From Dinochytrium kinnereticum (taxonomy: Eukaryota > Chytridiomycota > Chytridiomycetes > Chytridiales > Chytridiaceae): 64,000 nucleotides of DNA. Shown here piece after piece: positions 1-64,000 of this stretch; the stretch's first letter is position 1, and the number at the start of each line of letters is the position of its first letter. Position numbers and translations under genes: made by a program. Below the pieces are notes generated by a model that saw nothing but the letters and a program-made list of their open reading frames with translations, was not told the DNA's origin and did not search any database. Location: assembly GCA_027604005.1 (NCBI GenBank), contig JADGJT010000052.1:1-64000 (forward strand), read 5' to 3'.

Positions 1-1428
1 AATGCCAAACGCATCCCGCCAGGCCGTGTCCGCAACGAACGAGTCAACACCGGTGAATGAGTGGGTGGATGCTGAATGGGGTGAAGCTCTTTCATTTGGG
101 ATGGCTGCGTCAGCTGTTGCTGAGAACGATGCCACAGAAGGACTCGACGTTAGGCATGTCCAACTTGACCATGTCGGCAAAGAGATTCACGCTGAAGCAT
201 TCAACAATTCGCGATGCTTTGAGGCAGGACTGTGTTGTGAAAACCGCGGAAGGGAATGCGCTGGGGTACTGTTCTGGGAGGTCCTTCTCCTTGATGTGAT
301 CATCAATAAAAAAGTTCTCAATGGTGTGGACGTTTTAGGAATTACTCTTTATGAATTGGGAACCTCTGGGCCACACTGATGAAACCCCCTTCCTTAGGCC
401 AATCATGTCGGCGACGGAGTGGTAAAATATGTTCGTGAGAGCTTGAAGATGTGCCAGCCCACCATCTTCAAGGTATGGCCTTACCCCATTTTTTCTCCCC
501 CAACAAAAGCATCGCCATGTGCCTCAAGATCTCCTAAAACCAATAACATTGAAAAAAGATGCAACCACACAACCTCTCCATATCCTCCAACCAAGCCTTT
601 CAGAGAAACCCAATCAGCCACTTGCTGAAGACGTTGAGAAACACGGGTCTGATGAACCCATCACCAACACCACCATCGGCATGGTCTCATCAACCAAGAG
701 AAGCGCCCTTGTTCAAACTCCACATAGATATACCATCGTGGTTTAAAAGCTGTGGTGAACTTTCAACAAATCCTAATTTGGAAAAAAGAAGGAAAAACAG
801 AAAAGCAGAGTGTCTGTAAGTGAATTCACTTCAGGAACTCCCAACTTTCAATCACGTCGAGTATAATAAACACACACACACAGTCTTTCCAATGCCTCGA
901 GCAAGGAACTACTTCAACTCTACCTTTCACCAAAAGTCCAACCAGCCAATCTTCCACTTATTAAAATAGCTTCCCTTTTTCGTTTAGCAGTGTGAACATG
1001 GGTGGAAGGATTGGGGAAGGGAGAGAAATTGCCGGACCCATTTTTAATGTGTTTGTGTTTGGGGACTGGAATATACAAAGATAACACCATACTAATAACG
1101 AAAGTGTCTGAATGTTCGGACCCCTGACAGAACCAACAGCTTGCAAATTTCAAAAACACAATCCAAAAAAAAAATATCCGTTTTCATCTATTTCCCAACA
1201 AAAAGGCATGTTTATATATTCAAAAAAAAAAAAAGAGTTTATCAAAAGAAAAGAAAAGATAATAACAAAAAGAGGCAGACTAAAACATCGCAGGGGGTAA
1301 TCGGAGAACTTAAGGTGGGGGGGGGGGGGGGTTTTTGGTGAGAGAGAATGCAGGGGAGGTGGGTTGAGGGTAAAAGTCATGTGAAGGTCGGATTCAGCTG
1401 GAAAGAAAGGCAGGTGACATCAACATCA
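1..1428. other. No confident gene; possible coding remnant near the left edge
   Basis: No recognisable protein. On the minus strand one frame is open from about 475 to 110 except for one TAA at 337-335; its translation has ordinary protein composition (for example IENFFIDDHIKEKDLPEQYP) but I cannot name a family. A long plus-strand frame over 2-379 looks like its shadow. It could be the end of a gene lying mostly outside the window, or a decayed copy. From 480 to 1428 the DNA is AT-rich with A-runs, a CA repeat near 870 and a run of 15 G at 1317-1331; this is probably the 3' flank of the glutamine synthetase gene. Confidence 0.3.
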
Positions 1429-3009
1429 TCACTCCTCGCGAACCTTGCAGCAGTTAAAGGGGTTGACCGACTTGACTGAGCTGGGCTTCTTGGAGGGTTT
1501 GACATCTGCCTCAAGCTCCTCATCAGGCTTGGCTTCTGGATGAAAAAGATGAGACGGGTGCGAGTCAGAAAGGGCAAACTCTTGCAAAATGTGATAAACC
1601 AAACACAGATATGAAAAAGGAAAGATCACTCACACAGGCAGCAAGTCTCAACAAGGATGCCAGTGACCTGGTAAGGGTCCATGTTGGAGGCCGGACGACG
1701 GTCCTCAAGGTAGCCATAACCGATGGCAGCGACGGGTCGGGGGATACGAATGGAGGCGCCACGGTTGGCAACACCGTGGAGGAAAGTGTCAATGTTGGCG
1801 GTCTCGTGGTGACCAGTGAGACGCTGCTCATTGTCCTTTCCGTACACGGCAATGTGCTCCTTGTGCTTCAACGACAGCTTCGCGATGGCCTCCTCAATGG
1901 CCTTCATCCCACCGGGCTGACGCATGGCAAGGGTGGAGAAGTTGGTGTGAGCACCGCTGCCGTTCCAGTCACCCTTGATGGGCTTGGGGGCAAACGAGAC
2001 GGCAACGCCAAAGTCCTCCGCAACCCTCTCGAGAATGAATCGCGAGACCCACATGTGGTCACCCGCTTCAATGCCCTCGCAGGGACCGACCTGGTACTCC
2101 CACTGGCCGGGCATGACCTCGGCGTTGGTGCCGGCAATCTTCACACCGGCGTAGAGGCAGGCCTTGTAGTGGGCGTCGACAATATCGCGGCCGACGGTCT
2201 TGTTGGCACCGACGGCGCAGTAGTAGGGACCCTGGGGACCGGGGAAGCCGCCCTTGGGCCAGCCAAGAACCTGACCGTCAGTGTCGAGGAGGGCTGAGGA
2301 GGGAAAGACGTGATTTAAGAAAAAAGAAGGTAAAAAGGTCAGATCTGGTTCGCAGGGATGAAATATAAACGAGAGGCAAGAAACACTGCTCGCTCTCCCT
2401 TTGAATGTAAAAAGTACTCACTGTACTCCTGCTCAATGCCGAACCAAGGCTTCTCGGCCGCGCACTTGTCAAAGGCCTCCTTTGCCTTGGCACGGTGGTT
2501 GGTGGAGTTGGGGGTGCCGTCAGCGTTGTAGGTCTCGCACATGACAAGAATGTTGTCACCGCCAGTGAAGGGGTCCTTGAAGATGGCGGACGGCCTAATG
2601 TAGACATCAGAGTCATGGCCAGAGGCCTGGCCGGTGGAAGAGCCGTCGTAGTTCCACTCGCTCAGGTCCTTGATGGAGGTGGGGGCTTGGTCCATGGTCT
2701 GTAAGGATTATGAGTGTTAGATCTGCGTGTTGTTGTTGTTGATTCTTGCAGTGTTGCATGAATTAAAAAACAAAAGGAGACAAAAGGATGTCCGTCTCCC
2801 GTCAAACAAAAGCCATGAAATGAATGAAAACGCGATGATCGCGGTTGGGTGCACGTTTGAAGCACGAGTGAGGATGAATGGGATCTTCTCACCTTGGTCT
2901 TGAGACGGATGTCGAGGCCAGAACCACCGATCCAGATGTAGGTGGCCATGATCTTGCCATTCTGGGGCAGGGCGAGGTACTTTGACAGGGTAGCGGTTGA
3001 GGAGGCCAT
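1429..3009 (-). CDS. GLN1: Glutamine synthetase (eukaryotic GSII), four exons
   Basis: ATP-dependent ligation of ammonia to glutamate; the central nitrogen-assimilation enzyme, normally cytosolic in fungi. Exons: 3009-2893, 2698-2422, 2293-1634, and a last exon starting at 1535 or 1532 and ending at 1429. Donors are GTGAG-type and phases agree. Exon 2 encodes the YDGSSTGQA glutamate-site signature and [14 protein letters not shown]. Exon 3 encodes GIEAGDH, the ATP-site signature [18 protein letters not shown] and [11 protein letters not shown]. The conserved core gives about 351 residues, usual for the family. The start is the ATG of [19 protein letters not shown]. Oddity: the last acceptor is CAGAAG. 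Using the first AG makes a TAA across the junction (short protein); using the second adds a 34-residue tail ending [11 protein letters not shown]. Identification is certain; the C-terminus is not. Confidence 0.96.
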
Positions 3010-4445
3010 CGTTAGGGAGTAAGAGTTGATTGAGGAGGGGTGGTTGGTTGGGTGATGGAAGGTGAGTGGGGGAGGAGGGGGTTGGAGGGGTTTTTATACG
3101 CTGGCGATGTATTTGATGGATGGAAGGTAAGATGGGTACGTAATGGAAGCCAGCAGCAGCAGCAGGAGCAGAGAAGCAGTGCTTGTTTGATAAACAATTA
3201 ATTTATTTATTCATTTATTTGAAAATGGTTGGATGGGCGCGCTCAACTCTCTCTCTCTTCTCTCTCTCTCTCTCTCTCTCTATTCTTTCTTTCTTTCTTT
3301 CTTTCTTTTTTGCATCTCTCTCTGCACTCTCTGCATGCAGAAGAAGAAGAGGAAGAGGAAGAGAGAGGATAAAGAAGAGGAAAAAGAAGAATGAATGAAT
3401 GAATGAATACAAGCAAGGGTGATGATGATGATGATGAAGATCAAACTAATTAATAGTGCTCTCTCTCTCTCTATCTCTCTCTCTCTCTCTCACTCTCTCT
3501 CTTTCTCTTGTCTCTCTTGGCTCGGTGGATGGATGGATGGATGGATGGATGGATGGATGATTCATTCCATCCAGCCAATAGCATGCCTACAGCTTATCGT
3601 TCTGTGCGATGCTGTGTGACAGCCGTATCCTGCAGCCCCTGGCCATTGGCCAAAGATAAGGATTAGCCCTGCCCCCTCCCTCCCTCCCCTCACACACCCA
3701 CCCAACTCTCTTACTAATAATAATAATCATAATCCTTAATTGAATATTATTAAATCATTTCATTCAAAAGGGCAAGGAACAGAGATGGTCACACCATCTC
3801 CCCCCACACCATATACCATACACCATACTACCATACTATATAATAATTAATGAATGAATGAATGGATGGGTGGGTGGGGCTTCACCAAAAGTCAATCAAT
3901 CAATCAATCAATCAATATCATCATTCATATCGGAGTTATCCCTCCTTCTCCATCAAAACCTGCTCCTGAATCTGCTGCTTATCAGATCTCATCCTCACTC
4001 ACTCACTCACTGGCTGACCTTTGCCCGCATGCGCCACATCTCTCTCCTTTCCTTCCCTTCACCGCTCTCTCGCTCCCTTGCTTGCTGCTGCCTTTGTTTG
4101 TACATTATCGGTTGAGCATTGATGCATTATATTGGCAACATCAACACGCAAACCCACATTCATTGCTGCACACAGCACCATGCAAACGAAGGCATCCCAA
4201 AGACTCTCTCTCCCTCTAACGTCCATTGGCTTTCCTTTGAAGGCATCCCCTGTTCTGAGCCGAGTGAGCAAGAAGGGCAGCGAGAGGGGAGAGCTGTGGT
4301 GTTCCGTGACAATTGCAGTGGAAATTGTCAGTCAAGGAATCAGTCCCAAAACAAACAAAACATTTGCTGCAAATAAACATTGTTGACAAGTCCCCCCTCC
4401 CAACACCAAACCGACCACACCAACAACCCGCACCCAACCCTCATC
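3010..4445. repeat. Divergent intergenic region with clustered microsatellites
   Basis: This is the region upstream of both glutamine synthetase (-) and the GT14 gene (+). It contains CT and CTTT tracts around 3249-3310, a GAT tract near 3420-3437, a second CT tract around 3461-3510, a GGAT tract at about 3526-3558, TAA repeats near 3717-3727, an AATC tract at about 3893-3917 and a CACT tract near 3997-4012. The short reading frames here are low-complexity translations of these tracts. Promoters of both genes must lie here, but I see no motif I can defend. Confidence 0.7.
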
Positions 4446-7091
4446 ATGAGGAAACGGGTCGTCTCCGTCGGCGTCCTCCTTGCCACCGCTGCCGTCCTCT
4501 TCTTTGTCCTGCGCCATCCGTTCTTCTCAAGATCATCGTCCTCCTCCTTCTTTCTCACACACCCACAGCAGCACCTCAAACAGCTACAACAACGTCTGCA
4601 GCAGCATCAACAGCAGCAGCCACCCATTCCGCATCCTCCCTCCCCTCAAAAGCAGCCACAATCACCACAGGCATCCATTCCAGAAAGGTTTGTTGCGCAT
4701 AGTTGGGATGCTGTGATTGTTTCCATCTTCCTCCCTTTTTAACCCACCTACCCCTACTACTGTAAAGAAACCTCGCCCCGATACCCCCCACCACCCCTCA
4801 AAACCGCACCTCCCTGGCCCCCATCCCCGTGAGAACCGCCAAAGAGCGGATGGAATACATTCGAAAGTACCAATTCTTTAAGGCCGATGGATTTCAGTAC
4901 TGCAAGACCCTCAACAATGCCACGTTTGATGCGTTGGCGACCTTGTCGTTCTCTGGAAATACCTTGGCTGAACTCAATCCCACCATAAACTCTTTTACTC
5001 AGCTCATTGATCGGCAGGCGAAGAAGATCGTGGCGGATATGTTGTCAAAACATCCCTCGCTATCTCCAAAGGTATGTATGTTATTTAGCGTTTGGGGAGT
5101 GGGTTTGTCAGTGATGGGGAGAGCGTTTTCTCTGAGACAAAAACCGCAACCTGCTTCCTTTTCTTTCTTCTTGTTCGTTTTTTCGCCCTTGAACGCGACC
5201 AGATCAATCTGCTATGGTTGCTTCTCTCTTCCCTTTCATTTTCTTTATCGAGAAAGTCAAACGATGGTTCTGCAAAACACATTCAACCTTCTTCTATATA
5301 TTTATTGTCCTTTTTTTTTTTGCTGCTCTGAAGAGCAAGCCCTACCAACCCGTTTCCATTCTTCTGTGATCATTCAGCTTTGTTTTGCACTGAGAACAAA
5401 CCATCTAAACATTTTACACTCTTCGTAAATTTTTTTTTATTAGGAGCTAGCGAGGTTTGCTTGCTACTGCGCCGCGGATGGTGCAAACCCTTTGGCAAAT
5501 CTCACTGAAAGCAGGTTGATTCAATGGGTGGATCCCATCAGTTACCTCCGACCCGTTCTCCCTGCAGTCGTTCCAGACAGCACGGCCCGAGTAGAGAAGC
5601 GAAAGTACCAGGTAAAATCAACCCGCCTCAGTACCATGCAGCCTAACCCTCGCTACCACCTCCTCCTCCACTAACCCAAATTTGTTTCAAAAAAGATCGC
5701 CATCCTCCTTATGGTCCACGGCGATACCTCCATGATGGAAAATATCAAACTCCAAATCGAAGAGCTCGACGACGGTGCGGCCATCATCCTCATCCACGTG
5801 GACCTCTCCTCCGAAGACCTTTACAAATCCGTCAGCTCCTTCATCCGAGACCGCGAGAGCAAGATGAACGAGATCAACAACCCACACTCTCCTCCGGTTC
5901 CCGGTAACGTCTTTTTGGCGACCAAGCGATTCCGTGGAGCATGGGGATACATTAGTTTGGTTTGGATTGAGATCAGTGGGTTTTGGGAGCTCATGGATTT
6001 GGCGGAGTGGCATCATATCATTAATCTTTCGGCATATGATGTGCCGTTGAGGAAGAGTAGGGAGATACATAGGGTGTTGAGTTTGCCGCAGAATATTAAT
6101 AGGGATTTTTTGTTTATTGAGGATAGTGCGGATATTGGTGGGTGTTTGATTTTATTAACTTTTACTTTCTCTGCCCCCCACTCATACTCTGTGACATAAT
6201 TACCCCAACCCGCCACTTTAACCCAATTTATCCTCATCTCCCCACCCACCAACCCTCTCTGAACCTCTTCCAACCACTTCAAAAAAAAACAAACAACAAC
6301 AAACAAAACAAACAACGAAACTCCCCGACAGGCGAAATGTCCAAACGTCTTACCCGCCCGCACCTCCCGAATCGCCCCAACGACGACGGGATCTACGTTC
6401 ACTCCCCAAAAGAAATTGGACTCATGTACCCCCCCTTTCCAAATTGGCGAGTCTGCAAGCAGCATCAGTGGATGATCTTGTCAAGAGACACGGTGAATTA
6501 TTTTAGGACGAGTCATAGCGCTGCTCTGGCGTTGGCTTACATTGAGCATTCTTGGATTCCGGATGAGGGGTTCTTTTGTTATGGTATCTTTCTTTCATTC
6601 TTTCTACTTTATTCTTTTCCTTCCTTTTTCTTTCTTTCGGTGTCTGTGATGGTTGGGGTTTCCGGTTATGGTTTGGTTGCTTGACGTCGAGTTGGAACCC
6701 TTTTTCAAAAAATGAAAACTAACCTCATCCTACCCAACTCTCCCCACTCCCACCAGTAATCGTCAACAACCAAAATCTGCTCTCCCGCGTCGTGAACGAC
6801 AACAAACGCTACCTCCACTTCCTCCCCAACGAATTCCATCCCAAGACCCTCGACATCAACTGCACGAGCGACCTCGGGGACGGGAAATCCGAATCCGAGC
6901 GAGACAACCCCAGGTATCTGTTTGCGAGAAAGGTCGATCTGAGAACGAGGGAGGGGAAGGAACTGTTGGAGTGGATCAGGAAGAATCATATTGAGAAGAA
7001 TTTGTTGAAGGGGAGGAATGCTTATGGGGAGTTGGGGGGGGAGCAGTGGGTGGCTAGGTCCATGGATCCGCTTGGGTTTTTGCAGGTTTGA
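4446..7091 (+). CDS. Family GT14 glycosyltransferase (xylosyltransferase / core-2 GlcNAc-transferase-like), type II membrane protein
   Basis: Six exons: 4446-4687, 4768-5071, 5444-5611, 5696-6137, 6332-6583, 6757-7091, about 580 residues. The N-terminus MRKRVVSVGVLLATAAVLFF is a signal anchor, followed by a Gln/Pro/Ser-rich stem to about residue 100, as in Golgi type II transferases. The catalytic region from exon 4 has the GT14 pattern: IAILLMVHGD, IILIHVDLSS, NVFLATKRFRGAWGYISLV, the DLAEWHHIINLSAYDVPL region, then QWMILSRDTVNYF and IPDEGFFCY. These match the xylosyltransferase/branching-GlcNAc-transferase fold. It should transfer a sugar from a nucleotide donor in the secretory pathway; donor and acceptor cannot be told from sequence. 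The second intron (372 nt) is large for this window. Confidence 0.85.
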
Positions 7092-8022
7092 GGGTGATTT
7101 AAGGGTGGTTAAGGAAAGGGGGCCGGGAAGGGGGGGAGGGGGGGTTGACGTCCGTCGTGATGGAGAATTAGAATGATCTGTCACGTTTATCTTGAGCCCT
7201 TTTATTATTATTTTTTTTGTTGTTTCTTCCCTTTTTTTGTCCTTAGCCTTGAGGAGATATTGGGGTTTCTTCCTTTATTCTTTTCTTCTCTCTTCATTCT
7301 ACTGCTATGAGCTTTCCCTCCCCAAACGTTATTTTTTTTTTATAACTTTTAATTTTCTTTGTATGTGCGAGTGCTTTACGTTGATTCACTCCTATTAATT
7401 GGGAACGTTATGAAAGAAAGAAAAAAAGGCAAAAAAAAAGCGATTGCGGATGAAAGAAGGATCAGGTTGGAAAGTAAGGATGATTTGATAAGAGGTTTGG
7501 GCAGATAGTGTAGACTTTGTGCAAAAGGGTTTCATGTCACTCTTTTTTTCACACGAGTTAACAAGAAACAAACCCCCAACAAATAAAAGAACCCAGTTGT
7601 TATCGGGACGCGCAGTAAACCAAAAATTCGGCAAAAAAAAAACAAAAACAAAAACGGATATTAAAAAGGATACATACAATTACTAGGTAGAATTACCAGA
7701 CAGGCTGATACAAGAGTTTCTTACAACAAATCTGTTACCGAAAGACAAATCTACATTACCACACCTCATAAATCAGATGGATATTTGACTTTTTTTTTCA
7801 CAAAAAAAAAAAGGAGGATGGGGCAGGGGAAAGCTTCAGCACGGTGATTGCAGTTGAGCGGAATATCGACAACCCTTAAATCCAACGCCAGCATCAACCC
7901 GTTTGCCGTCCTCGTTGGTGTTTTCCCACTCCAGAGGAAAAACAAATGTAAAAAATTATGACATATTTATGTGTGGTAAAGAAATCATTTGACCAAAAAA
8001 AAAATAACACAAAAAAAAAAAG
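7092..8022. other. Intergenic, no gene seen
   Basis: AT-rich with many A- and T-runs; 3' flank of the GT14 gene and 5' flank of YPD1. Short frames on both strands are low complexity and match nothing. The DNA just before the YPD1 ATG is almost pure A, which could be a 5' leader or the end of an undetected 5' intron. Confidence 0.6.
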
Positions 8023-8588
8023 ATGGGAATGGTTGTTGATCATGGCATCTTCAACCAGCTCCTGGAGATGGATGAGGATGACCAGGAACGAGAATTCAGT
8101 AAAGGCATTGTGCTGAATTACTTTGAGCAAGCTGAATCCACATTTGCAAGCATGGATGCAAGTCTGTGAGTGAATCACCTCCACCAAAACACATTACAAA
8201 AACAAACAGGAAAAAAAACAACAAAAAAAAAAAAACAACAGCCCAGCCCCTTCCTTTCTTCGAAAGAAAAAGAAAAGTAACTGCCACTAACCCTTTTTTC
8301 CTCCCTTCCTCAACTCAAAGCACTCAACGCGATCTCGGCTCCCTATCACGTCTCGGTCACTTTCTCAAAGGTTCATCAGCCGCTCTGGGTCTTGTCAAAG
8401 TCCGCGCCTCATGCGAAAAGATTCAGCACCTTGGAAACTTGAAAGACGAGACGGGGTCCTTTAGCATCACGGATGTCGAGGCGTTAAGATGGGTTGCGGA
8501 ATGTTTGAATCGGGTGAAGGTTGAGCATGCTGAGGCTGAAGTTTATTTGAGGAATTTTTATGGGCATCAGCTTGCGGGGGATGGATGA
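8023..8588 (+). CDS. YPD1: Histidine-containing phosphotransfer protein, Ypd1 type
   Basis: Phosphorelay intermediate that moves phosphate between a hybrid histidine kinase and response regulators of the Ssk1 and Skn7 type; in fungi it conveys osmotic and oxidative stress to the HOG MAP-kinase pathway. Two exons, 8023-8165 and 8321-8588, giving 136 residues, near the usual size for a single HPt domain. Exon 1 encodes FNQLLEMDEDDQEREFSKG and YFEQAESTFASMD, both typical of Ypd1. Exon 2 carries the phosphoacceptor motif LGHFLKGSSAALGL, with the active histidine at about residue 61 (His64 in yeast). It ends with a four-helix-type C-terminus. The start is the first in-frame ATG; an upstream mini-exon cannot be excluded. 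Confidence 0.93.
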
Positions 8589-9856
8589 TAATGTGTGCAA
8601 GGGAGGTGGTGAGGCCTCATGGAGGAGGGATTGATGAGGGTTGAAGTGGTGATTTACGGGTTTCGTTGGTTTCTCATCCTGCCCGCCTCTCCTTCCCCCC
8701 ACTTTTTTTTTTAAAACCCCTTTTCTTCACTTTTCTCGTACACCGTTAAGTTTGGATTTGTCGTTCTTCTTTCCGTTTTTGTGTTTTTTATCGTAAAGCC
8801 CTTTGGGGTTCACTTTACTTTCGCTGACGAAAAAAAAAAAAAAAGGTCATCACCTTATCATACATGAACTCTTCTGTTTTTTTCTTCTTGAAAACATCTT
8901 TATTACCCTCTTATTGACTGCCCCCCCACCCTACCCGATCTTCAAAGTCATTAGAATTCTTTACCTGTGAGTAATTTTCCCTCAAATTCGACGTGTATCC
9001 CCATCTTCCACCACCACTGGCCCTTTTGCTGCCCCGAACCTTTTTAATTATTTTGACATTGCCCGATGATGATGATGCTGGAGGGATGATTTAGACTTCT
9101 GCCTTCTTCAGCCCTTAGAGGTGGATGTGACATGCTGGGTTTTGTGGTTGTTGCTATTCGTTTCTCCTCATCGCTGTACGAGACCGCAGAAGTCTGCTTA
9201 GAGTCTTTGGTTTTACCCTCCGAACTTTTTTCTTCCTCATTCGACTTTTTTTTCCCCCCCCCCATTCCTTCATCCACAAAGCTATTTGCTCCCTTCTCTT
9301 TTAAGCATACTCCCCCTTTTTTTATTTTGGAGTTCCATCCATAATGTATTGGTATATGGTGGATTTATGATTTTTTTGTTCTTCTTTCTTTTCTTTTCTT
9401 CTTTTGTTCGTTACTGGTGGATTGTCTCTGGGGGGCAATGTGTATGTATGGTGGAGGGAACTTATCATACCTGCTCTCTTTTCAACGATCTTTTGTTTAA
9501 CCTCCCCAACTTGTGGCGAGGTTTCTTTTGATGAAGCGCAAACAATTTTCAATCATATTCATGGTCCGCAGTAGTTTTTGTTTTTGTTTTTGTTTTTGCT
9601 TTTTTTTTGGGGGGGGGGGGGGGGGGGGCCGGGCGAAGCGGGGGCCTACATTGTCTCATTTGCTTTGCTTTTTGGTGCGTCAAGGACAGAGTTATGATCA
9701 TCGGTGCCTTACAAGAGATAACGGTGGTGGGAGACTGATGCTAAATTGAGCTGTGGGAAATGGGAGTCAATCGCCAAAGTTGTTTATTTTTTTTAACTTG
9801 AATGAAAAAAAAAAAAAAGAAGAAGACGTTACGAACCTTTACAGCCTTTTCCACAT
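8589..9856. other. Convergent intergenic region with homopolymer tracts
   Basis: Lies between the 3' ends of YPD1 (+) and the PPME1 gene (-). It is T- and A-rich, with TTTTTG repeats at about 9576-9600 running into a block of 20 consecutive G at 9609-9628. No reading frame has recognisable composition. Confidence 0.6.
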
Positions 9857-11511
9857 TCATTTTTTCAACGGAATGGGGAACCGCTTGATGACAATGTTCC
9901 GCTGATTTCTCTGCGATGGGAGACCAAACCAAAGCCCCCATTAAAACGCAACCAATCGAAGGGAGAAAACATAAATTAATGGAAAGACAACAAACGAGAA
10001 AAAAAGATGATTTTGAATGAGAGTTTGAAAATGGAAAACGATTCAAACAGGGGGGGAAAGAGAGAGAAAAAAGAGATGAAAATTATCCAAATAACAAACC
10101 TTGTAAAATTCAATCAAAAGTCTAGCAAACTTCTCTGGTTCCTCTTCGTGAACAGAGTGGCCGCATTCGGGGTATACCACCATTTGGAATTTTCCTGTGA
10201 TTCATTATTATGTTTGGTTTGGATGATGTGTCCTTTGTAAAGGGAGATCTTTCAATTTTAAAAGAGGCATACCTTGCATTTGGGCAATGGTAAGCGGCTT
10301 GTCTAATCGATCCGTTCCTGTCCAGCAAAGAATGAATTTAACAAAGCAACAATATTAATTGAGATACTTTGAGAAAAGCGACGGCATGAGATATTGATTG
10401 CAGATTCGTGCAAAAGGGACTCATGGAATGTTATCGATAAGACACGTACCTGCCAAGACGAGCAAACGCCCCGCCTTCACCGACAAAAACTTTTCAGAGA
10501 GGTTGGTGAACCATTCTACATGCAAAGAGTTTTGGGGAATATTTTTTTTTGTGATGAGTAAATGAGAAGAGGAAAACAAACAGCACAAGGTATTATTACC
10601 ATTCCAAAACCGCTCAGTCTTTGTAAGGTCCATTCTCCAAACATAGGCGTCGTCCACCTTTTTAAGTTGAGGGGGGATGAGGAGAGGCGCGATCTTGGCG
10701 TTGCGGATGTAATGCGATTTGATGCTATCATTTTTTTGTTTTTTGTTCAGAGGCTTTTGATGGATGACACTTACCTCCAAGAGATGCAATCTTCAATTGT
10801 TTTAAAGGACATAGGACGAGACCTTATGACGGATCGCATGTATTGAAGAGACTCCAGTGCCGTTCCTATATGGCTTAACATCAGCAAAAATAATTACAGC
10901 AAACATGTTTCCAAACCTTCCACAACATCAACAGCGACCACTCCTGCAATATTTTTGATCATTCCAGGGGTAGTTGCAGCCTCCACAACCACCGCGGCTC
11001 CCAAGCTAGAATATAAAAAAAAAGCTCCGTTAGCATGCAGTATAAGAAACTAACCTCTCCAAGAAAAAAAAGGGGGGCTGGCGCGGTCATAAGTACCTGT
11101 GCCCTACTAAAACAACCTCCGGATTGGTATCCCCAGAAACGTTTTTAATTATCTCCGCTAAATCGTTGGAAAGTTTCTTGAGAGAGAAGTCGGTTTCATC
11201 TGAGGATTCCGACCGACCTGCAAAGGCGAGGAGAAAAACAAAACAAAAAAAACATCAGGTACAGGTGGTGGTCTGGTTATCAGACCGTGGCCCCTGCAAT
11301 CATACATCACAACCGTGCATTCGAGTTCTTTGAGGAGGTGCGTCGCGGCAAGGTGCCATGTTTCTGCAGTGTGGCCACCACCATGATGGAAGACTATCAT
11401 GGGGTTGGGCGAGGCCCCTCCCTTGTAAACGCTGAGAATGCAACGCAACGCATCAGTGACTGCAACCTCCCCACTTTGAAACAAATTCAAGTGATTACTT
11501 GAAGACATCAT
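9857..11511 (-). CDS. PPME1: Protein phosphatase methylesterase 1 (PP2A demethylase), nine exons
   Basis: Alpha/beta-hydrolase that removes the C-terminal methyl ester from the PP2A catalytic subunit. Exons: 11511-11286, 11217-11097, 11005-10917, 10865-10775, 10724-10600, 10515-10450, 10317-10273, 10194-10100, 9901-9857, all phase-consistent, 300 residues. It has the oxyanion-side motif IVFHHGGGHTAETW, VMYDCRGHGRSE, the nucleophile elbow VLVGHSLGAA (Ser at about 116; GHSMGG in animals), the acid after GVVAVDVVEG, and the catalytic-His region PECGHSVHEEEPEKFA. The PPME1-specific stretch SIKSHYIRNAKIAPLLIPPQ and VWRMDLTKTERFWNEWF is present. It is shorter than animal homologues because it lacks the acidic insert and has a short N-terminus. 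The last exon encodes only 14 residues, ending RFPIPLKK. Confidence 0.9.
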
Positions 11512-11566
11512 CGTTCACTTTGATCTTTATTGGCTGCATGTCGAGCTCCATTGATGTGGTATGTGT

Positions 11567-12240
11567 TCACTTGCGCTTGAAAAGTCCCAAAAGTTTGCCC
11601 CCTCCCAACTTCTTCCCCTTCGCCCCTGCCTTTGTCAATCCACCCTTCGAGTCAAGTATCCACTCCAGTTGTCGCTTGTTGAAGGCACCTCTTCTCTTGG
11701 ATCGGATCATCTCCACAGCATCCAGCCTCTCAATGCCTGCATCAATCATGGCGATGGCGACGAGGATGGGAGCTCGCCCAATGCCAGAGACGCAGTGAAC
11801 GGCAACGGCGGATGATGCAGATCCTGCGGGGAGGGATGATATGAAGGTTCTGTAGTTTTCCACAAGCTCCGCAGCAGGCACGGTCCCTGTGAGGGTGAGG
11901 TGGATTGTTAAACAGTGTGGTTTTGAAGCTGTGGAGCGAGTTTTTGTACAGTGCTCTCCACCCGATGCTTTTCTTTTTATTTTTAATTACCATCTTCAAA
12001 GGCAAGATCGTCCTTGACGATGATGCCAGCCTGCGACAGTGGGCTTGGGTCGTAGACATCTGGGTCGCAGAGACGGATCAGCACCTTAACGTTTTGCTCC
12101 TGGAAGACGGGGAGGTAATCGCCCAGGAGGGACTCATTGGTAGGGCAGTCGCAGACCAGGAATCGGATGGGGAGGGATGGGTGTTCGATGAGGGAGTATT
12201 GATGCGAGTAGATGGAGTGCGGTTGCTTCCCTCGACTCAT
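11567..12240 (-). CDS. PTP4A: PRL-type (PTP4A) dual-specificity protein tyrosine phosphatase
   Basis: Two exons, 12240-11991 and 11886-11567, 189 residues. The phosphatase signature HCVSGIGRAP (Cys about 115, Arg about 121) is followed by LVAIAMIDAGIERLDAVEMI and RSKRRGAFNKRQLEW, diagnostic of PRL rather than other DSPs. The N-terminal RFLVCDCPTNESLL and LIRLCDPDVYDPSPL also fit; the acid loop reads LAFEDG where animal PRLs have WPFDD. Unlike animal PRLs it ends in a basic tail KKLGGGKLLGLFKRK with no CAAX prenylation box. The start ATG lies only 26 nt after the predicted stop of the gene upstream on the same strand, and an alternative splice would join the two in frame. Confidence 0.88.
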
Positions 12241-12266
12241 GGGATCGAGTGAGGTGAAAACTTGTG

Positions 12267-14731
12267 TTACGGCTTTGTCGGCCTCTTTGACCCCAGGCCA
12301 ACCTGTGAGCAGTTGGAAGTCGTGTTAACCCGAGAACAATAAATAAATTCCTCACCAAAACATCAATGTCGATAGAGGATGTAGAAGGACTGACTCCCGC
12401 AACACGCACAACAGCACCCGGAGATAGTCGATCCTTTCGCATGAAAAGGTTGTCAACGCTCCCATATATGCCTCGGGTTTTCTTAATCTCCTTCTCTGGC
12501 GCTCCCATGGCCGGGAGAGCAGGCGTTGAGGCCGATATTGCTCTTCTCGTGGGTCTAGGGAAAGCAAGTGAGGTTTGGGGTGCCTTATCAAGGACATGGA
12601 GGCTTGGAGAGCGCGTGTTGGTGGCTTTTAAAAGTTGGGTTTGACTGTCCCTACGGTCTGTGACCCACTCGTCGCTCCTTCTGTTTTCAAAAGGTTTGGC
12701 TGGAAGAGGGGTATCTGAGAATCGTCTTCCGACATTTCTTCCAGCGTGTGAAGACGAAGCTATATCCATAACAACATCATCATTACCAGTATCTTCACGT
12801 TCCATCGCCTTCGCGGTATTGATGTAGCTATTTGATTGGTTCAGCGCAACCTTTGACATCGTGGAGTCATTCGTGAAGCTCGCGGGGACAATGAAAAGCG
12901 ATGTCGCAGATTCGCCAATGCTCAGCAGATCTGAGACGTCCTGCTGTGACAATGTAGGTTGAACGTTTCGCGTGAGAGCATCCTGTAATGCGATGGAAGC
13001 AGAAAGCTTATGGTGTCTTTTCATAGCTGGTTGTTCACCAAATCCAATGAACGAGTCAATATCCAGTAAGTCGTAAACCGCAGACATTGGGGGAAACTCG
13101 TTTAAGTCCTCCACTGAGTCGAGCCCCTCAGCGCCAGTCCTTGCAGCAGAGATTCTAAGTGTCGTTGGCATAATTACCACGTCGGAGCTCGCGCTTGACA
13201 ACAGGGCGCTTGGATCTTGCGATGAAGGAAAAGGAAAGAACAGCGCTGGAAGACTTAAGTTGTGAAGCATGAGCTTGCTTGAACCAGTTCTCTGAGCTAT
13301 CGAAAGCGATGACGAGGCTGCTGCGACGCCAAAGAGGTCAGTGCTTATTCCTCGACGACAAGATTCGGCTTGCCGACCTTGCCGGATTTGTGCTTGGTTT
13401 CGGTCTCTGAAAGTAGCCGGCTCAGAATCCATAACGAACTCTCGACCTGCTGTATCCTTTGCCGTTAGCTTCGCCTCTTCTTTTTCTTTCATTTCGCGGC
13501 GGGGAGAAGGCTTCTCTGATGCTTTCTGAGGTATGGAATGACTTTGAATACGGATTTCTTGAATTTCGATTGCTAAATCCGGTGCTAGTGGAGTCTCAAA
13601 TTGAACACGCCTATCCGACTCAGGCCCTGATGGTGAATCCTTAACCCCAATCTGCATCAGCCCTTCTATGTCACTCGCCGTCCATCCTTCCCGCGTCCAT
13701 GGTCTGTACATGAATCCTGTCTCCGGAAGCCCGTACTCTCGACCAGCTAGGTCTACGTGAGACCAGTTATACGTCACCCAGTGATTAGACCTGCTCAGAT
13801 TTGCACTGCTGGAGAAGGCAATATCAACCTTTTCTTTCTCATTTGCAGTCCTTACAGGGGCAGAGAATTCATCTGCAAGACCCAAAAGACTGTCCACATC
13901 AAAAGATGAAGGATGATCAATGGCTTCTCCAAGAGCCATTGGAACTAACAATGCGTCTCTTGCCATTCCAAAAGGAAGGTCCAAATCGCTTCTTGTTCTG
14001 GTTCGGAGATGTGGAGCTGATTCTGAGGCACGTTGTAATGGAGGGGAAGTGATTGGGTGTTGGTCAATGAGGAATTCGTCAATGTCTCGAGTGGATTCGG
14101 AGAGGAGAAAAACGCCTGCAATCGCATCACCAGGACTTGAAACGTCAGAGCTCCAAGCTTCTCTCTGCCTTGCAAATTCAGAATCCATGAATGAGAATCT
14201 CTTTTTTGATTGTGCTCCACTCTTGGGGCTCATGTTGGCATTGGCTCTCAATAGGCCTGAGATTCCTGACAGAGAGTTGAGACGCCGTCGTCTGATGTGA
14301 GATCCATCCGATACCGGCCGCTGACGTTGACTCGAGCCATTCACATCTACTTGATCCGCATTTGTCGAGCCGTTAATGTCAGAAACAGCAATGTTGTCGG
14401 CGCTCTTCAATAGATCGTCCACGTCAATGCTATGACTGCCAGGTATCGCTCCAGAATACGAAGAATCGCCTGATGAAGAAGGGTGATCTTTTCTGGCAGT
14501 TATCCGATCAGCCCAATCCCCATCGTCCGGAGCGATGGCTCCTGCAGAGTCCCCAATGAATGTGAGGCAGTCAATATCGAGGGCTGCATGGGTCAGAACA
14601 CTTGGGAAGTGTGAGGTTGGGATGGTTTCAAGACTGGGGAGCTTCAACGCAGAGATGGGTGCCATCGAGGACGCAGCCATGCCGCCCACTGCAGCCTGCG
14701 TCGTCTCTCGGTGCAGATGCCGGTTGCTCAT
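12267..14731 (-). CDS. Large disordered protein with repeated D[IV]D-x-L motif, function unknown
   Basis: One long exon (14731-12356, 792 codons) that ends at a GTGAGG donor; with the CACAG acceptor the second exon (12302-12267) adds 11 residues and a stop, about 803 residues in all. I recognise no catalytic domain. The protein is Ser-rich and mostly disordered, with a charged stretch near residues 405-425. A short motif recurs at about residues 51, 101, 214, 277, 352, 556, 596 and 785: an acidic-hydrophobic core such as LDIDCLTFIGD, FDVDSLLGLAD, LDIDSFIGFGE, QQDVSDLLSIGE. The spacing is irregular, as for an array of docking peptides. The start is the first ATG of the open frame, 206 bp from the divergent TTI1 start. 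A second acceptor 20 nt downstream would fuse it to the PRL phosphatase, giving about 995 residues. Confidence 0.7.
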
Positions 14732-14937
14732 GGTCTTCTGCCGTTATGCCACAACTCTGACAAGGAAATCTCAAGTTGGACTTCCCAATCATGGCGCCGT
14801 AACACGGATGCTTTTTGGAGGATGGACTCAAAGGCGTACTCTGCATTTTTCGAACAGGTAGGTTGGTGTGTGCGGACAATGCCGCTTGATGGCGAGCTGC
14901 ACTTGTAATCAATACACCATGCACGCGCTTTATTCTG

Positions 14938-17900
14938 ATGCCTTATCTCTGTTCTCGTTCTCCCAACCAGGCCAAACCGCTGTGTCTTGAACTGACAGAT
15001 TCAGCATGGTGGCCAACGCCTCGAAAACCAGATGACGACCCCATTCTCCGCCTTCGAAAGTTCATCAAAGCCGTGGTCGATGAAAACTCTCACAACCATT
15101 CCTTCCGTACTCAACTCCTTTCAAAGTTCTCCGAATATGTCTGCCTCCCGTTGTTTCTGATACTGCAGTCGCCATCAGCTCACCCTGTTGTTGTCGAAAA
15201 GGCGGTGAATATGCTTGACTACTATTTCAAATCCGCTGGAGGCGGGTTCAAGTTGCCATCGTCAGTTTTTTTGGAAGGTGTTCGAATATTGCCAATGGTC
15301 ATTGCTCATGGCCGAGCAACAACAGATGTCATTCGGCAAAAGGTTGAAAACCCCAACGAAGATTTGAAACTCCTCGGTATCTCGTGCTTGGATGTGCTCG
15401 TAACAAAATATGATGAGATTGATTGCTTTGACTCCAATACTTTTGAGGAAATCGATGATGAAAGGGGATTCAAGGTGATGCTTTCTTATGACTGGAGGGG
15501 CCATGAAGGAGATGATGATATCGATGAAAAACGTCAAGCTCTTTTAACGGCCGATGGAGTCAAGGGCCGAGGGAAGCTTTACGTTGCTCATCTCATTGGG
15601 ATTCTCTTGGAAGTAGCAGAACTGGAGAAGAATAGTCGACTACGATCAGCCGCCTTGCAGACTGTAGCAGATTGGTGCAACTTTCTTGGGGAACGGATTA
15701 TTCTGATGCAGTTCTTGCCGGGCATTGTTTCCTCTCTCACAAAACTTCTGGGTCGAAGTCTTGGGTCTATGGGTGGAGTCTCAGTTGAAGGCGGAAGATT
15801 GCATTCCGCTATTGTTGTACGCGGTTACAGACTATTGACGACAATTATCTGCCGTTGCTTCGCATCTTCAAATGAGTCTTCGATAAGTTATGCCTTCGAC
15901 TCGCCTAGAGAGTCCCTATTGAAGCTCGGAAAGAAAGGATCTTTAGATGATGGTCCAGAAACGAGGCGGAGCCAGAAAATAGACGAAGACAACATCGAAA
16001 AAGTTTTATCTGCACTTCGCATTATGTTCAGACAGTGCTCACATCCCTCGTGGAGAGCAAGAGTCTCTATAATGCGAGCCGCATTTGATATCGCAGTATC
16101 ATGTGCTATACCGTTGCCGTCTGGTGATGAAGCTCAGCTGTCTCGATTTCTCCCGGAGCTTTTGAACTCGATCGTTTTCTGCCTGGATGATCCGCTGCCT
16201 GCAATCCGAGAAGAATGCAAAATATGCCTAAGAACTATTTCGTCTCGGATTGCCAATTCACCTTCATCACATGCATCTTCTCAAAACTCCTCACTTACTA
16301 AGCTCTCCCGATACCTCATAGACTCATTTGAGACTGTTTTGCTTGATTTCGCAAGTTCAATAATGGATGATATTGGCTTGAATGAACAGCAAAAGGTTGG
16401 AGTTATGCAAAAGGCAATCGGCTACATGTTAGTGATAGGGCTTGAAGGCGTTCGGCAAACTATCTACGCGGTATTTGGGAAGTTTGCAGCTGTATTGATG
16501 AGGTCGCTGAAAAAAATGAGGAAAGATTTTGTTTATGTTCTAGGCTCGAATAGCCATGAGATTGAATACGTGAGAGATCAGAAAGTTTCGGAGATTATCT
16601 TAGAAAGAAGTGCTCCTGGGGAAGTGAGATCACGTGCACCCTTGCAGCCTGTCGAGGAGAGTAGCGGGGATTTTTTAGAGGCTCGAACTTACATATCATT
16701 TCGGAGTGAGATCGTTACCCGAGGAATTAAACGAGTTTTACGCTGCCTGGCTTTGATGGGTGATACCGCCTTTATGTTCGACCACCTCCTAGACTACCTT
16801 AGGAGAGCAGAGAGTTTAGACGATAACAGAGAAGAAGCGGAAAGCGCGGAAGCCATTGATTTCTTTTTCGAGGCCGCCTTCTGCCTTAACGAGTTTTGTT
16901 GCGCTCTGTCTTTTAAGGGCTGTGACCCATTTGGCAGTGCTGTAAACAACGACGACCCCGTTGTCGAAGTTCCGAAGGCTATTGATCATTCGAGAAGATC
17001 TGCATTAATAGCTCTGGCGCAATCATACTGTTTGGCGGATGTGAACCATGCTTGGATCCCATCGCCTAATTCCAAGCAAATCGTTTCGAAGGCTGGCAAT
17101 ACAAGTCCAAACGATAACGGCGGGAACGCATTGCTAGGGCAGTATCTTGTTATAGAAGGAATAGGTTTAGTTGCCCTAGCTCTTGCGGCTGATTTCTCGC
17201 CTCTACTGATTGACACGCTTTATTTGATAATGGAAAAGGCTGGTTCTCATCATGAAGTCGTGCGTAGCGCAGCTGTCAGAGCTCTGAGAATAATTGCCTA
17301 TTGTTGTGGTTATAATGCTAACAACTCATCGGAGGATTTAAGTGCTTCAACTCCTACTCCACCAGATACGGTAGAAGCAAAGGCTTTGACATCTCTCGTA
17401 TGCGCCAATATCGACTATCTCGTAAATGAAATCACGTACCGTCTTCACTATCTCCGAGAAAATTCTGCATCTCCGCAGATGTTGGTGGCGTGTCTTCACT
17501 TTGGAGGAACCTCAATCCTGCCATTTTTCAGCGATGCCCTACTGGAGGTATCACAGTCCTTAGACGAGTATCGTTCGGAGAGCAGTCTTGTTTTTGAGCT
17601 CGTACGGGTGTTTGACGAGTTAACAAACGTCATACTTCTCGCTTCAGATAAAGAGCTTGGTCCACCTCAAAATCCTGATGCGCCCGAGTTGCGGAGATTA
17701 CTTAGAGGTGAAGCTGCGTCTTCCTCAAACATGGATGAAAATGATATTCAGAATCAAGATGTTCTGCGATTCTTTGAAAGACGTGCTGAAGAGGATATAG
17801 ACGAGGAGCCCTGGCCTGCGGAGGGCATTTCGTCTCTCAAGCCTTTTTCAGAAAGAGAGCCTATTGCGACTAAAGACGAAATGGAGAATGCGCTACAGGA

Positions 17901-18843
17901 GGAGCCAGAGGAGGAGACAAAGGGTGAGCCTAGCTCGTCAGAGGACGAGCTGACTATACCCCAAAAGCTTTTCCTCGAGCCTGCCCTCGGTATAATTTCA
18001 AAGGCACAATATTTGCTCTACATCGACCATCCACAAATCCGATCTCTGGTCCTTCGAGTTATTTCAAAATCCGTGAAAGCATTCCGAGATCGTTTCCCGA
18101 GTCGTCTGAATCCTATTATTCACAGGCTATGGCCCATTATTCTGAATCGCTTAGCAGATCCTGAGCCTTTCGTCGTCTTGGAAGCATTGAACTTAACTCG
18201 TGCTATAGTTTCTGGAGGGAAGGATTTCATGTCAAAACGTCTTTCCTCTGATTTGATTCCGAAGTGCTTAAACATCCTTCGGGAAGTTGGTAAGGAGTTT
18301 AAGCGAAACTTCAGGCCCGCGTTCAAAAAGTCTTTATGGAAGCAAAATCTAGGGGCAAACATCCTGTCGGAGGGGGGCCCACCCTTTACGTTCGGTAACT
18401 CTTTTTACGTGGCCTTCTTCGAAGTTTTGAAAGTTTCAGTTCAGTCTGGATCTCTACCACGTAGAGACTTAAGAAACTTAAATGATCTTCTTTGGCCCTT
18501 GTTGCAAGATACCCCACCACCAGCATCAACATCTTTTCTGGCGAAGGATAGCAAATTAATGAAGCTTGTTCAAGATCTGGCTCGAGGCATTCTCCTTGAT
18601 ATTGGACGTACAGACCCTAACATTGTGTGGGCATCTTCCGTCGCTGCCAAAGGCATAGCCGTTTTGTCTCCGAATTTCTGCAAGCCCTCAGTTGATTGCG
18701 ACGATATTTTCACAGAGCTTCCAAGCTTGACCATCCCAGCATTTGTTCAAAACGAATTAGAAATGTCGAAGCTGGCGTTGCTGGACAATGAGCACTTCTT
18801 TTTAAAGATAGATTCACTGGTTAGGGGCGCTATGTTGAGCTAA
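14938..18843 (+). CDS. TTI1: TELO2-interacting protein 1 (TTI1), HEAT-repeat protein
   Basis: Component of the TELO2-TTI1-TTI2 cochaperone, which stabilises PIKK kinases (TOR, ATM, ATR, DNA-PK class) with Hsp90. Single exon of 1301 codons. All-helical HEAT composition throughout; family-specific regions include AKPLCLELTD near the start, DSFETVLLDFASSIMDDIG, the central LVCANIDYLVNEITYRLHYL, and C-terminal SRLNPIIHRLWPIILNRLAD followed by PFVVLEALNLTRAIVSGGKD. An acidic linker lies at residues about 950-1000. The first eleven codons overlap a pyrimidine-rich stretch ending CCAACCAG, so the true start may be in an upstream exon joined at AKPLCLEL. It stands out as intronless among multi-exon neighbours. 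It ends 25 nt from the convergent CMS1 stop. Confidence 0.85.
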   Translation: MPYLCSRSPNQAKPLCLELTDSAWWPTPRKPDDDPILRLRKFIKAVVDENSHNHSFRTQLLSKFSEYVCLPLFLILQSPSAHPVVVEKAVNMLDYYFKSAGGGFKLPSSVFLEGVRILPMVIAHGRATTDVIRQKVENPNEDLKLLGISCLDVLVTKYDEIDCFDSNTFEEIDDERGFKVMLSYDWRGHEGDDDIDEKRQALLTADGVKGRGKLYVAHLIGILLEVAELEKNSRLRSAALQTVADWCNFLGERIILMQFLPGIVSSLTKLLGRSLGSMGGVSVEGGRLHSAIVVRGYRLLTTIICRCFASSNESSISYAFDSPRESLLKLGKKGSLDDGPETRRSQKIDEDNIEKVLSALRIMFRQCSHPSWRARVSIMRAAFDIAVSCAIPLPSGDEAQLSRFLPELLNSIVFCLDDPLPAIREECKICLRTISSRIANSPSSHASSQNSSLTKLSRYLIDSFETVLLDFASSIMDDIGLNEQQKVGVMQKAIGYMLVIGLEGVRQTIYAVFGKFAAVLMRSLKKMRKDFVYVLGSNSHEIEYVRDQKVSEIILERSAPGEVRSRAPLQPVEESSGDFLEARTYISFRSEIVTRGIKRVLRCLALMGDTAFMFDHLLDYLRRAESLDDNREEAESAEAIDFFFEAAFCLNEFCCALSFKGCDPFGSAVNNDDPVVEVPKAIDHSRRSALIALAQSYCLADVNHAWIPSPNSKQIVSKAGNTSPNDNGGNALLGQYLVIEGIGLVALALAADFSPLLIDTLYLIMEKAGSHHEVVRSAAVRALRIIAYCCGYNANNSSEDLSASTPTPPDTVEAKALTSLVCANIDYLVNEITYRLHYLRENSASPQMLVACLHFGGTSILPFFSDALLEVSQSLDEYRSESSLVFELVRVFDELTNVILLASDKELGPPQNPDAPELRRLLRGEAASSSNMDENDIQNQDVLRFFERRAEEDIDEEPWPAEGISSLKPFSEREPIATKDEMENALQEEPEEETKGEPSSSEDELTIPQKLFLEPALGIISKAQYLLYIDHPQIRSLVLRVISKSVKAFRDRFPSRLNPIIHRLWPIILNRLADPEPFVVLEALNLTRAIVSGGKDFMSKRLSSDLIPKCLNILREVGKEFKRNFRPAFKKSLWKQNLGANILSEGGPPFTFGNSFYVAFFEVLKVSVQSGSLPRRDLRNLNDLLWPLLQDTPPPASTSFLAKDSKLMKLVQDLARGILLDIGRTDPNIVWASSVAAKGIAVLSPNFCKPSVDCDDIFTELPSLTIPAFVQNELEMSKLALLDNEHFFLKIDSLVRGAMLS

Positions 18844-18868
18844 TGATTGGTTGTAATATATGTGTGTA

Positions 18869-19668
18869 TTAGAAAACAATGACCTTCTGGCCGCTATTGC
18901 ACTTTTTCAGTATTTGTAGAATATCGGGTTGTAATTCAGGAATGCTGAATATTGTCCTATCCTTTTTATCTAAGGATCCATCAAAGATGACATGGCTGAC
19001 GTTATTCAGAGGTAATGCTCCTTTTATAATTATAAATATCAGCATAACGAAGAATATATAATACCTGTGTCCATAAGCTTGGCGATACGATTAGGTGTCC
19101 CAATATAAACGTCTACATCTTTTGCTTTAAGGAATCGTTCCTGATCCTTGATTTTCATGTGTCTTGCGAAGAGTTTTGCAATTTTGGTGGTTTTCTTGAG
19201 ATGAGGAATTATGGCGATAGCTCTTTCAGCTGAGGGGTTGATGATTATAATGCGCTTAGAATCCTCTTTAACTGAAAAAAGTCAGCCTTTTATGTTGCAT
19301 GAAACGTAAGATTCTCACTGGAATCTACAAAAGAACTGTAGTAATTACAAAGAAACACATATAAGTTATAAACGAATAAAATGATAGCAAACCTTAATTC
19401 GCTTATAGATCTTTCCTCCGGCATGTTTTCAGGAATGAACTCATCAACCTCGGCGTCCTTGAAATTCGTCTCCCTGAAGCATTTCCAGAACTTTGACTTT
19501 TTAGCCTTGTCATTCTTTGGCGCCTTGGCACAATCGTTAGCCTTGCATGAAGCATAGAAAATTGCTCACCGCTTCTTGATCATCCTCTGATTCCTCGACT
19601 TTCCGCTTGTTTGACTTTGGAGTTGGCTCCAAGATGAAGTCGTCCTCAAGTGAATCCGCAGAGGTCAT
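18869..19668 (-). CDS. CMS1: Cms1/CMSS1-family ribosome-biogenesis protein, five exons
   Basis: Fungal Cms1 is a nuclear, helicase-fold-like factor associated with the small-subunit processome. Exons: 19668-19570, 19541-19393, 19335-19319 (17 nt), 19271-19065, 19020-18869, 207 residues. The acidic and basic N-terminus (MTSADSLEDDFILEPTPKSN, then KKSKFW) is followed by RIIIINPSAERAIAIIPHLK, IAKLFARHMKIKDQERFLK, DVDVYIGTPNRIAKLMDTGA and NNVSHVIFDGSLDKKDRTIF, which track CMSS1 in order. The family keeps only part of a DEAD-box fold and no ATPase motifs, as here. The 17-nt exon is inferred from phase: without it the frame cannot cross between exons 2 and 4. The ATG at 19668 is the first after in-frame low-complexity sequence. 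Confidence 0.83.
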
Positions 19669-19948
19669 CCTAAGATTTGTTTTTTTTTTCTTCTTTTGGT
19701 TTTTGACAAACTGCTTGCTGAGGCGAACGTGCAGTGTTTTGCAGACCAACGCCTTCCCATATTAACCTTCTCGGGAGTAAAGGGGCGAAGAGTAGTATTT
19801 CAAGGTGGATTACCAGCAGGGTGCAGCGAGAGGAAGAATCTTTGCGAAAGTAATTCTTTCAGTCCCGTGGCATACAGGCATCTGAAGGATTCAGAGGGAA
19901 TTGTCCGAACAAACGCACCGTAATTTCTTTGCTAAACCTTTGGAGAAG

Positions 19949-22900
19949 ATGTCGGAGGAGCTTGCGCATTTGGAGGCCCTGATTTCAGGGAGCGGCCGCT
20001 CGCTGACGGATACCATCCGGTCCATTCTCACATGGTGCGGCAAGGCTCTCGAGTCAAAGGATCTACATGCGTCCTTGTACCTGTTTATGCCTTCTCTGTG
20101 CACATTTCTCTTTGGAGGTTCCAAGGACCCTTCACATACGTATGTAGACTGCCGTGTTTTACCACCGCAGGACTATGCTTATGATTTTAAATGATATTTC
20201 TGTATGATGTTGCATCTTTGTAAACAGCGGGGTTCTCCACCGAGCCTTATCGGAGCGAGATCGTGTTGCTCTGACGAATCTTCTTGCGCCAGAGTCTACA
20301 TTCATGAGGCTTATCCTAAGAATGTCAGGGGACTCAACGCTTCTCTATGAGATATCTCTCAACCGCTTACCAGTAAGCTTTTATTACATGTGGTTTGTGT
20401 TTCTAACGATCTTTCTGACAGCCCCCCACTCAAAGGCTGATTAAAGCTGGCGATTTGGGTGCGCTGCCCAAGATCTATCAGTCTCGGATTGTTTCAGATT
20501 CTTCAAGAGTCGGGTCTTCAAATGTTGAGGCACCTTTTCCCAGCCGGGGGGCCAAAGGAGGGTTTGGATCGGAAACGCCCTCCTCTTATACCCTTCGACA
20601 ACCCATCGCTCCTCAAAAAGATGGCCCCCTGCAAGTCAAAGTGATGTTTAGTAAGTCATTATCTCCGACTCTTATTAAAAGCTCACATGTTGCTTTTCTT
20701 TTAGATATTCTTGAATTCTTCATCTTTAGCTTCGCACAGGTTGCAAATACCCCACAAAAAAACGCCGATTCTGTGAGTTACTAAGCCTTTTGATCGCTGG
20801 CTATATTCTAATCGTTTACGTAATTACGCGTATTTAAGAGTTCTGCACGGCTTTCTTTGCCGTCCACTGAAGGCGGGCCGTCTTTTGGGCCAGCCGGTGA
20901 CAGATACTCCATTGGAAATCCATCGATATGGCCAAAGGGCGACAGGCGTTCCCCTTTTGCAGGATCTGCTGGTGTAGATAGTTTATATATCAATTTGCTT
21001 CCGACCCTGCTTCGGTTCTTTGCTCCACCTGCGCCATCCGATACTGCCGATCAACAAGGGACAGCATCGCCATTCCCATCTCAAGAAGGTTCTCGGACAC
21101 CATTAACGCGAAAGCGCTCGGGATTGTTTTCTGATACTCCCGAAAAGTCTGGACGTATTAGCGACCATACTCAAAAACTTTTTCGGGGATCCTCCTTTCT
21201 ATCCAGTCCGATGGCCAACTCGCCGCCGTTCAGTTCGGATCCGACTTATTCAGAAGGAACTAGGCCTAGGTTTAGCGAAGGCTCAGATCTAGGGGATGGA
21301 AAAGACAGGTCTTCCCCTTGGAAAATATTTCCAAATTCAGGAATCGGTCGAAATGAATCTGTCGGCAGAGGCCTTAGCTCTGGGCCATCTGAAGAAAAGA
21401 GTGGCGGGAAGCGACAAGCCGACTACAATATTCTTACAACGAAGTAAGAGGCATTGGATTTATAGCACTAATTGTAAAAGGGACTTCGAATATATCGGAG
21501 ATCATAATCAAAGCAATCGCGCAAACATATCACAATTTGTGGTTGGTGCTTTTGTTGAGCAATGGTTTTGCCAGAATGAATTGCCTGAGGCGTGCCAAGA
21601 GCAGGTAAGGAACAAATGGTTAATTAAATACCCAGCTCACTCTTAAACCATAAATATTTAGTTTATTCAGCCTTCATCTTTTCAGTTGCAATGTATGAAA
21701 ATTCTCGTGAAACATATCCTTCAGCTGGATTTGCGGCTGTTTCAAACATCGCGTCCAAAAACAGCAGACAATTCCTATGTTCAGCTTGCTATGTATGGAC
21801 ATAATTTTCAACTTTTCTTTCTAACCTTTTCAGTGCTGCGTACCAAACATTGCAGAAACCATTGTTTTCGTTCTTGCGACTTGCAATCAAGTCGTGCAAG
21901 GCAGATGATGCATTAAATTCGGTATGCGATTAACATCAAATTCAGCTCACAATTAAAGGTGGTTGAGATATGGATGGCATATATAGCCCCATGGAGAGTT
22001 GATCCCAGAACATCTTCTAGGTTTGGGCGTTCCAACGGATCTTCTTCGACAAAAAACCAACAAAGGGATACATGCTTAATCGATGAATGGTACCGTCTTT
22101 CTTTTTTAGTTTTATCTTTTTGCTTAATGCTTCTTCTATTGCCTTGTCTGTTAACACTTTTAACAGGGTGCCATATATTGCAAATAATTTCCTTTTCTAT
22201 TCCCGACTGTTAAGCGTATTTATGGAGAGAGCAAACACGATTGACTTGTTTGCAGCTGTTCGACCATCATCGCTTATTCTTGGGACTTCGTCGGCCTTTT
22301 CTGGATCAATATCTACGTCATTACTATCAAAGCAAAGATCTTCTTCGCCTCCCTCTCGAATGCAATTTGCAGCTGTGGAGCGAGTCTTTCAGCTTTTCTG
22401 CAAGGCCGAAGTGTCTAATGAGATGGGTGGGAAGGGAAGCTTGCTATCAATATTGCAAGACTTGGAGGGGATGCTTTTATCCGTTGACTACCCATTTACC
22501 CCGGCGAACGCGTCGACCCCTGGATCGAAATCAAGAGGGTCTACGGGTATTAACAACCTTACGCCGGGCCGAAGAATGGTTTTTGATCAATCCAGGGGAG
22601 GTAGTGACTTAGATGATTGGAATGAGGATTCTGCTTCCTGGATTACCCGATACGGAAAAGAGACTCTAACTAGCTGGATCAGAACGCATATGGCCAATCT
22701 TGAGGCTCGTATTGATTTCGAACCTGTTTTCCGATCACCTGATGAAAGTAGAGTTGGAAAAGAAGTGGGTCTTCTGACACTCGTTCGGTTTTTATTGCCG
22801 CTGTTATTACGGAATGTTCATAACAATTATTTTTTTCCTTCAAAGGTTAAAAAGCTTTTGACGAATATCCATAGCACTATCAACCGCTTAAAGACCTACT

Positions 22901-23862
22901 TACCAGTAGATGGCCGTAAGAAGCCGGAAGCTGGAGCCATTGGTTCCCCTACGAAAGGGCCGAGATTCTTAAATGAAAGGAACCAGACTGTATCTCCTAC
23001 AAGCGGAAGAGATTCCGTCTCAACCATCGCTAGTAATACCTATCGAGACGAACTTCGCAGCCCTTTGAGCCCGGTTTCCCCTGGCCCAGGAGAGTCTAAT
23101 ATACCTTCGACGGTTTCGAGCTGGGCGGCCCAACTGTACAAGAATGTTTCTGGCATGTTATCTAGCTCCCGGAGTAATCCAAAGACAGATGAGAGTCGTA
23201 GTGAGGTTATCTCCCAAGCGATGGCAAAGCTGTGTAATCTTTCCGAGCTGACTGTTGTGCTGTTTAGCGTCAGCGCCCAAAGGAAAGCCGCCATTATTGA
23301 GTCTGTGGGTGGAAGTTTCTCCGAAACCGACTTCACGGAGGTACAGGAGTACGAAGACTCGGCTACTGTTAGAGAAGTGGCCCCTGGTGTTTTCACGCCG
23401 TCCCTTTTGAAAAACAACCAAACATTATCTTCGACGGGCCGAATGCAGGTACATATCATAAGCCTCGGCTGCTTTTTTCTCTATTCTCGTCCTATTTCAA
23501 TGATTTTGATCATTTGAGTCCCTAAATAGGTTAAGCGAGGCATACGGAAATGCTCACCTTTGGATGTTCCGATTCGACCCAGTAGCCGGGTCCACAAAAT
23601 TATCCTTTCTAATGAAAGTAAGTGGATTGTCTACATGACAGAGTACCTTGCCGAAAATTATGGGATTCGTTGGCTCCGCCCTTATGTGACCTTGCCTAGC
23701 CTTTTCTTGTATGCAGCTATTATTTTGATTCTTTACTTTCTGTTTAACCCACTTGGGGCTTTTGTTTGCATGCTGGCTTTTCATCCAATTTTTTGTATCA
23801 GTGCAGTTGTTTTGTCCTTATACTATTTTATATATCATGGTCTGATTACCGTGCACACGTAA
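19949..23862 (+). CDS. SMPD4: SMPD4-family protein (neutral sphingomyelinase 3-like), C-terminal membrane segments
   Basis: SMPD4 in animals is an ER/nuclear-envelope protein described as a neutral sphingomyelinase. Eleven exons: 19949-20139, 20228-20372, 20422-20650, 20705-20772, 20839-21443, 21481-21604, 21686-21792, 21834-21921, 21959-22089, 22167-23448, 23530-23862; about 1100 residues. Family hallmarks: NILEFFIFSFAQVAN, VVGAFVEQWF with CMKILVKHILQLDLRLFQ, the VVEIWMAYIAPWRVDPR block, EWVPYIANNFLFYSRLLSVF, then a C-terminal hydrophobic pair LPSLFLYAAIILILYFLFNP and VVLSLYYFIYHGLITVHT. A Ser/Pro-rich insert occupies about residues 215-410, unlike animal proteins. The intron at 21444-21480 is only 37 nt. 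The assignment to the family is good; enzyme activity is not shown by any motif I can see. Confidence 0.8.
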
Positions 23863-24372
23863 GACTCTGAGATGCTCGACGTGCTCGGGCCGTTCTTTTT
23901 TCTTGTCCCTTTATGTTTCGGTATATTTTATTTTATTATCCATTTCTTCTCTCGTGAGTTTGCTATATAAATGTGTTTTGCTCTTTCCCAACTTCTTCTG
24001 CCTTACTATCTACTACTTTACACTTTTTCAGGTTATCCTGGAGCATTTTGAGGTATTCGCATGTTCTTCGCTTAAAGTAATAGTTGAAGTTGCATTAAAA
24101 AACTATATGTTACATTAACAATAATGAACTGGAAAATTACAAAAAGAATAGGGACCAAAACGAATTACTGAAAGCGACATGATGGGATGATGACAAGAAT
24201 GAAAATGTAAAGACAAGGAACAAGAAGATAACGCACAAAAGGGCTATTAAACCACGGAAAAAACCAATAAAGTACCCAAAAGCATTAGTGTTTTTATAGC
24301 TGAAAATGAGACAACTTTTTCGCCTCCCTAGTCTAATCAACTACGTGCCTATTACACCGGAACTCTCAAACA
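23863..24372. other. Convergent intergenic region, no gene seen
   Basis: Lies between the 3' ends of the SMPD4 gene (+) and the first SH3 receptor gene (-). T-rich in its first half and A-rich in its second, as expected for two facing 3' UTRs. Frames on both strands are short and hydrophobic from T-runs only. Confidence 0.6.
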
Positions 24373-26672
24373 TTATCGACCAGCTTGTGAAGTGCCTCTT
24401 TTGCTGCTCACTCTCCTCAGAGGAGACTTCGCACTTCCAAACTCCATAATCCCCGACCTCCTCATCATAGCCGAAAGCCTCTCCTGAGCTATAATTTGCT
24501 GCTCGATGCTCAGGGCGAGCGGTGTCATGTGGGGGGACTTTCCTGATGCAAGCTGACTTTGACGATGATGGTTGATGTTAGGGTATGCAGCGGAAGCTGA
24601 TGATAGGAGGCTCTGATAGTCACTCCCTACTGCACTTTGCTGCGGGAGAGCCGAGTTAAGCTGGCTTTGAGGAGAAGGTGACGAGAGAGTCGTCACGGAT
24701 GGCGCACTAGCGATAACGCAAATAAGCGGGAAAGCACCCTGAGCCCCTGTCTCAGGGACCATTCCAAGTCCCCATCCATCATCAAAGCAGGTAAGGATAA
24801 GAATATCCTGCCCTTCTTTGAGCTCTAACTCGTCTGCTAGGACAGGAGAGTAGGAATGAAGCACTTTCATCATCAGTGGTTGGGTCGACGATCCGTCTGG
24901 AAGGACCGAAGGAGAGGGGTTGCGGGATTGCTTCTGCTGCGTGTGTCCGCTCGTGTCATTTGAAGCGGAAGATGGAGGAAGTGTAAGATTCTGGTAGTAA
25001 CGCGAGGTTCTCGCCACAGCCGGAGGCATGCTCATAGACATGGCTGAGCTGGGCTGTGGCGTGATAGGAGCGGGAGAGGGAGATCCATGCTGGATCATAA
25101 GAGGGGTGGCAGAATTTGGCGTCTTGGGGGTGGTAGGCGACATAACACCCATGGCCGACGTTTGATGCATTGTCACAGTAAAGCGTGAAGCCGCAGAGTC
25201 CGATCTTGCTCTTGACGTCGCAGAGTTAGACCTGCTCCTGTTTTCCCCAGTCGCGGCCAAGATTGGCGCGGTGCTGCCGTAAGAAGCGGAATTGGCTATG
25301 ACACTCTGCTGGTCTCTAGGTGAGACAATGCTATACCCGCGTGACCGCCCCCCATCTTTATGACTGACGGGGAGAGCGGACTGTGAAGTTGAAGTGGCCA
25401 GAACCTTGAAGTTGGAGGCCGACGCGAGGTGGCTCTGGGATGGAGTCACAGAGGGTGATGTGGAAGTTGACTGGTTCGAAGAGAAAAAGTTCTGCCTAGA
25501 CTTTCGGGCGTCCCGCCTTTGTCGCGATTTAATGACCACCAGGGCGACACCAACGATAAGAACCACTAGTACGATGATCCCCGCACCAATCATGGTTATG
25601 AGGCTGACTGAAGAGAGAGAAGACGTTTGTGGTGAAGATAGGGCAGATGTTGGCAAGGACGTGCTTGACTGTCCGCTAGACAAGGAGGGAAGATTCTGTG
25701 CAGATAGCGTTCTCAATGATGACGCAGTCGAAGAGGTCCTCTGTCCCACAAAGTTATTTACCGCGGGGCTTGGGGGGGTTGAAGAAGATATGGGAGCGGG
25801 AGAAGTAGTAGTGGTCGTCGTTTGAGATGCCAGAAATGCAGAGCAGCATCTATCGCCCACTGAGTCGACTAACTCCGGACAACGTGTTGATTCAATACTT
25901 GTTGTCCTGAATCCGCATTGAGTGGCGTCTGAAGGCGCCCCTAAACTGCAAAATCCACCATTCGAAGCTTCGGCGGTCTGAAATTCGTTGCAGTACGCAG
26001 AGAAGGTGCTCATAACTCCAGATCGATGGGCCCTCTGGTCGTCTGTGGCAAGAGAAAGAGGGCAAGCCACTGGGTCGCTGACTAGAGCAGAGAAGGATGA
26101 AACTGCCAAGTTACATTGGCTGCTGCAGAGCATTGGACCATGCGGCATCCCACCGACTGGAACTGCACATCCAGCTAATGTGGCATCCCATACGAAACGG
26201 GCACACCAAAAAGAAACTTGATATCTATATAATTGGGGGACGTTAAAATGTTACTTTCTATCGCTGCTTTGGTGCAGGAAAGAGATAAGGATTTGGGTAT
26301 ATCTCACCTCAACATATCCACTGCCGGCTCTGCTTCTGCCCTATCACAGCCATGAGTGTTTGCTAAGCGACTGGCCAGATCGGCTGGTGATGAGACATTG
26401 ATAGAGAGAAACCTGGACATTTCATCTTCATCTGCAAAGCCTCGAGCGTTGGTGGGATCAAAAAGAATAGGGTATCCACTAAAGTCCTGGCCTATTTAAG
26501 CGGAGCTTTAGAGTTTGCAAATGACGAACGACTGAGCAACCCCCCATTAAGGTAAGCACTAACCACAAGGTGAAGATCCAGACAGCGCAATACAGCCCTG
26601 AGCTTGGGCCAAGGTACTTTTAACCACACCGAAAAGTACGAGCAACCACAGCATTGAGACCTTCATATCCAT
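24373..26672 (-). CDS. Type I membrane protein: Cys-rich ectodomain, one TM segment, cytosolic SH3 domain (paralogue A)
   Basis: Exons 26672-26564, 26491-26308, 26224-24373; 714 residues. The ATG gives a clear signal peptide (MDMKVSMLWLLVLFGVVKS, cleavage near AQAQG). The ectodomain to about residue 225 holds many cysteines in a pattern shared with the gene at 27658-30035, including LRYQVSFWCARFV. A Ser/Thr-rich stalk precedes the TM segment IIVLVVLIVGVALVVI (about 308-329), then basic residues. The cytosolic part is Ser/Pro-rich, with one SH3 domain at about 550-602 (VLHSYSPVLADELELKEGQ, CFDDGWGLGM, GAQGAFPLICV). SH3 domains bind proline-rich partners, so a receptor or scaffold at the plasma membrane or wall is likely; ligand and partner are unknown. 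Not named; resembles a sensor of the Fus1/Sho1 layout only in general design. Confidence 0.85.
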
Positions 26673-27657
26673 AACACAACAACGACCTCCTTCGTTCAAC
26701 ACCAGCCTAAGTAGCCCAAAGATTGATTGAACCAGTTTCTTTCTGTTCTCTATCGTCAGCACACACTCCTTCCTCTACGTTGAAGCCGTCTCAACTTCTG
26801 AGGAATAACCGATGGATGGAGTCCGCAGCACGGGAAGGGGAGGCGAGGGCGGAAGACGGTGAAGAGAGCCTAGCGAGTGTTTCGCACACCGGGAAGCGCA
26901 GAAGGCAGGCAGGTTTGCTAATGGCAAGTGCAGCGCCTCTGACTCTGGTTGGTTTGTCGGACTTCCTGTCCCTGACAATTCCCCCGTACTCCAGCGGCAG
27001 GCGATTGCTGCGGGCTGATTGGTGAGGCTGCGGGGACCAATGCTTTGGGCGAACGATGCTGAAACAGCAATAATGATCGCCAGACGTCATGCATGCAGGA
27101 AAAGAAATCTGCAAGTGTGTGTGTGGTGTGCTTGCCAAATATGTGCTGGACATTCTGTGGAGAAGTATTCGGTGGGCACTTTTATTTTGTTGACAACATC
27201 AGTGGAACTAAAAAACAGGCGGCGAGGCAGAGAATGATCCTCCTTCGTTCCCTCTCCGTTTCCGAAAAAAAAAAATATTAGAAGATGAATGAGCGTGGGT
27301 TCAAACCGTAAAAGTGTCAAAAAGAAAGGCGCTGCCTCTACAAAATTAGGAGACGCAGAAAAAGATTGCCAATACAAGTGTTTAAACGGGGTAGGTAATT
27401 GGGGAATACCTTCGAAGCGGGCATAGAAGAAAAATGAAGAGAGCGAGGAAAAAAAAAGGATAGAGGAAACGAGATGGAAGTAATAACTCGAATAGACGCA
27501 AAAACGCAAAAATGACGGGGAAAGACACATCCACAAAAGATAATTAATCTAACTGCAAAGATTAGCCAATGTAAGGAGAATCGGGCGGGGTATTCCTAAA
27601 TGTTTTCACTACGGCCAGACAGCCGTTAATGTCTTGCAAAAGCCCTCCAAGATCAAT
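26673..27657. other. Intergenic between the two SH3 receptor paralogues
   Basis: Contains the 5' flank of paralogue A and the 3' flank of paralogue B. Short overlapping frames on both strands (26791-27153 minus, 27019-27237 plus) have no family features. No remnant of a third receptor copy is visible. Confidence 0.55.
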
Positions 27658-30035
27658 CTAGGACCGTCCGTCAAAGGTAGAAGAAGATACAACCGAGCTT
27701 CGAGCATCATATGTTGATGAGGATACAACTGAGCTGGCAACAGAATCTCTCGCAGCCGGGTAGACATGGAACCTTGGAGCTCCCTGATCAAAGGTAACAC
27801 CCCTCTTCAACGGCCCGTTAATTGGTGGCCGGGTAACTGGGGGTATTCCAGTATTACCGGTGTTCGGGACGGTATAGGAGGAGTTATCGGCTAAAGATGG
27901 GGTGGCTACGGTGGCTGTCGAAAGAGCAGACGGAAGGTCCTCGTCTAACTGCGCGTCGTAACCATTCTTTCTGAAATATTCCTCGGCCGGGGTCATTGGT
28001 ACATCTTGCTCCTGCAGCCTTTGAATAGCGCTAACAGGCTTTGGTTGGGCTGATGGAGTATGGCGTGGTGCTTGGGCTTGGTTTCGAGGCTCCCCGCTAA
28101 TGCCAGATGATCCCGAAAGTGGACTTGGGCCATTCACCCTAGTAACCTTCTTTTCATCCGTCGCTTGCAAAGGTTGACGAAGGGCTGCCATCTGCTCCGA
28201 CGTAAACAAGGCGGAACTAACACGCTTAGAGAACCTTTGCAGCCGTTGGGCGCCTGAAGGTGGCCTTGCATTGGAAGCCATTGAAAGCCTCGAAGCCTCC
28301 TCCAAGCTGACAACACAGACAAGCGGGAAAGCACCCTGAGCCCCTGTCAAGGGATTCATGCCAAGACCCCATCCATCGTCAAACGAGCGCAACAGAATAA
28401 TGTCTTTCCCGACAGTAAGTTGTAATTCGTCTGCAAGGGTTGCGACGTAAGGATGAACAACTCTCATAGTGGATTCCAAAACACTGATATCATCCGTCCC
28501 ACTTAAGTCTGTAGCCACTGAATCTCGACCACTGGCATTGGCAGCCGCCAGGGCCGCGACGACAGGATTGATGGGAGTCGAAGTAAGAGTAGGTGAAATG
28601 TTCAAAACACTTCCAGATCCTGCCGACTCGACGGCGGTGGAAGGACGACTATTCTCTGCTTGAATCTGCTGGGCGGGTGAAGTGGGTTGGCGATTATATT
28701 GCCGATTAAGGCTACCCTGATTGGGCGGCTGCGGCTGTGTCTGAATCCTTCCGACGTCGCGACTGAGGCTACCATTCTGCTGCGCTACTGGCGATGTTAA
28801 ACCAACGGGGCTCCGACCCAAACTTCCCATTTGCTGTGCCTGACCACGGCTCATACTGCTGTATTGTTCCTGATTTCCGTTAATACTACTGTTCTGTGCT
28901 CTTTGATCACGGCCTATGCTGCCAAACTGCTGCTGTTGCTGCTGCTTCTGGCGGTCAGTCGAAGGGTAGTAGCCATAAGGGTCCGGCTGAAGACCTGTGG
29001 CCGATGTCGGGCCAGTATAGTTGTATGCATTTCCATTCACTGGTCCCTGGGATCTCCCGAGACTTTGCTGGTACACCTTATTGCCGAATGCGGGATCAGT
29101 CACCTTGCCATTGTAAGGAATGCTTCCTGAAGAGCTAGAATTGGAGCGCCTTCTACGAATGCAACAGATTGCGAGAACGACGACGACTATAAGGAAGATA
29201 ACGCCACCGACGACACCTCCAATTATGGGAGCAATCCCGGGGCCACTTGTAGCGGGAGACAAGTTGGAAGGCCTCGAAGACGGGCCGGCCGTGGCTGTAG
29301 AGGCAGTTGAGGGCACAACGGCAGTGCCTGATGAAGCCCCTATTCCGTTCCTCTGCCTGTAAGCAACACAGCAGCTATCAGAGGCGTTGAGACATCCAGT
29401 AGCGAGCTGATCGTCGGTCATGAAACCTATGTCATGGATGTCAGAGATATACTCAAAAAACGAATAGTGATAAAAAGCACGAAGAAGAAACAGGCATTAG
29501 GGCCAAAAAATATTAAAAACAAGCCTTGGAACTCACCACAACGTGGTTGATCGGAGGCAACTCCCGCAGAGCATCCTTGAGAAGGACTTAGATTGAGATT
29601 TCTCAGGTTCTCTGTCCGCACACCATCGAAAATAGTGTACTGGCTAGAGACATATGAGGCTGGAGGCGCCGGGCACACTGACACATTGCTGACGAGCTCA
29701 AAGATCGTGTTGACGGCGAGGTCCATTTGTTCCGCACAGATGAACGATCCAGCAGGCACGGGGCTTCCTGAACATTCGTTCGTGATCCCATCAATCACAA
29801 ACTTAGCGCAAAAGAGAGAGACCTGATAACGAAGACCACCAGTGGCCGCTTTGAGAGGATCTCCGTCAGTGCATGCATACTTTGTCGGGTTCACAAAGTT
29901 GCTGACGATGCTGTCTGTGCTCGCCAGGAATTCAAAGAGGTTGTTGAAGGTTCCTGGGCCCTGTGTATAGATGGCGACACCAGCCAACGCGGGGCCACAG
30001 GGGCTATTGGCCGGCATGACATCGCATGTAGCCAT
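27658..30035 (-). CDS. Cys-rich / TM / SH3 membrane protein (paralogue B)
   Basis: Exons 30035-29537 and 29426-27658, 755 residues. Tandem paralogue of the gene at 24373-26672: shared LRYQVSLFCAKFV, ECSGSPVPAG and a CCVA motif before the stalk, TM segment IIGGVVGGVIFLIVVVVLAI (about 233-255) with a RRRR stop-transfer, and an SH3 domain at about 486-540 (MRVVHPYVATLADELQLTVG, SFDDGWGLGM, GAQGAFPLVCV). The region between TM and SH3 holds six or seven copies of a short Gln/Gly/Ser/Arg motif (QQFGSIGRD, QQMGSLGRS, QQNGSLSRD, NQGSLNRQ). Unlike paralogue A, no signal peptide precedes the ectodomain: the ATG gives MATCDVMPANSPC directly, with an in-frame stop just upstream. An undetected 5' exon is the likely explanation. 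Confidence 0.82.
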
Positions 30036-30963
30036 TCTCTATCGATGCTTGTGAGTGTGAAAGGTGTTTGGAGATGGGCAGCGGTGGTGGTCGTAATGCA
30101 GTTACTCGCCGTCGCTTTCGTCGTCTGAGGGGGCAACAGGGGGTAACAGGGGGAGGGCAAGGGAGAATCGAATGTAAGGTGGGCAGGACAAGACGCTTGT
30201 CTGTGTATCTGCGAGTACCACAAGACCGTTTCACGTTTGTCAACCCAACTCTGACAAAAAAAAAAGGGACTTCCCCATTTCCATTCAAAATACTCAAAGT
30301 TAGAATATCGCCTCTTCAGACATTTCAATGTTATTTGCATCGCATTTTCATTTATTTCTTAATTAGTGAGGGACGAAGGAAAGAGAAGACAAACAAACAA
30401 AAAAGGACACCAGCAAGAACCAGGGAAAGAAAAGAAACATGCTCGGAAGTAAAGCAGAAAGAAAAGAAGCAAACAGCATCGATACAACACAACCCACTCC
30501 CAATAATATAAAACGCGAGCAAAAACAAAGTAAAAGCGCAGAGAGAAAAACAAACAAAATAGTCGACCAAAAAGAAAAAACAACAAAAACGTACATGTAG
30601 AGGAAAGGCTTGCCATGGAAAATTGCCAAATGTCCCGAGAATAGCCAAACTATATCCAGGCAGAGCCGTTTTCCACCAACATAACAAAAGCACAGGGTGA
30701 ATAAAGAAGGTATTGGTGTTGGGGTAAATAAAGAAACGTGCATAAAGAAACTACGTGTGGCTTCCATTCAATGAAACAAAACGAAATCAAATTAAACACC
30801 AGCATAGCTGAGTACATTTGGAGCTCCATGAAGCTCAGTCGAAGGTACCAAACTATTTGCCGAAAAACTTAAGAAATAATACATAAACATTGCCACGAAG
30901 AAGGAAGAAAGGTGTGCAGAGAACGAAAGCGAGGGAAAAAAAAAGGAAGAAGTGAATCATGCC
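30036..30963. other. Intergenic, no gene seen
   Basis: Upstream of paralogue B and downstream of the ABC transporter, both on the minus strand. It is A-rich on the plus strand; the minus-strand frames at 30352-30767 are Phe/Leu/Cys-rich translations of the same T-rich DNA. A signal-peptide exon for paralogue B could be hidden here, but I could not find one with matching phase. Confidence 0.5.
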
Positions 30964-33900
30964 TTATCGAATCTTGAACTTAAGCACAAGATAAGCAACA
31001 AAGCGATACGATATTGTAAGGGCCGCAACAACCGTCAGCTTCTGCCATATCAGCCCCTCAAACCCAAGTAGGGCGAGGACGTCGTCACCGTCGCGGAAGC
31101 GACATGCATATGACTGATGGCCAGCCTCAATCGAATTAGGCGTTTGAGCCAGGGCACCAGAAGCGATAACGACGGAAGGCGGCGCATATGCACCTCCAAA
31201 AGCTATCTCGACAGGAGAAGGGGCTATCGAGGTAGGGCTGGGTGATGCTGTAGCCGTGCGAAGGAAATCGGAAGGCACCACCAAAATGGCACCACCTGTA
31301 AACGACGGAACGGGCAAGCTACTAGTGGCAGAAGCAATGGCATCTACCGCAGACGAACTAAGTGTAGGTAAAACTATATCGGTAGGCGCCGGGACGACAG
31401 AAGACAAAACAGTGGATATCTGAGGAAGACTTTCGGTAAATACTGGACCAGTAAGGTTGGTGGTAGGAAAAGGGGAGGTGTCGGACTGGTTCCTTTGTGG
31501 GCAAATCACTGCGGTGCCACGGAACTCTGCAATTCCAATAGCATGAGAGGCGTATCTGACCACAGAAACATAGTTCATGCGATCGAGCACAACAGGTGGC
31601 GCGATTGATAGGAAGCCTTAGGAAAAGATTACATTAAAAGCCGCACATGCTGAAACAACAAATCGGAAGAACGGTAACATACCCGAAAGTAGTGTGACGA
31701 CGGTAATAAGAGCACTCATTACTTGAACCGTGAAAGGCGAGTTGCGCACCAAGGCGCAAAAGCTAATTCCTATTGATTCACCAGTGTGCGTCATCGCAAA
31801 CGCGACAAATGCAAACACTAGGAAGTTGGTCACCGATGCCTGAAGACCAAAGAGGAACATGCAAATCACGGAAAAGGTGACAGAGGTAAAGATTTCTGAG
31901 GGAGGAATAGTTGTCAGCCTTAGGCCATAGAGAAGACGGCATTCATCTTAAAAAAACTTACGATAGGGAAGCTCGGTTAACATTCCGGCTACTAAGAACG
32001 ACTCCAAGGAATACGCATTATCGGCCCTATCAAAGCGATAAAGCGCAAGATCTTTTCCAAACGTCGATACGTTCGTCATCATCGCCATAAATATCAACGC
32101 CGTAAACTCGTGCTGAAAGAACCAAAAAATCAGAATAGCAAGAAAAATGAAGCCTCTCAAGGTCATTAAATAACTCACCAAAACTCCTAGCCTTGCCTGT
32201 ACCTTGGCTTCGGATAAGTCTAGCTTATAGCAGTAAAGACTGACGATCAACGCGAACCCAAGGACAGTCCCAAGGCGATCGCCCACAAGGTTGAGCTGTC
32301 TCATCAGGTTCGTCCCCATCCGCGATAAGAGAACAGGCACCGCGACTGCAAAGGACGAGGAACACTTTCTCCGCTGTTCACGAACAAATCTCGCAATTAA
32401 GTCCATCTTTTCACGCTTGCGTTCACTAAGTTCAGCCTCTTTCATGGAGTCCTGTTCAGAGTCTCCTTCGAATAGGGCAAGACTTCGCTCCGTCTCCGTT
32501 GGGATGGAATCAAGCTCATCAATACGATCCAACGTAGGGACCCTCCCCCGACTGTCGATATCGATGATGGGCAGGGGAGGCACCGGTGTAAATGTAAGGT
32601 CGATCCCTTGAGGATATACAGAGCCTCTCTTCGAACGTGGAGGCGGCTTACCCCCGTCTAACGTCGAATACATATGATCTACAAACGACCCAAAAGAAGC
32701 CGCCGAGAGACGATGTGGATGAACAGGCTCTTCCCTGATCTCACCCGTCTCTTCCCCAGGCATGCTGTCACCCCCCAGCCTCTTCTGACCGATCGTGTGA
32801 GTATCTAAAGGAATGTCTCCAGAGACACCAACATCAACCATATTGCGGAACTTAACAGATGGTGATCGGACCACAGCAGCCTTCTTCGCCTCCTCAGATT
32901 GTTCAGAGTCAGTTGCGATACCAACATTAACGGCCTTTCGCACTTTAAGAGATGGTGATCGCACTGCGGTAGCAACACAGACTTTTTTTGTGTCGTCGAT
33001 CCCCGACTCGTTAGCAATCCCAGCATCGACCGTTTTTCGGAATGTCACAGAGGGAGACCTCAGCACGGTAGCCTGCTCATCAATATTTACTTCCTCGGAT
33101 TCGACAGCGCCGGCATCGGAGCTTTTAGAAATCGACCCACTCCGCTGAACAGCCCAGAGCTTATTGCCCGTCCTCGAGACCCCAGTTGCCCGCAACCAGT
33201 GCGGCGACTCAACACTTTCCAGCGTATGAACTGATTGCCTTATACAAGGCGTATCGGCTTTGAGCAGTGCCTTGCGCTCAGCAAGACCAACAGTCTCGAC
33301 TATCTCCTCAGCCCTAGGCTCAAAGGAGATCTTAGGAGGACTGGACTTGGTCGTCGTCAATCTGTTGTTCCAAGCAGATACAAGAGAATCCACCCTCCTC
33401 CTGCTTTCACTTTCAAACTGAACGTTTCGAAGGTCTACTGAAGATAGGTCGAGGAAAAAGTCGGCGGGGTTGGTATGGGGAGGAAGCGTGTAGCCGAGCT
33501 CAGTGAAATGCGCAAGAGTCTTGTGCATTGGTCCAGAGTAGACCAGCTTCCCACCGCGAGCGAGAAGGACAAGATTGTCGAAAAGATCTACTAGATCAGA
33601 CCTCGGCTGTGAAGATGTTAGCCGATACTAAACACTGGGAAGCACGAATCAAACTAAAAATACCTGATGAATTGTGCAGATAACAGTCTTTCCAGTAGCA
33701 GCGATTCGTTTAAGCGTGAGCATAACCATGTGAGAGCTAAAAGCATCGAGACCACTAGTTGGCTCGTCCTATTAGCAGCAGGATTATTAGTAAATAGGAT
33801 TTCAACTGTATAACAATGCACTTACCAGAATAAGAACCTTCGGATTCGTGATTGTCTGAATCCCAATGCTGAGTCGTCTTTTTTCTCCACCCGACAGTCC

Positions 33901-36900
33901 CTAATGTTTACATAATAATACAGTAAGTCTTTAGGACGATGTAAAACGGCAATCAAAATGGAAGAGAATTAACTAACCTTTGTCATCTCGTCGCCGACAG
34001 GAACATCCGCGCAGTCTTTAAGCCCTAGCTCGAGCAGTACCTCCTCAGCCCTAGCAATTTTCTCCCTGACCGTCATGGACGATGGGAGGCGAAGCAAGGC
34101 CGCGTACCTTAACGTCTCTCTCGCAGTTAAGGCTGGAAGGTGGTGAAGATCATCCTGGCAAACATACGAGCAAAGTACAGACACTTCCGACGGCTGCAAA
34201 GGCAGGCCGCCGTAAAGAATCCTGCCGGTAATCTGCGCGTTGCCACGACGAGAGCTGCGTCCGAACTCCATATTGCGGGCCATAAGAGCGTTTAGAAGCG
34301 TGGTTTTTCCTGCACCTGTCAAGGCAACAGAAAGCAACAACAACCAACAAGAGATTAGTCGAATTCAACCCCAAAACCGGAACAAAAAGACTCACCCGAA
34401 GACCCCATAATGACATTTAATTCCCCAGCCCTAAAGCTCGTTGAGATGCCATCTAAAATGCATCCATCCTGTTCCACAGCGGCGTTCTTCTTGCACAATC
34501 GCTGTTTTGAGGGGGTTATAGAGATCGTCAGGTTCTCCACAGTAACATCGATCATCACGCCGTCCCATTCATTGGCTAGTGGCGCTACAATCAACTTTGA
34601 CTCATTCAGAGGATATGCTTCATTTAGCTTTCGAGTCAGAGGTACTGGCGATTTAGAGAGGGCCCTTGACTTGGACAGGCACCACCAAGACCTCCCATCG
34701 CGTTGCTTTCTGAAGTACTTTAGAAACTTATCCAGGATACTCTCTCTATGACTGCTTTGACCAGGGATGATCACGTATAGCAGAAAAATTACAAGAAGAG
34801 TGACAATAATTATGTTCCCAAACATGTTGATGAAGGGAATAATATAGTCGTTCTCCTCAAGGCCGATGTCGATCAGTATCTGCTTCCCCTCGCATTGTGG
34901 ACTGTTAAGAATCGGAAGCTCAGGACATGAAAAGGAATTGCCGGAGAATTCATTCGAGACCAAGAGTCGATAACCGGCCGAGAAGTAAGATATGGTCTAA
35001 AACGTAATAAGTCAGTACCAGCACATCAGATAAACGATGTTTACTCACATTCACCCACTTCAGATATTGAGGGATCACCGTCTGAGGAATCAAGTAACCT
35101 GTCGATGTGCACAAGAAGGCGCAAACGAAGTTCAACATCACAGAAGCTGTTGAAAACTCCCTCGTCACTGCGACAAACAAGTGGCTCCAGACAAGGCTAA
35201 AACACCAAAGGCGTAAGAATGGAGAGCAATCAAGAGGTATCTTACGTGCAAATGTGCATGAGAATCATGCCGACAAGATGTATTCCGAAGTGCATCGCGA
35301 TGAAATCTGTACGTAGACCAGACATCGGATAGATCACAATCGCCAGCACGGCACCATGAAGGATAAAAAGGATTGAATTTGTGATGATAGAAGACAGCAA
35401 GAATGATTCGACGCGATACATCTTATCCTTCCGCTCTCGGTCGAATACCCGGAAACTTACAATGCGAAACAAACTAGTCAGTAACAAGAGACAAGAGTGG
35501 GGGGAGGGTACTCACTCTGACGTCAGCTTAAAGCATCCAAACGTCATAAGAAGGAAATTCATCGCTCCGCTCACAGTCCCAATGAGAGCCTGCCTTCCAA
35601 TTATACCCGCCCTTGTGGGTTCCAGCCGCCAAAACATCCCGCCTGTAATTAATCCCACGAGAAGGGACTCAACAAGCGTGCCCCAAACCAGTAGTCGATC
35701 CCTCAGAAGATTTTGAATTGCCCGATGGGTGAGGACGTTGACTTCCTCAAAAAAAGATATTCTTTGTATGACTGGGACTGGTTCTGGACATAATGGATCA
35801 TCGGCGTCCACAGAAAGGATCTTTACCGCAGGCTCCTCAGGCTCCGAACAAGGTGATCCACTACGCGAGGTACTCGACAGATCGCTTGATGATGATCGGC
35901 TATCCTCGCCTCTTACAGTCGTTTGTGAAGACGAGGTATACGATGATCCTGACGACGAAAGCACCATTGGCAGAGACCTTCGACGTTCCGGTATTGAAGG
36001 TGCGGTGGGCCCCGTGAGAGACTGTGCAAGCGAAACGACGGGGGTATCTAGGCTCCGTGAGCTCGTCGCTGCGATAGCAAAATCAGAGTTGGAAGCATTC
36101 CTCGCTGGTCCTTTGGGTCTACAGGCCTCGACCATGCTAGGGCTCCCACTCCCACCAGATATAGTCCACCGCTTCGCTAGAACTGGGGTCGGTGGCCGCT
36201 TCTGAGGTTCGCCGTCATTCCGTTGTGATGACTCGAGAGTTGAGTCGTCCGAAAATGATCCATACTTTTTGTTGTTATGGCAAAACTTCCACTCATGGAC
36301 TAGACGATGAAGACGTAACCTCCCGCGATGCTCAGAATCTTTGTCCCTCGTGTCCACAGATGTTAAGTCGATCAAAAACTCGGCGGGATTGACAGACTTA
36401 TTGATGCCCAATCCAATGCTTGCAAAATAGGGCTCCAGGTTAACCGAAGGCCCACTGAAGATCACATCACCTTTGGCCAAAAGAGCAATGGAATGGAAAA
36501 GAGAAAATGTCGTTGAGCGCGGCTGATGTATCGACATGATTATGGTTCTGCCCTTGCGGCATAGGTGAAGCAATGTCCGCACCAGATTGTGCGATGTCCA
36601 GGCATCCAAACCTGTGGTTGGTTCATCCATAAGGATGACCGACGGGTTCATTAGAAGCTGAACAGCCACACTGCATATTAGAAAGTAGTTAAGCAATGCT
36701 CGATATGCTCATCAGGAGATATGACTTACGTGACACGTCGGCGCTCGCCGCCTGAGACTCCCTTACGCCATTCATCGCCGATGATCGTGTTAGCGCAGTC
36801 CCTCAAACCCAACTCCGATATCGCTGCCTCTACTAAACTGTATTTCTCGGCCTTGCTCATTGTGCGGGGGAGACGAAGTCTGGCGGCGTACCGAAGCGTT

Positions 36901-37684
36901 TCCCGCACTATACAACAAAGCGGAGGTGATAAGATCAGTTTCAGTTCTCAGAATGGGAAGCGTTTAAACTCACCAGTCAGGCAAGGAAGGAGGAAGTCTG
37001 ATGAGAGGAGAAAAGATGATTGTTAGGACGTTCACACTTAAACCAATCCCTTATTACCCTGCTGCTGAACATATGCAACATAACCGCCAGATATGTAAGA
37101 ATCGGGCGGTTGTCCATTGTAGGTTATCTGTCCAGCGATCTTCGAGCGGTCGGTACGGCCTAAAAAGATTTTGCTTAGCACCTCAAAAAAAAAAAAAAAC
37201 AAAAAAAGGACAAGGACAAGGTGCCTACCGGCTAGTGCATTCAGCAAGGTCGTCTTCCCACTTCCACTTCCACCCTGTACGCGAGAAGTTAGCAATAAGT
37301 TAGCAATGGTCCTCTCCATTAGAAGGTCCCTCTTAGACGATAATAACTACTCACCAGAATGGCCAAAAGCTGACCAGCGGGAACAGTTAGAGAGACATCC
37401 TTGAGAATGGCCACTCCCTTCGACTTTGCCGTTTCTTTTCCTCCCCATACAGACAAGCTTTTAGCCTCAACAGTGACGGGAAGCACCTCCCCGAAACTTC
37501 TCATAGCACCATAGGAGGCCGCAGAGGCAGTGGTTCGGAAGGAAAGAAAGGATTTACGGACATTGGCGGATGCTGTTGATCGGCGGGGGAACGAGGAGAT
37601 ATTGGTACTGGCTCGGTAGGGCATCATGGGCGATGCATGTCCGCTGTCGCCCGTCGTGGTCCCCGTTGTTGCGGGGATCTGCAT
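30964..37684 (-). CDS. Full-size ABCG transporter, (NBD-TMD)x2, YOL075C-like, with long phospho-rich linkers
   Basis: Fifteen exons: 37684-37355, 37274-37229, 37159-37058, 36997-36974 (24 nt), 36907-36730, 36670-35516, 35473-35246, 35196-35049, 34996-34396, 34315-33978, 33900-33826, 33768-33664, 33606-31962, 31895-31683, 31616-30964; about 1946 residues. NBD1: Walker [18 protein letters not shown]-loop [11 protein letters not shown], signature VSGGERRRV, Walker [18 protein letters not shown]2: [54 protein letters not shown]. Each is followed by a TM block; both ATP sites look intact. It is much longer than the roughly 1300-residue yeast protein because of Ser-rich linkers after each NBD and a Ser/Thr-rich loop before the last helix. 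White-type exporters move lipids, sterols or pigments; the substrate here is unknown. An ATG at 37684 is chosen because the upstream in-frame codon is GTG. Confidence 0.88.
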
Positions 37685-39862
37685 AGCTGCTAGTTCTCTT
37701 GGGTTCACCCAAGACTAATAGATATCTGTTGCAAGTAACGTTGCCCAAGCAACAAGTGTTCGACAGGTTGAAGTGGGATGAAAGCCAATGGGGTTCGGGC
37801 GCCATGGAGCGTTTGCAAGCTCTTACATGGGTAGGTGGGAGTTCAGCGGGCAAGGGGTGGGACACCATACAGTAAAAGCAAGGTGGGCGGATCACCCCCC
37901 TAGTCTGGGCGATCATGTCCGGTCAACTGGACATTTCTCACAGTTTTGTATCGGAGATCCAAAAAACTGCAAGGTACGAAAGAACACCACACCTTGTTGA
38001 AGTGCTACACACCCAACCCCCCCCCCCCCCCCTCCCCTCCTTTTTGTGCAGAGATCAAGGGTTCAAGAGGACATGAGCGAAATGAAATCGTCGATGAGGC
38101 TGTTGCCTTCAATTGAGGGAATGGTTGATGCTGAACTGGCCCGTCCATTGCAAACCAAAACCAATCATAAAATAAAAGACCCAAACCTAACAATGACACC
38201 ACTCCCGTTCTTATGGCATTACCCGCTGGGTCCTGGTGGCTGATGTGTATTACGTACCTGTCACCGAGTGGGCTCCACCATCCATTTTCAGGGCAGCACG
38301 CGTTGGAGGAAGTATGACGGGCTGGATGGTGTGGAGCCCCACCCAAAGGACCCTCCTTTTGCATTAAAATTATCATACTCTCTCCCAGCAAGTGACGAAA
38401 TCAAAAGGCAAGTGTATTATATTCAATTTAAAAGAAAAAGAAAACGGCTGGGTCAGAGCAGGGTCAGAGCGCGATAAGGAAAAGCCTTTTATAGGTGGCA
38501 ATTGTTACCCATTGGTTGGAAGAGTCTCTTACGGGAACACCAGCTCGAATCAAGGTTTTTTTAAACATGTTCTATGGTGAGTCTATGGCGATCATTACAC
38601 CTACTGGTTGCATCCTGGGTTGCATCGCTGGATAACCGAAACCGATGAAGAATATGTCTAATCCGCATCCTTCTGAGCTGCAGGTATTTACTATCCCTAA
38701 TTGTTGCTTCCTGAGGCTCTTCATAATGTATCAATATCCCCTTGATCATTCCAGTTGAATGGCATCACACAACCTCTATTGATTGATTCACGATAAAGCA
38801 CTACTTAGCTTGTTCCATGGTGAGTGAGAGTTGGCAAGAGCGGATTGCGACAGAATGTCTCGGAACAAGCGATTTTAACCCGGCAATGGTGGTTGAGGGT
38901 GGCATAGGGCTTTTATATGAAGTACCCAGGTGTCAAAAAAATGTCAAAACTTCTTTTTCGGGTCAACATGTCACTTCTACTTCACTTTTGAAGTACTGTT
39001 AATTGTAATCCGCGTTTGAATACATCGGCTTCCGATACACCCGTGTAAGCTCCATCCAAGCAAAGACAGAACCTTGTTCATTTCAAACCCACGTCAACTT
39101 ACCAGCCCCACAGCTCCGATGGACGTCTGGGACTCCAGCTGAAAACTCTCAACATAAGAGACTGAATGAAGTATATGACCAAGAGAATCAACCGTCAGAT
39201 GGTGTGGAAGGAGCCGGGAAAAAGCAAAAGACAGCTAGCATCACAGGTGCTGGCGCTACTTAAGGGAACAAAATGTATGAATAAAAGCGTGAGCGCGTCT
39301 ACAATAGAACAAAATGGGGGTTTCATTTTTTTTGTTTTATTTTTATCTGTTAGCTGTGAGCAATGGCTCTCGAATGGCCTTGTTTTCGTATGGCATCAAT
39401 AAAGAATGAAAAGCAATATTATTGGTCGAATTTCCTTCCTACCAGTAAACTGGTAGGAGGGGCAGTGCACCCCCAAAATCCACTCGCAGTCCCCCAGGGC
39501 AGTTGTCACCACCCTGCGTCAAGATGCTATCTATGTATCTAATGGCACCAGCAAGTACTTCGCGGTGAGTTGGCCACCTGAGCTGACAATCTGAGTGAAT
39601 CCTTGCTCTGGCAATACCAATCAATCATCAATGGTATTTATGATAGAATAATTATAGAAACCAACTCTTCCAATTCTTCCATCGCTTGACTTGATTGTGG
39701 TTCTCAGCTTGCAGAAGTCATTCAAGGCATTAGATAGTCCTCATTTTTTCCCTGCATTATACACTTTCTTTTAGACAAGTATTCAAGTTTGGCATCACTC
39801 GTATGGATACCTCCCACCAAAATCGGTGTTCGGACAAACAGTAAATAACAAATATTGAAAAA
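37685..39862. other. Divergent intergenic region with poly-C run and a perfect hairpin
   Basis: About 2.2 kb between the 5' ends of the ABC transporter (-) and phytoene desaturase (+). It has a run of 16 C at 38017-38032 and an 11-bp inverted repeat at 39435-39460. Frames such as 38005-38391 minus are short and lack family features. No tRNA-like A/B boxes were found. Regulatory sequences for both genes presumably lie here. Confidence 0.55.
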
Positions 39863-41760
39863 ATGGAGGTTGTTATCATTGGAGCTGGTGTGGGCGGCAC
39901 GGCCCTTGCCGCGAGACTTGCAAAGGGCGGAGCAAAGGTCACCGTCTTGGAGCAGAACGATCATTCTGGAGGGAGATGCTCTATCCTTCGTCAGGGTGGG
40001 TTCAGATTTGACCAGGTATGTCTCCCACCTTCCCACATTGGTATTGAAACTGGCTAACCCAAGCACCTCCTTCGCCAAACGAACCTCTATTAAAAAGGGC
40101 CCATCACTATGGCTCATGCCCGAGGTGTTTGAGGAGACTTTCCGAGACTTGGGTGAGGAGCTGTCGGATCACATTAAGCTCGTGAAGTGCGACCCCAACT
40201 ATTCTATCCATTTTCAGGATGGGCGGAAGTTGACTCTGACCACCGATATGGCGAAGCTTCGGACTGAGCTTGAGGCCTTTGAGGAGAATTCTTTTGACGG
40301 GCTCTTGAGGTTCATGAGAGAAGGGAGGCTCCATTACGAGACTTCACTGTCGATGGTGCTGAAACGGAATTACGAGTATTGGTGGAACTTCTTTACGGTC
40401 CCAAACCTGTTAATGGGACTGCGGCTGCATGTGTTGACGACTCTTTGGTCGAGAGTTGGGATTTACTTTAAAGACATGGCTTTGAAGCAAGCGTTTACCT
40501 TCCAGAGCATGTACATGGGAATGAGCCCTTACGAGTCCCCAGGGACTTACAATTTGCTACAGTACACCGAGCTTGCTGAGGGTAATATAGCTTCATGTTT
40601 TTGATATTCTGCATTCTCACTTCGTGATTCTTTCCGCCCTTTTTTGTTAACAAGGTATCTTCTACCCCATTGGGGGCTTCCACTCGCTGATCGATTCTTT
40701 GGAATCCATCGCAAAGAAGCATGGAGCAGAGTTTCTTTACAACTCCCCCGTAGCAAGTATTGACGTCAGCACGGTCACCAATCTCACCAGTGGCGTAACC
40801 CTTTCCGATGGTACAAAGTTCAACGCGGATGTTGTCATTTGCAACTGTGACCTTGTGACAGCATATAACCGCCTTCTTCCCCCAAGCCCTTATGCAAGAT
40901 ATCTCGGTTCACTGGACCAGACCTGCTCCACAATTAGCTTCTACTGGGGACTTGACAGAAAGGTTCCGGGCCTAAACGGGCACAATGTCTTCCTTGCCGA
41001 TGACTACAAGGAAAGTTTTGACGCTATCTTCAAGAAGTTTGGTCTCCCAACCGCACCGAGCTTTTACCTTCACGTTCCTTCCAAAGTTGACTCTACGGCA
41101 GCTCCAGAGGGCAAAGAAGCCCTAACGGTGCTGGTCCCTATTGGCCATATCAAGCCTGGCGTAAAGCAAGAGTGGAAGGCTTTAAGGGCTAAGGCCCGAT
41201 CCGCAGTGTTGGCGACCATAGCTGCATTGGTCCCCGGATGCGAATCGATTGCGGACTGGATTGAGACTGAGGTTGTGAATACACCGGAAGATTGGAAAGA
41301 AAAGTTTTCGTTATGGAACGGATCTGCCTTGGGGCTCTCCCATAATGTTACTCAAGTGGTCTACATGCGGCCATCTACCAGGCACGCTGAGTTCGGAAAC
41401 CTTTTTTTTGTTGGTAGGTAGCATTTCCTATACTTCTCTTTTGCCTTTTCCGTTAGCTGCTTCACTCCTCCTTTTCTATATTCACATTTATTAGGCGCGT
41501 CTACTCATCCTGGAACTGGAGTTCCTATCGTTCTATGTGGTGCCAAGCTCGTCGAATGTCAGATCAAACAGATTGTTCAGAGTGGGTCAGGCTTTAGGCA
41601 TAAGCTCTATTTGTTTGGGATGCTTAGGAAGGAGACCTTTTATGCGAGTATCCTTGGCTTTGTTCTTATGGCTATAATTTTCGGCACCTATTCGTTCCTT
41701 TTCCAGTATCTTAGTCCCCTAGACCCCCGCGTTTCCACCGTCTTGAAGGCAGTCTTTTAA
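39863..41760 (+). CDS. carB: Phytoene desaturase (CarB / AL-1 / CrtI family)
   Basis: FAD-dependent desaturase converting colourless phytoene to coloured carotenes at ER membranes. Exons 39863-40015, 40098-40581, 40655-41413, 41495-41760; 553 residues. The N-terminus MEVVIIGAGVGGTALAARLA is the dinucleotide-binding fold with GxGxxG, then NDHSGGRCSI. Family hallmarks: FDQGPSLWLMPEVFEETF, SPYESPGTYNLLQYTELAEG with IFYPIGGFHSLIDSLES, NCDLVTAYNRLLPP, and the C-terminal FVGASTHPGTGVPIVL bacterial-type desaturase signature. A C-terminal hydrophobic helix (ASILGFVLMAIIFGTYSFLF) matches fungal members. The phytoene synthase/cyclase partner (CarRA type) is not in the window. Products could be beta-carotene or, in zoosporic fungi, the retinal precursor for photoreception (inference). 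Confidence 0.95.
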
Positions 41761-42090
41761 TTTAATGGTCTTTTTTTATAATTTCTTTTGAGTGTGGAAT
41801 CGAAGCCTTAACGAACTTGTGATGCGGTGGTTTTATATATTTATCTGGACGATGTTTTTTAAACCTGTGCATGGAACATGCCTCCACCCTTCGGTGTTTT
41901 GTTTCATCGAAGAGGCAGAAACGCGACTTGAATTTACTGGGCATTTAAAACCCCATGCAAAATAACGTTCGTTTTGTTTGCAGTTTATCTTCCTGTCATA
42001 TGCTCGATATTAACGTGTTGCTGAATGTAGAGAAATGTAAAAGGTGGGGGAAGAAAAGGAGAGGCTGGCTGAGCGTCCTGACAAAATGAA
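41761..42090. other. Convergent intergenic region, no gene seen
   Basis: 330 bp between the phytoene desaturase stop and the MARVEL-protein stop. T-rich then mixed sequence, compatible with two 3' UTRs. Confidence 0.6.
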
Positions 42091-42905
42091 TTAGGCGGAG
42101 GTCAGGTGTCGGATACCAGCTGCATCGCCCGACGTATTTAATCCAGACTGCACCATAATAGAAGCCAGAGGCGTGGTTGATGATGAGGAAGTCGAACTTG
42201 CGAACCCCTTTCCGTTAATGAAATCATTGGTGGTGCATTCTCCCGAGAAGATTGGCACAAAGTTCAACCACAGAGAAGCGATAAAGAGAAAAAAAATAAA
42301 GAAACCGAAAGCGGCTGCCGCTCCTAATCCTGTGCAGTTTGTGTAAGGGCTGTATTTAAGGTGGTTCCAGGATAGGCAGTAGTTGCTGAGGCCAGTGACG
42401 GTAGATGCCGTAGCAAGCCAGAACCAGAGGTACATGAAGTCAAGGCCGGTGACAAGTAGATAGTAGTAGGAAGGGAGGCGGTCGCTAAAGTTTCTTGGCA
42501 GGATGATCGCCAAGGTGGATGCAAGGATGGTGGTGACTGCACAAAAGCTAGAGTAGCAGGAAGCGGACAAATATGTTTTGGCTCTTTTGCATCGCAATGA
42601 AGAGAAAGGAAGTGCCCCTCACTCACTAGTAAAATGCCGTGCTGCTCTTGTAGTTCCAGAAGAATGGGTATGGGTTGGAAGCTAAAAGCAGGCAATAAAT
42701 TGGTTTAGGCCGAAGAGAGTAAGCCTTGGTTGTTTGGTAGCAGAGAGATAGAGACAGAAGCGTTCTAGATATTACCGAGTGAGATGATACCGATGACTGC
42801 GAGCACTGCCTGAGATGCCCGCAGCACAAAGTCGATTGCGTCCCTGTTATCCATCGCACGCCGCATGGTGTGGGAGGTAGTGGTGGTAGCTATGGCAGTG
42901 GCCAT
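42091..42905 (-). CDS. MARVEL-like four-helix membrane protein
   Basis: Exons 42905-42776, 42681-42627, 42547-42091; 213 residues. Four hydrophobic segments in MARVEL order: FVLRASQAVLAVIGIISLGA, AVTTILASTLAIILP, YYLLVTGLDFMYLWFWLATA and AAAAFGFFIFFLFIASLWLN. The loop between helices 3 and 4 has a Cys pair (YCLSWNHLKYSPYTNCTG). A short Ser/Thr-rich cytosolic tail follows. Proteins of this class organise membrane domains, such as eisosome or tight-junction-like sites; no specific role can be read. The start is the first ATG, 12 residues before a second in-frame ATG. Confidence 0.75.
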
Positions 42906-44257
42906 GGGAGGGTAGAAGCGATGCGAACGGTGAAGGCGGTGAAAAAAAAGGAAGTAATGGATATTGGCGCATTTGATGGATGCTTTCCCCTATAAACGCG
43001 CGTGAAGCAGCGTGGCAGTTTGTTTCAAGAACGCTGGTTCGTGTCTCTCGTCACACACGCCGCTTGCATAGGCAATATTGTCAGCTCAACAAACACTTCA
43101 CATTCTGATGCAACACGCACCTAAAACGCACACACTATCGCATCGTTGCTTCCTTCCCCTTCTGCTGCTCATGTCACGGCATCCAGGGAGGGGCGGGGTC
43201 TCTGACGGATGGCAGGCTCTTCTTGTTGGAGGGTAATGGGTCGTGGATGCGTTGTGGACGATAATACGAGAGAGAAGAGGCTATGCGCCATACCGTTCTG
43301 ATCCCACAGTTGCATGGAACAGTACCTCATACTTTTAAATTTTATTAAAATCAATCCATCCTCCCTCTGCAGGGCTCACCGCCAGGCGGATGGATGGTGC
43401 TCATCCCGTTTGCATTCTTGCGCCTGCATCCTCTCAGAACAGCCATCCCTACTGTGCCCTCATGATCCAAATGCGCATGCCAACCACTACTTGCATTGAC
43501 CCTCGGCCTCCATTGGGATGCAATCGTATGATTCGCATCGTCGCTCTCTGCACAGGTCTCGCATCGCATTGCGCATGGCCACGCGTGCGTGATCGTCTGC
43601 ATTATATCACCAACTATTCTTGATCAATCTTCGCGCCAATAAAAATAATGGACACACAAAGTGGCTAAGGAGATGGAAAAGAAGTCAAGGATTGGTGAAG
43701 GATATGTATGTATTACCTATTAGCTATTCATTGGATGATCTCGCCATATTTTGCGCCAGGGACTATTTCTGAGCCATTACACTGGATGATCTCGCCATGT
43801 TTGAAGCCATTACACTGGATGATCTCGCCATGTTTTGCGCCAGGGATTATTTCTGAGCCATTACACCGAATCATCTCGCCATGTTTGGAGCCATTACACC
43901 GGATGATCTCGCCTTGTTTTGCGCCAGGGATTGTTTCTGAGCCATTCTGTCAAGACTCAAGACGAATGAATCTGAAGATTGCATTTTCGTCTGCTTGGCC
44001 TTGTGCGTCAAATCGCTGTGCTGTGCTGAGTCCGCGCCTGTGAGCATCCGTCCATCCGTCCATCCGTCCATCCGTTACCTGACCCCCACCTGCTCGCCAC
44101 CGCTCCTTGCTGCTGCCGGATCACCAGCGTCCCTGCGCTCCTTAACCGCGGCTTCTGACGGTATCGCATAGGACACACCCACACCACTGCACGGTACCTT
44201 GCTACAGCGCCTTCGTCCGTCTGCTTGCTCAATTGCCTCCTTGTAGCTGAGCAGGTG
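42906..44257. other. Divergent intergenic region carrying a minisatellite
   Basis: 5' flanks of the MARVEL gene (-) and CDC24 (+). Apart from the minisatellite at 43733-43951 and four CCATCCGT copies at about 44047-44074, I see nothing. No frame resembles a known protein. Confidence 0.6.
43733..43951 (+). repeat. Minisatellite of alternating 51-bp and 33-bp units
   Basis: Five consecutive units of 51, 33, 51, 33 and 51 bp, each beginning with a form of GGATGATCTCGCCATGTTT. The 33-bp unit is the 51-bp unit lacking an 18-bp middle segment (GCGCCAGGGATTATTTCT). The real repeat period is therefore 84 bp, present about 2.6 times. Copies differ by a few substitutions. All unit lengths are multiples of three, and the plus-strand frame 43708-44043 stays open across the array. 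Confidence 0.85.
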
Positions 44258-47200
44258 ATGGATGGACTGCTCATGAGCTCTAATTCAAGCCAGCCCGCAA
44301 ATGCTGCCACCCGTTATGCAGCAACCCTTGACCAGGATTTTGGTGGTGGGGCAGTGAACATTTCCGGACCATTGGCTCTGGGTGGTGGATTCGGGCAGGT
44401 GCAGAGGAGACCTACGAACTTTAGCCTTCCTCAGAATAACATTTCTTTGGCGGCAATGCCAACAGCACCTTCACCAGCATTTGCGCAGAGGAGACCCTCG
44501 GGGTCGGACGCGCCAATCATCACCCCAACTCCAGCCCCTTCCGTTCCCACCCTTTCCACTGGCTCGTCTCCTCCCATGGAAGTCGGCCTGCCCGTTCCTA
44601 ACAAGCCTTCAAACACTCCCGTTAAATCCCTTTTCCAATCCTGCATGTCTCTCATTGAAAAGCTCTATGGCTTCCCGCTGTTCGAGTTCTACCTCTTTCC
44701 CGACGGTATAGAAATGTACCAGACAGACCCTCCCCCACTCATCGACCCCGTCGCCATCCTTTGGGGATGCTTTAGACTCGGAGCTCCTCTTTGCATGCTC
44801 TACAATCAGCTTAGCCCCAGGACTCCACTAAATGTCTCGGATGTCTCTGCTATTCGGCCGCCAAAGTACACCAATGTTTGCAAGGATAATGTTTACCACT
44901 TTATTGTGGCATGCAAAAATGATCTTGGACTTTCGGAGAAAGATGTATTTACTATATCGGAGCTCTATAAAGATGACACAAATGTGTTTGTCAAGGTATT
45001 ATTGGATAATTGCTTTTGATGTTTGGTTTTTAATCTGCTTTTTCTTGTGAAGGTGCTGAAGACGGTGGATATTCTCATGGAAAAGATTGAGGGTAAAGGC
45101 CTCCTCCCGAGGTCACAACCCCTCCCATTCCACGTACCTCATCAGGACGTTGAGGCCCCGACAGACAATCGATCAAAGCTCATAAACGAGATGATCGATA
45201 CGGAGAGAAAGTATATTAATGATCTTGAATCGCTTCAGAATTTCAAGAAGGAAGCCATCCATCAGAATGTTCTTTCTAAGGACGAAGCCCATTCAATTTT
45301 TGCAAATCTTGATGAGCTTTTGGACTTCCAAAGGAGATTCTTGATTGCGATGGAAAGCACGCTGTCGCTTCCACCAAATGAACAAAGAATTGGACAACTG
45401 TTTTCGCTTAATGTTAGAATTCTTCATTCGCCTACTTTGCACTTGTTTTTCTTACGATCGAAGTCTAATATTTGTCTGTGCCGTTCCATTTTGTTACAGG
45501 AGGATTTCTTTTTTGTTTATAGTGCTTTCTGCGCGAACTATCAGTTTGCTACAAACATAATAATTCAGGAAACAGACCGACTCTCGGTAGGATTTGTATT
45601 ATTCTCTTTACTTCGTTCTGACCTCACTTTCTATTGATTTAGAGACTCTCTCACATGATTACGCCGCATATGCTCCAGTCGTTTTTGATTAAGCCGGTGC
45701 AGAGGGTTTGCAGATACCCTCTTCTTCTGCAAGAACTTGTGAAATTATCACAGAATATAGGGTACCCTTATCTAGACGAACTGAAAGAAGGGCTTGAGGC
45801 CATCAAACGGGTGACGGAACGTGTCAATGAGCAGAAGCGCGTTGAGGAGAACCGGCAATTGAAGAACGAATTGGCAGAAAAGGTTGAAGACTGGAAGGTG
45901 CGTATTGTTCTACTCTATGTTTTATTACAAGTTCCTTATCTTAGGCTAATGCTTGACATTAGGGGCTTAAACCAGAGGACTTTGGAAGTCTGCTCATCTC
46001 AGACAGATTTTTAATGACCTCGAATGATGTAGAGAAGGAGTTTAATCTCTATTTATTTGAACGCATCTTGCTATGCTGTAAGGATCTGAGAAAGTCGAAG
46101 AAAAAGAGCAAGAAAGCACAAGATAAGGAGGGATCTCTATACTCGCTTAAGGGAAACATCTACGTCAACTCTATTTCTGCAGTTCAAGACACATCGGACC
46201 CTTCCATCGGAGTCTTTGGCCTTAAGGTTTTTTGGAAAGACGTTGTCGAAGTGGAGACATTCACTTTAAAGTGTCGAAATGAGGAGCAGGTTAAGATGTG
46301 GAAGGAGAGGCTAGAGAAGCAGGTAGAAGCCGACAAAGTGAGGAAACGAGCTGGGTCTCTCGATTCACTTGCCAACCCACCTGGTTTTATGCAGAGCTTT
46401 AGGGGGCCCGGATCGATGGATGATCACCCTGATTCGGCCTATGCCGCTTCTAGCTATTATAGGCCCTCCTTAGACGCCTCTGTATCTTCTCCGGCTTCTT
46501 CCCAGTATTCCAGCCCTCCTATTGTTAGGTCACGCTCTATTCCTCACAACTATTACCCGATGCAGTATGCCCCACAACAGCCTCTTTTTCAATCCCATTC
46601 TGTGTCTGCAAATCCAACTCTTTCTCAACGCCAAAGTCATGTTCTCATGTCAAGAGGCTTTGGATCTCATACTGAACTCACGGCTACCAGCTACAACAAT
46701 GCCGCGGCAGTGCCTCGAGCTCTATCAGCATCCCCAGACTCTTCATCTCGTCAACCGCGGTCCTTTAGCCCTCCGCCCCCCGTTCCGCCAATACCACAAC
46801 ATGTTTTGCCGCCTCATGGTCGGTACGCCCAGGATCCACAAGGTACTAAGGAGCCAATGCAGATGTCGCCAAGGCAGCTGACACAGGGGTCAATGAACAG
46901 GCATGGGGTCTCATCTTCTCCTCAAGCAGTGAGGAGTGGAGGGCATGGAATAGCAAATCATTCCCCCAACCGAATATACAGCACGACTGCACCGGCGTTA
47001 GCGGTGGCATCTGCTGTTAGAACAGGGTTCTCTGATGACGAGGACTTTTCGGATGAAGAGTATCTTTCTATGCAGCAAAAGTCTCGACATCAGCAGACCT
47101 CCTATGCTCGAATGAACCCCTCACCTATCCCGCAAGGTTCGAGCAATTTTCGCCGCGCAAATACTACGTCGAGGACGGCTGCTTCGGGGACTCCTCCCTC

Positions 47201-48050
47201 TATCAATACGGTGAGGAAGCAGTCTCTGCACTCGGATGACGAGAGAAGCGCGTTTTTCATTGGGCGGAGCAACACCACACATTTCTCGCCCACAACTCAT
47301 CCTCCTGTGCCGCCCATTCCTCAAGGATACTTTGGCAGCGGTGTACCATTAGGTAGGACCCCGTCAGGGCCTGAGTCTGGTACAATTGGAGGTATGGCCG
47401 GGGCACCTACATCTCTATCACCGTCGCATTTTTTGCAAGGACAGGCCCAGCAGCAACAGTATAGAGGCGCTTTTCCAGCCTCTACCAAAGCCCCTTCGGT
47501 CGCAAACCCATACCAGCCCACTCTTCCTGACCTGCAAGGATTTATCTCCAACCGATTTCCTGGAAATAGCTTACCGTCGTCTGTTACGGTGCCACCTTCT
47601 GACATGTATTCGCATTCGACAGTGACTCCGGGGAAAGCTTTGTCTCCTCATACGGTGGACTCCCTTCCTGCCTCCTTTTCTTCTCTCTCGACAAAAGATC
47701 CTGCATCTATCGGCTCACCCCCCGCTGTTACCGCGAAGGGCATCGTGGGGCCTTCAGGCGTTATGGCGGGATTTATTAAAGTCCGCACACATTATGAGTC
47801 CGACATATTTGTGATTGCGATTCCATCGAAGGGCTCCTCTTACGCAGAGCTTCAGGCCAGAATTGAGAGAAAAATCAGACTGTGTGGAGGAAAGAGTCCG
47901 GCAGACCTTGGTAGGAGAATAAGAATACGGTATATGGATGATGATGGGGATATGATTGGGCTGAACGGTGATGAGGACGTTTCAATGGCTTTTGAGATGG
48001 CAAGAAAGATGGGAGGTGACAGTGTGGTTTTGAATTTGTTTGTTCATTAG
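44258..48050 (+). CDS. CDC24: Cdc24-type Rho guanine-nucleotide exchange factor
   Basis: GEF for Cdc42; drives cell polarity, budding or hyphal and rhizoid growth. Exons 44258-44995, 45053-45412, 45500-45586, 45643-45897, 45963-48050; 1175 residues. Domains in order: CDC24 calponin-like region (about 105-245; SLIEKLYGFPLFEFYLFP, ILWGCFRLGAPLCMLYNQLS); DH (about 286-470; LINEMIDTERKYINDLESLQ, HMLQSFLIKPVQRVCRYPLL); PH (about 488-625; DRFLMTSNDVEKEFNLYLFE); a long Ser/Pro-rich linker with PPxPPIPQ motifs (about 640-1080); and C-terminal PB1 (IRIRYMDDDGDMIGLNGDED). PB1 normally binds Bem1-type scaffolds. It is longer than yeast Cdc24 (854) because of the linker. The start is the first ATG; MSSNSSQP six codons in is an alternative. 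Confidence 0.95.
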
Positions 48051-49152
48051 GCGCTCTGGGGGAATGCAATGAGTTGTGCTTCGTTTGATAGGCTCTGGTT
48101 GTTGGATATGGGATCGGTTTCTGTTACTTGGTAATCTGCTGTGTTTCTGCTGTATCTTCTTTTTTTTGCCCTTTCATGTTCCTCTCTCCAGTTCTGGTAT
48201 GGGTTGACCTCATCATCCTCATCCTCTAAAAAATAACCTAACCCGACTTTCACTGCAAATTATTTTGACATAATGTTTACTAATTGATCCTTTCTGCCTT
48301 CCAGTGTTATGGATTGTGTCTTCTCTTTTTTTACACTTCAACGTCGTTTTATCATATCTTTTGACCCCATCGCTCCTTCTTTTGCTTTCTCTCTGCATCA
48401 TTGTTTGACCATATCAAAGTACTTTTGCCGTTCAATAATAAACACTTGAAGTGTTGGGTTCCGTGTATGGTGTGTGTTTCTAATCGTGCCTGGTACTGGC
48501 TTGAGGGAGGATTAGGGTGGCGTCGCGTCGCGCCTTCCGGTTCCAACTCTAAGCAGCTCACTCCAGCAATTTCCTTCATTCAATGCAATTTATTCTGTTT
48601 TAAAAGCGTGAATTGTAACATGCCCGTATCAGACCCGTAGTTGAGGCAGGGGCTGACGGAAAACACAAGAAATGGGTCGCGTTTGGGTCGCATTTGTTCT
48701 TCGGGGGCAATCGCCAAGCAGGCTGTCATGAATTTGGGGGACGTCTGTGACTCTGTGTTGCTCGAGTTTCAGACTCGACCGTGCCGCTGCTAACGGGTCA
48801 CCCAGCGAAACCCGCGCCATGAACCGATAAGGAAGGCGGTTTGCAAGCATGAAGTGCCGCCAAATTCATGATGGCAGTCTGCCGCTGTGGCCGCCATTTT
48901 CGCGCTCGTTCCGCCTTCTTTGCTACATCTGCCGCAATTGGTAAGGAAACTGTCGGATTCCATCGCTTCTCTGCTGCTGACATCTCCTTGGCATGCTTTG
49001 CATTCATTTACTCAACTGACTTCCCACAGCTTTGTGTTTTTTTCCGTCCTTCACAGTGTTCCTTAACACGCGGCGTTGAGCTTCTGCATCGAAAGAACGG
49101 GACTTCAGAACAAGAACACTCTCTACTACTGCTGGCAATCACATCAATAACG
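48051..49152. other. Intergenic / 5' region of the LRR receptor gene
   Basis: The first half is the T-rich 3' flank of CDC24. The second half (48868-49152 plus) has an open frame running into the LRR gene; it includes the hydrophobic stretch HSLLLLAITSITMDDC just before the cysteine-rich cap. This hints at a signal peptide whose initiating exon I could not place. A possible first exon with ATG at 48868 and a GTAAGG donor near 48939 was not supported by phase. Confidence 0.45.
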
Positions 49153-52003
49153 ATGGATGACTGCGCGCTGCTCCAGTTCACTTTTGGGGCGGCGCTCAAG
49201 TTCCCTGGCGGCTCGGGGGGCTGCTGTAAGGATGCCAAGGTCCAATGCAACACTCAGAGGTTTATCATAGGCTTGTAAGCATTTCTCTCTGCTTTATACT
49301 CCACCGGTCGATTCTATTCATTCATTCCAGGTGTCTTTTCCCCTTCCCAACTCATTGATTACTCCCAAACCCAGGGATCTTTCGGGTCAGGGTCTGCAAG
49401 GAGAGATTCCAGTCACCTTGGGGTCATTCTCCAATCTGATCCGACTGGGTAAGCCGACTCTCCCCACGGCAACTATGTTGGATGCTCATTCTCAATCCTT
49501 ATATATCTATCTCGTAGACCTGAGCAATAATCGTTTCTTTGGGAGTCTCAACCCACGCATTATCAGTGACATGACAAGGTTGGAGTTCCTGAATCTGAGT
49601 GGTAACATGCTTTCGGGTGGCTTGCCCCTGTCATTGGCGTTGCTGAAGAGCGTATCTCATTTGTAAGAGCATTTGTTGTCTTCGCCGTCGTGTGTTTGCC
49701 TTTTCTTCGCTGCTGAAGACCCCTAACCATTGATATGACTTCTCTGATAGGAGCTTAGCAAGCAATGCCTTTCAAGGAAATATCCCTGGTATAATCCTAT
49801 CAAGCCTCGTTGGTTTAAGATTTCTGTAAGTGGCTTTTCATGCCTGCCTTTCCTTGATTGTTAAAAACAAAAAAAAATACAGAAACCTCACAGACAATGA
49901 TCTTTCTGGAAAGCTTCCCGGTCTGGGAGCTAATACTGAGCTGGAGTATCTTGGTCTTGGAAGCAACGAGTTCTCTGGGTCTATCTCACCCGAAATCTTT
50001 CTGTTGAATAAGCTGGAGTCCTTGTAAGTCAAATGCCCATTATTTTGTTCTTGGAATAGAGGTTCACACTATTTCGTATTAACTATAAGGATCTAAATGC
50101 AGGGATTTTTCCAATAATCAACTTACTGGTTCTTGGCCGCAACATCCTGATAATGCACTACCCCAGCTTTCTAAACTGTAAGATGATTTCGTGCCAGATG
50201 AGTTTACTCAGCTGTTGTTGATTGCTATTTGTTCTAACTTTATTATCGGCAATGAAGTAACCTGAAGGGAAACAAGTTGATAGGAAATGCGACTTGGGTT
50301 AAAAAGCTAAAAAAGCTTGAAGCTGGGTATGTTTGTAGTATTATACATCCACTTTTTAAAGAAAAGAACTAACGTTATTTTTTTTATGACTATACTTAGA
50401 CATTTAGATGGAAATTGCCTCAGTGGATTGGCTCCATCGGTTAATGGAAGCTTGATGTATGAGTAGTCTCCCATAAGATCCCTAGCACTTGCCTTTGTTT
50501 TCTAACTCTTGTTCTAATTCCGCAGCTTCGAGCCTCAAACATCAGACTGTCCAGGATTTCAAGCCCTTACTATCTTAACAACATCAGCCATTACGACCAC
50601 TATCCCAACCATGTCTACCGCCTCCACACCTTCGTCATCATCAAGCTCGTCGTTTTCCAACTCAACTATAAAGATAATTCTCCTATCCACCATCGCTGTT
50701 CTCCTGGTCTTCACTGTCGCCCTCTTGGCGATTTTAATACATCGCTTTCACAAGCGTCGGCGACGAGTTCAGCAATCTATTGGATGCGGTCGAAAAGCGT
50801 TGTTGGGGGATTTGGAAATGTATGGAGAAAGAAGATCAGCTGGCAGCACCACAATTGGGTTAAACCAGTCAAATGACCCAGCAACCATCAGATTTGTGGA
50901 TGAGGAAGCAGCTGGCGTTCAGGAATTTGATTCTCACCTTAAGCCCCCCATTAACGGGCGGAATAACCAGTTCAACCCATCTTCTCTACCCGCAGTATTT
51001 TCATTCCTACGCCGTGATGTTAAGAAGAAAGAGAAGCCGGGGACAGCATCAACTAGAACGGCGGTACTATGGGATGACACAGTTGGATCGATTCGAGGAC
51101 AGGCAGTCGCACCGTTGCCAAGGGGAGTGACAAGGACCAGCGAAAGGTCCGGAAAGACTCGAAGCATGAGTTGGAACATAATGCTTAACAATGCATATGC
51201 AAAAGCTGCCGCTCAATCGATTATAGTGAAGAGCCCTATTGATCAGGAAAATCCAGCAATGGCATCAAATAGCGAGGTGGGTGGGGCGAGTCCCTCTTCG
51301 CTAGCGTCAATTGGCACTTTAGAACCAAGTCGAACCCGTGAACATCAGCGCAATAGGAAGCATCATCATACTTCTAAATCTCTGGACCGTATGATTCAGC
51401 GAAACGATCCAAAGCCTGCAAGCCGCGTTGACTCTCTCCTTCTTGCAGGTCCGTCCTTGCGCGATCTTCTGGTTTTATCGGAGTCATTGGAAAGGCGTCT
51501 GAATATTGATCATCGCGCTATGATTGGTTTTTCTGACGACGTGAGATCTCGGAGCACTGAGAAAGTAAGATTACCGCCTGTTTGGCCAGGGGTCGATGAG
51601 CCAGCTATAGTGGAAGATACCTCTGGTGATAGTGGAGTGAAAGAAAACGGGACTGCACCAGGTTACGCCCAAGGTCAGGGAGAAATGCTTGAGGTCTTTC
51701 TCTCACATTCTGCAATGTCTGCCATGCCATATGCCACACCTACAGTCTGGACTTCTCATGAAGTTGTGCATTGGCTTAAGGCAAAAGGGTTTCAGAAAGA
51801 CGTCCTGAAGGCATTTCGAGGTATATTTAGCATTTACTGTGGCAGTATATAACACGGTACTAGATTCTGAAATTGACGGTACCTCTCTCTTTGAGATCAC
51901 GACGGATTCTATGAAGCGCCATCTTGGAATTGAATCGCTTATGACCAGAACCGCAATACTAGCTGCTATCCAAGACCTTCGCCAAAATCAGCGGGATCAC
52001 TAA
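49153..52003 (+). CDS. Leucine-rich-repeat receptor-like protein with one TM segment and a cytosolic SAM domain
   Basis: Ten exons from the ATG of MDDCALLQF: 49153-49274, 49375-49448, 49518-49662, 49751-49825, 49883-50023, 50103-50177, 50258-50326, 50400-50456, 50526-51820, 51864-52003; 730 residues. An N-cap like plant LRR proteins (DDCALLQFTFGAALKF, CCKDAKVQCNT) is followed by about eight plant-type repeats (LDLSGQGLQGEIPVTLGSFS, FLNLTDNDLSGKLPGLGANT, DFSNNQLTGSWP). Most exons hold one repeat and split codons in the same phase. Then a Ser/Thr stalk, TM segment IILLSTIAVLLVFTVALLAI (about 300-323), a disordered tail, and a SAM domain at about 658-728 (VWTSHEVVHWLKAKGFQKDV, GTSLFEITTDSMKRHLGIE). 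No kinase domain. The start is uncertain because a signal peptide is expected upstream. Likely a surface sensor whose SAM domain recruits or oligomerises signalling proteins. Confidence 0.83.
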
Positions 52004-53008
52004 GGAAAAAAGGATGGGGAAAACCCCTAAGGTTGAAGATCACCTTTCTATATCACATCACTTTGTCTACACTAAGCCAATTTTTCGCACAGCATTTGTC
52101 CCAGTTCCAGTCTCTCTCTCTTTTTTTTTCTTCTTTCTTTTGGTTATGTAGCATTTATTCATTTCTACAAAATATATCCGCATTCATCTCTATACTCTAT
52201 GTATTCTTTACAAGCTTTACTGAGCATTGTGGTGATCTCAGATTTATTAGAGCCTTTGTCTAGTCCACAGTTCATATGATACATCATTGTTTGCGCTGAT
52301 ACGCTCGGCTGGCCAAATGTGGGCCATTCAAAGCATTCAATTTGAATATTTAAAGAGAAACCAATGCAAATAGAGATGAATGAACCAGCAGGAGAAAATC
52401 AAATAAAACTTGTATGAGACTTATTGAAAGGAAAAGATAGCCGAATTACAAAGTGATGGAGACATTGTGTTGGCTATTCCGAAAGAAGACCAACCTTTCG
52501 CGAATAGTTTCATTGGCTTGGCGCGCGCCTCTGCTGCTCCAATGGGGCATTTCGCACATTTCGAGGAGGCAGTTGGTCAGCATCGTGGGCAGTGCTAAGT
52601 AACTCTCACATGACGATGGGCACTCCGCTGCTTTCATTCAGTCCACATCAAATTCCTACCTCTTGGTTGTTGTCATACCATCCTCTGGCATCACCTCTTC
52701 TTGGACACGCTAGAGTGGCCCTGGTACTGGCTCTTCTTCAATCGCTAACGCTGCCGTCGTGCCGATTCTTATCGCAAGAATCGTTGCAAGACGCGTCTCA
52801 TCCCGGTTGAGGAGCTTAGCGGTTGGTCAACCAATATGGACAATATGAACGAATAAGTTTGCAAGAAACAGGATTTAGATAACCCTCGACAGCCTTATAT
52901 CAAACCTAGGAGTCGATTTCAAGGATGCCGAGCCGATAGCCACTTATCAGAGCCCCCAGAGATTAACTTAATCAAAAGGTCGCTCGACATCCACCCTAGT
53001 TATGAAAC
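52004..53008. other. Intergenic with a possible decayed minus-strand reading frame
   Basis: 3' flank of the LRR gene to about 52440. On the minus strand at about 52826-52650 one frame reads NRDETRLATILAIRIGTTA, then EEEPVPGPL, a stop, and RVQEEVMPEDGMTTTKR, stop; it has protein-like composition but no family I know. A further minus frame lies at 52637-52446. These may be remnants; nothing can be called with confidence. Confidence 0.3.
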
Positions 53009-53850
53009 TTGGAGGGTATTGCGCAGGTCTCAAATAACCTCAGCCAACTTTACCTTGAGACTGGACGATCCGACGAAGTGACGGAGCTTAACCGGGACGC
53101 GTACGAGATAGAGAAGGGCAAAAGCGGTCCCATTACGTTGCAATACGTGTCGTGAAAATGGGACTCCTAACCGCTCATATAAGGAAGCCTTCCGAAGCTG
53201 TTACTTGGTTCACGTATGTGCTTCAAAGACACCATTGTTAGCGTTGTTCAGAGGGCCTGCTCTATGAAACTTGTAAGTATAAGCTAGGTGAAAGACTCTG
53301 TTTTCGGTTTAAATAGGTCGGACATTGCCCTGGCAATTCGGGAGGTACCTACTCCCATGATGGGTAAAATCTCTTTAGGAGCGAGTAGAGTTTCTTCGTT
53401 TGCAAAGCCCAAGGAGATTCTGTTTTTTCTTGAGTGCTCTGAGTCAATGGCTGGATCATACATTAGCCCTTGCCGTACCTCGATGGAGGTCATCAAGCCT
53501 GCAAGAAGGACGATCGTCTATCTTCAACGGTCTTTGATAATTCGATCACTGAGTCATTCTCATTGACCGCAGGGGACAGTGGCAAGAACGTCCAATAACT
53601 CGTCAGGTTCTTATTACGTGGACCACATGCGACGGCGCCCTGCCTTCTTCGACGCAGTCCTCTCAGCAATCAGAAAAGCTTGTTCTTCTCCTTCCACGTC
53701 ATCGACGACTTTTCGTCCGCAGAGACACATGGGTTGCAGTTCTTATCGATGGAGATGACCATTTGTCTACGAACACACGAAGTCAACTTATCAAAGATAA
53801 AGATGATTGTTGGGGATCTGAGGGTAGAGACTCCATGAGAGGGCGGTTAA
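53009..53850 (+). pseudogene. Frameshifted remnant of a TPR / von Willebrand factor A domain gene
   Basis: Five pieces on the plus strand, in correct domain order but different frames. (a) 53009-53152: a kinesin-light-chain-type TPR unit, VSNNLSQLYLETGRSDEVTE then LNRDAYEIEKGKSGPI, ended by TGA. (b) 53288-53497: KPKEILFFLECSESMAGSY, the first vWA strand with ECSES where the MIDAS motif should read DxSxS. (c) 53503-53598: DDRLSSTVFDNSITESFSLT, the DRV-FDD stretch of vWA, then TAA. (d) from 53630: RRPAFFDAVLSAIRKACSS, the T/AFYDA helix. (e) from 53718: RRDTWVAVLIDGDDHLSTN, the ALTDGEDN strand. Frames b and c are separated by only 5 nt, so no intron can explain the shift. This is a broken gene; its parent may be elsewhere in the genome. 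Confidence 0.72.
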
Positions 53851-54266
53851 TTTTGCACGCTTTTGTCTTCTTTGCATGAATATCTCCTTTTTTCATATGT
53901 TTTTGTTTTTGTTTTTTTGAAAGCTCTATACTGTTTCCTTATTCTTTGTTACGCTCAATTCTACATGATATCCATAAAGATAATTATGTGTGCTGCCTTG
54001 TTTGCCACCCACTGCGCATCAGTGAATGCTTAACAGGAGGTCGAAACCTGAAACGGAATAATGGATTGATGCAGTGCGGGAATAAATGGCTAGCCTTACC
54101 TTGCTTTTTTGGACATGTCAGACTCGGCATTTGCTGCATGCGATTTTTACAAGTTCTGATTCCTCTCGCGTTTTCTATCATCCTCCTTCTCTTTGGACCA
54201 AAGCACCAAAGATCTTCCCGAACAGGAACCCGCTCTGTCGGACCACTACGAAATTTCCATACCCTA

Positions 54267-56046
54267 ATGTTTCCGGCACTAGTAAATGATGCTGGATCAT
54301 CATCAGCTGCGACAGAAGCTGACCGCATTAATGAGGAAAAGGCGTACCACAAGGTCTTAAAGGCTTTCAAGGGATACAGATCCCACACTCTTGCCATGAA
54401 TGATAAACGAAGGAGGGACTGGCATACTATCCCTGAGACACACCGAGCGATGATCCCGGAATATCAGGGCAGGCTCGGGCTGGTGGATCAAAGAATCTTG
54501 AGGAATGCTGAGTTTGTTGATCTATTGCTGGAAGGTCAGGGAGATCCAGAAATGCCTGTGTATGGAGCCGATGGAGTGAGTGGACACTTTGATTCCAAGC
54601 CTTCGCATTGATTACGGCTCAATTGTTGGAGTCCCATTCTTTACCTTAATTGCAAATATGTTTCACCCTTTGAGCATCACTCATTTAAGTGTCTTTGTTT
54701 TTTAAAGAAACCTCTTCAATATGAGCCTGTCATGGAAAGCGATATGGATAAGGTACTACTGTAATTATTCATCCTACATCGAATTTGATTCATTCACATA
54801 TGCTTGAGTTTCTTTGCTATGACCACATAGCTCAAGACCCCTAACATGGGATCCTTTTAACGTGCTGCGTTTGTTTAAACTCGCTTAATAGGTTCGAAGT
54901 ACCCTCAAACAATTTGTACGAGATTGGTCCGCAGAGGGTCAAGCAGAGAGAGATGCTACCTACAAGCCTATTGTGGATGCTTTGCTTCAGTATTATCCAG
55001 TTTCTAAGAGCAAACGGTTTGAACTGTGCTTCCTAATTGCTGACTCGAATCTAGGGGTGAAATCCACGTCTTGGTTCCTGGTGCAGGTTTGGCCCGACTG
55101 GCCTATGATGTTGTTAAGCAAGGTGTGATAAGTCTCGATTTATAAAAGGATATTAGTTTTAATTTTTGATAATTCTAGGTTTTACGTGCCAAGGTCTACA
55201 AGGATTTCTTCTCTTGTTCCCCGTCGTATCTCCATTTATTAACCATATTATTGCTATATAGGCAATGAATTCAGCTTTTTTATGCTCCTAGGATCTAACT
55301 ACATCCTAAATCGGTATGATATGAATATAAAGTGGTATCTAACCGCAGCCTTTGCTCTATTTGTAGCTTGACTTTTCCCCAAAAAATTGATATCTTTCCT
55401 TGGGTCCATGCTTTCTCTAATATCCCGTCTCCCGAGCATCAACTCCAATCCGTAACGATACCCGATGAATATCCTGGAGATATACCCGAAACTGCAGCGT
55501 TTAGTATGGTTGCCGGCGATTTCCTTGAAGTCTATTCACAGCCAGATCAGCTTGGTAACTAGCAGTACGATTCACTTTCTTACCATCTTTTAGGAAAATT
55601 TGACTCGATTGTGACTTGTTATTTTATTGATACCGCTAAAAACATCATTCATTATCTGGAGGTCATTTCTCATGCTTTAAAGCCCGGAGGTCTTTGGATC
55701 AATATGGGTAACTTCCAGTTCATCTAACTATTGGCTTATGTTTGCATGCTTAGGTCCACTTTTATACCACTTTGAGGGGATGAAGAGTGAGATTTCAGTG
55801 GATTTAAACTTGGAGGAAGTGAAGGCAGTGGCTAAGAAGTTTGGCTTCGAGTTTCTGGTAGGGACCTTAATCTTTGCCCAATGAGACGGAAGACTGAATG
55901 TTTCCCAGGAGGAGTCTATGCATAAATCGACGTACACAGGAAACCCGAATGGAATGCTGCAATGTGAGCTTTGCAATGGTTTCCCCTTCTTTGACTGTTA
56001 TTTAGATGTATACAATTGCGCATTTTGGGTGGCGAGAAAAAAGTAA
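54267..56046 (+). CDS. CARNMT1: Carnosine N-methyltransferase family (N2227/CARNMT1), eleven exons
   Basis: SAM-dependent methyltransferase; animal and yeast members methylate histidine imidazole in carnosine or related molecules. Exons: 54267-54575, 54708-54752, 54892-55016, 55055-55122, 55179-55193 (15 nt), 55262-55313, 55367-55554, 55594-55707, 55754-55857, 55909-55963, 56006-56046; 371 residues. Motifs: KVLKAFKGYRSHTLAMNDKR, FVRDWSAEGQAERDATYKPI, SAM loop VLVPGAGLARLAYDVVKQG, FTCQGNEFSFFMLLGSNYIL, FSMVAGDFLEVYS, VTCYFIDTAKNIIHYLEVIS, LKPGGLWINMGPLLYHFEG and the C-terminal STYTGNPNGMLQ and CAFWVARKK. All family blocks are present in order. The ATG at 54267 is the most likely start; earlier in-frame sequence looks non-coding. 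Its stop is 22 bp before the next gene's ATG. Confidence 0.92.
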
Positions 56047-56068
56047 CACGAATTGTCAGGCTTTGCCC

Positions 56069-59000
56069 ATGAATTCAGAGGAAAGCTCGGACTCAACTTA
56101 TGTGTCCGACGAGGAGGAAGAGCACTCAGACTCCAACGAGCCTTCAATAAACCGTCCATCATGTGTTGCCTCTATCGATTCCAGCCGTGATGTTTTCCTT
56201 CGCAGAATCAAATTCTCTGCGCCTAAAGACCCCTTCTCGGAGCCTCAATCTCAGCCGCGAGATCTGGCACAGGGCATGTTGCTCAAGGATTATCAGGTTG
56301 TGAATAGATCATTTATGTTTTGAGCGAGCCTATTCTAAGTGTTGTAATATGAAAAAGTTGAACGGAGTTCAATGGATGAATTCTCTGTTTAGAAGAGGTC
56401 TCGGTGGAATTCTTGGTAAGCCGTTGGAGGTAGATCGAGAGAAAAAAAGCTGAAATTAGAAGCCGATGAGATGGGTTTGGGAAAGACAATCCAGGCGATC
56501 TCGTTCTTGCTTCATCTGAAGCATGGTGTCGGATATGCTGGGCCTTACCTCATTGTGGTGCCATTGAGCGTATTGAATAATTGGGCGGAAGAATTCAAAA
56601 AGTTCGTTGTTCCGAATAAACTCAACGCTCGCATTTACAAAGAGATTCGGACGGAACGAAGAGACGACATACTGAAAAATTTGGTAAGCGACTCACTCAT
56701 ATAGAGGCCTTACTATTTGTTTCAAGACCGGAATTGATGCCATCTTAACCACATTCGATGTCTTATACCGTGTAAGTTGTTGTTCTTCTATATTTTTTAA
56801 CTTTAAATAGGATATACCTTTTTTTGCGTCCCTGGATTTTTCGTATTTGGTGGTCGATGTAAGTATCTTTACCATACGAAAAACCCAGCAGAAACATAGT
56901 AGATTTATTAATTTTTTTGTCTTCTAGGAAGCTCACAGATTAAAGAACCCCCAATCAGTTTTGAATAAGTCCCTTCTCCGCCTTGCCATTCCACATTCTC
57001 TCCTTATGACCGGGACTCCAATTCAAAACAACATATTAGAGCTCGGTGCACTGCTAGCGTTTGCATGCCCATCTGTATTTGCATACAAAGGAGGTGAAGC
57101 ATGCATCTCACGGTGGTTTAGTCAGTCCAATTCCCTTGAGGACTTAGCGTTTTTGAAGGAGGCAATTAAGCCGTTAGTGAAAGCCCAACCGTACTGAACT
57201 AAAATTTTCTTCCATTGCTTTTCAGCTTCGTGCTTCGCAGGGAAAAGAGAGCGGTACTGGATTTACCTGATATGGAGGAATATGTGCTTTTCACACGTAA
57301 GCATAGACTATCGGATCTCAATAACCAGTGAAGCTTTGTCGTCGATTCAGCGAAAACTGTACAAATCTTTGCTGCTGAAGGATATTTCCTGTTTCTCGTC
57401 TCCTCACACAGTAAGGTCAATAAACGGTTCGCCTTAGGTTTTCAGTGCGGATTTCTGAACTAATAGTTAAATCAGTGTTAATGAACTTACGAAAATGTAG
57501 CAATCATCCTTACCTCTTCGGTATGAATCTACCCGGCCTAACTTATTAATTTGTCTACAGATGGTGTTGAACCGGAGCCGTTCGAGGCCGGAGAGCATTT
57601 GATTCAGGTGTCTGGAAAGCTTGCGCTTCTCGATAAGCTCCTACTGGTCCTGAAACGGAGGGGCCATCGCGTTCTGGTTTTTTCTTTATATACAACATAT
57701 ATCCAATTTAATTTATTTTAGATTTTTTCTCAAATGACTCATATGCTGGATATTTGTGAGTGGACCTCGTGGTTTGCCTTCAAATATTCTTTATATTTAC
57801 TATTATATGACTTTGAAAATCGGAACAAAGTGCAAGATTATTTGACATACAGAGACTACATCTACGAAAGGCTTGATGGTTCAGTTCGCGGTGACGAAAG
57901 GTTCCTTGCAATTAAAAGGTTTCTGGATAATGGAGATGAGGATCGGCCATTTGTCTTTCTGCTATCGACAAGAGCCGGTGGCGTCGGACTGAATCTTACT
58001 GCGGCAGACGTGGTTATCTTCTTTGACTCCGATTTTAATCCAGCTATGGACATGCAAGCAGCAGTAAGTTGAAATTCAGTTGCTTCCCCTTCGCAGAATC
58101 TTAATCAATGCTCGTATATTTAGGCTCGAGCACATCGCATCGGTCAGAAAAGTATCGTTAAAGTTTTCCGTATTCTTTCTGAAGGTTCGGTTGATGAAAT
58201 AATATATCGACGGGCTAGCGATAAAAAAACTCTGGGGAGCTTTTTCATGGATACTTCTGATAAGAAATGGAGCAAAAAGGTGCGATTTTTAAAAGAAAAA
58301 AAGTCTCAAACTACGTCTAAGGATTTGAAAGCTGATGATTTATCAACAATGTTACGCTTCGGGCTTCGAAATATCATTGTTGATAATGATTATGAGACAA
58401 GTAGCAACGACTTTAAATAACTGACTCTGATCTCCATTTTAGCTAGCATTGACCTACCAAGTGAATCAAGCATTGAAGAGTTGCTTGATCTTTCGTTTGC
58501 AAACATCACTTCTGAAGAGATAAAGGCAAGTGCGGGGTGGTCTATGAAGACAGTAGAGGACGGAGAAGGGGGAAGTATATACACTTTCGATGGTGTTGAC
58601 ATGAAAGCAGACGAGGCAGCCTTTAAAATCCTTTACGATTTGGTTCCAAATTCTTTAACGTTGCATAACCCCACAGATTCCGTAAGTCTGTTAATTACAT
58701 CCATTACCTATGCATGAATCTTATGTTATTCAAAACAAAACCAGAGAATGCGTGCTCAAGATAAGGAGACCATTTATCGGCGAATTGTAGAGCTTGAGAA
58801 AGCTGCAAAAAGGAGTGAAGACAGAAGACAACGTCAAATCGAAAAGCAGAATGCCAAATGGCTGGAAAATGGATATGTTTCGAAGGCTCTCAATTCTATT
58901 AGCGATGTCACTTTCGATTCATTAATAGACGGTACAGACGACGACGGCGATAATGCGGAAGAATTGATGAGGGATATTATACCCGTCAACGGGGATATTT

Positions 59001-60026
59001 CTAAACCAATTCTTTCTTGCGAGCCAGCAATTTTAATTCAGTATAGCCATTCTTAAATTCCTTGTCTGATGCAAGTTTAGTGTTGTGGATAATTCAGGAT
59101 CATGGCCCCAGCGAGGAATTTTTGCAGCGTTCTCTGAACTGGAGCCTCACGTTGAGCAGGTATGCACTAGCAGTGTGACTGTTTTCGTTGTCAACGCGAG
59201 AATACTAAAAGAAAACAGGTTTATAATCTAGCTTGTGAAAATGATGATTTAAAGTTTGGCTCTGCTCACATTATCGATGTGGAAAGCGATAAAAGACTTT
59301 TTATCGCCTTAGTCGTAGCCCAAAATTCTCATGAAGTAGAGGCGGGTTCCATCCGGTTTCCTGCGCTTGAAGGAGCACTTAGGAAGGTGGCATACTTCGC
59401 AAAGCAGAAAAAAGGTTCGCGAGTTGCAAGATCTTCATAGTTGACATCCTTTTTATACCTGAAGCTTCAGTTCATGTTCCCCGGATTGGCCAAAACACTC
59501 CTGGATTTGATTGGTATAAGACAGAAAGGATTCTTCGGAAGTGCTTTGTTCGACTACGGATTCCGAGGTATAATGGCCAGTTTTGGCATGCTTTAACACT
59601 CCTAGTTTTGTCTACTACTTTAAGAGGAGTGACCGGAATGGAAAGTTGAAACGGAGAGATGATGATAACGAAGCGTTGAACACGAAGCGTCAGAAGGTTA
59701 GTGACGAGGCTCCAAAGATGAGACGACCTTTGGTGCGGACCTTTCCAACCCTTCAGCCGACAGAAAACAAAGATGCCATAGCATTGGGTATTAGGAAGCC
59801 TCTTCCAGATCTATTCAAAGAAGAGAGCTTCTACCTTCATTCATTTTCTGATAGTCACCTGGCAGACGAAGTTAAGAGAAGGCTTGTTGCTTATGGAGCC
59901 AGCATTTCAGAGTCGTGCGAAGAAAATACAGTTATTCTTTGTGGCAACACAAAAGAAAAAAATATTAAGGATAAAAATGGTCATATGAGATCTATGCAGT
60001 GGTTTATTGATAAAATAAAGCCATAA
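56069..60026 (+). CDS. CHD1L: CHD1L/ALC1-like SNF2 chromatin remodeller with macro domain and C-terminal BRCT-like domain
   Basis: Nineteen exons: 56069-56296, 56358-56415, 56463-56683, 56727-56771, 56811-56858, 56928-57172, 57226-57296, 57334-57426, 57467-57520, 57561-57676, 57722-57755, 57831-58063, 58124-58400, 58443-58681, 58745-59040, 59081-59159, 59219-59414, 59465-59567, 59606-60026; 1018 residues. Helicase motifs: [10 protein letters not shown] (about 97-106), [87 protein letters not shown]. The linker is CHD1L-like ([16 protein letters not shown]). The macro domain at about 745-885 ([58 protein letters not shown]) would bind poly-ADP-ribose. The last 70 residues (about 948-1017, ending [11 protein letters not shown]) have BRCT form, absent from animal CHD1L. 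Role: PARP-dependent remodelling at DNA damage (known for the family). Confidence 0.9.
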
Positions 60027-60033
60027 GATCTCT

Positions 60034-62473
60034 CTACATATTTAGATTCAAGAAGCCACGGACACTGTCAGTTAGTCTCTTCTCCTCATCAGCTGGCAAA
60101 ATACACTTTGACCACTGTATCCGGTCCGGCATATTCATGAGCTCAGCTAATACGCGCCTAATGAAGTTAGGCGCAAAATGCATTTGGACGTCATACCTTC
60201 CAAAATTAACGTCAAAAAGCCTTGGTGGTACTCTTCCAAAAGCCAATGCCTCCTGAGCAGCAATCTCCATTTCCTGTAGCTTTGCGGCAGAGGCTGAAAT
60301 AACCATCATACTCATACCTTCGCGATCCTCTAATGGGATTTCAAAACTCAAGTATGGGGCAAAAGTGCTAGCTGGCAAGGTGCCGTCACGGCTAATTATT
60401 TCGAGACCATCTTTCTCAACCTGAGATTCAAACGTTGTGATAACGGCCCCAAGCAATTCTTTCGGTACAGGAATTATCTAAATTTGTATCAAAGATCACA
60501 ATCACGCGAGCAGCTCAAACCTGAATATACATGTGCTGTACCCGGTTAATTGCTTCTGGGGAAGTAGCACCTGAATAGGATTCAAAGAATATCGGTTCTT
60601 CTTCACGCTTCTGAAAAGCACTCCGAATGTCCTTTTTGATCCTCTGAATTTCATTCAATACGGCGTCACCACCCGGGCTATTCTGTAGTGATCTCATATT
60701 GGCGTAATGACCCAGAGGCACAATAAGGATATTGCCACCCCATTCACTTAGCCCTCCCTTAGCTAATGCCACATATGCTTCGGAGCCGATATTGACGATC
60801 AAATGCTTTTCAAGTTTCGGATTCGAAAGGCAGAACCAGCAACCTGGAAGGTCTTTTGTCTTTTTCTTAGCGGGGCAGTCGCGAATATGATGGCCTCCTT
60901 GGTTGCATATTTTGCATATATAGCTCGGGCTAATTCCAGAGTCCGGTCCACGGGACGGGGTGTCAGAAGTCCTTGTAGGGCAATCGGATATATAATGTCC
61001 AGGCGCCTTACAGATCTTACACAGGTAGCTAGGAGGTGGCTGATCTCCTTTACAGGAAAACACAGTGAAAAAAAAAATAAATTAATGAAAGGATTATTAA
61101 CAATTTCAAAGTAAGATGAAGTTTGGATGAAAATAATATCGGCAGGGGATCTCTATCCAAGTTCTAATAAAACATACTCCGTTTCTTTTTGTCGTGCTTA
61201 GAAGCTGCATCTCCATAGAAAAAGCCTCCGTTCCCATTATCCTAAGAGCATGATGGCAAATGCCAATAAAATAGCATAGATATACATTTAATACGGATTT
61301 CAACGTCCCATCAATCTTTTTTCCGTAGAATTTATGCGCTAATTCGAGACTAAAAGACTCCCACATACCTCGGGTTCTCGACCTCGTTTACTTCCTTTGG
61401 ATGAATCTAGGAAGGGACTTTCGGTCGTATTCGCTGGAATAACAGCCAATCCAGAACGCTCCATTTTCGACATCGGCGAAATGTTAAAAGCATAAAACCA
61501 CTAAGGTAGTTGGCTTTAGTGACATACGAGTAGATTTAAACGCACCCGTTCCTTGCTCGAAGAACCAAACTCCCCAAGTCCGATGAATCGAGAAGGATGA
61601 CTAGCACCAAATTTGTTCTTGTATGGCTCTCTCTCAAAGAAAACCCCCGGCCCACCTGTCGAAGTTTTGAATTAGCTCTTCCCAGAATAATATCCCAACC
61701 TGCGAAATGGTATCTTGGTTGCAAAAAACCCGCGATTTCAGCAACAGGATGAACAGAACCATTCAAGGCAGAGACTTTGGCGCTGGCGAGCGGCGCATTA
61801 GCCACCTGCGATCCTGAGGTTATATTTTCGGGCCACTCGTACGTTATTAAAATATCGATTCGTGCCGGCGGCGCCTTTTGAATTGGAGGAGGAGGTAGAC
61901 CTGCTTTATTCGCAGCTGGTAGTCCAGAGCTAGGATTCGACCCTGTGATGAAAGATGCAATAGTATGCCGATTATAATGTCGGGTTGTTTCACGCCGACA
62001 TTCTTCGACGTCAGTGCCGTACTCTCCCGGAACGTGCACACCGCTAAGATATGCTAGCTTCAATCCTTGAAGAGTGGAATAAGTCCCGGCCGCTCCTGGT
62101 GTTTTGAGTAAGCATTCCTAAAATCCATGTGTGCTTGCAAATACCAAGATAGAAGAGGTTCTCGCATATTTCGCCCTGGTTACAATCGACAGCTTGGCGA
62201 ATAACATCGGGAAGAAGATTGCTTCCACGAATAATGTACGTCGATACGGGAACTTTTTTCATTAGCATGAGCATGCTGGATGGCCAAAAACGACCTACTT
62301 TGAATTTTCCCCGAAACCAGTGCTTCAATCTGCTCATTCGTTTCGCTGCCCCCAAAAAAGTCTCCACAGCATATAATCAGATCGAATGGCCCATGCTTCT
62401 TGTTTATTGTTGCTACTTTGGAGAAGCAGGTCTGAAAGTGCCCACGAACAGACCCAATAACTAGCAACTTCAT
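60034..62473 (-). CDS. CWF19L1: CWF19L1/Drn1-type protein: metallophosphoesterase-like N-terminus, two zinc knuckles, CwfJ domains
   Basis: Homologues assist lariat-intron turnover with the debranching enzyme. Exons: 62473-62299, 62252-62145, 62095-61700, 61655-61546, 61500-61369, 61241-61178, 61047-60521, 60477-60034; 651 residues. The N-terminus MKLLVIGSVRGHFQTCFSKV and FDLIICCGDFFGG resembles the degenerate phosphoesterase fold of the family, followed by LAYLSGVHVPG and LQPRYHFAGG. Two CCHC knuckles (YLCKICKAPGHYISDC and YICKICNQGGHHIRDC, about 335-380) are inserted just before CwfJ_C_1 (CWFCLSNPKLEKHLIVNIG, LIVPLGHYANM, HMYIQVIIPVP), the HIT-like half, and CwfJ_C_2 (LAFGRVPPRLFDVNFGR). 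Animal CWF19L1 has no knuckles here. The exon 3 acceptor was set by protein continuity (YLGGAAGTYS); an upstream AG fails phase. Ends 7 bp from CHD1L. Confidence 0.9.
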
Positions 62474-62516
62474 CCTTGCAAACTTTGGAAATCTTTGTGC
62501 TCAGAACTGGACAACG

Positions 62517-64000
62517 ATGGTTCGGCATGTCATTGAGAACGTAGGAATCGCCCGTCCCAATATCCATTGACTTATGCCCTACAGGTTGACGCTGCGGATA
62601 AAGAGAGAGCTCGGCGAATATGGCTGGCAGAGCTGGAGGAGCAACGAAAGGAAAACTTGAGAGTTAAGCGGCTGGAGCAGGAACAGAGGAAGGAGATTCA
62701 GCTGGTACTGTGGTTTTAAACGATTTCAGCTTAAGGACCAAATTGCTAGGTGTACACCAGCTTATTTGAAGCGCCTTGGCGATCTTCAGGACAAAACGAT
62801 GGCAGCAATGCTACGCCTTCAGGTCGACGGGTCAGTGCTCTTATTATGTGACAATCGAGTTGTTCCGACCTTTAGGCTAACTTCTTCCCAGAGAATGCGG
62901 TCCGAGGCTACTTCTTCCTCTCCTCTCCCACCCGTGCAGCCAGATACCTTGACGAAAAACGACCGAATCCACAATGTTAACCACGGTAAAAGAAATCCAG
63001 TCACGGAGCCTGCGGAGTTTCAGGACTTCTTCTGGTCCAACCGAAAGCAAGGTGGAGGAGGAGACCCTATGCGAGATAGCTTTGGAAATATTGTCACCTT
63101 GCGAAAAAAGCCAAGCTTTGTCGACTCAGCTCCTGCAAGGGAGAACTTCCAGGAACTGGGGCCAGCCCCGTCACCCGTTCACCGACCTCAGGAAATAAAG
63201 GCGGTGGAGGTTGAGAGGGCTCGGCCCGATACGGGAAGAGATGACAGTGATGGATTTCGTCGCCGAAAAAGTATGTTTGGGGAGGATCGAAATCGGGACG
63301 ATATGGAGCGAAAGCAGCAAGAAGCTGCAGAGTGGAGGAAGATGCTGGAAATTCAAGTACGAGAAAAAAAAGAGAGAGATGAAAAGGAAAAGACCCTCCG
63401 TCGTGATGATAGTCAAGTGTGGCAACGAGATGAGAAGACGGATAGAAACTCTGATAAATTACGTCATGCACCTGGTTCGAAATTAGAATCATCTCAATAT
63501 GCAGAAGACGAAAAGCAGAAAGACATACAGCCAACAACGCCAGTCAATGCCTCCTTGTTGGAATTTAAGCAATTTAGTAGTCGGCTACCTCAGGCGAGGC
63601 GTTCTGGCAAGAAACCGGTTCTTCCGTCAATCCCAGTTGCAACGGAGGTAAAGGGTGCCATTCTTAAAGGGATAAATAAGGGGTTAAATGGTCCGAGCCC
63701 GCGTAACCCACCATCCTTTGCTGATCAGCGCACAAAGGACCCTTTAATCTCGGAACGAATCGCAAATGCAACACCTCGCAGTACGGAACAGCAGCAACCT
63801 CGAAAGGTCGAGGATCAAACTCAGGAGCTCAATTTTGGAGGCCCGAAGCCAAAGATGAGAAGCAACGAAGCTGGCTCGGAAGGAGATGAAAAGCACTTTG
63901 CTTCTGCCTCGCCGCCGAAGGCACCGATCGAAGCCTCCCCCACGCGACGCGTTAGGCGCATTTTAGACGACGTAAAAAGGACGCAGGCAACTGAATCAAA
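62517..64000 (+). CDS. Charged coiled-coil protein, possibly CCDC66/CSPP1-like (3' end outside the window)
   Basis: Candidate exons: 62517-62540 (MVRHVIEN), 62585-about 62704, about 62730-62828, and 62876 to the window edge, open throughout. Two helical segments share the pattern of CCDC66/CSPP1 cilium and centrosome proteins: ARRIWLAELEEQRKENLRVK near the start and ERKQQEAAEWRKMLEIQVRE further on, followed by KKERDEKEKTLRR. Between them is a disordered, basic region (PMRDSFGNIVTLRKKPSF). No enzyme domain. The join between exons 2 and 3 is problematic: the simplest reading needs a 25-nt intron. If the family guess is right the protein would sit at basal bodies, which fits a flagellated fungus; this is inference. 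The start shares a 43-bp spacer with the divergent CWF19L1 start. Confidence 0.5.

Follow-up and report, generated by a model that had tools for sequence, protein, structure and literature searches.

The window analyzed here, the first 64,000 nucleotides of contig JADGJT010000052.1 of Dinochytrium kinnereticum, contains on the minus strand at 12267–14731 a gene for a long protein (hereafter the scaffold) with eight spaced copies of one short motif. The frame starts with an ATG at 14731 and consists of exon 1 (14731–12356), an intron (12355–12303), and exon 2 (12302–12267, the last three bases, 12269–12267, being the stop codon TAA), giving a product of 803 residues after splicing. The intron is 53 nt long (GTGAGG...CTCACAG) and of the GT–AG type, and its CTCACAG end recurs in the following gene's intron. 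The boundary of exon 1 at 12356 cuts copy 8 midway, and the initial annotation accordingly had a last copy that seemed truncated; excising 12355–12303 is predicted to yield a complete DIDVLVGLGS, and the predicted spliced C terminus reads ...SSIDIDVLVGLGSKRPTKP, followed by the stop.

The neighboring genes and the public gene model

A protein search identified the scaffold as the NCBI entry HDU67_007912 of D. kinnereticum (Chytridiomycota, Chytridiales). The NCBI model (P0002) has 1280 residues, the first 781 of which are identical with ours. Its intron begins with GTCCTT at 12390, with loss of copy 8, and it continues from the scaffold into a PRL and an alpha/beta hydrolase. The scaffold, PRL, and hydrolase lie in a row on the minus strand of the window (11511–14731), with stop-to-ATG gaps of 26 and 55 bases. 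The PRL, residues 18–160 of which align to PTP4A-type structures (E = 9.9e-31), has its own ATG at 12240, 26 bases past the scaffold stop, and the hydrolase, by eye like a PP2A methylesterase, has its own at 11511. The gene for TTI1 (TELO2-interacting protein 1) lies at 14890–18843 on the plus strand, divergent from the scaffold, with four TTI1 Pfam models above the cut-off.

The canonical splice pair terminates the scaffold ahead of the PRL and does not put the two in one frame. A fusion of the two would require either the GTCCTT donor, at the cost of copy 8, or an acceptor that is purine-rich and sets the exon start at 12282. Given the canonical splice pair and the separate ATGs of the PRL and the hydrolase, the locus most simply reads as three tightly packed separate genes, and a scaffold–PRL fusion appears unlikely from the splice signals. 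The gaps of 26 and 55 bases are nevertheless unusually short and so leave room for a fusion or for a common transcript; overlapping or bicistronic transcripts of the three genes are possible. The case illustrates that a public gene model can mask a feature, as merging three neighbors erased copy 8.

The motif copies and their chance level

The initial annotation had claimed at least eight spaced copies, and all eight are present in the frame 14731–12267 of the minus strand. With the first residue of each range being the invariant Asp, they are copy 1, DIDCLTFIGD (residues 52–61; 14549–14578); copy 2, DVDDLLKSAD (103–112; 14396–14425); copy 3, DIDEFLIDQH (216–225; 14057–14086), with an off-pattern tail; copy 4, DVDSLLGLAD (278–287; 13871–13900); copy 5, DIEGLMQIGV (354–363; 13643–13672); copy 6, DIDSFIGFGE (557–566; 13034–13063); copy 7, DVSDLLSIGE (598–607; 12911–12940); and copy 8, DIDVLVGLGS (788–797; 12288–12370, with the 53-nt intron inside). 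The Asp-to-Asp distances are irregular and range from 41 to 203 residues. All copies share the core D-[IV]-[DES]-x-[LF]-[LIMTV]: counting the Asp as position 1, Asp, I/V at position 2, D/E/S at position 3 (Asp in six copies), and L/F at position 5 occur in 8/8, and position 6 is hydrophobic in seven copies and Thr in one. The tail is variable, its common form being x-[ILF]-[GA]-[DES], with I/L/F at position 8 in six copies, G/A at position 9 in seven, and D/E at position 10 in five. The elements of the ten-residue pattern first proposed are thus real, but its ending [IA][GA][DE] fits only two of the eight copies, and [LIMTV]x[ILF][GA] fits six. The residue preceding the Asp is hydrophobic in five of eight copies (binomial P = 0.032), and Ser or Thr stands three residues N-terminal of it in five of eight, which we take to be a casein-kinase-2-like spacing. 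DLDLPFGMA at residue 249 is among the best motif matches, possibly as a ninth, degenerate copy.

The copies are alike at the protein rather than the DNA level. Over nine residues, pairs of copies have two to six identical amino acids and zero to three identical codons, and the invariant Asp is encoded by GAT in three copies and by GAC in five. As synonymous codons vary between copies, the array is not a recent DNA repeat.

Across 20,000 shuffles, the six-residue core averaged 0.085 matches and its five-residue version D[IV][DES]x[LF] 0.20, each with a maximum of 3, whereas the scaffold has eight of each; both patterns were derived from the copies themselves, and the tests are thus post hoc. 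Equal motif counts in shuffled sequence had been proposed at the outset as a refutation of the array; 0 of 20,000 shuffles reached eight. We also computed a seed statistic that uses no preset pattern, namely the BLOSUM62 score of the best 9-mer and its seven best non-overlapping matches. This test, picked after the array had been seen, gave 152 compared with 123.0 ± 5.8 in shuffles (maximum 147 of 200) and with 120.6 ± 5.2 (maximum 137 of 120 shuffles) when the shuffling was done in blocks of 40.

Elsewhere in the genome, the core had no matches in 97,679 residues (frames of at least 150 aa, six frames, 264 kb), a background sample consisting of the 64-kb window and the first 10 kb of 20 contigs, with all six frames included, coding or not, and the focal frame excluded. 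When the seed statistic was computed for 30 frames of at least 400 aa from the same genome (trimmed to 1000 residues, 25 shuffles each), the focal frame came fifth (z = 4.9). The first was a PEX5-like frame with WxxxF motifs (z = 13.8), and ranks 2–4 were, by eye, Gly-, Cys-, and Pro-rich repeats. The ranking supplies the statistic with a positive control and also with a background of false positives. The control frame (L011 6682–7977, plus strand) contains six WxxxF motifs and matches PEX5 structures in the PDB (E = 7.1e-31), on which its name rests; eight TPR families matched it, all below their cut-offs. Within its genome the array stands out without being unique, as 4 of the 30 frames score higher, and the motif array is real and nonrandom.

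Relatives, disorder, and helical character

Homologue searches with the whole protein (7995 candidates scored, those sharing most words), with the region 256–366 (241 candidates), and with the eight motif windows (565 candidates) each returned the protein's own database entry alone; they rely on shared five-residue words, and a diverged disordered orthologue could escape them. In its own genome (22.4 Mb, 558 contigs), searches found the scaffold locus alone, the motif search recovering just four of the eight known copies and hence being insensitive. At the sensitivity used, the scaffold is an orphan protein. No Pfam family matched it at E up to 1, and there was no DNA-binding domain among the families searched. 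The motif spellings DIDxLL, DVDxLL, DxDxLL, and DIDSLL and the locus tag HDU67_007912 were not found in the literature searched. Two motif peptides gave no PDB match up to E = 10. The only PDB matches of the motif profile up to the same E value were seven troponin C sequences (E = 1 to 2.3), which we took as a short chance likeness, and an EF-hand was rejected.

The scaffold chain is probably disordered. FoldIndex was mixed over its length, not uniformly negative. A single-sequence AlphaFold2 model, built with the unspliced C terminus, had a mean pLDDT of 33.7 and values <50 at 816 of 821 residues, which is weak evidence for disorder as no alignment was used. In this low-confidence model, helices lay over copies 4, 7, and 8 (three of eight), and others lay outside the copies. 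The copies showed no significant helical amphipathicity: at 100 degrees their mean moment was 0.312, that of within-copy permutations 0.267, and 817 of 5000 permutations reached the observed value; a strand-like 170 degrees performed about equally (957 of 5000). Of the positions that define a capped helix like that of DREB2A on RCD1, the copies have the invariant Asp as a putative N-cap (8/8), L/F at N4 (8/8), and, in some, a hydrophobic residue before the Asp, at N' (5/8), although the hydrophobic moment does not single out a helix. From these positions we infer that the copies could become helical upon binding.

Interpretation and comparison with known systems

We consider the scaffold best explained as a long, probably disordered protein with eight copies of one docking motif, D-[IV]-[DES]-x-[LF]-Phi, and assign this reading a probability of roughly 0.55. 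Each copy would fold on binding into a helix of one to two turns, with the invariant Asp as its N-cap, so that its Ile/Val, its Leu/Phe, and one more hydrophobic residue would face a groove in a partner domain. Spread along a flexible chain, eight such weak sites could then provide avidity or gather several partner molecules. Docking is the presumed function of the array, and the eight copies presumably share a single partner. Arrays of short docking motifs usually point to an important partner, and our leading guess for it is a helical transcription-coregulator hub. The initial annotation had also read the copies as multivalent docking peptides within disorder; the nonchance count, the irregular spacing, the lack of a Pfam match at E values up to 1, and a single-sequence fold model that shows no confident structure are consistent with this, the model being weak evidence for the disorder and FoldIndex mixed. 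Should the motif be real, its eight natural variants within a single chain would make a ready binding series for identifying the partner. To our knowledge, disordered chytrid proteins have been little explored. It would be a long shot to see in the array an undescribed docking-motif class (none was found in the literature searched), used eight times in a scaffold so far seen only in this chytrid, the last copy being built across a splice junction and splice choice toggling between a free form with eight hooks and a PRL-fused form with seven.

A narrower form of the docking array, possible but doubtful, takes each copy as an acid-capped PhiXXPhiPhi activation-type helix for a helical hub (Sin3 PAH, TAF4, Mediator, or TFIIS-N-type) and the protein as a co-activator, co-repressor, or elongation scaffold. 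The pattern D-Phi-XX-Phi-[Phi/T] fits all eight copies (8 found versus a shuffle mean of 1.34, with 0 of 3000 reaching 8), and a narrower PhiXXPhiPhi form is found 11 times compared with 5.48 in shuffles (2.1% of 2000). Generic PhiXXPhiPhi fits seven of the copies, but protein-wide it is at shuffle level (14 versus 13.97). The Sin3-SID form [LIV]xx[LM]Lx[AGIL][AG], loosened after the copies had been seen, fits copies 4 and 7 (2 found versus a shuffle mean of 0.06; at least 2 in about 0.1% of 2000 shuffles), and RRRR at residues 147–150 could be a nuclear signal. The Phi-D-x-x-x-L spacing of DREB2A, as given in the sections consulted of PMC6908617, matches copies 1, 2, 4, 6, and 8. Against this, the consensus forms for RST, TAFH, and PAH ligands, taken from the consulted sections of PMC6908617 and PMC7948954, matched the scaffold rarely: [ED]x(1,2)[^RK][YF]x(1,4)[^RK][DE]L for RST and its expanded form, DPhiPhiXXPhiPhi for TAF4-TAFH, PAH1 type I, and the strict Sin3 PAH2 SID PhiZZPhiPhiXAAXXPhi had no matches; ETO-TAFH had two, one of them in copy 8, at a shuffle mean of 1.80; PAH1 type II had one, outside the copies; and PAH2 with small residues allowed had one, in copy 2. 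The scaffold has no DNA-binding or other Pfam domain of its own. PAH and TFIIS-N domains are present in the genome yet are housekeeping and therefore do not discriminate. Genome searches for TAFH and KIX domains returned nothing, negatives that carry no weight. A search of the genome for an RST domain gave nothing convincing; the best match (E = 0.067, below the cut-off) was on contig 249, not near the TAF4 gene, which is on contig 319, and was treated as chance.

We think it unlikely that the array lacks a docking function and is either left over from an ancient duplication within the protein or produced by the composition of a chain rich in Ser, Asp, and Leu. Three of the four frames that outscore it look like plain compositional repeats, which speaks for such an origin, but composition by itself fails to yield the array in the shuffle and seed tests. 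The flanks of the copies show no conserved column and the synonymous codons differ, so that any duplication must be old and have retained only the motif. The phosphatase or adaptor scaffold beside or fused to the PRL, suggested in the initial annotation, found no support, as the PRL has its own ATG and canonical splicing ends the scaffold first; the link to the PRL is most likely mere neighborhood. A phosphatase scaffold, be it one fused to or working with the adjoining PRL or a recruiter of PP2A-B56 through LxxIxE, is accordingly a poor prospect in our estimate. The PRL begins just 26 nt past the stop, the NCBI model fuses the proteins, a B56 gene is present in the genome, and LLSIGE in copy 7 matches LxxIxE, as do four of the eight copies once a terminal Asp and a Phe anchor are permitted; however, a fusion depends on a weak splice site, either donor or acceptor, strict LxxIxE fits one of eight copies, and protein-wide the motif is no more frequent than in shuffles (strict 1 versus 1.33, relaxed 6 versus 4.28). 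A membrane-traffic motif, either an acidic dileucine or a clathrin box, is highly improbable. [DE]xxxL[LIM] fits copies 2, 4, 5, and 7 and is found five times in the scaffold compared with a shuffle mean of 1.31 (0.95% of 2000 shuffles reach 5), but the strict clathrin box has a single match, LLDID, overlapping copy 6 in a different register, and DxxLL, NPF, and DPF/DPW are absent from the scaffold. Common patterns for clathrin box, B56, SIM, NES, LIR, TOS, DAD, RVxF, and FFAT each fit at most four of eight copies, and none of the strict motif classes tried covers more than a minority.

Known systems resemble the docking array in different respects. The WxxxF repeats of PEX5 are a docking array, and like the scaffold, PEX5 has spaced copies of one short motif (WxxxF/Y) outside a folded domain; it differs in its aromatic motif and in the TPR domain that follows, whereas the scaffold has another motif and no recognized domain. 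Of Mad1-type SIDs for Sin3 PAH2, copy 2 has the spacing with small residues and a different loosened form accommodates copies 4 and 7, but the strict consensus has no match and five of the eight copies are outside both loosened forms. The RCD1-interacting motif of DREB2A presumably starts with FDVDELL, a string not found in the literature searched. According to the consulted sections of PMC6908617, its helix on the RST hub of RCD1 is N-capped by Asp260, with Phe259 and Leu264 forming a hydrophobic staple; its likeness to the copies lies in this spacing of hydrophobic N', Asp N-cap, and Leu N4. DREB2A is, however, a plant transcription factor, and the RST consensus fits no scaffold copy. IWS1, in the portion consulted of PMC13175633, has several motifs within its disordered part, and JIL-1 carries DFxGFDE (PMC6877644, likewise consulted in part). 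Copy 6, with FIGF, is like these FxGF and TIM motifs (LEDGF and TFIIS N-terminal domains), and Phi-x-G-Phi-[GA], loosened after the copies had been seen, is found five times in the scaffold, a count reached by 1 of 3000 shuffles (mean 0.42), with copies 4, 6, and 8 holding three of these matches; strict FxGF is found in copy 6 only, and the Gly of this form is absent from five of the eight copies. PhiXXPhiPhi is described as a generic motif of transcription factor:coregulator contacts in the consulted part of a review (PMC7948954), and contacts of this type between disordered regulators and helical hubs appear in the parts consulted of PMC9127584 and PMC10796322 and, for Zas1 of fission yeast, of PMC6028546. 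Such generic contacts would be the closest published mechanism, and acid-capped helices docking on coregulator hubs the closest analogues of the eight copies.
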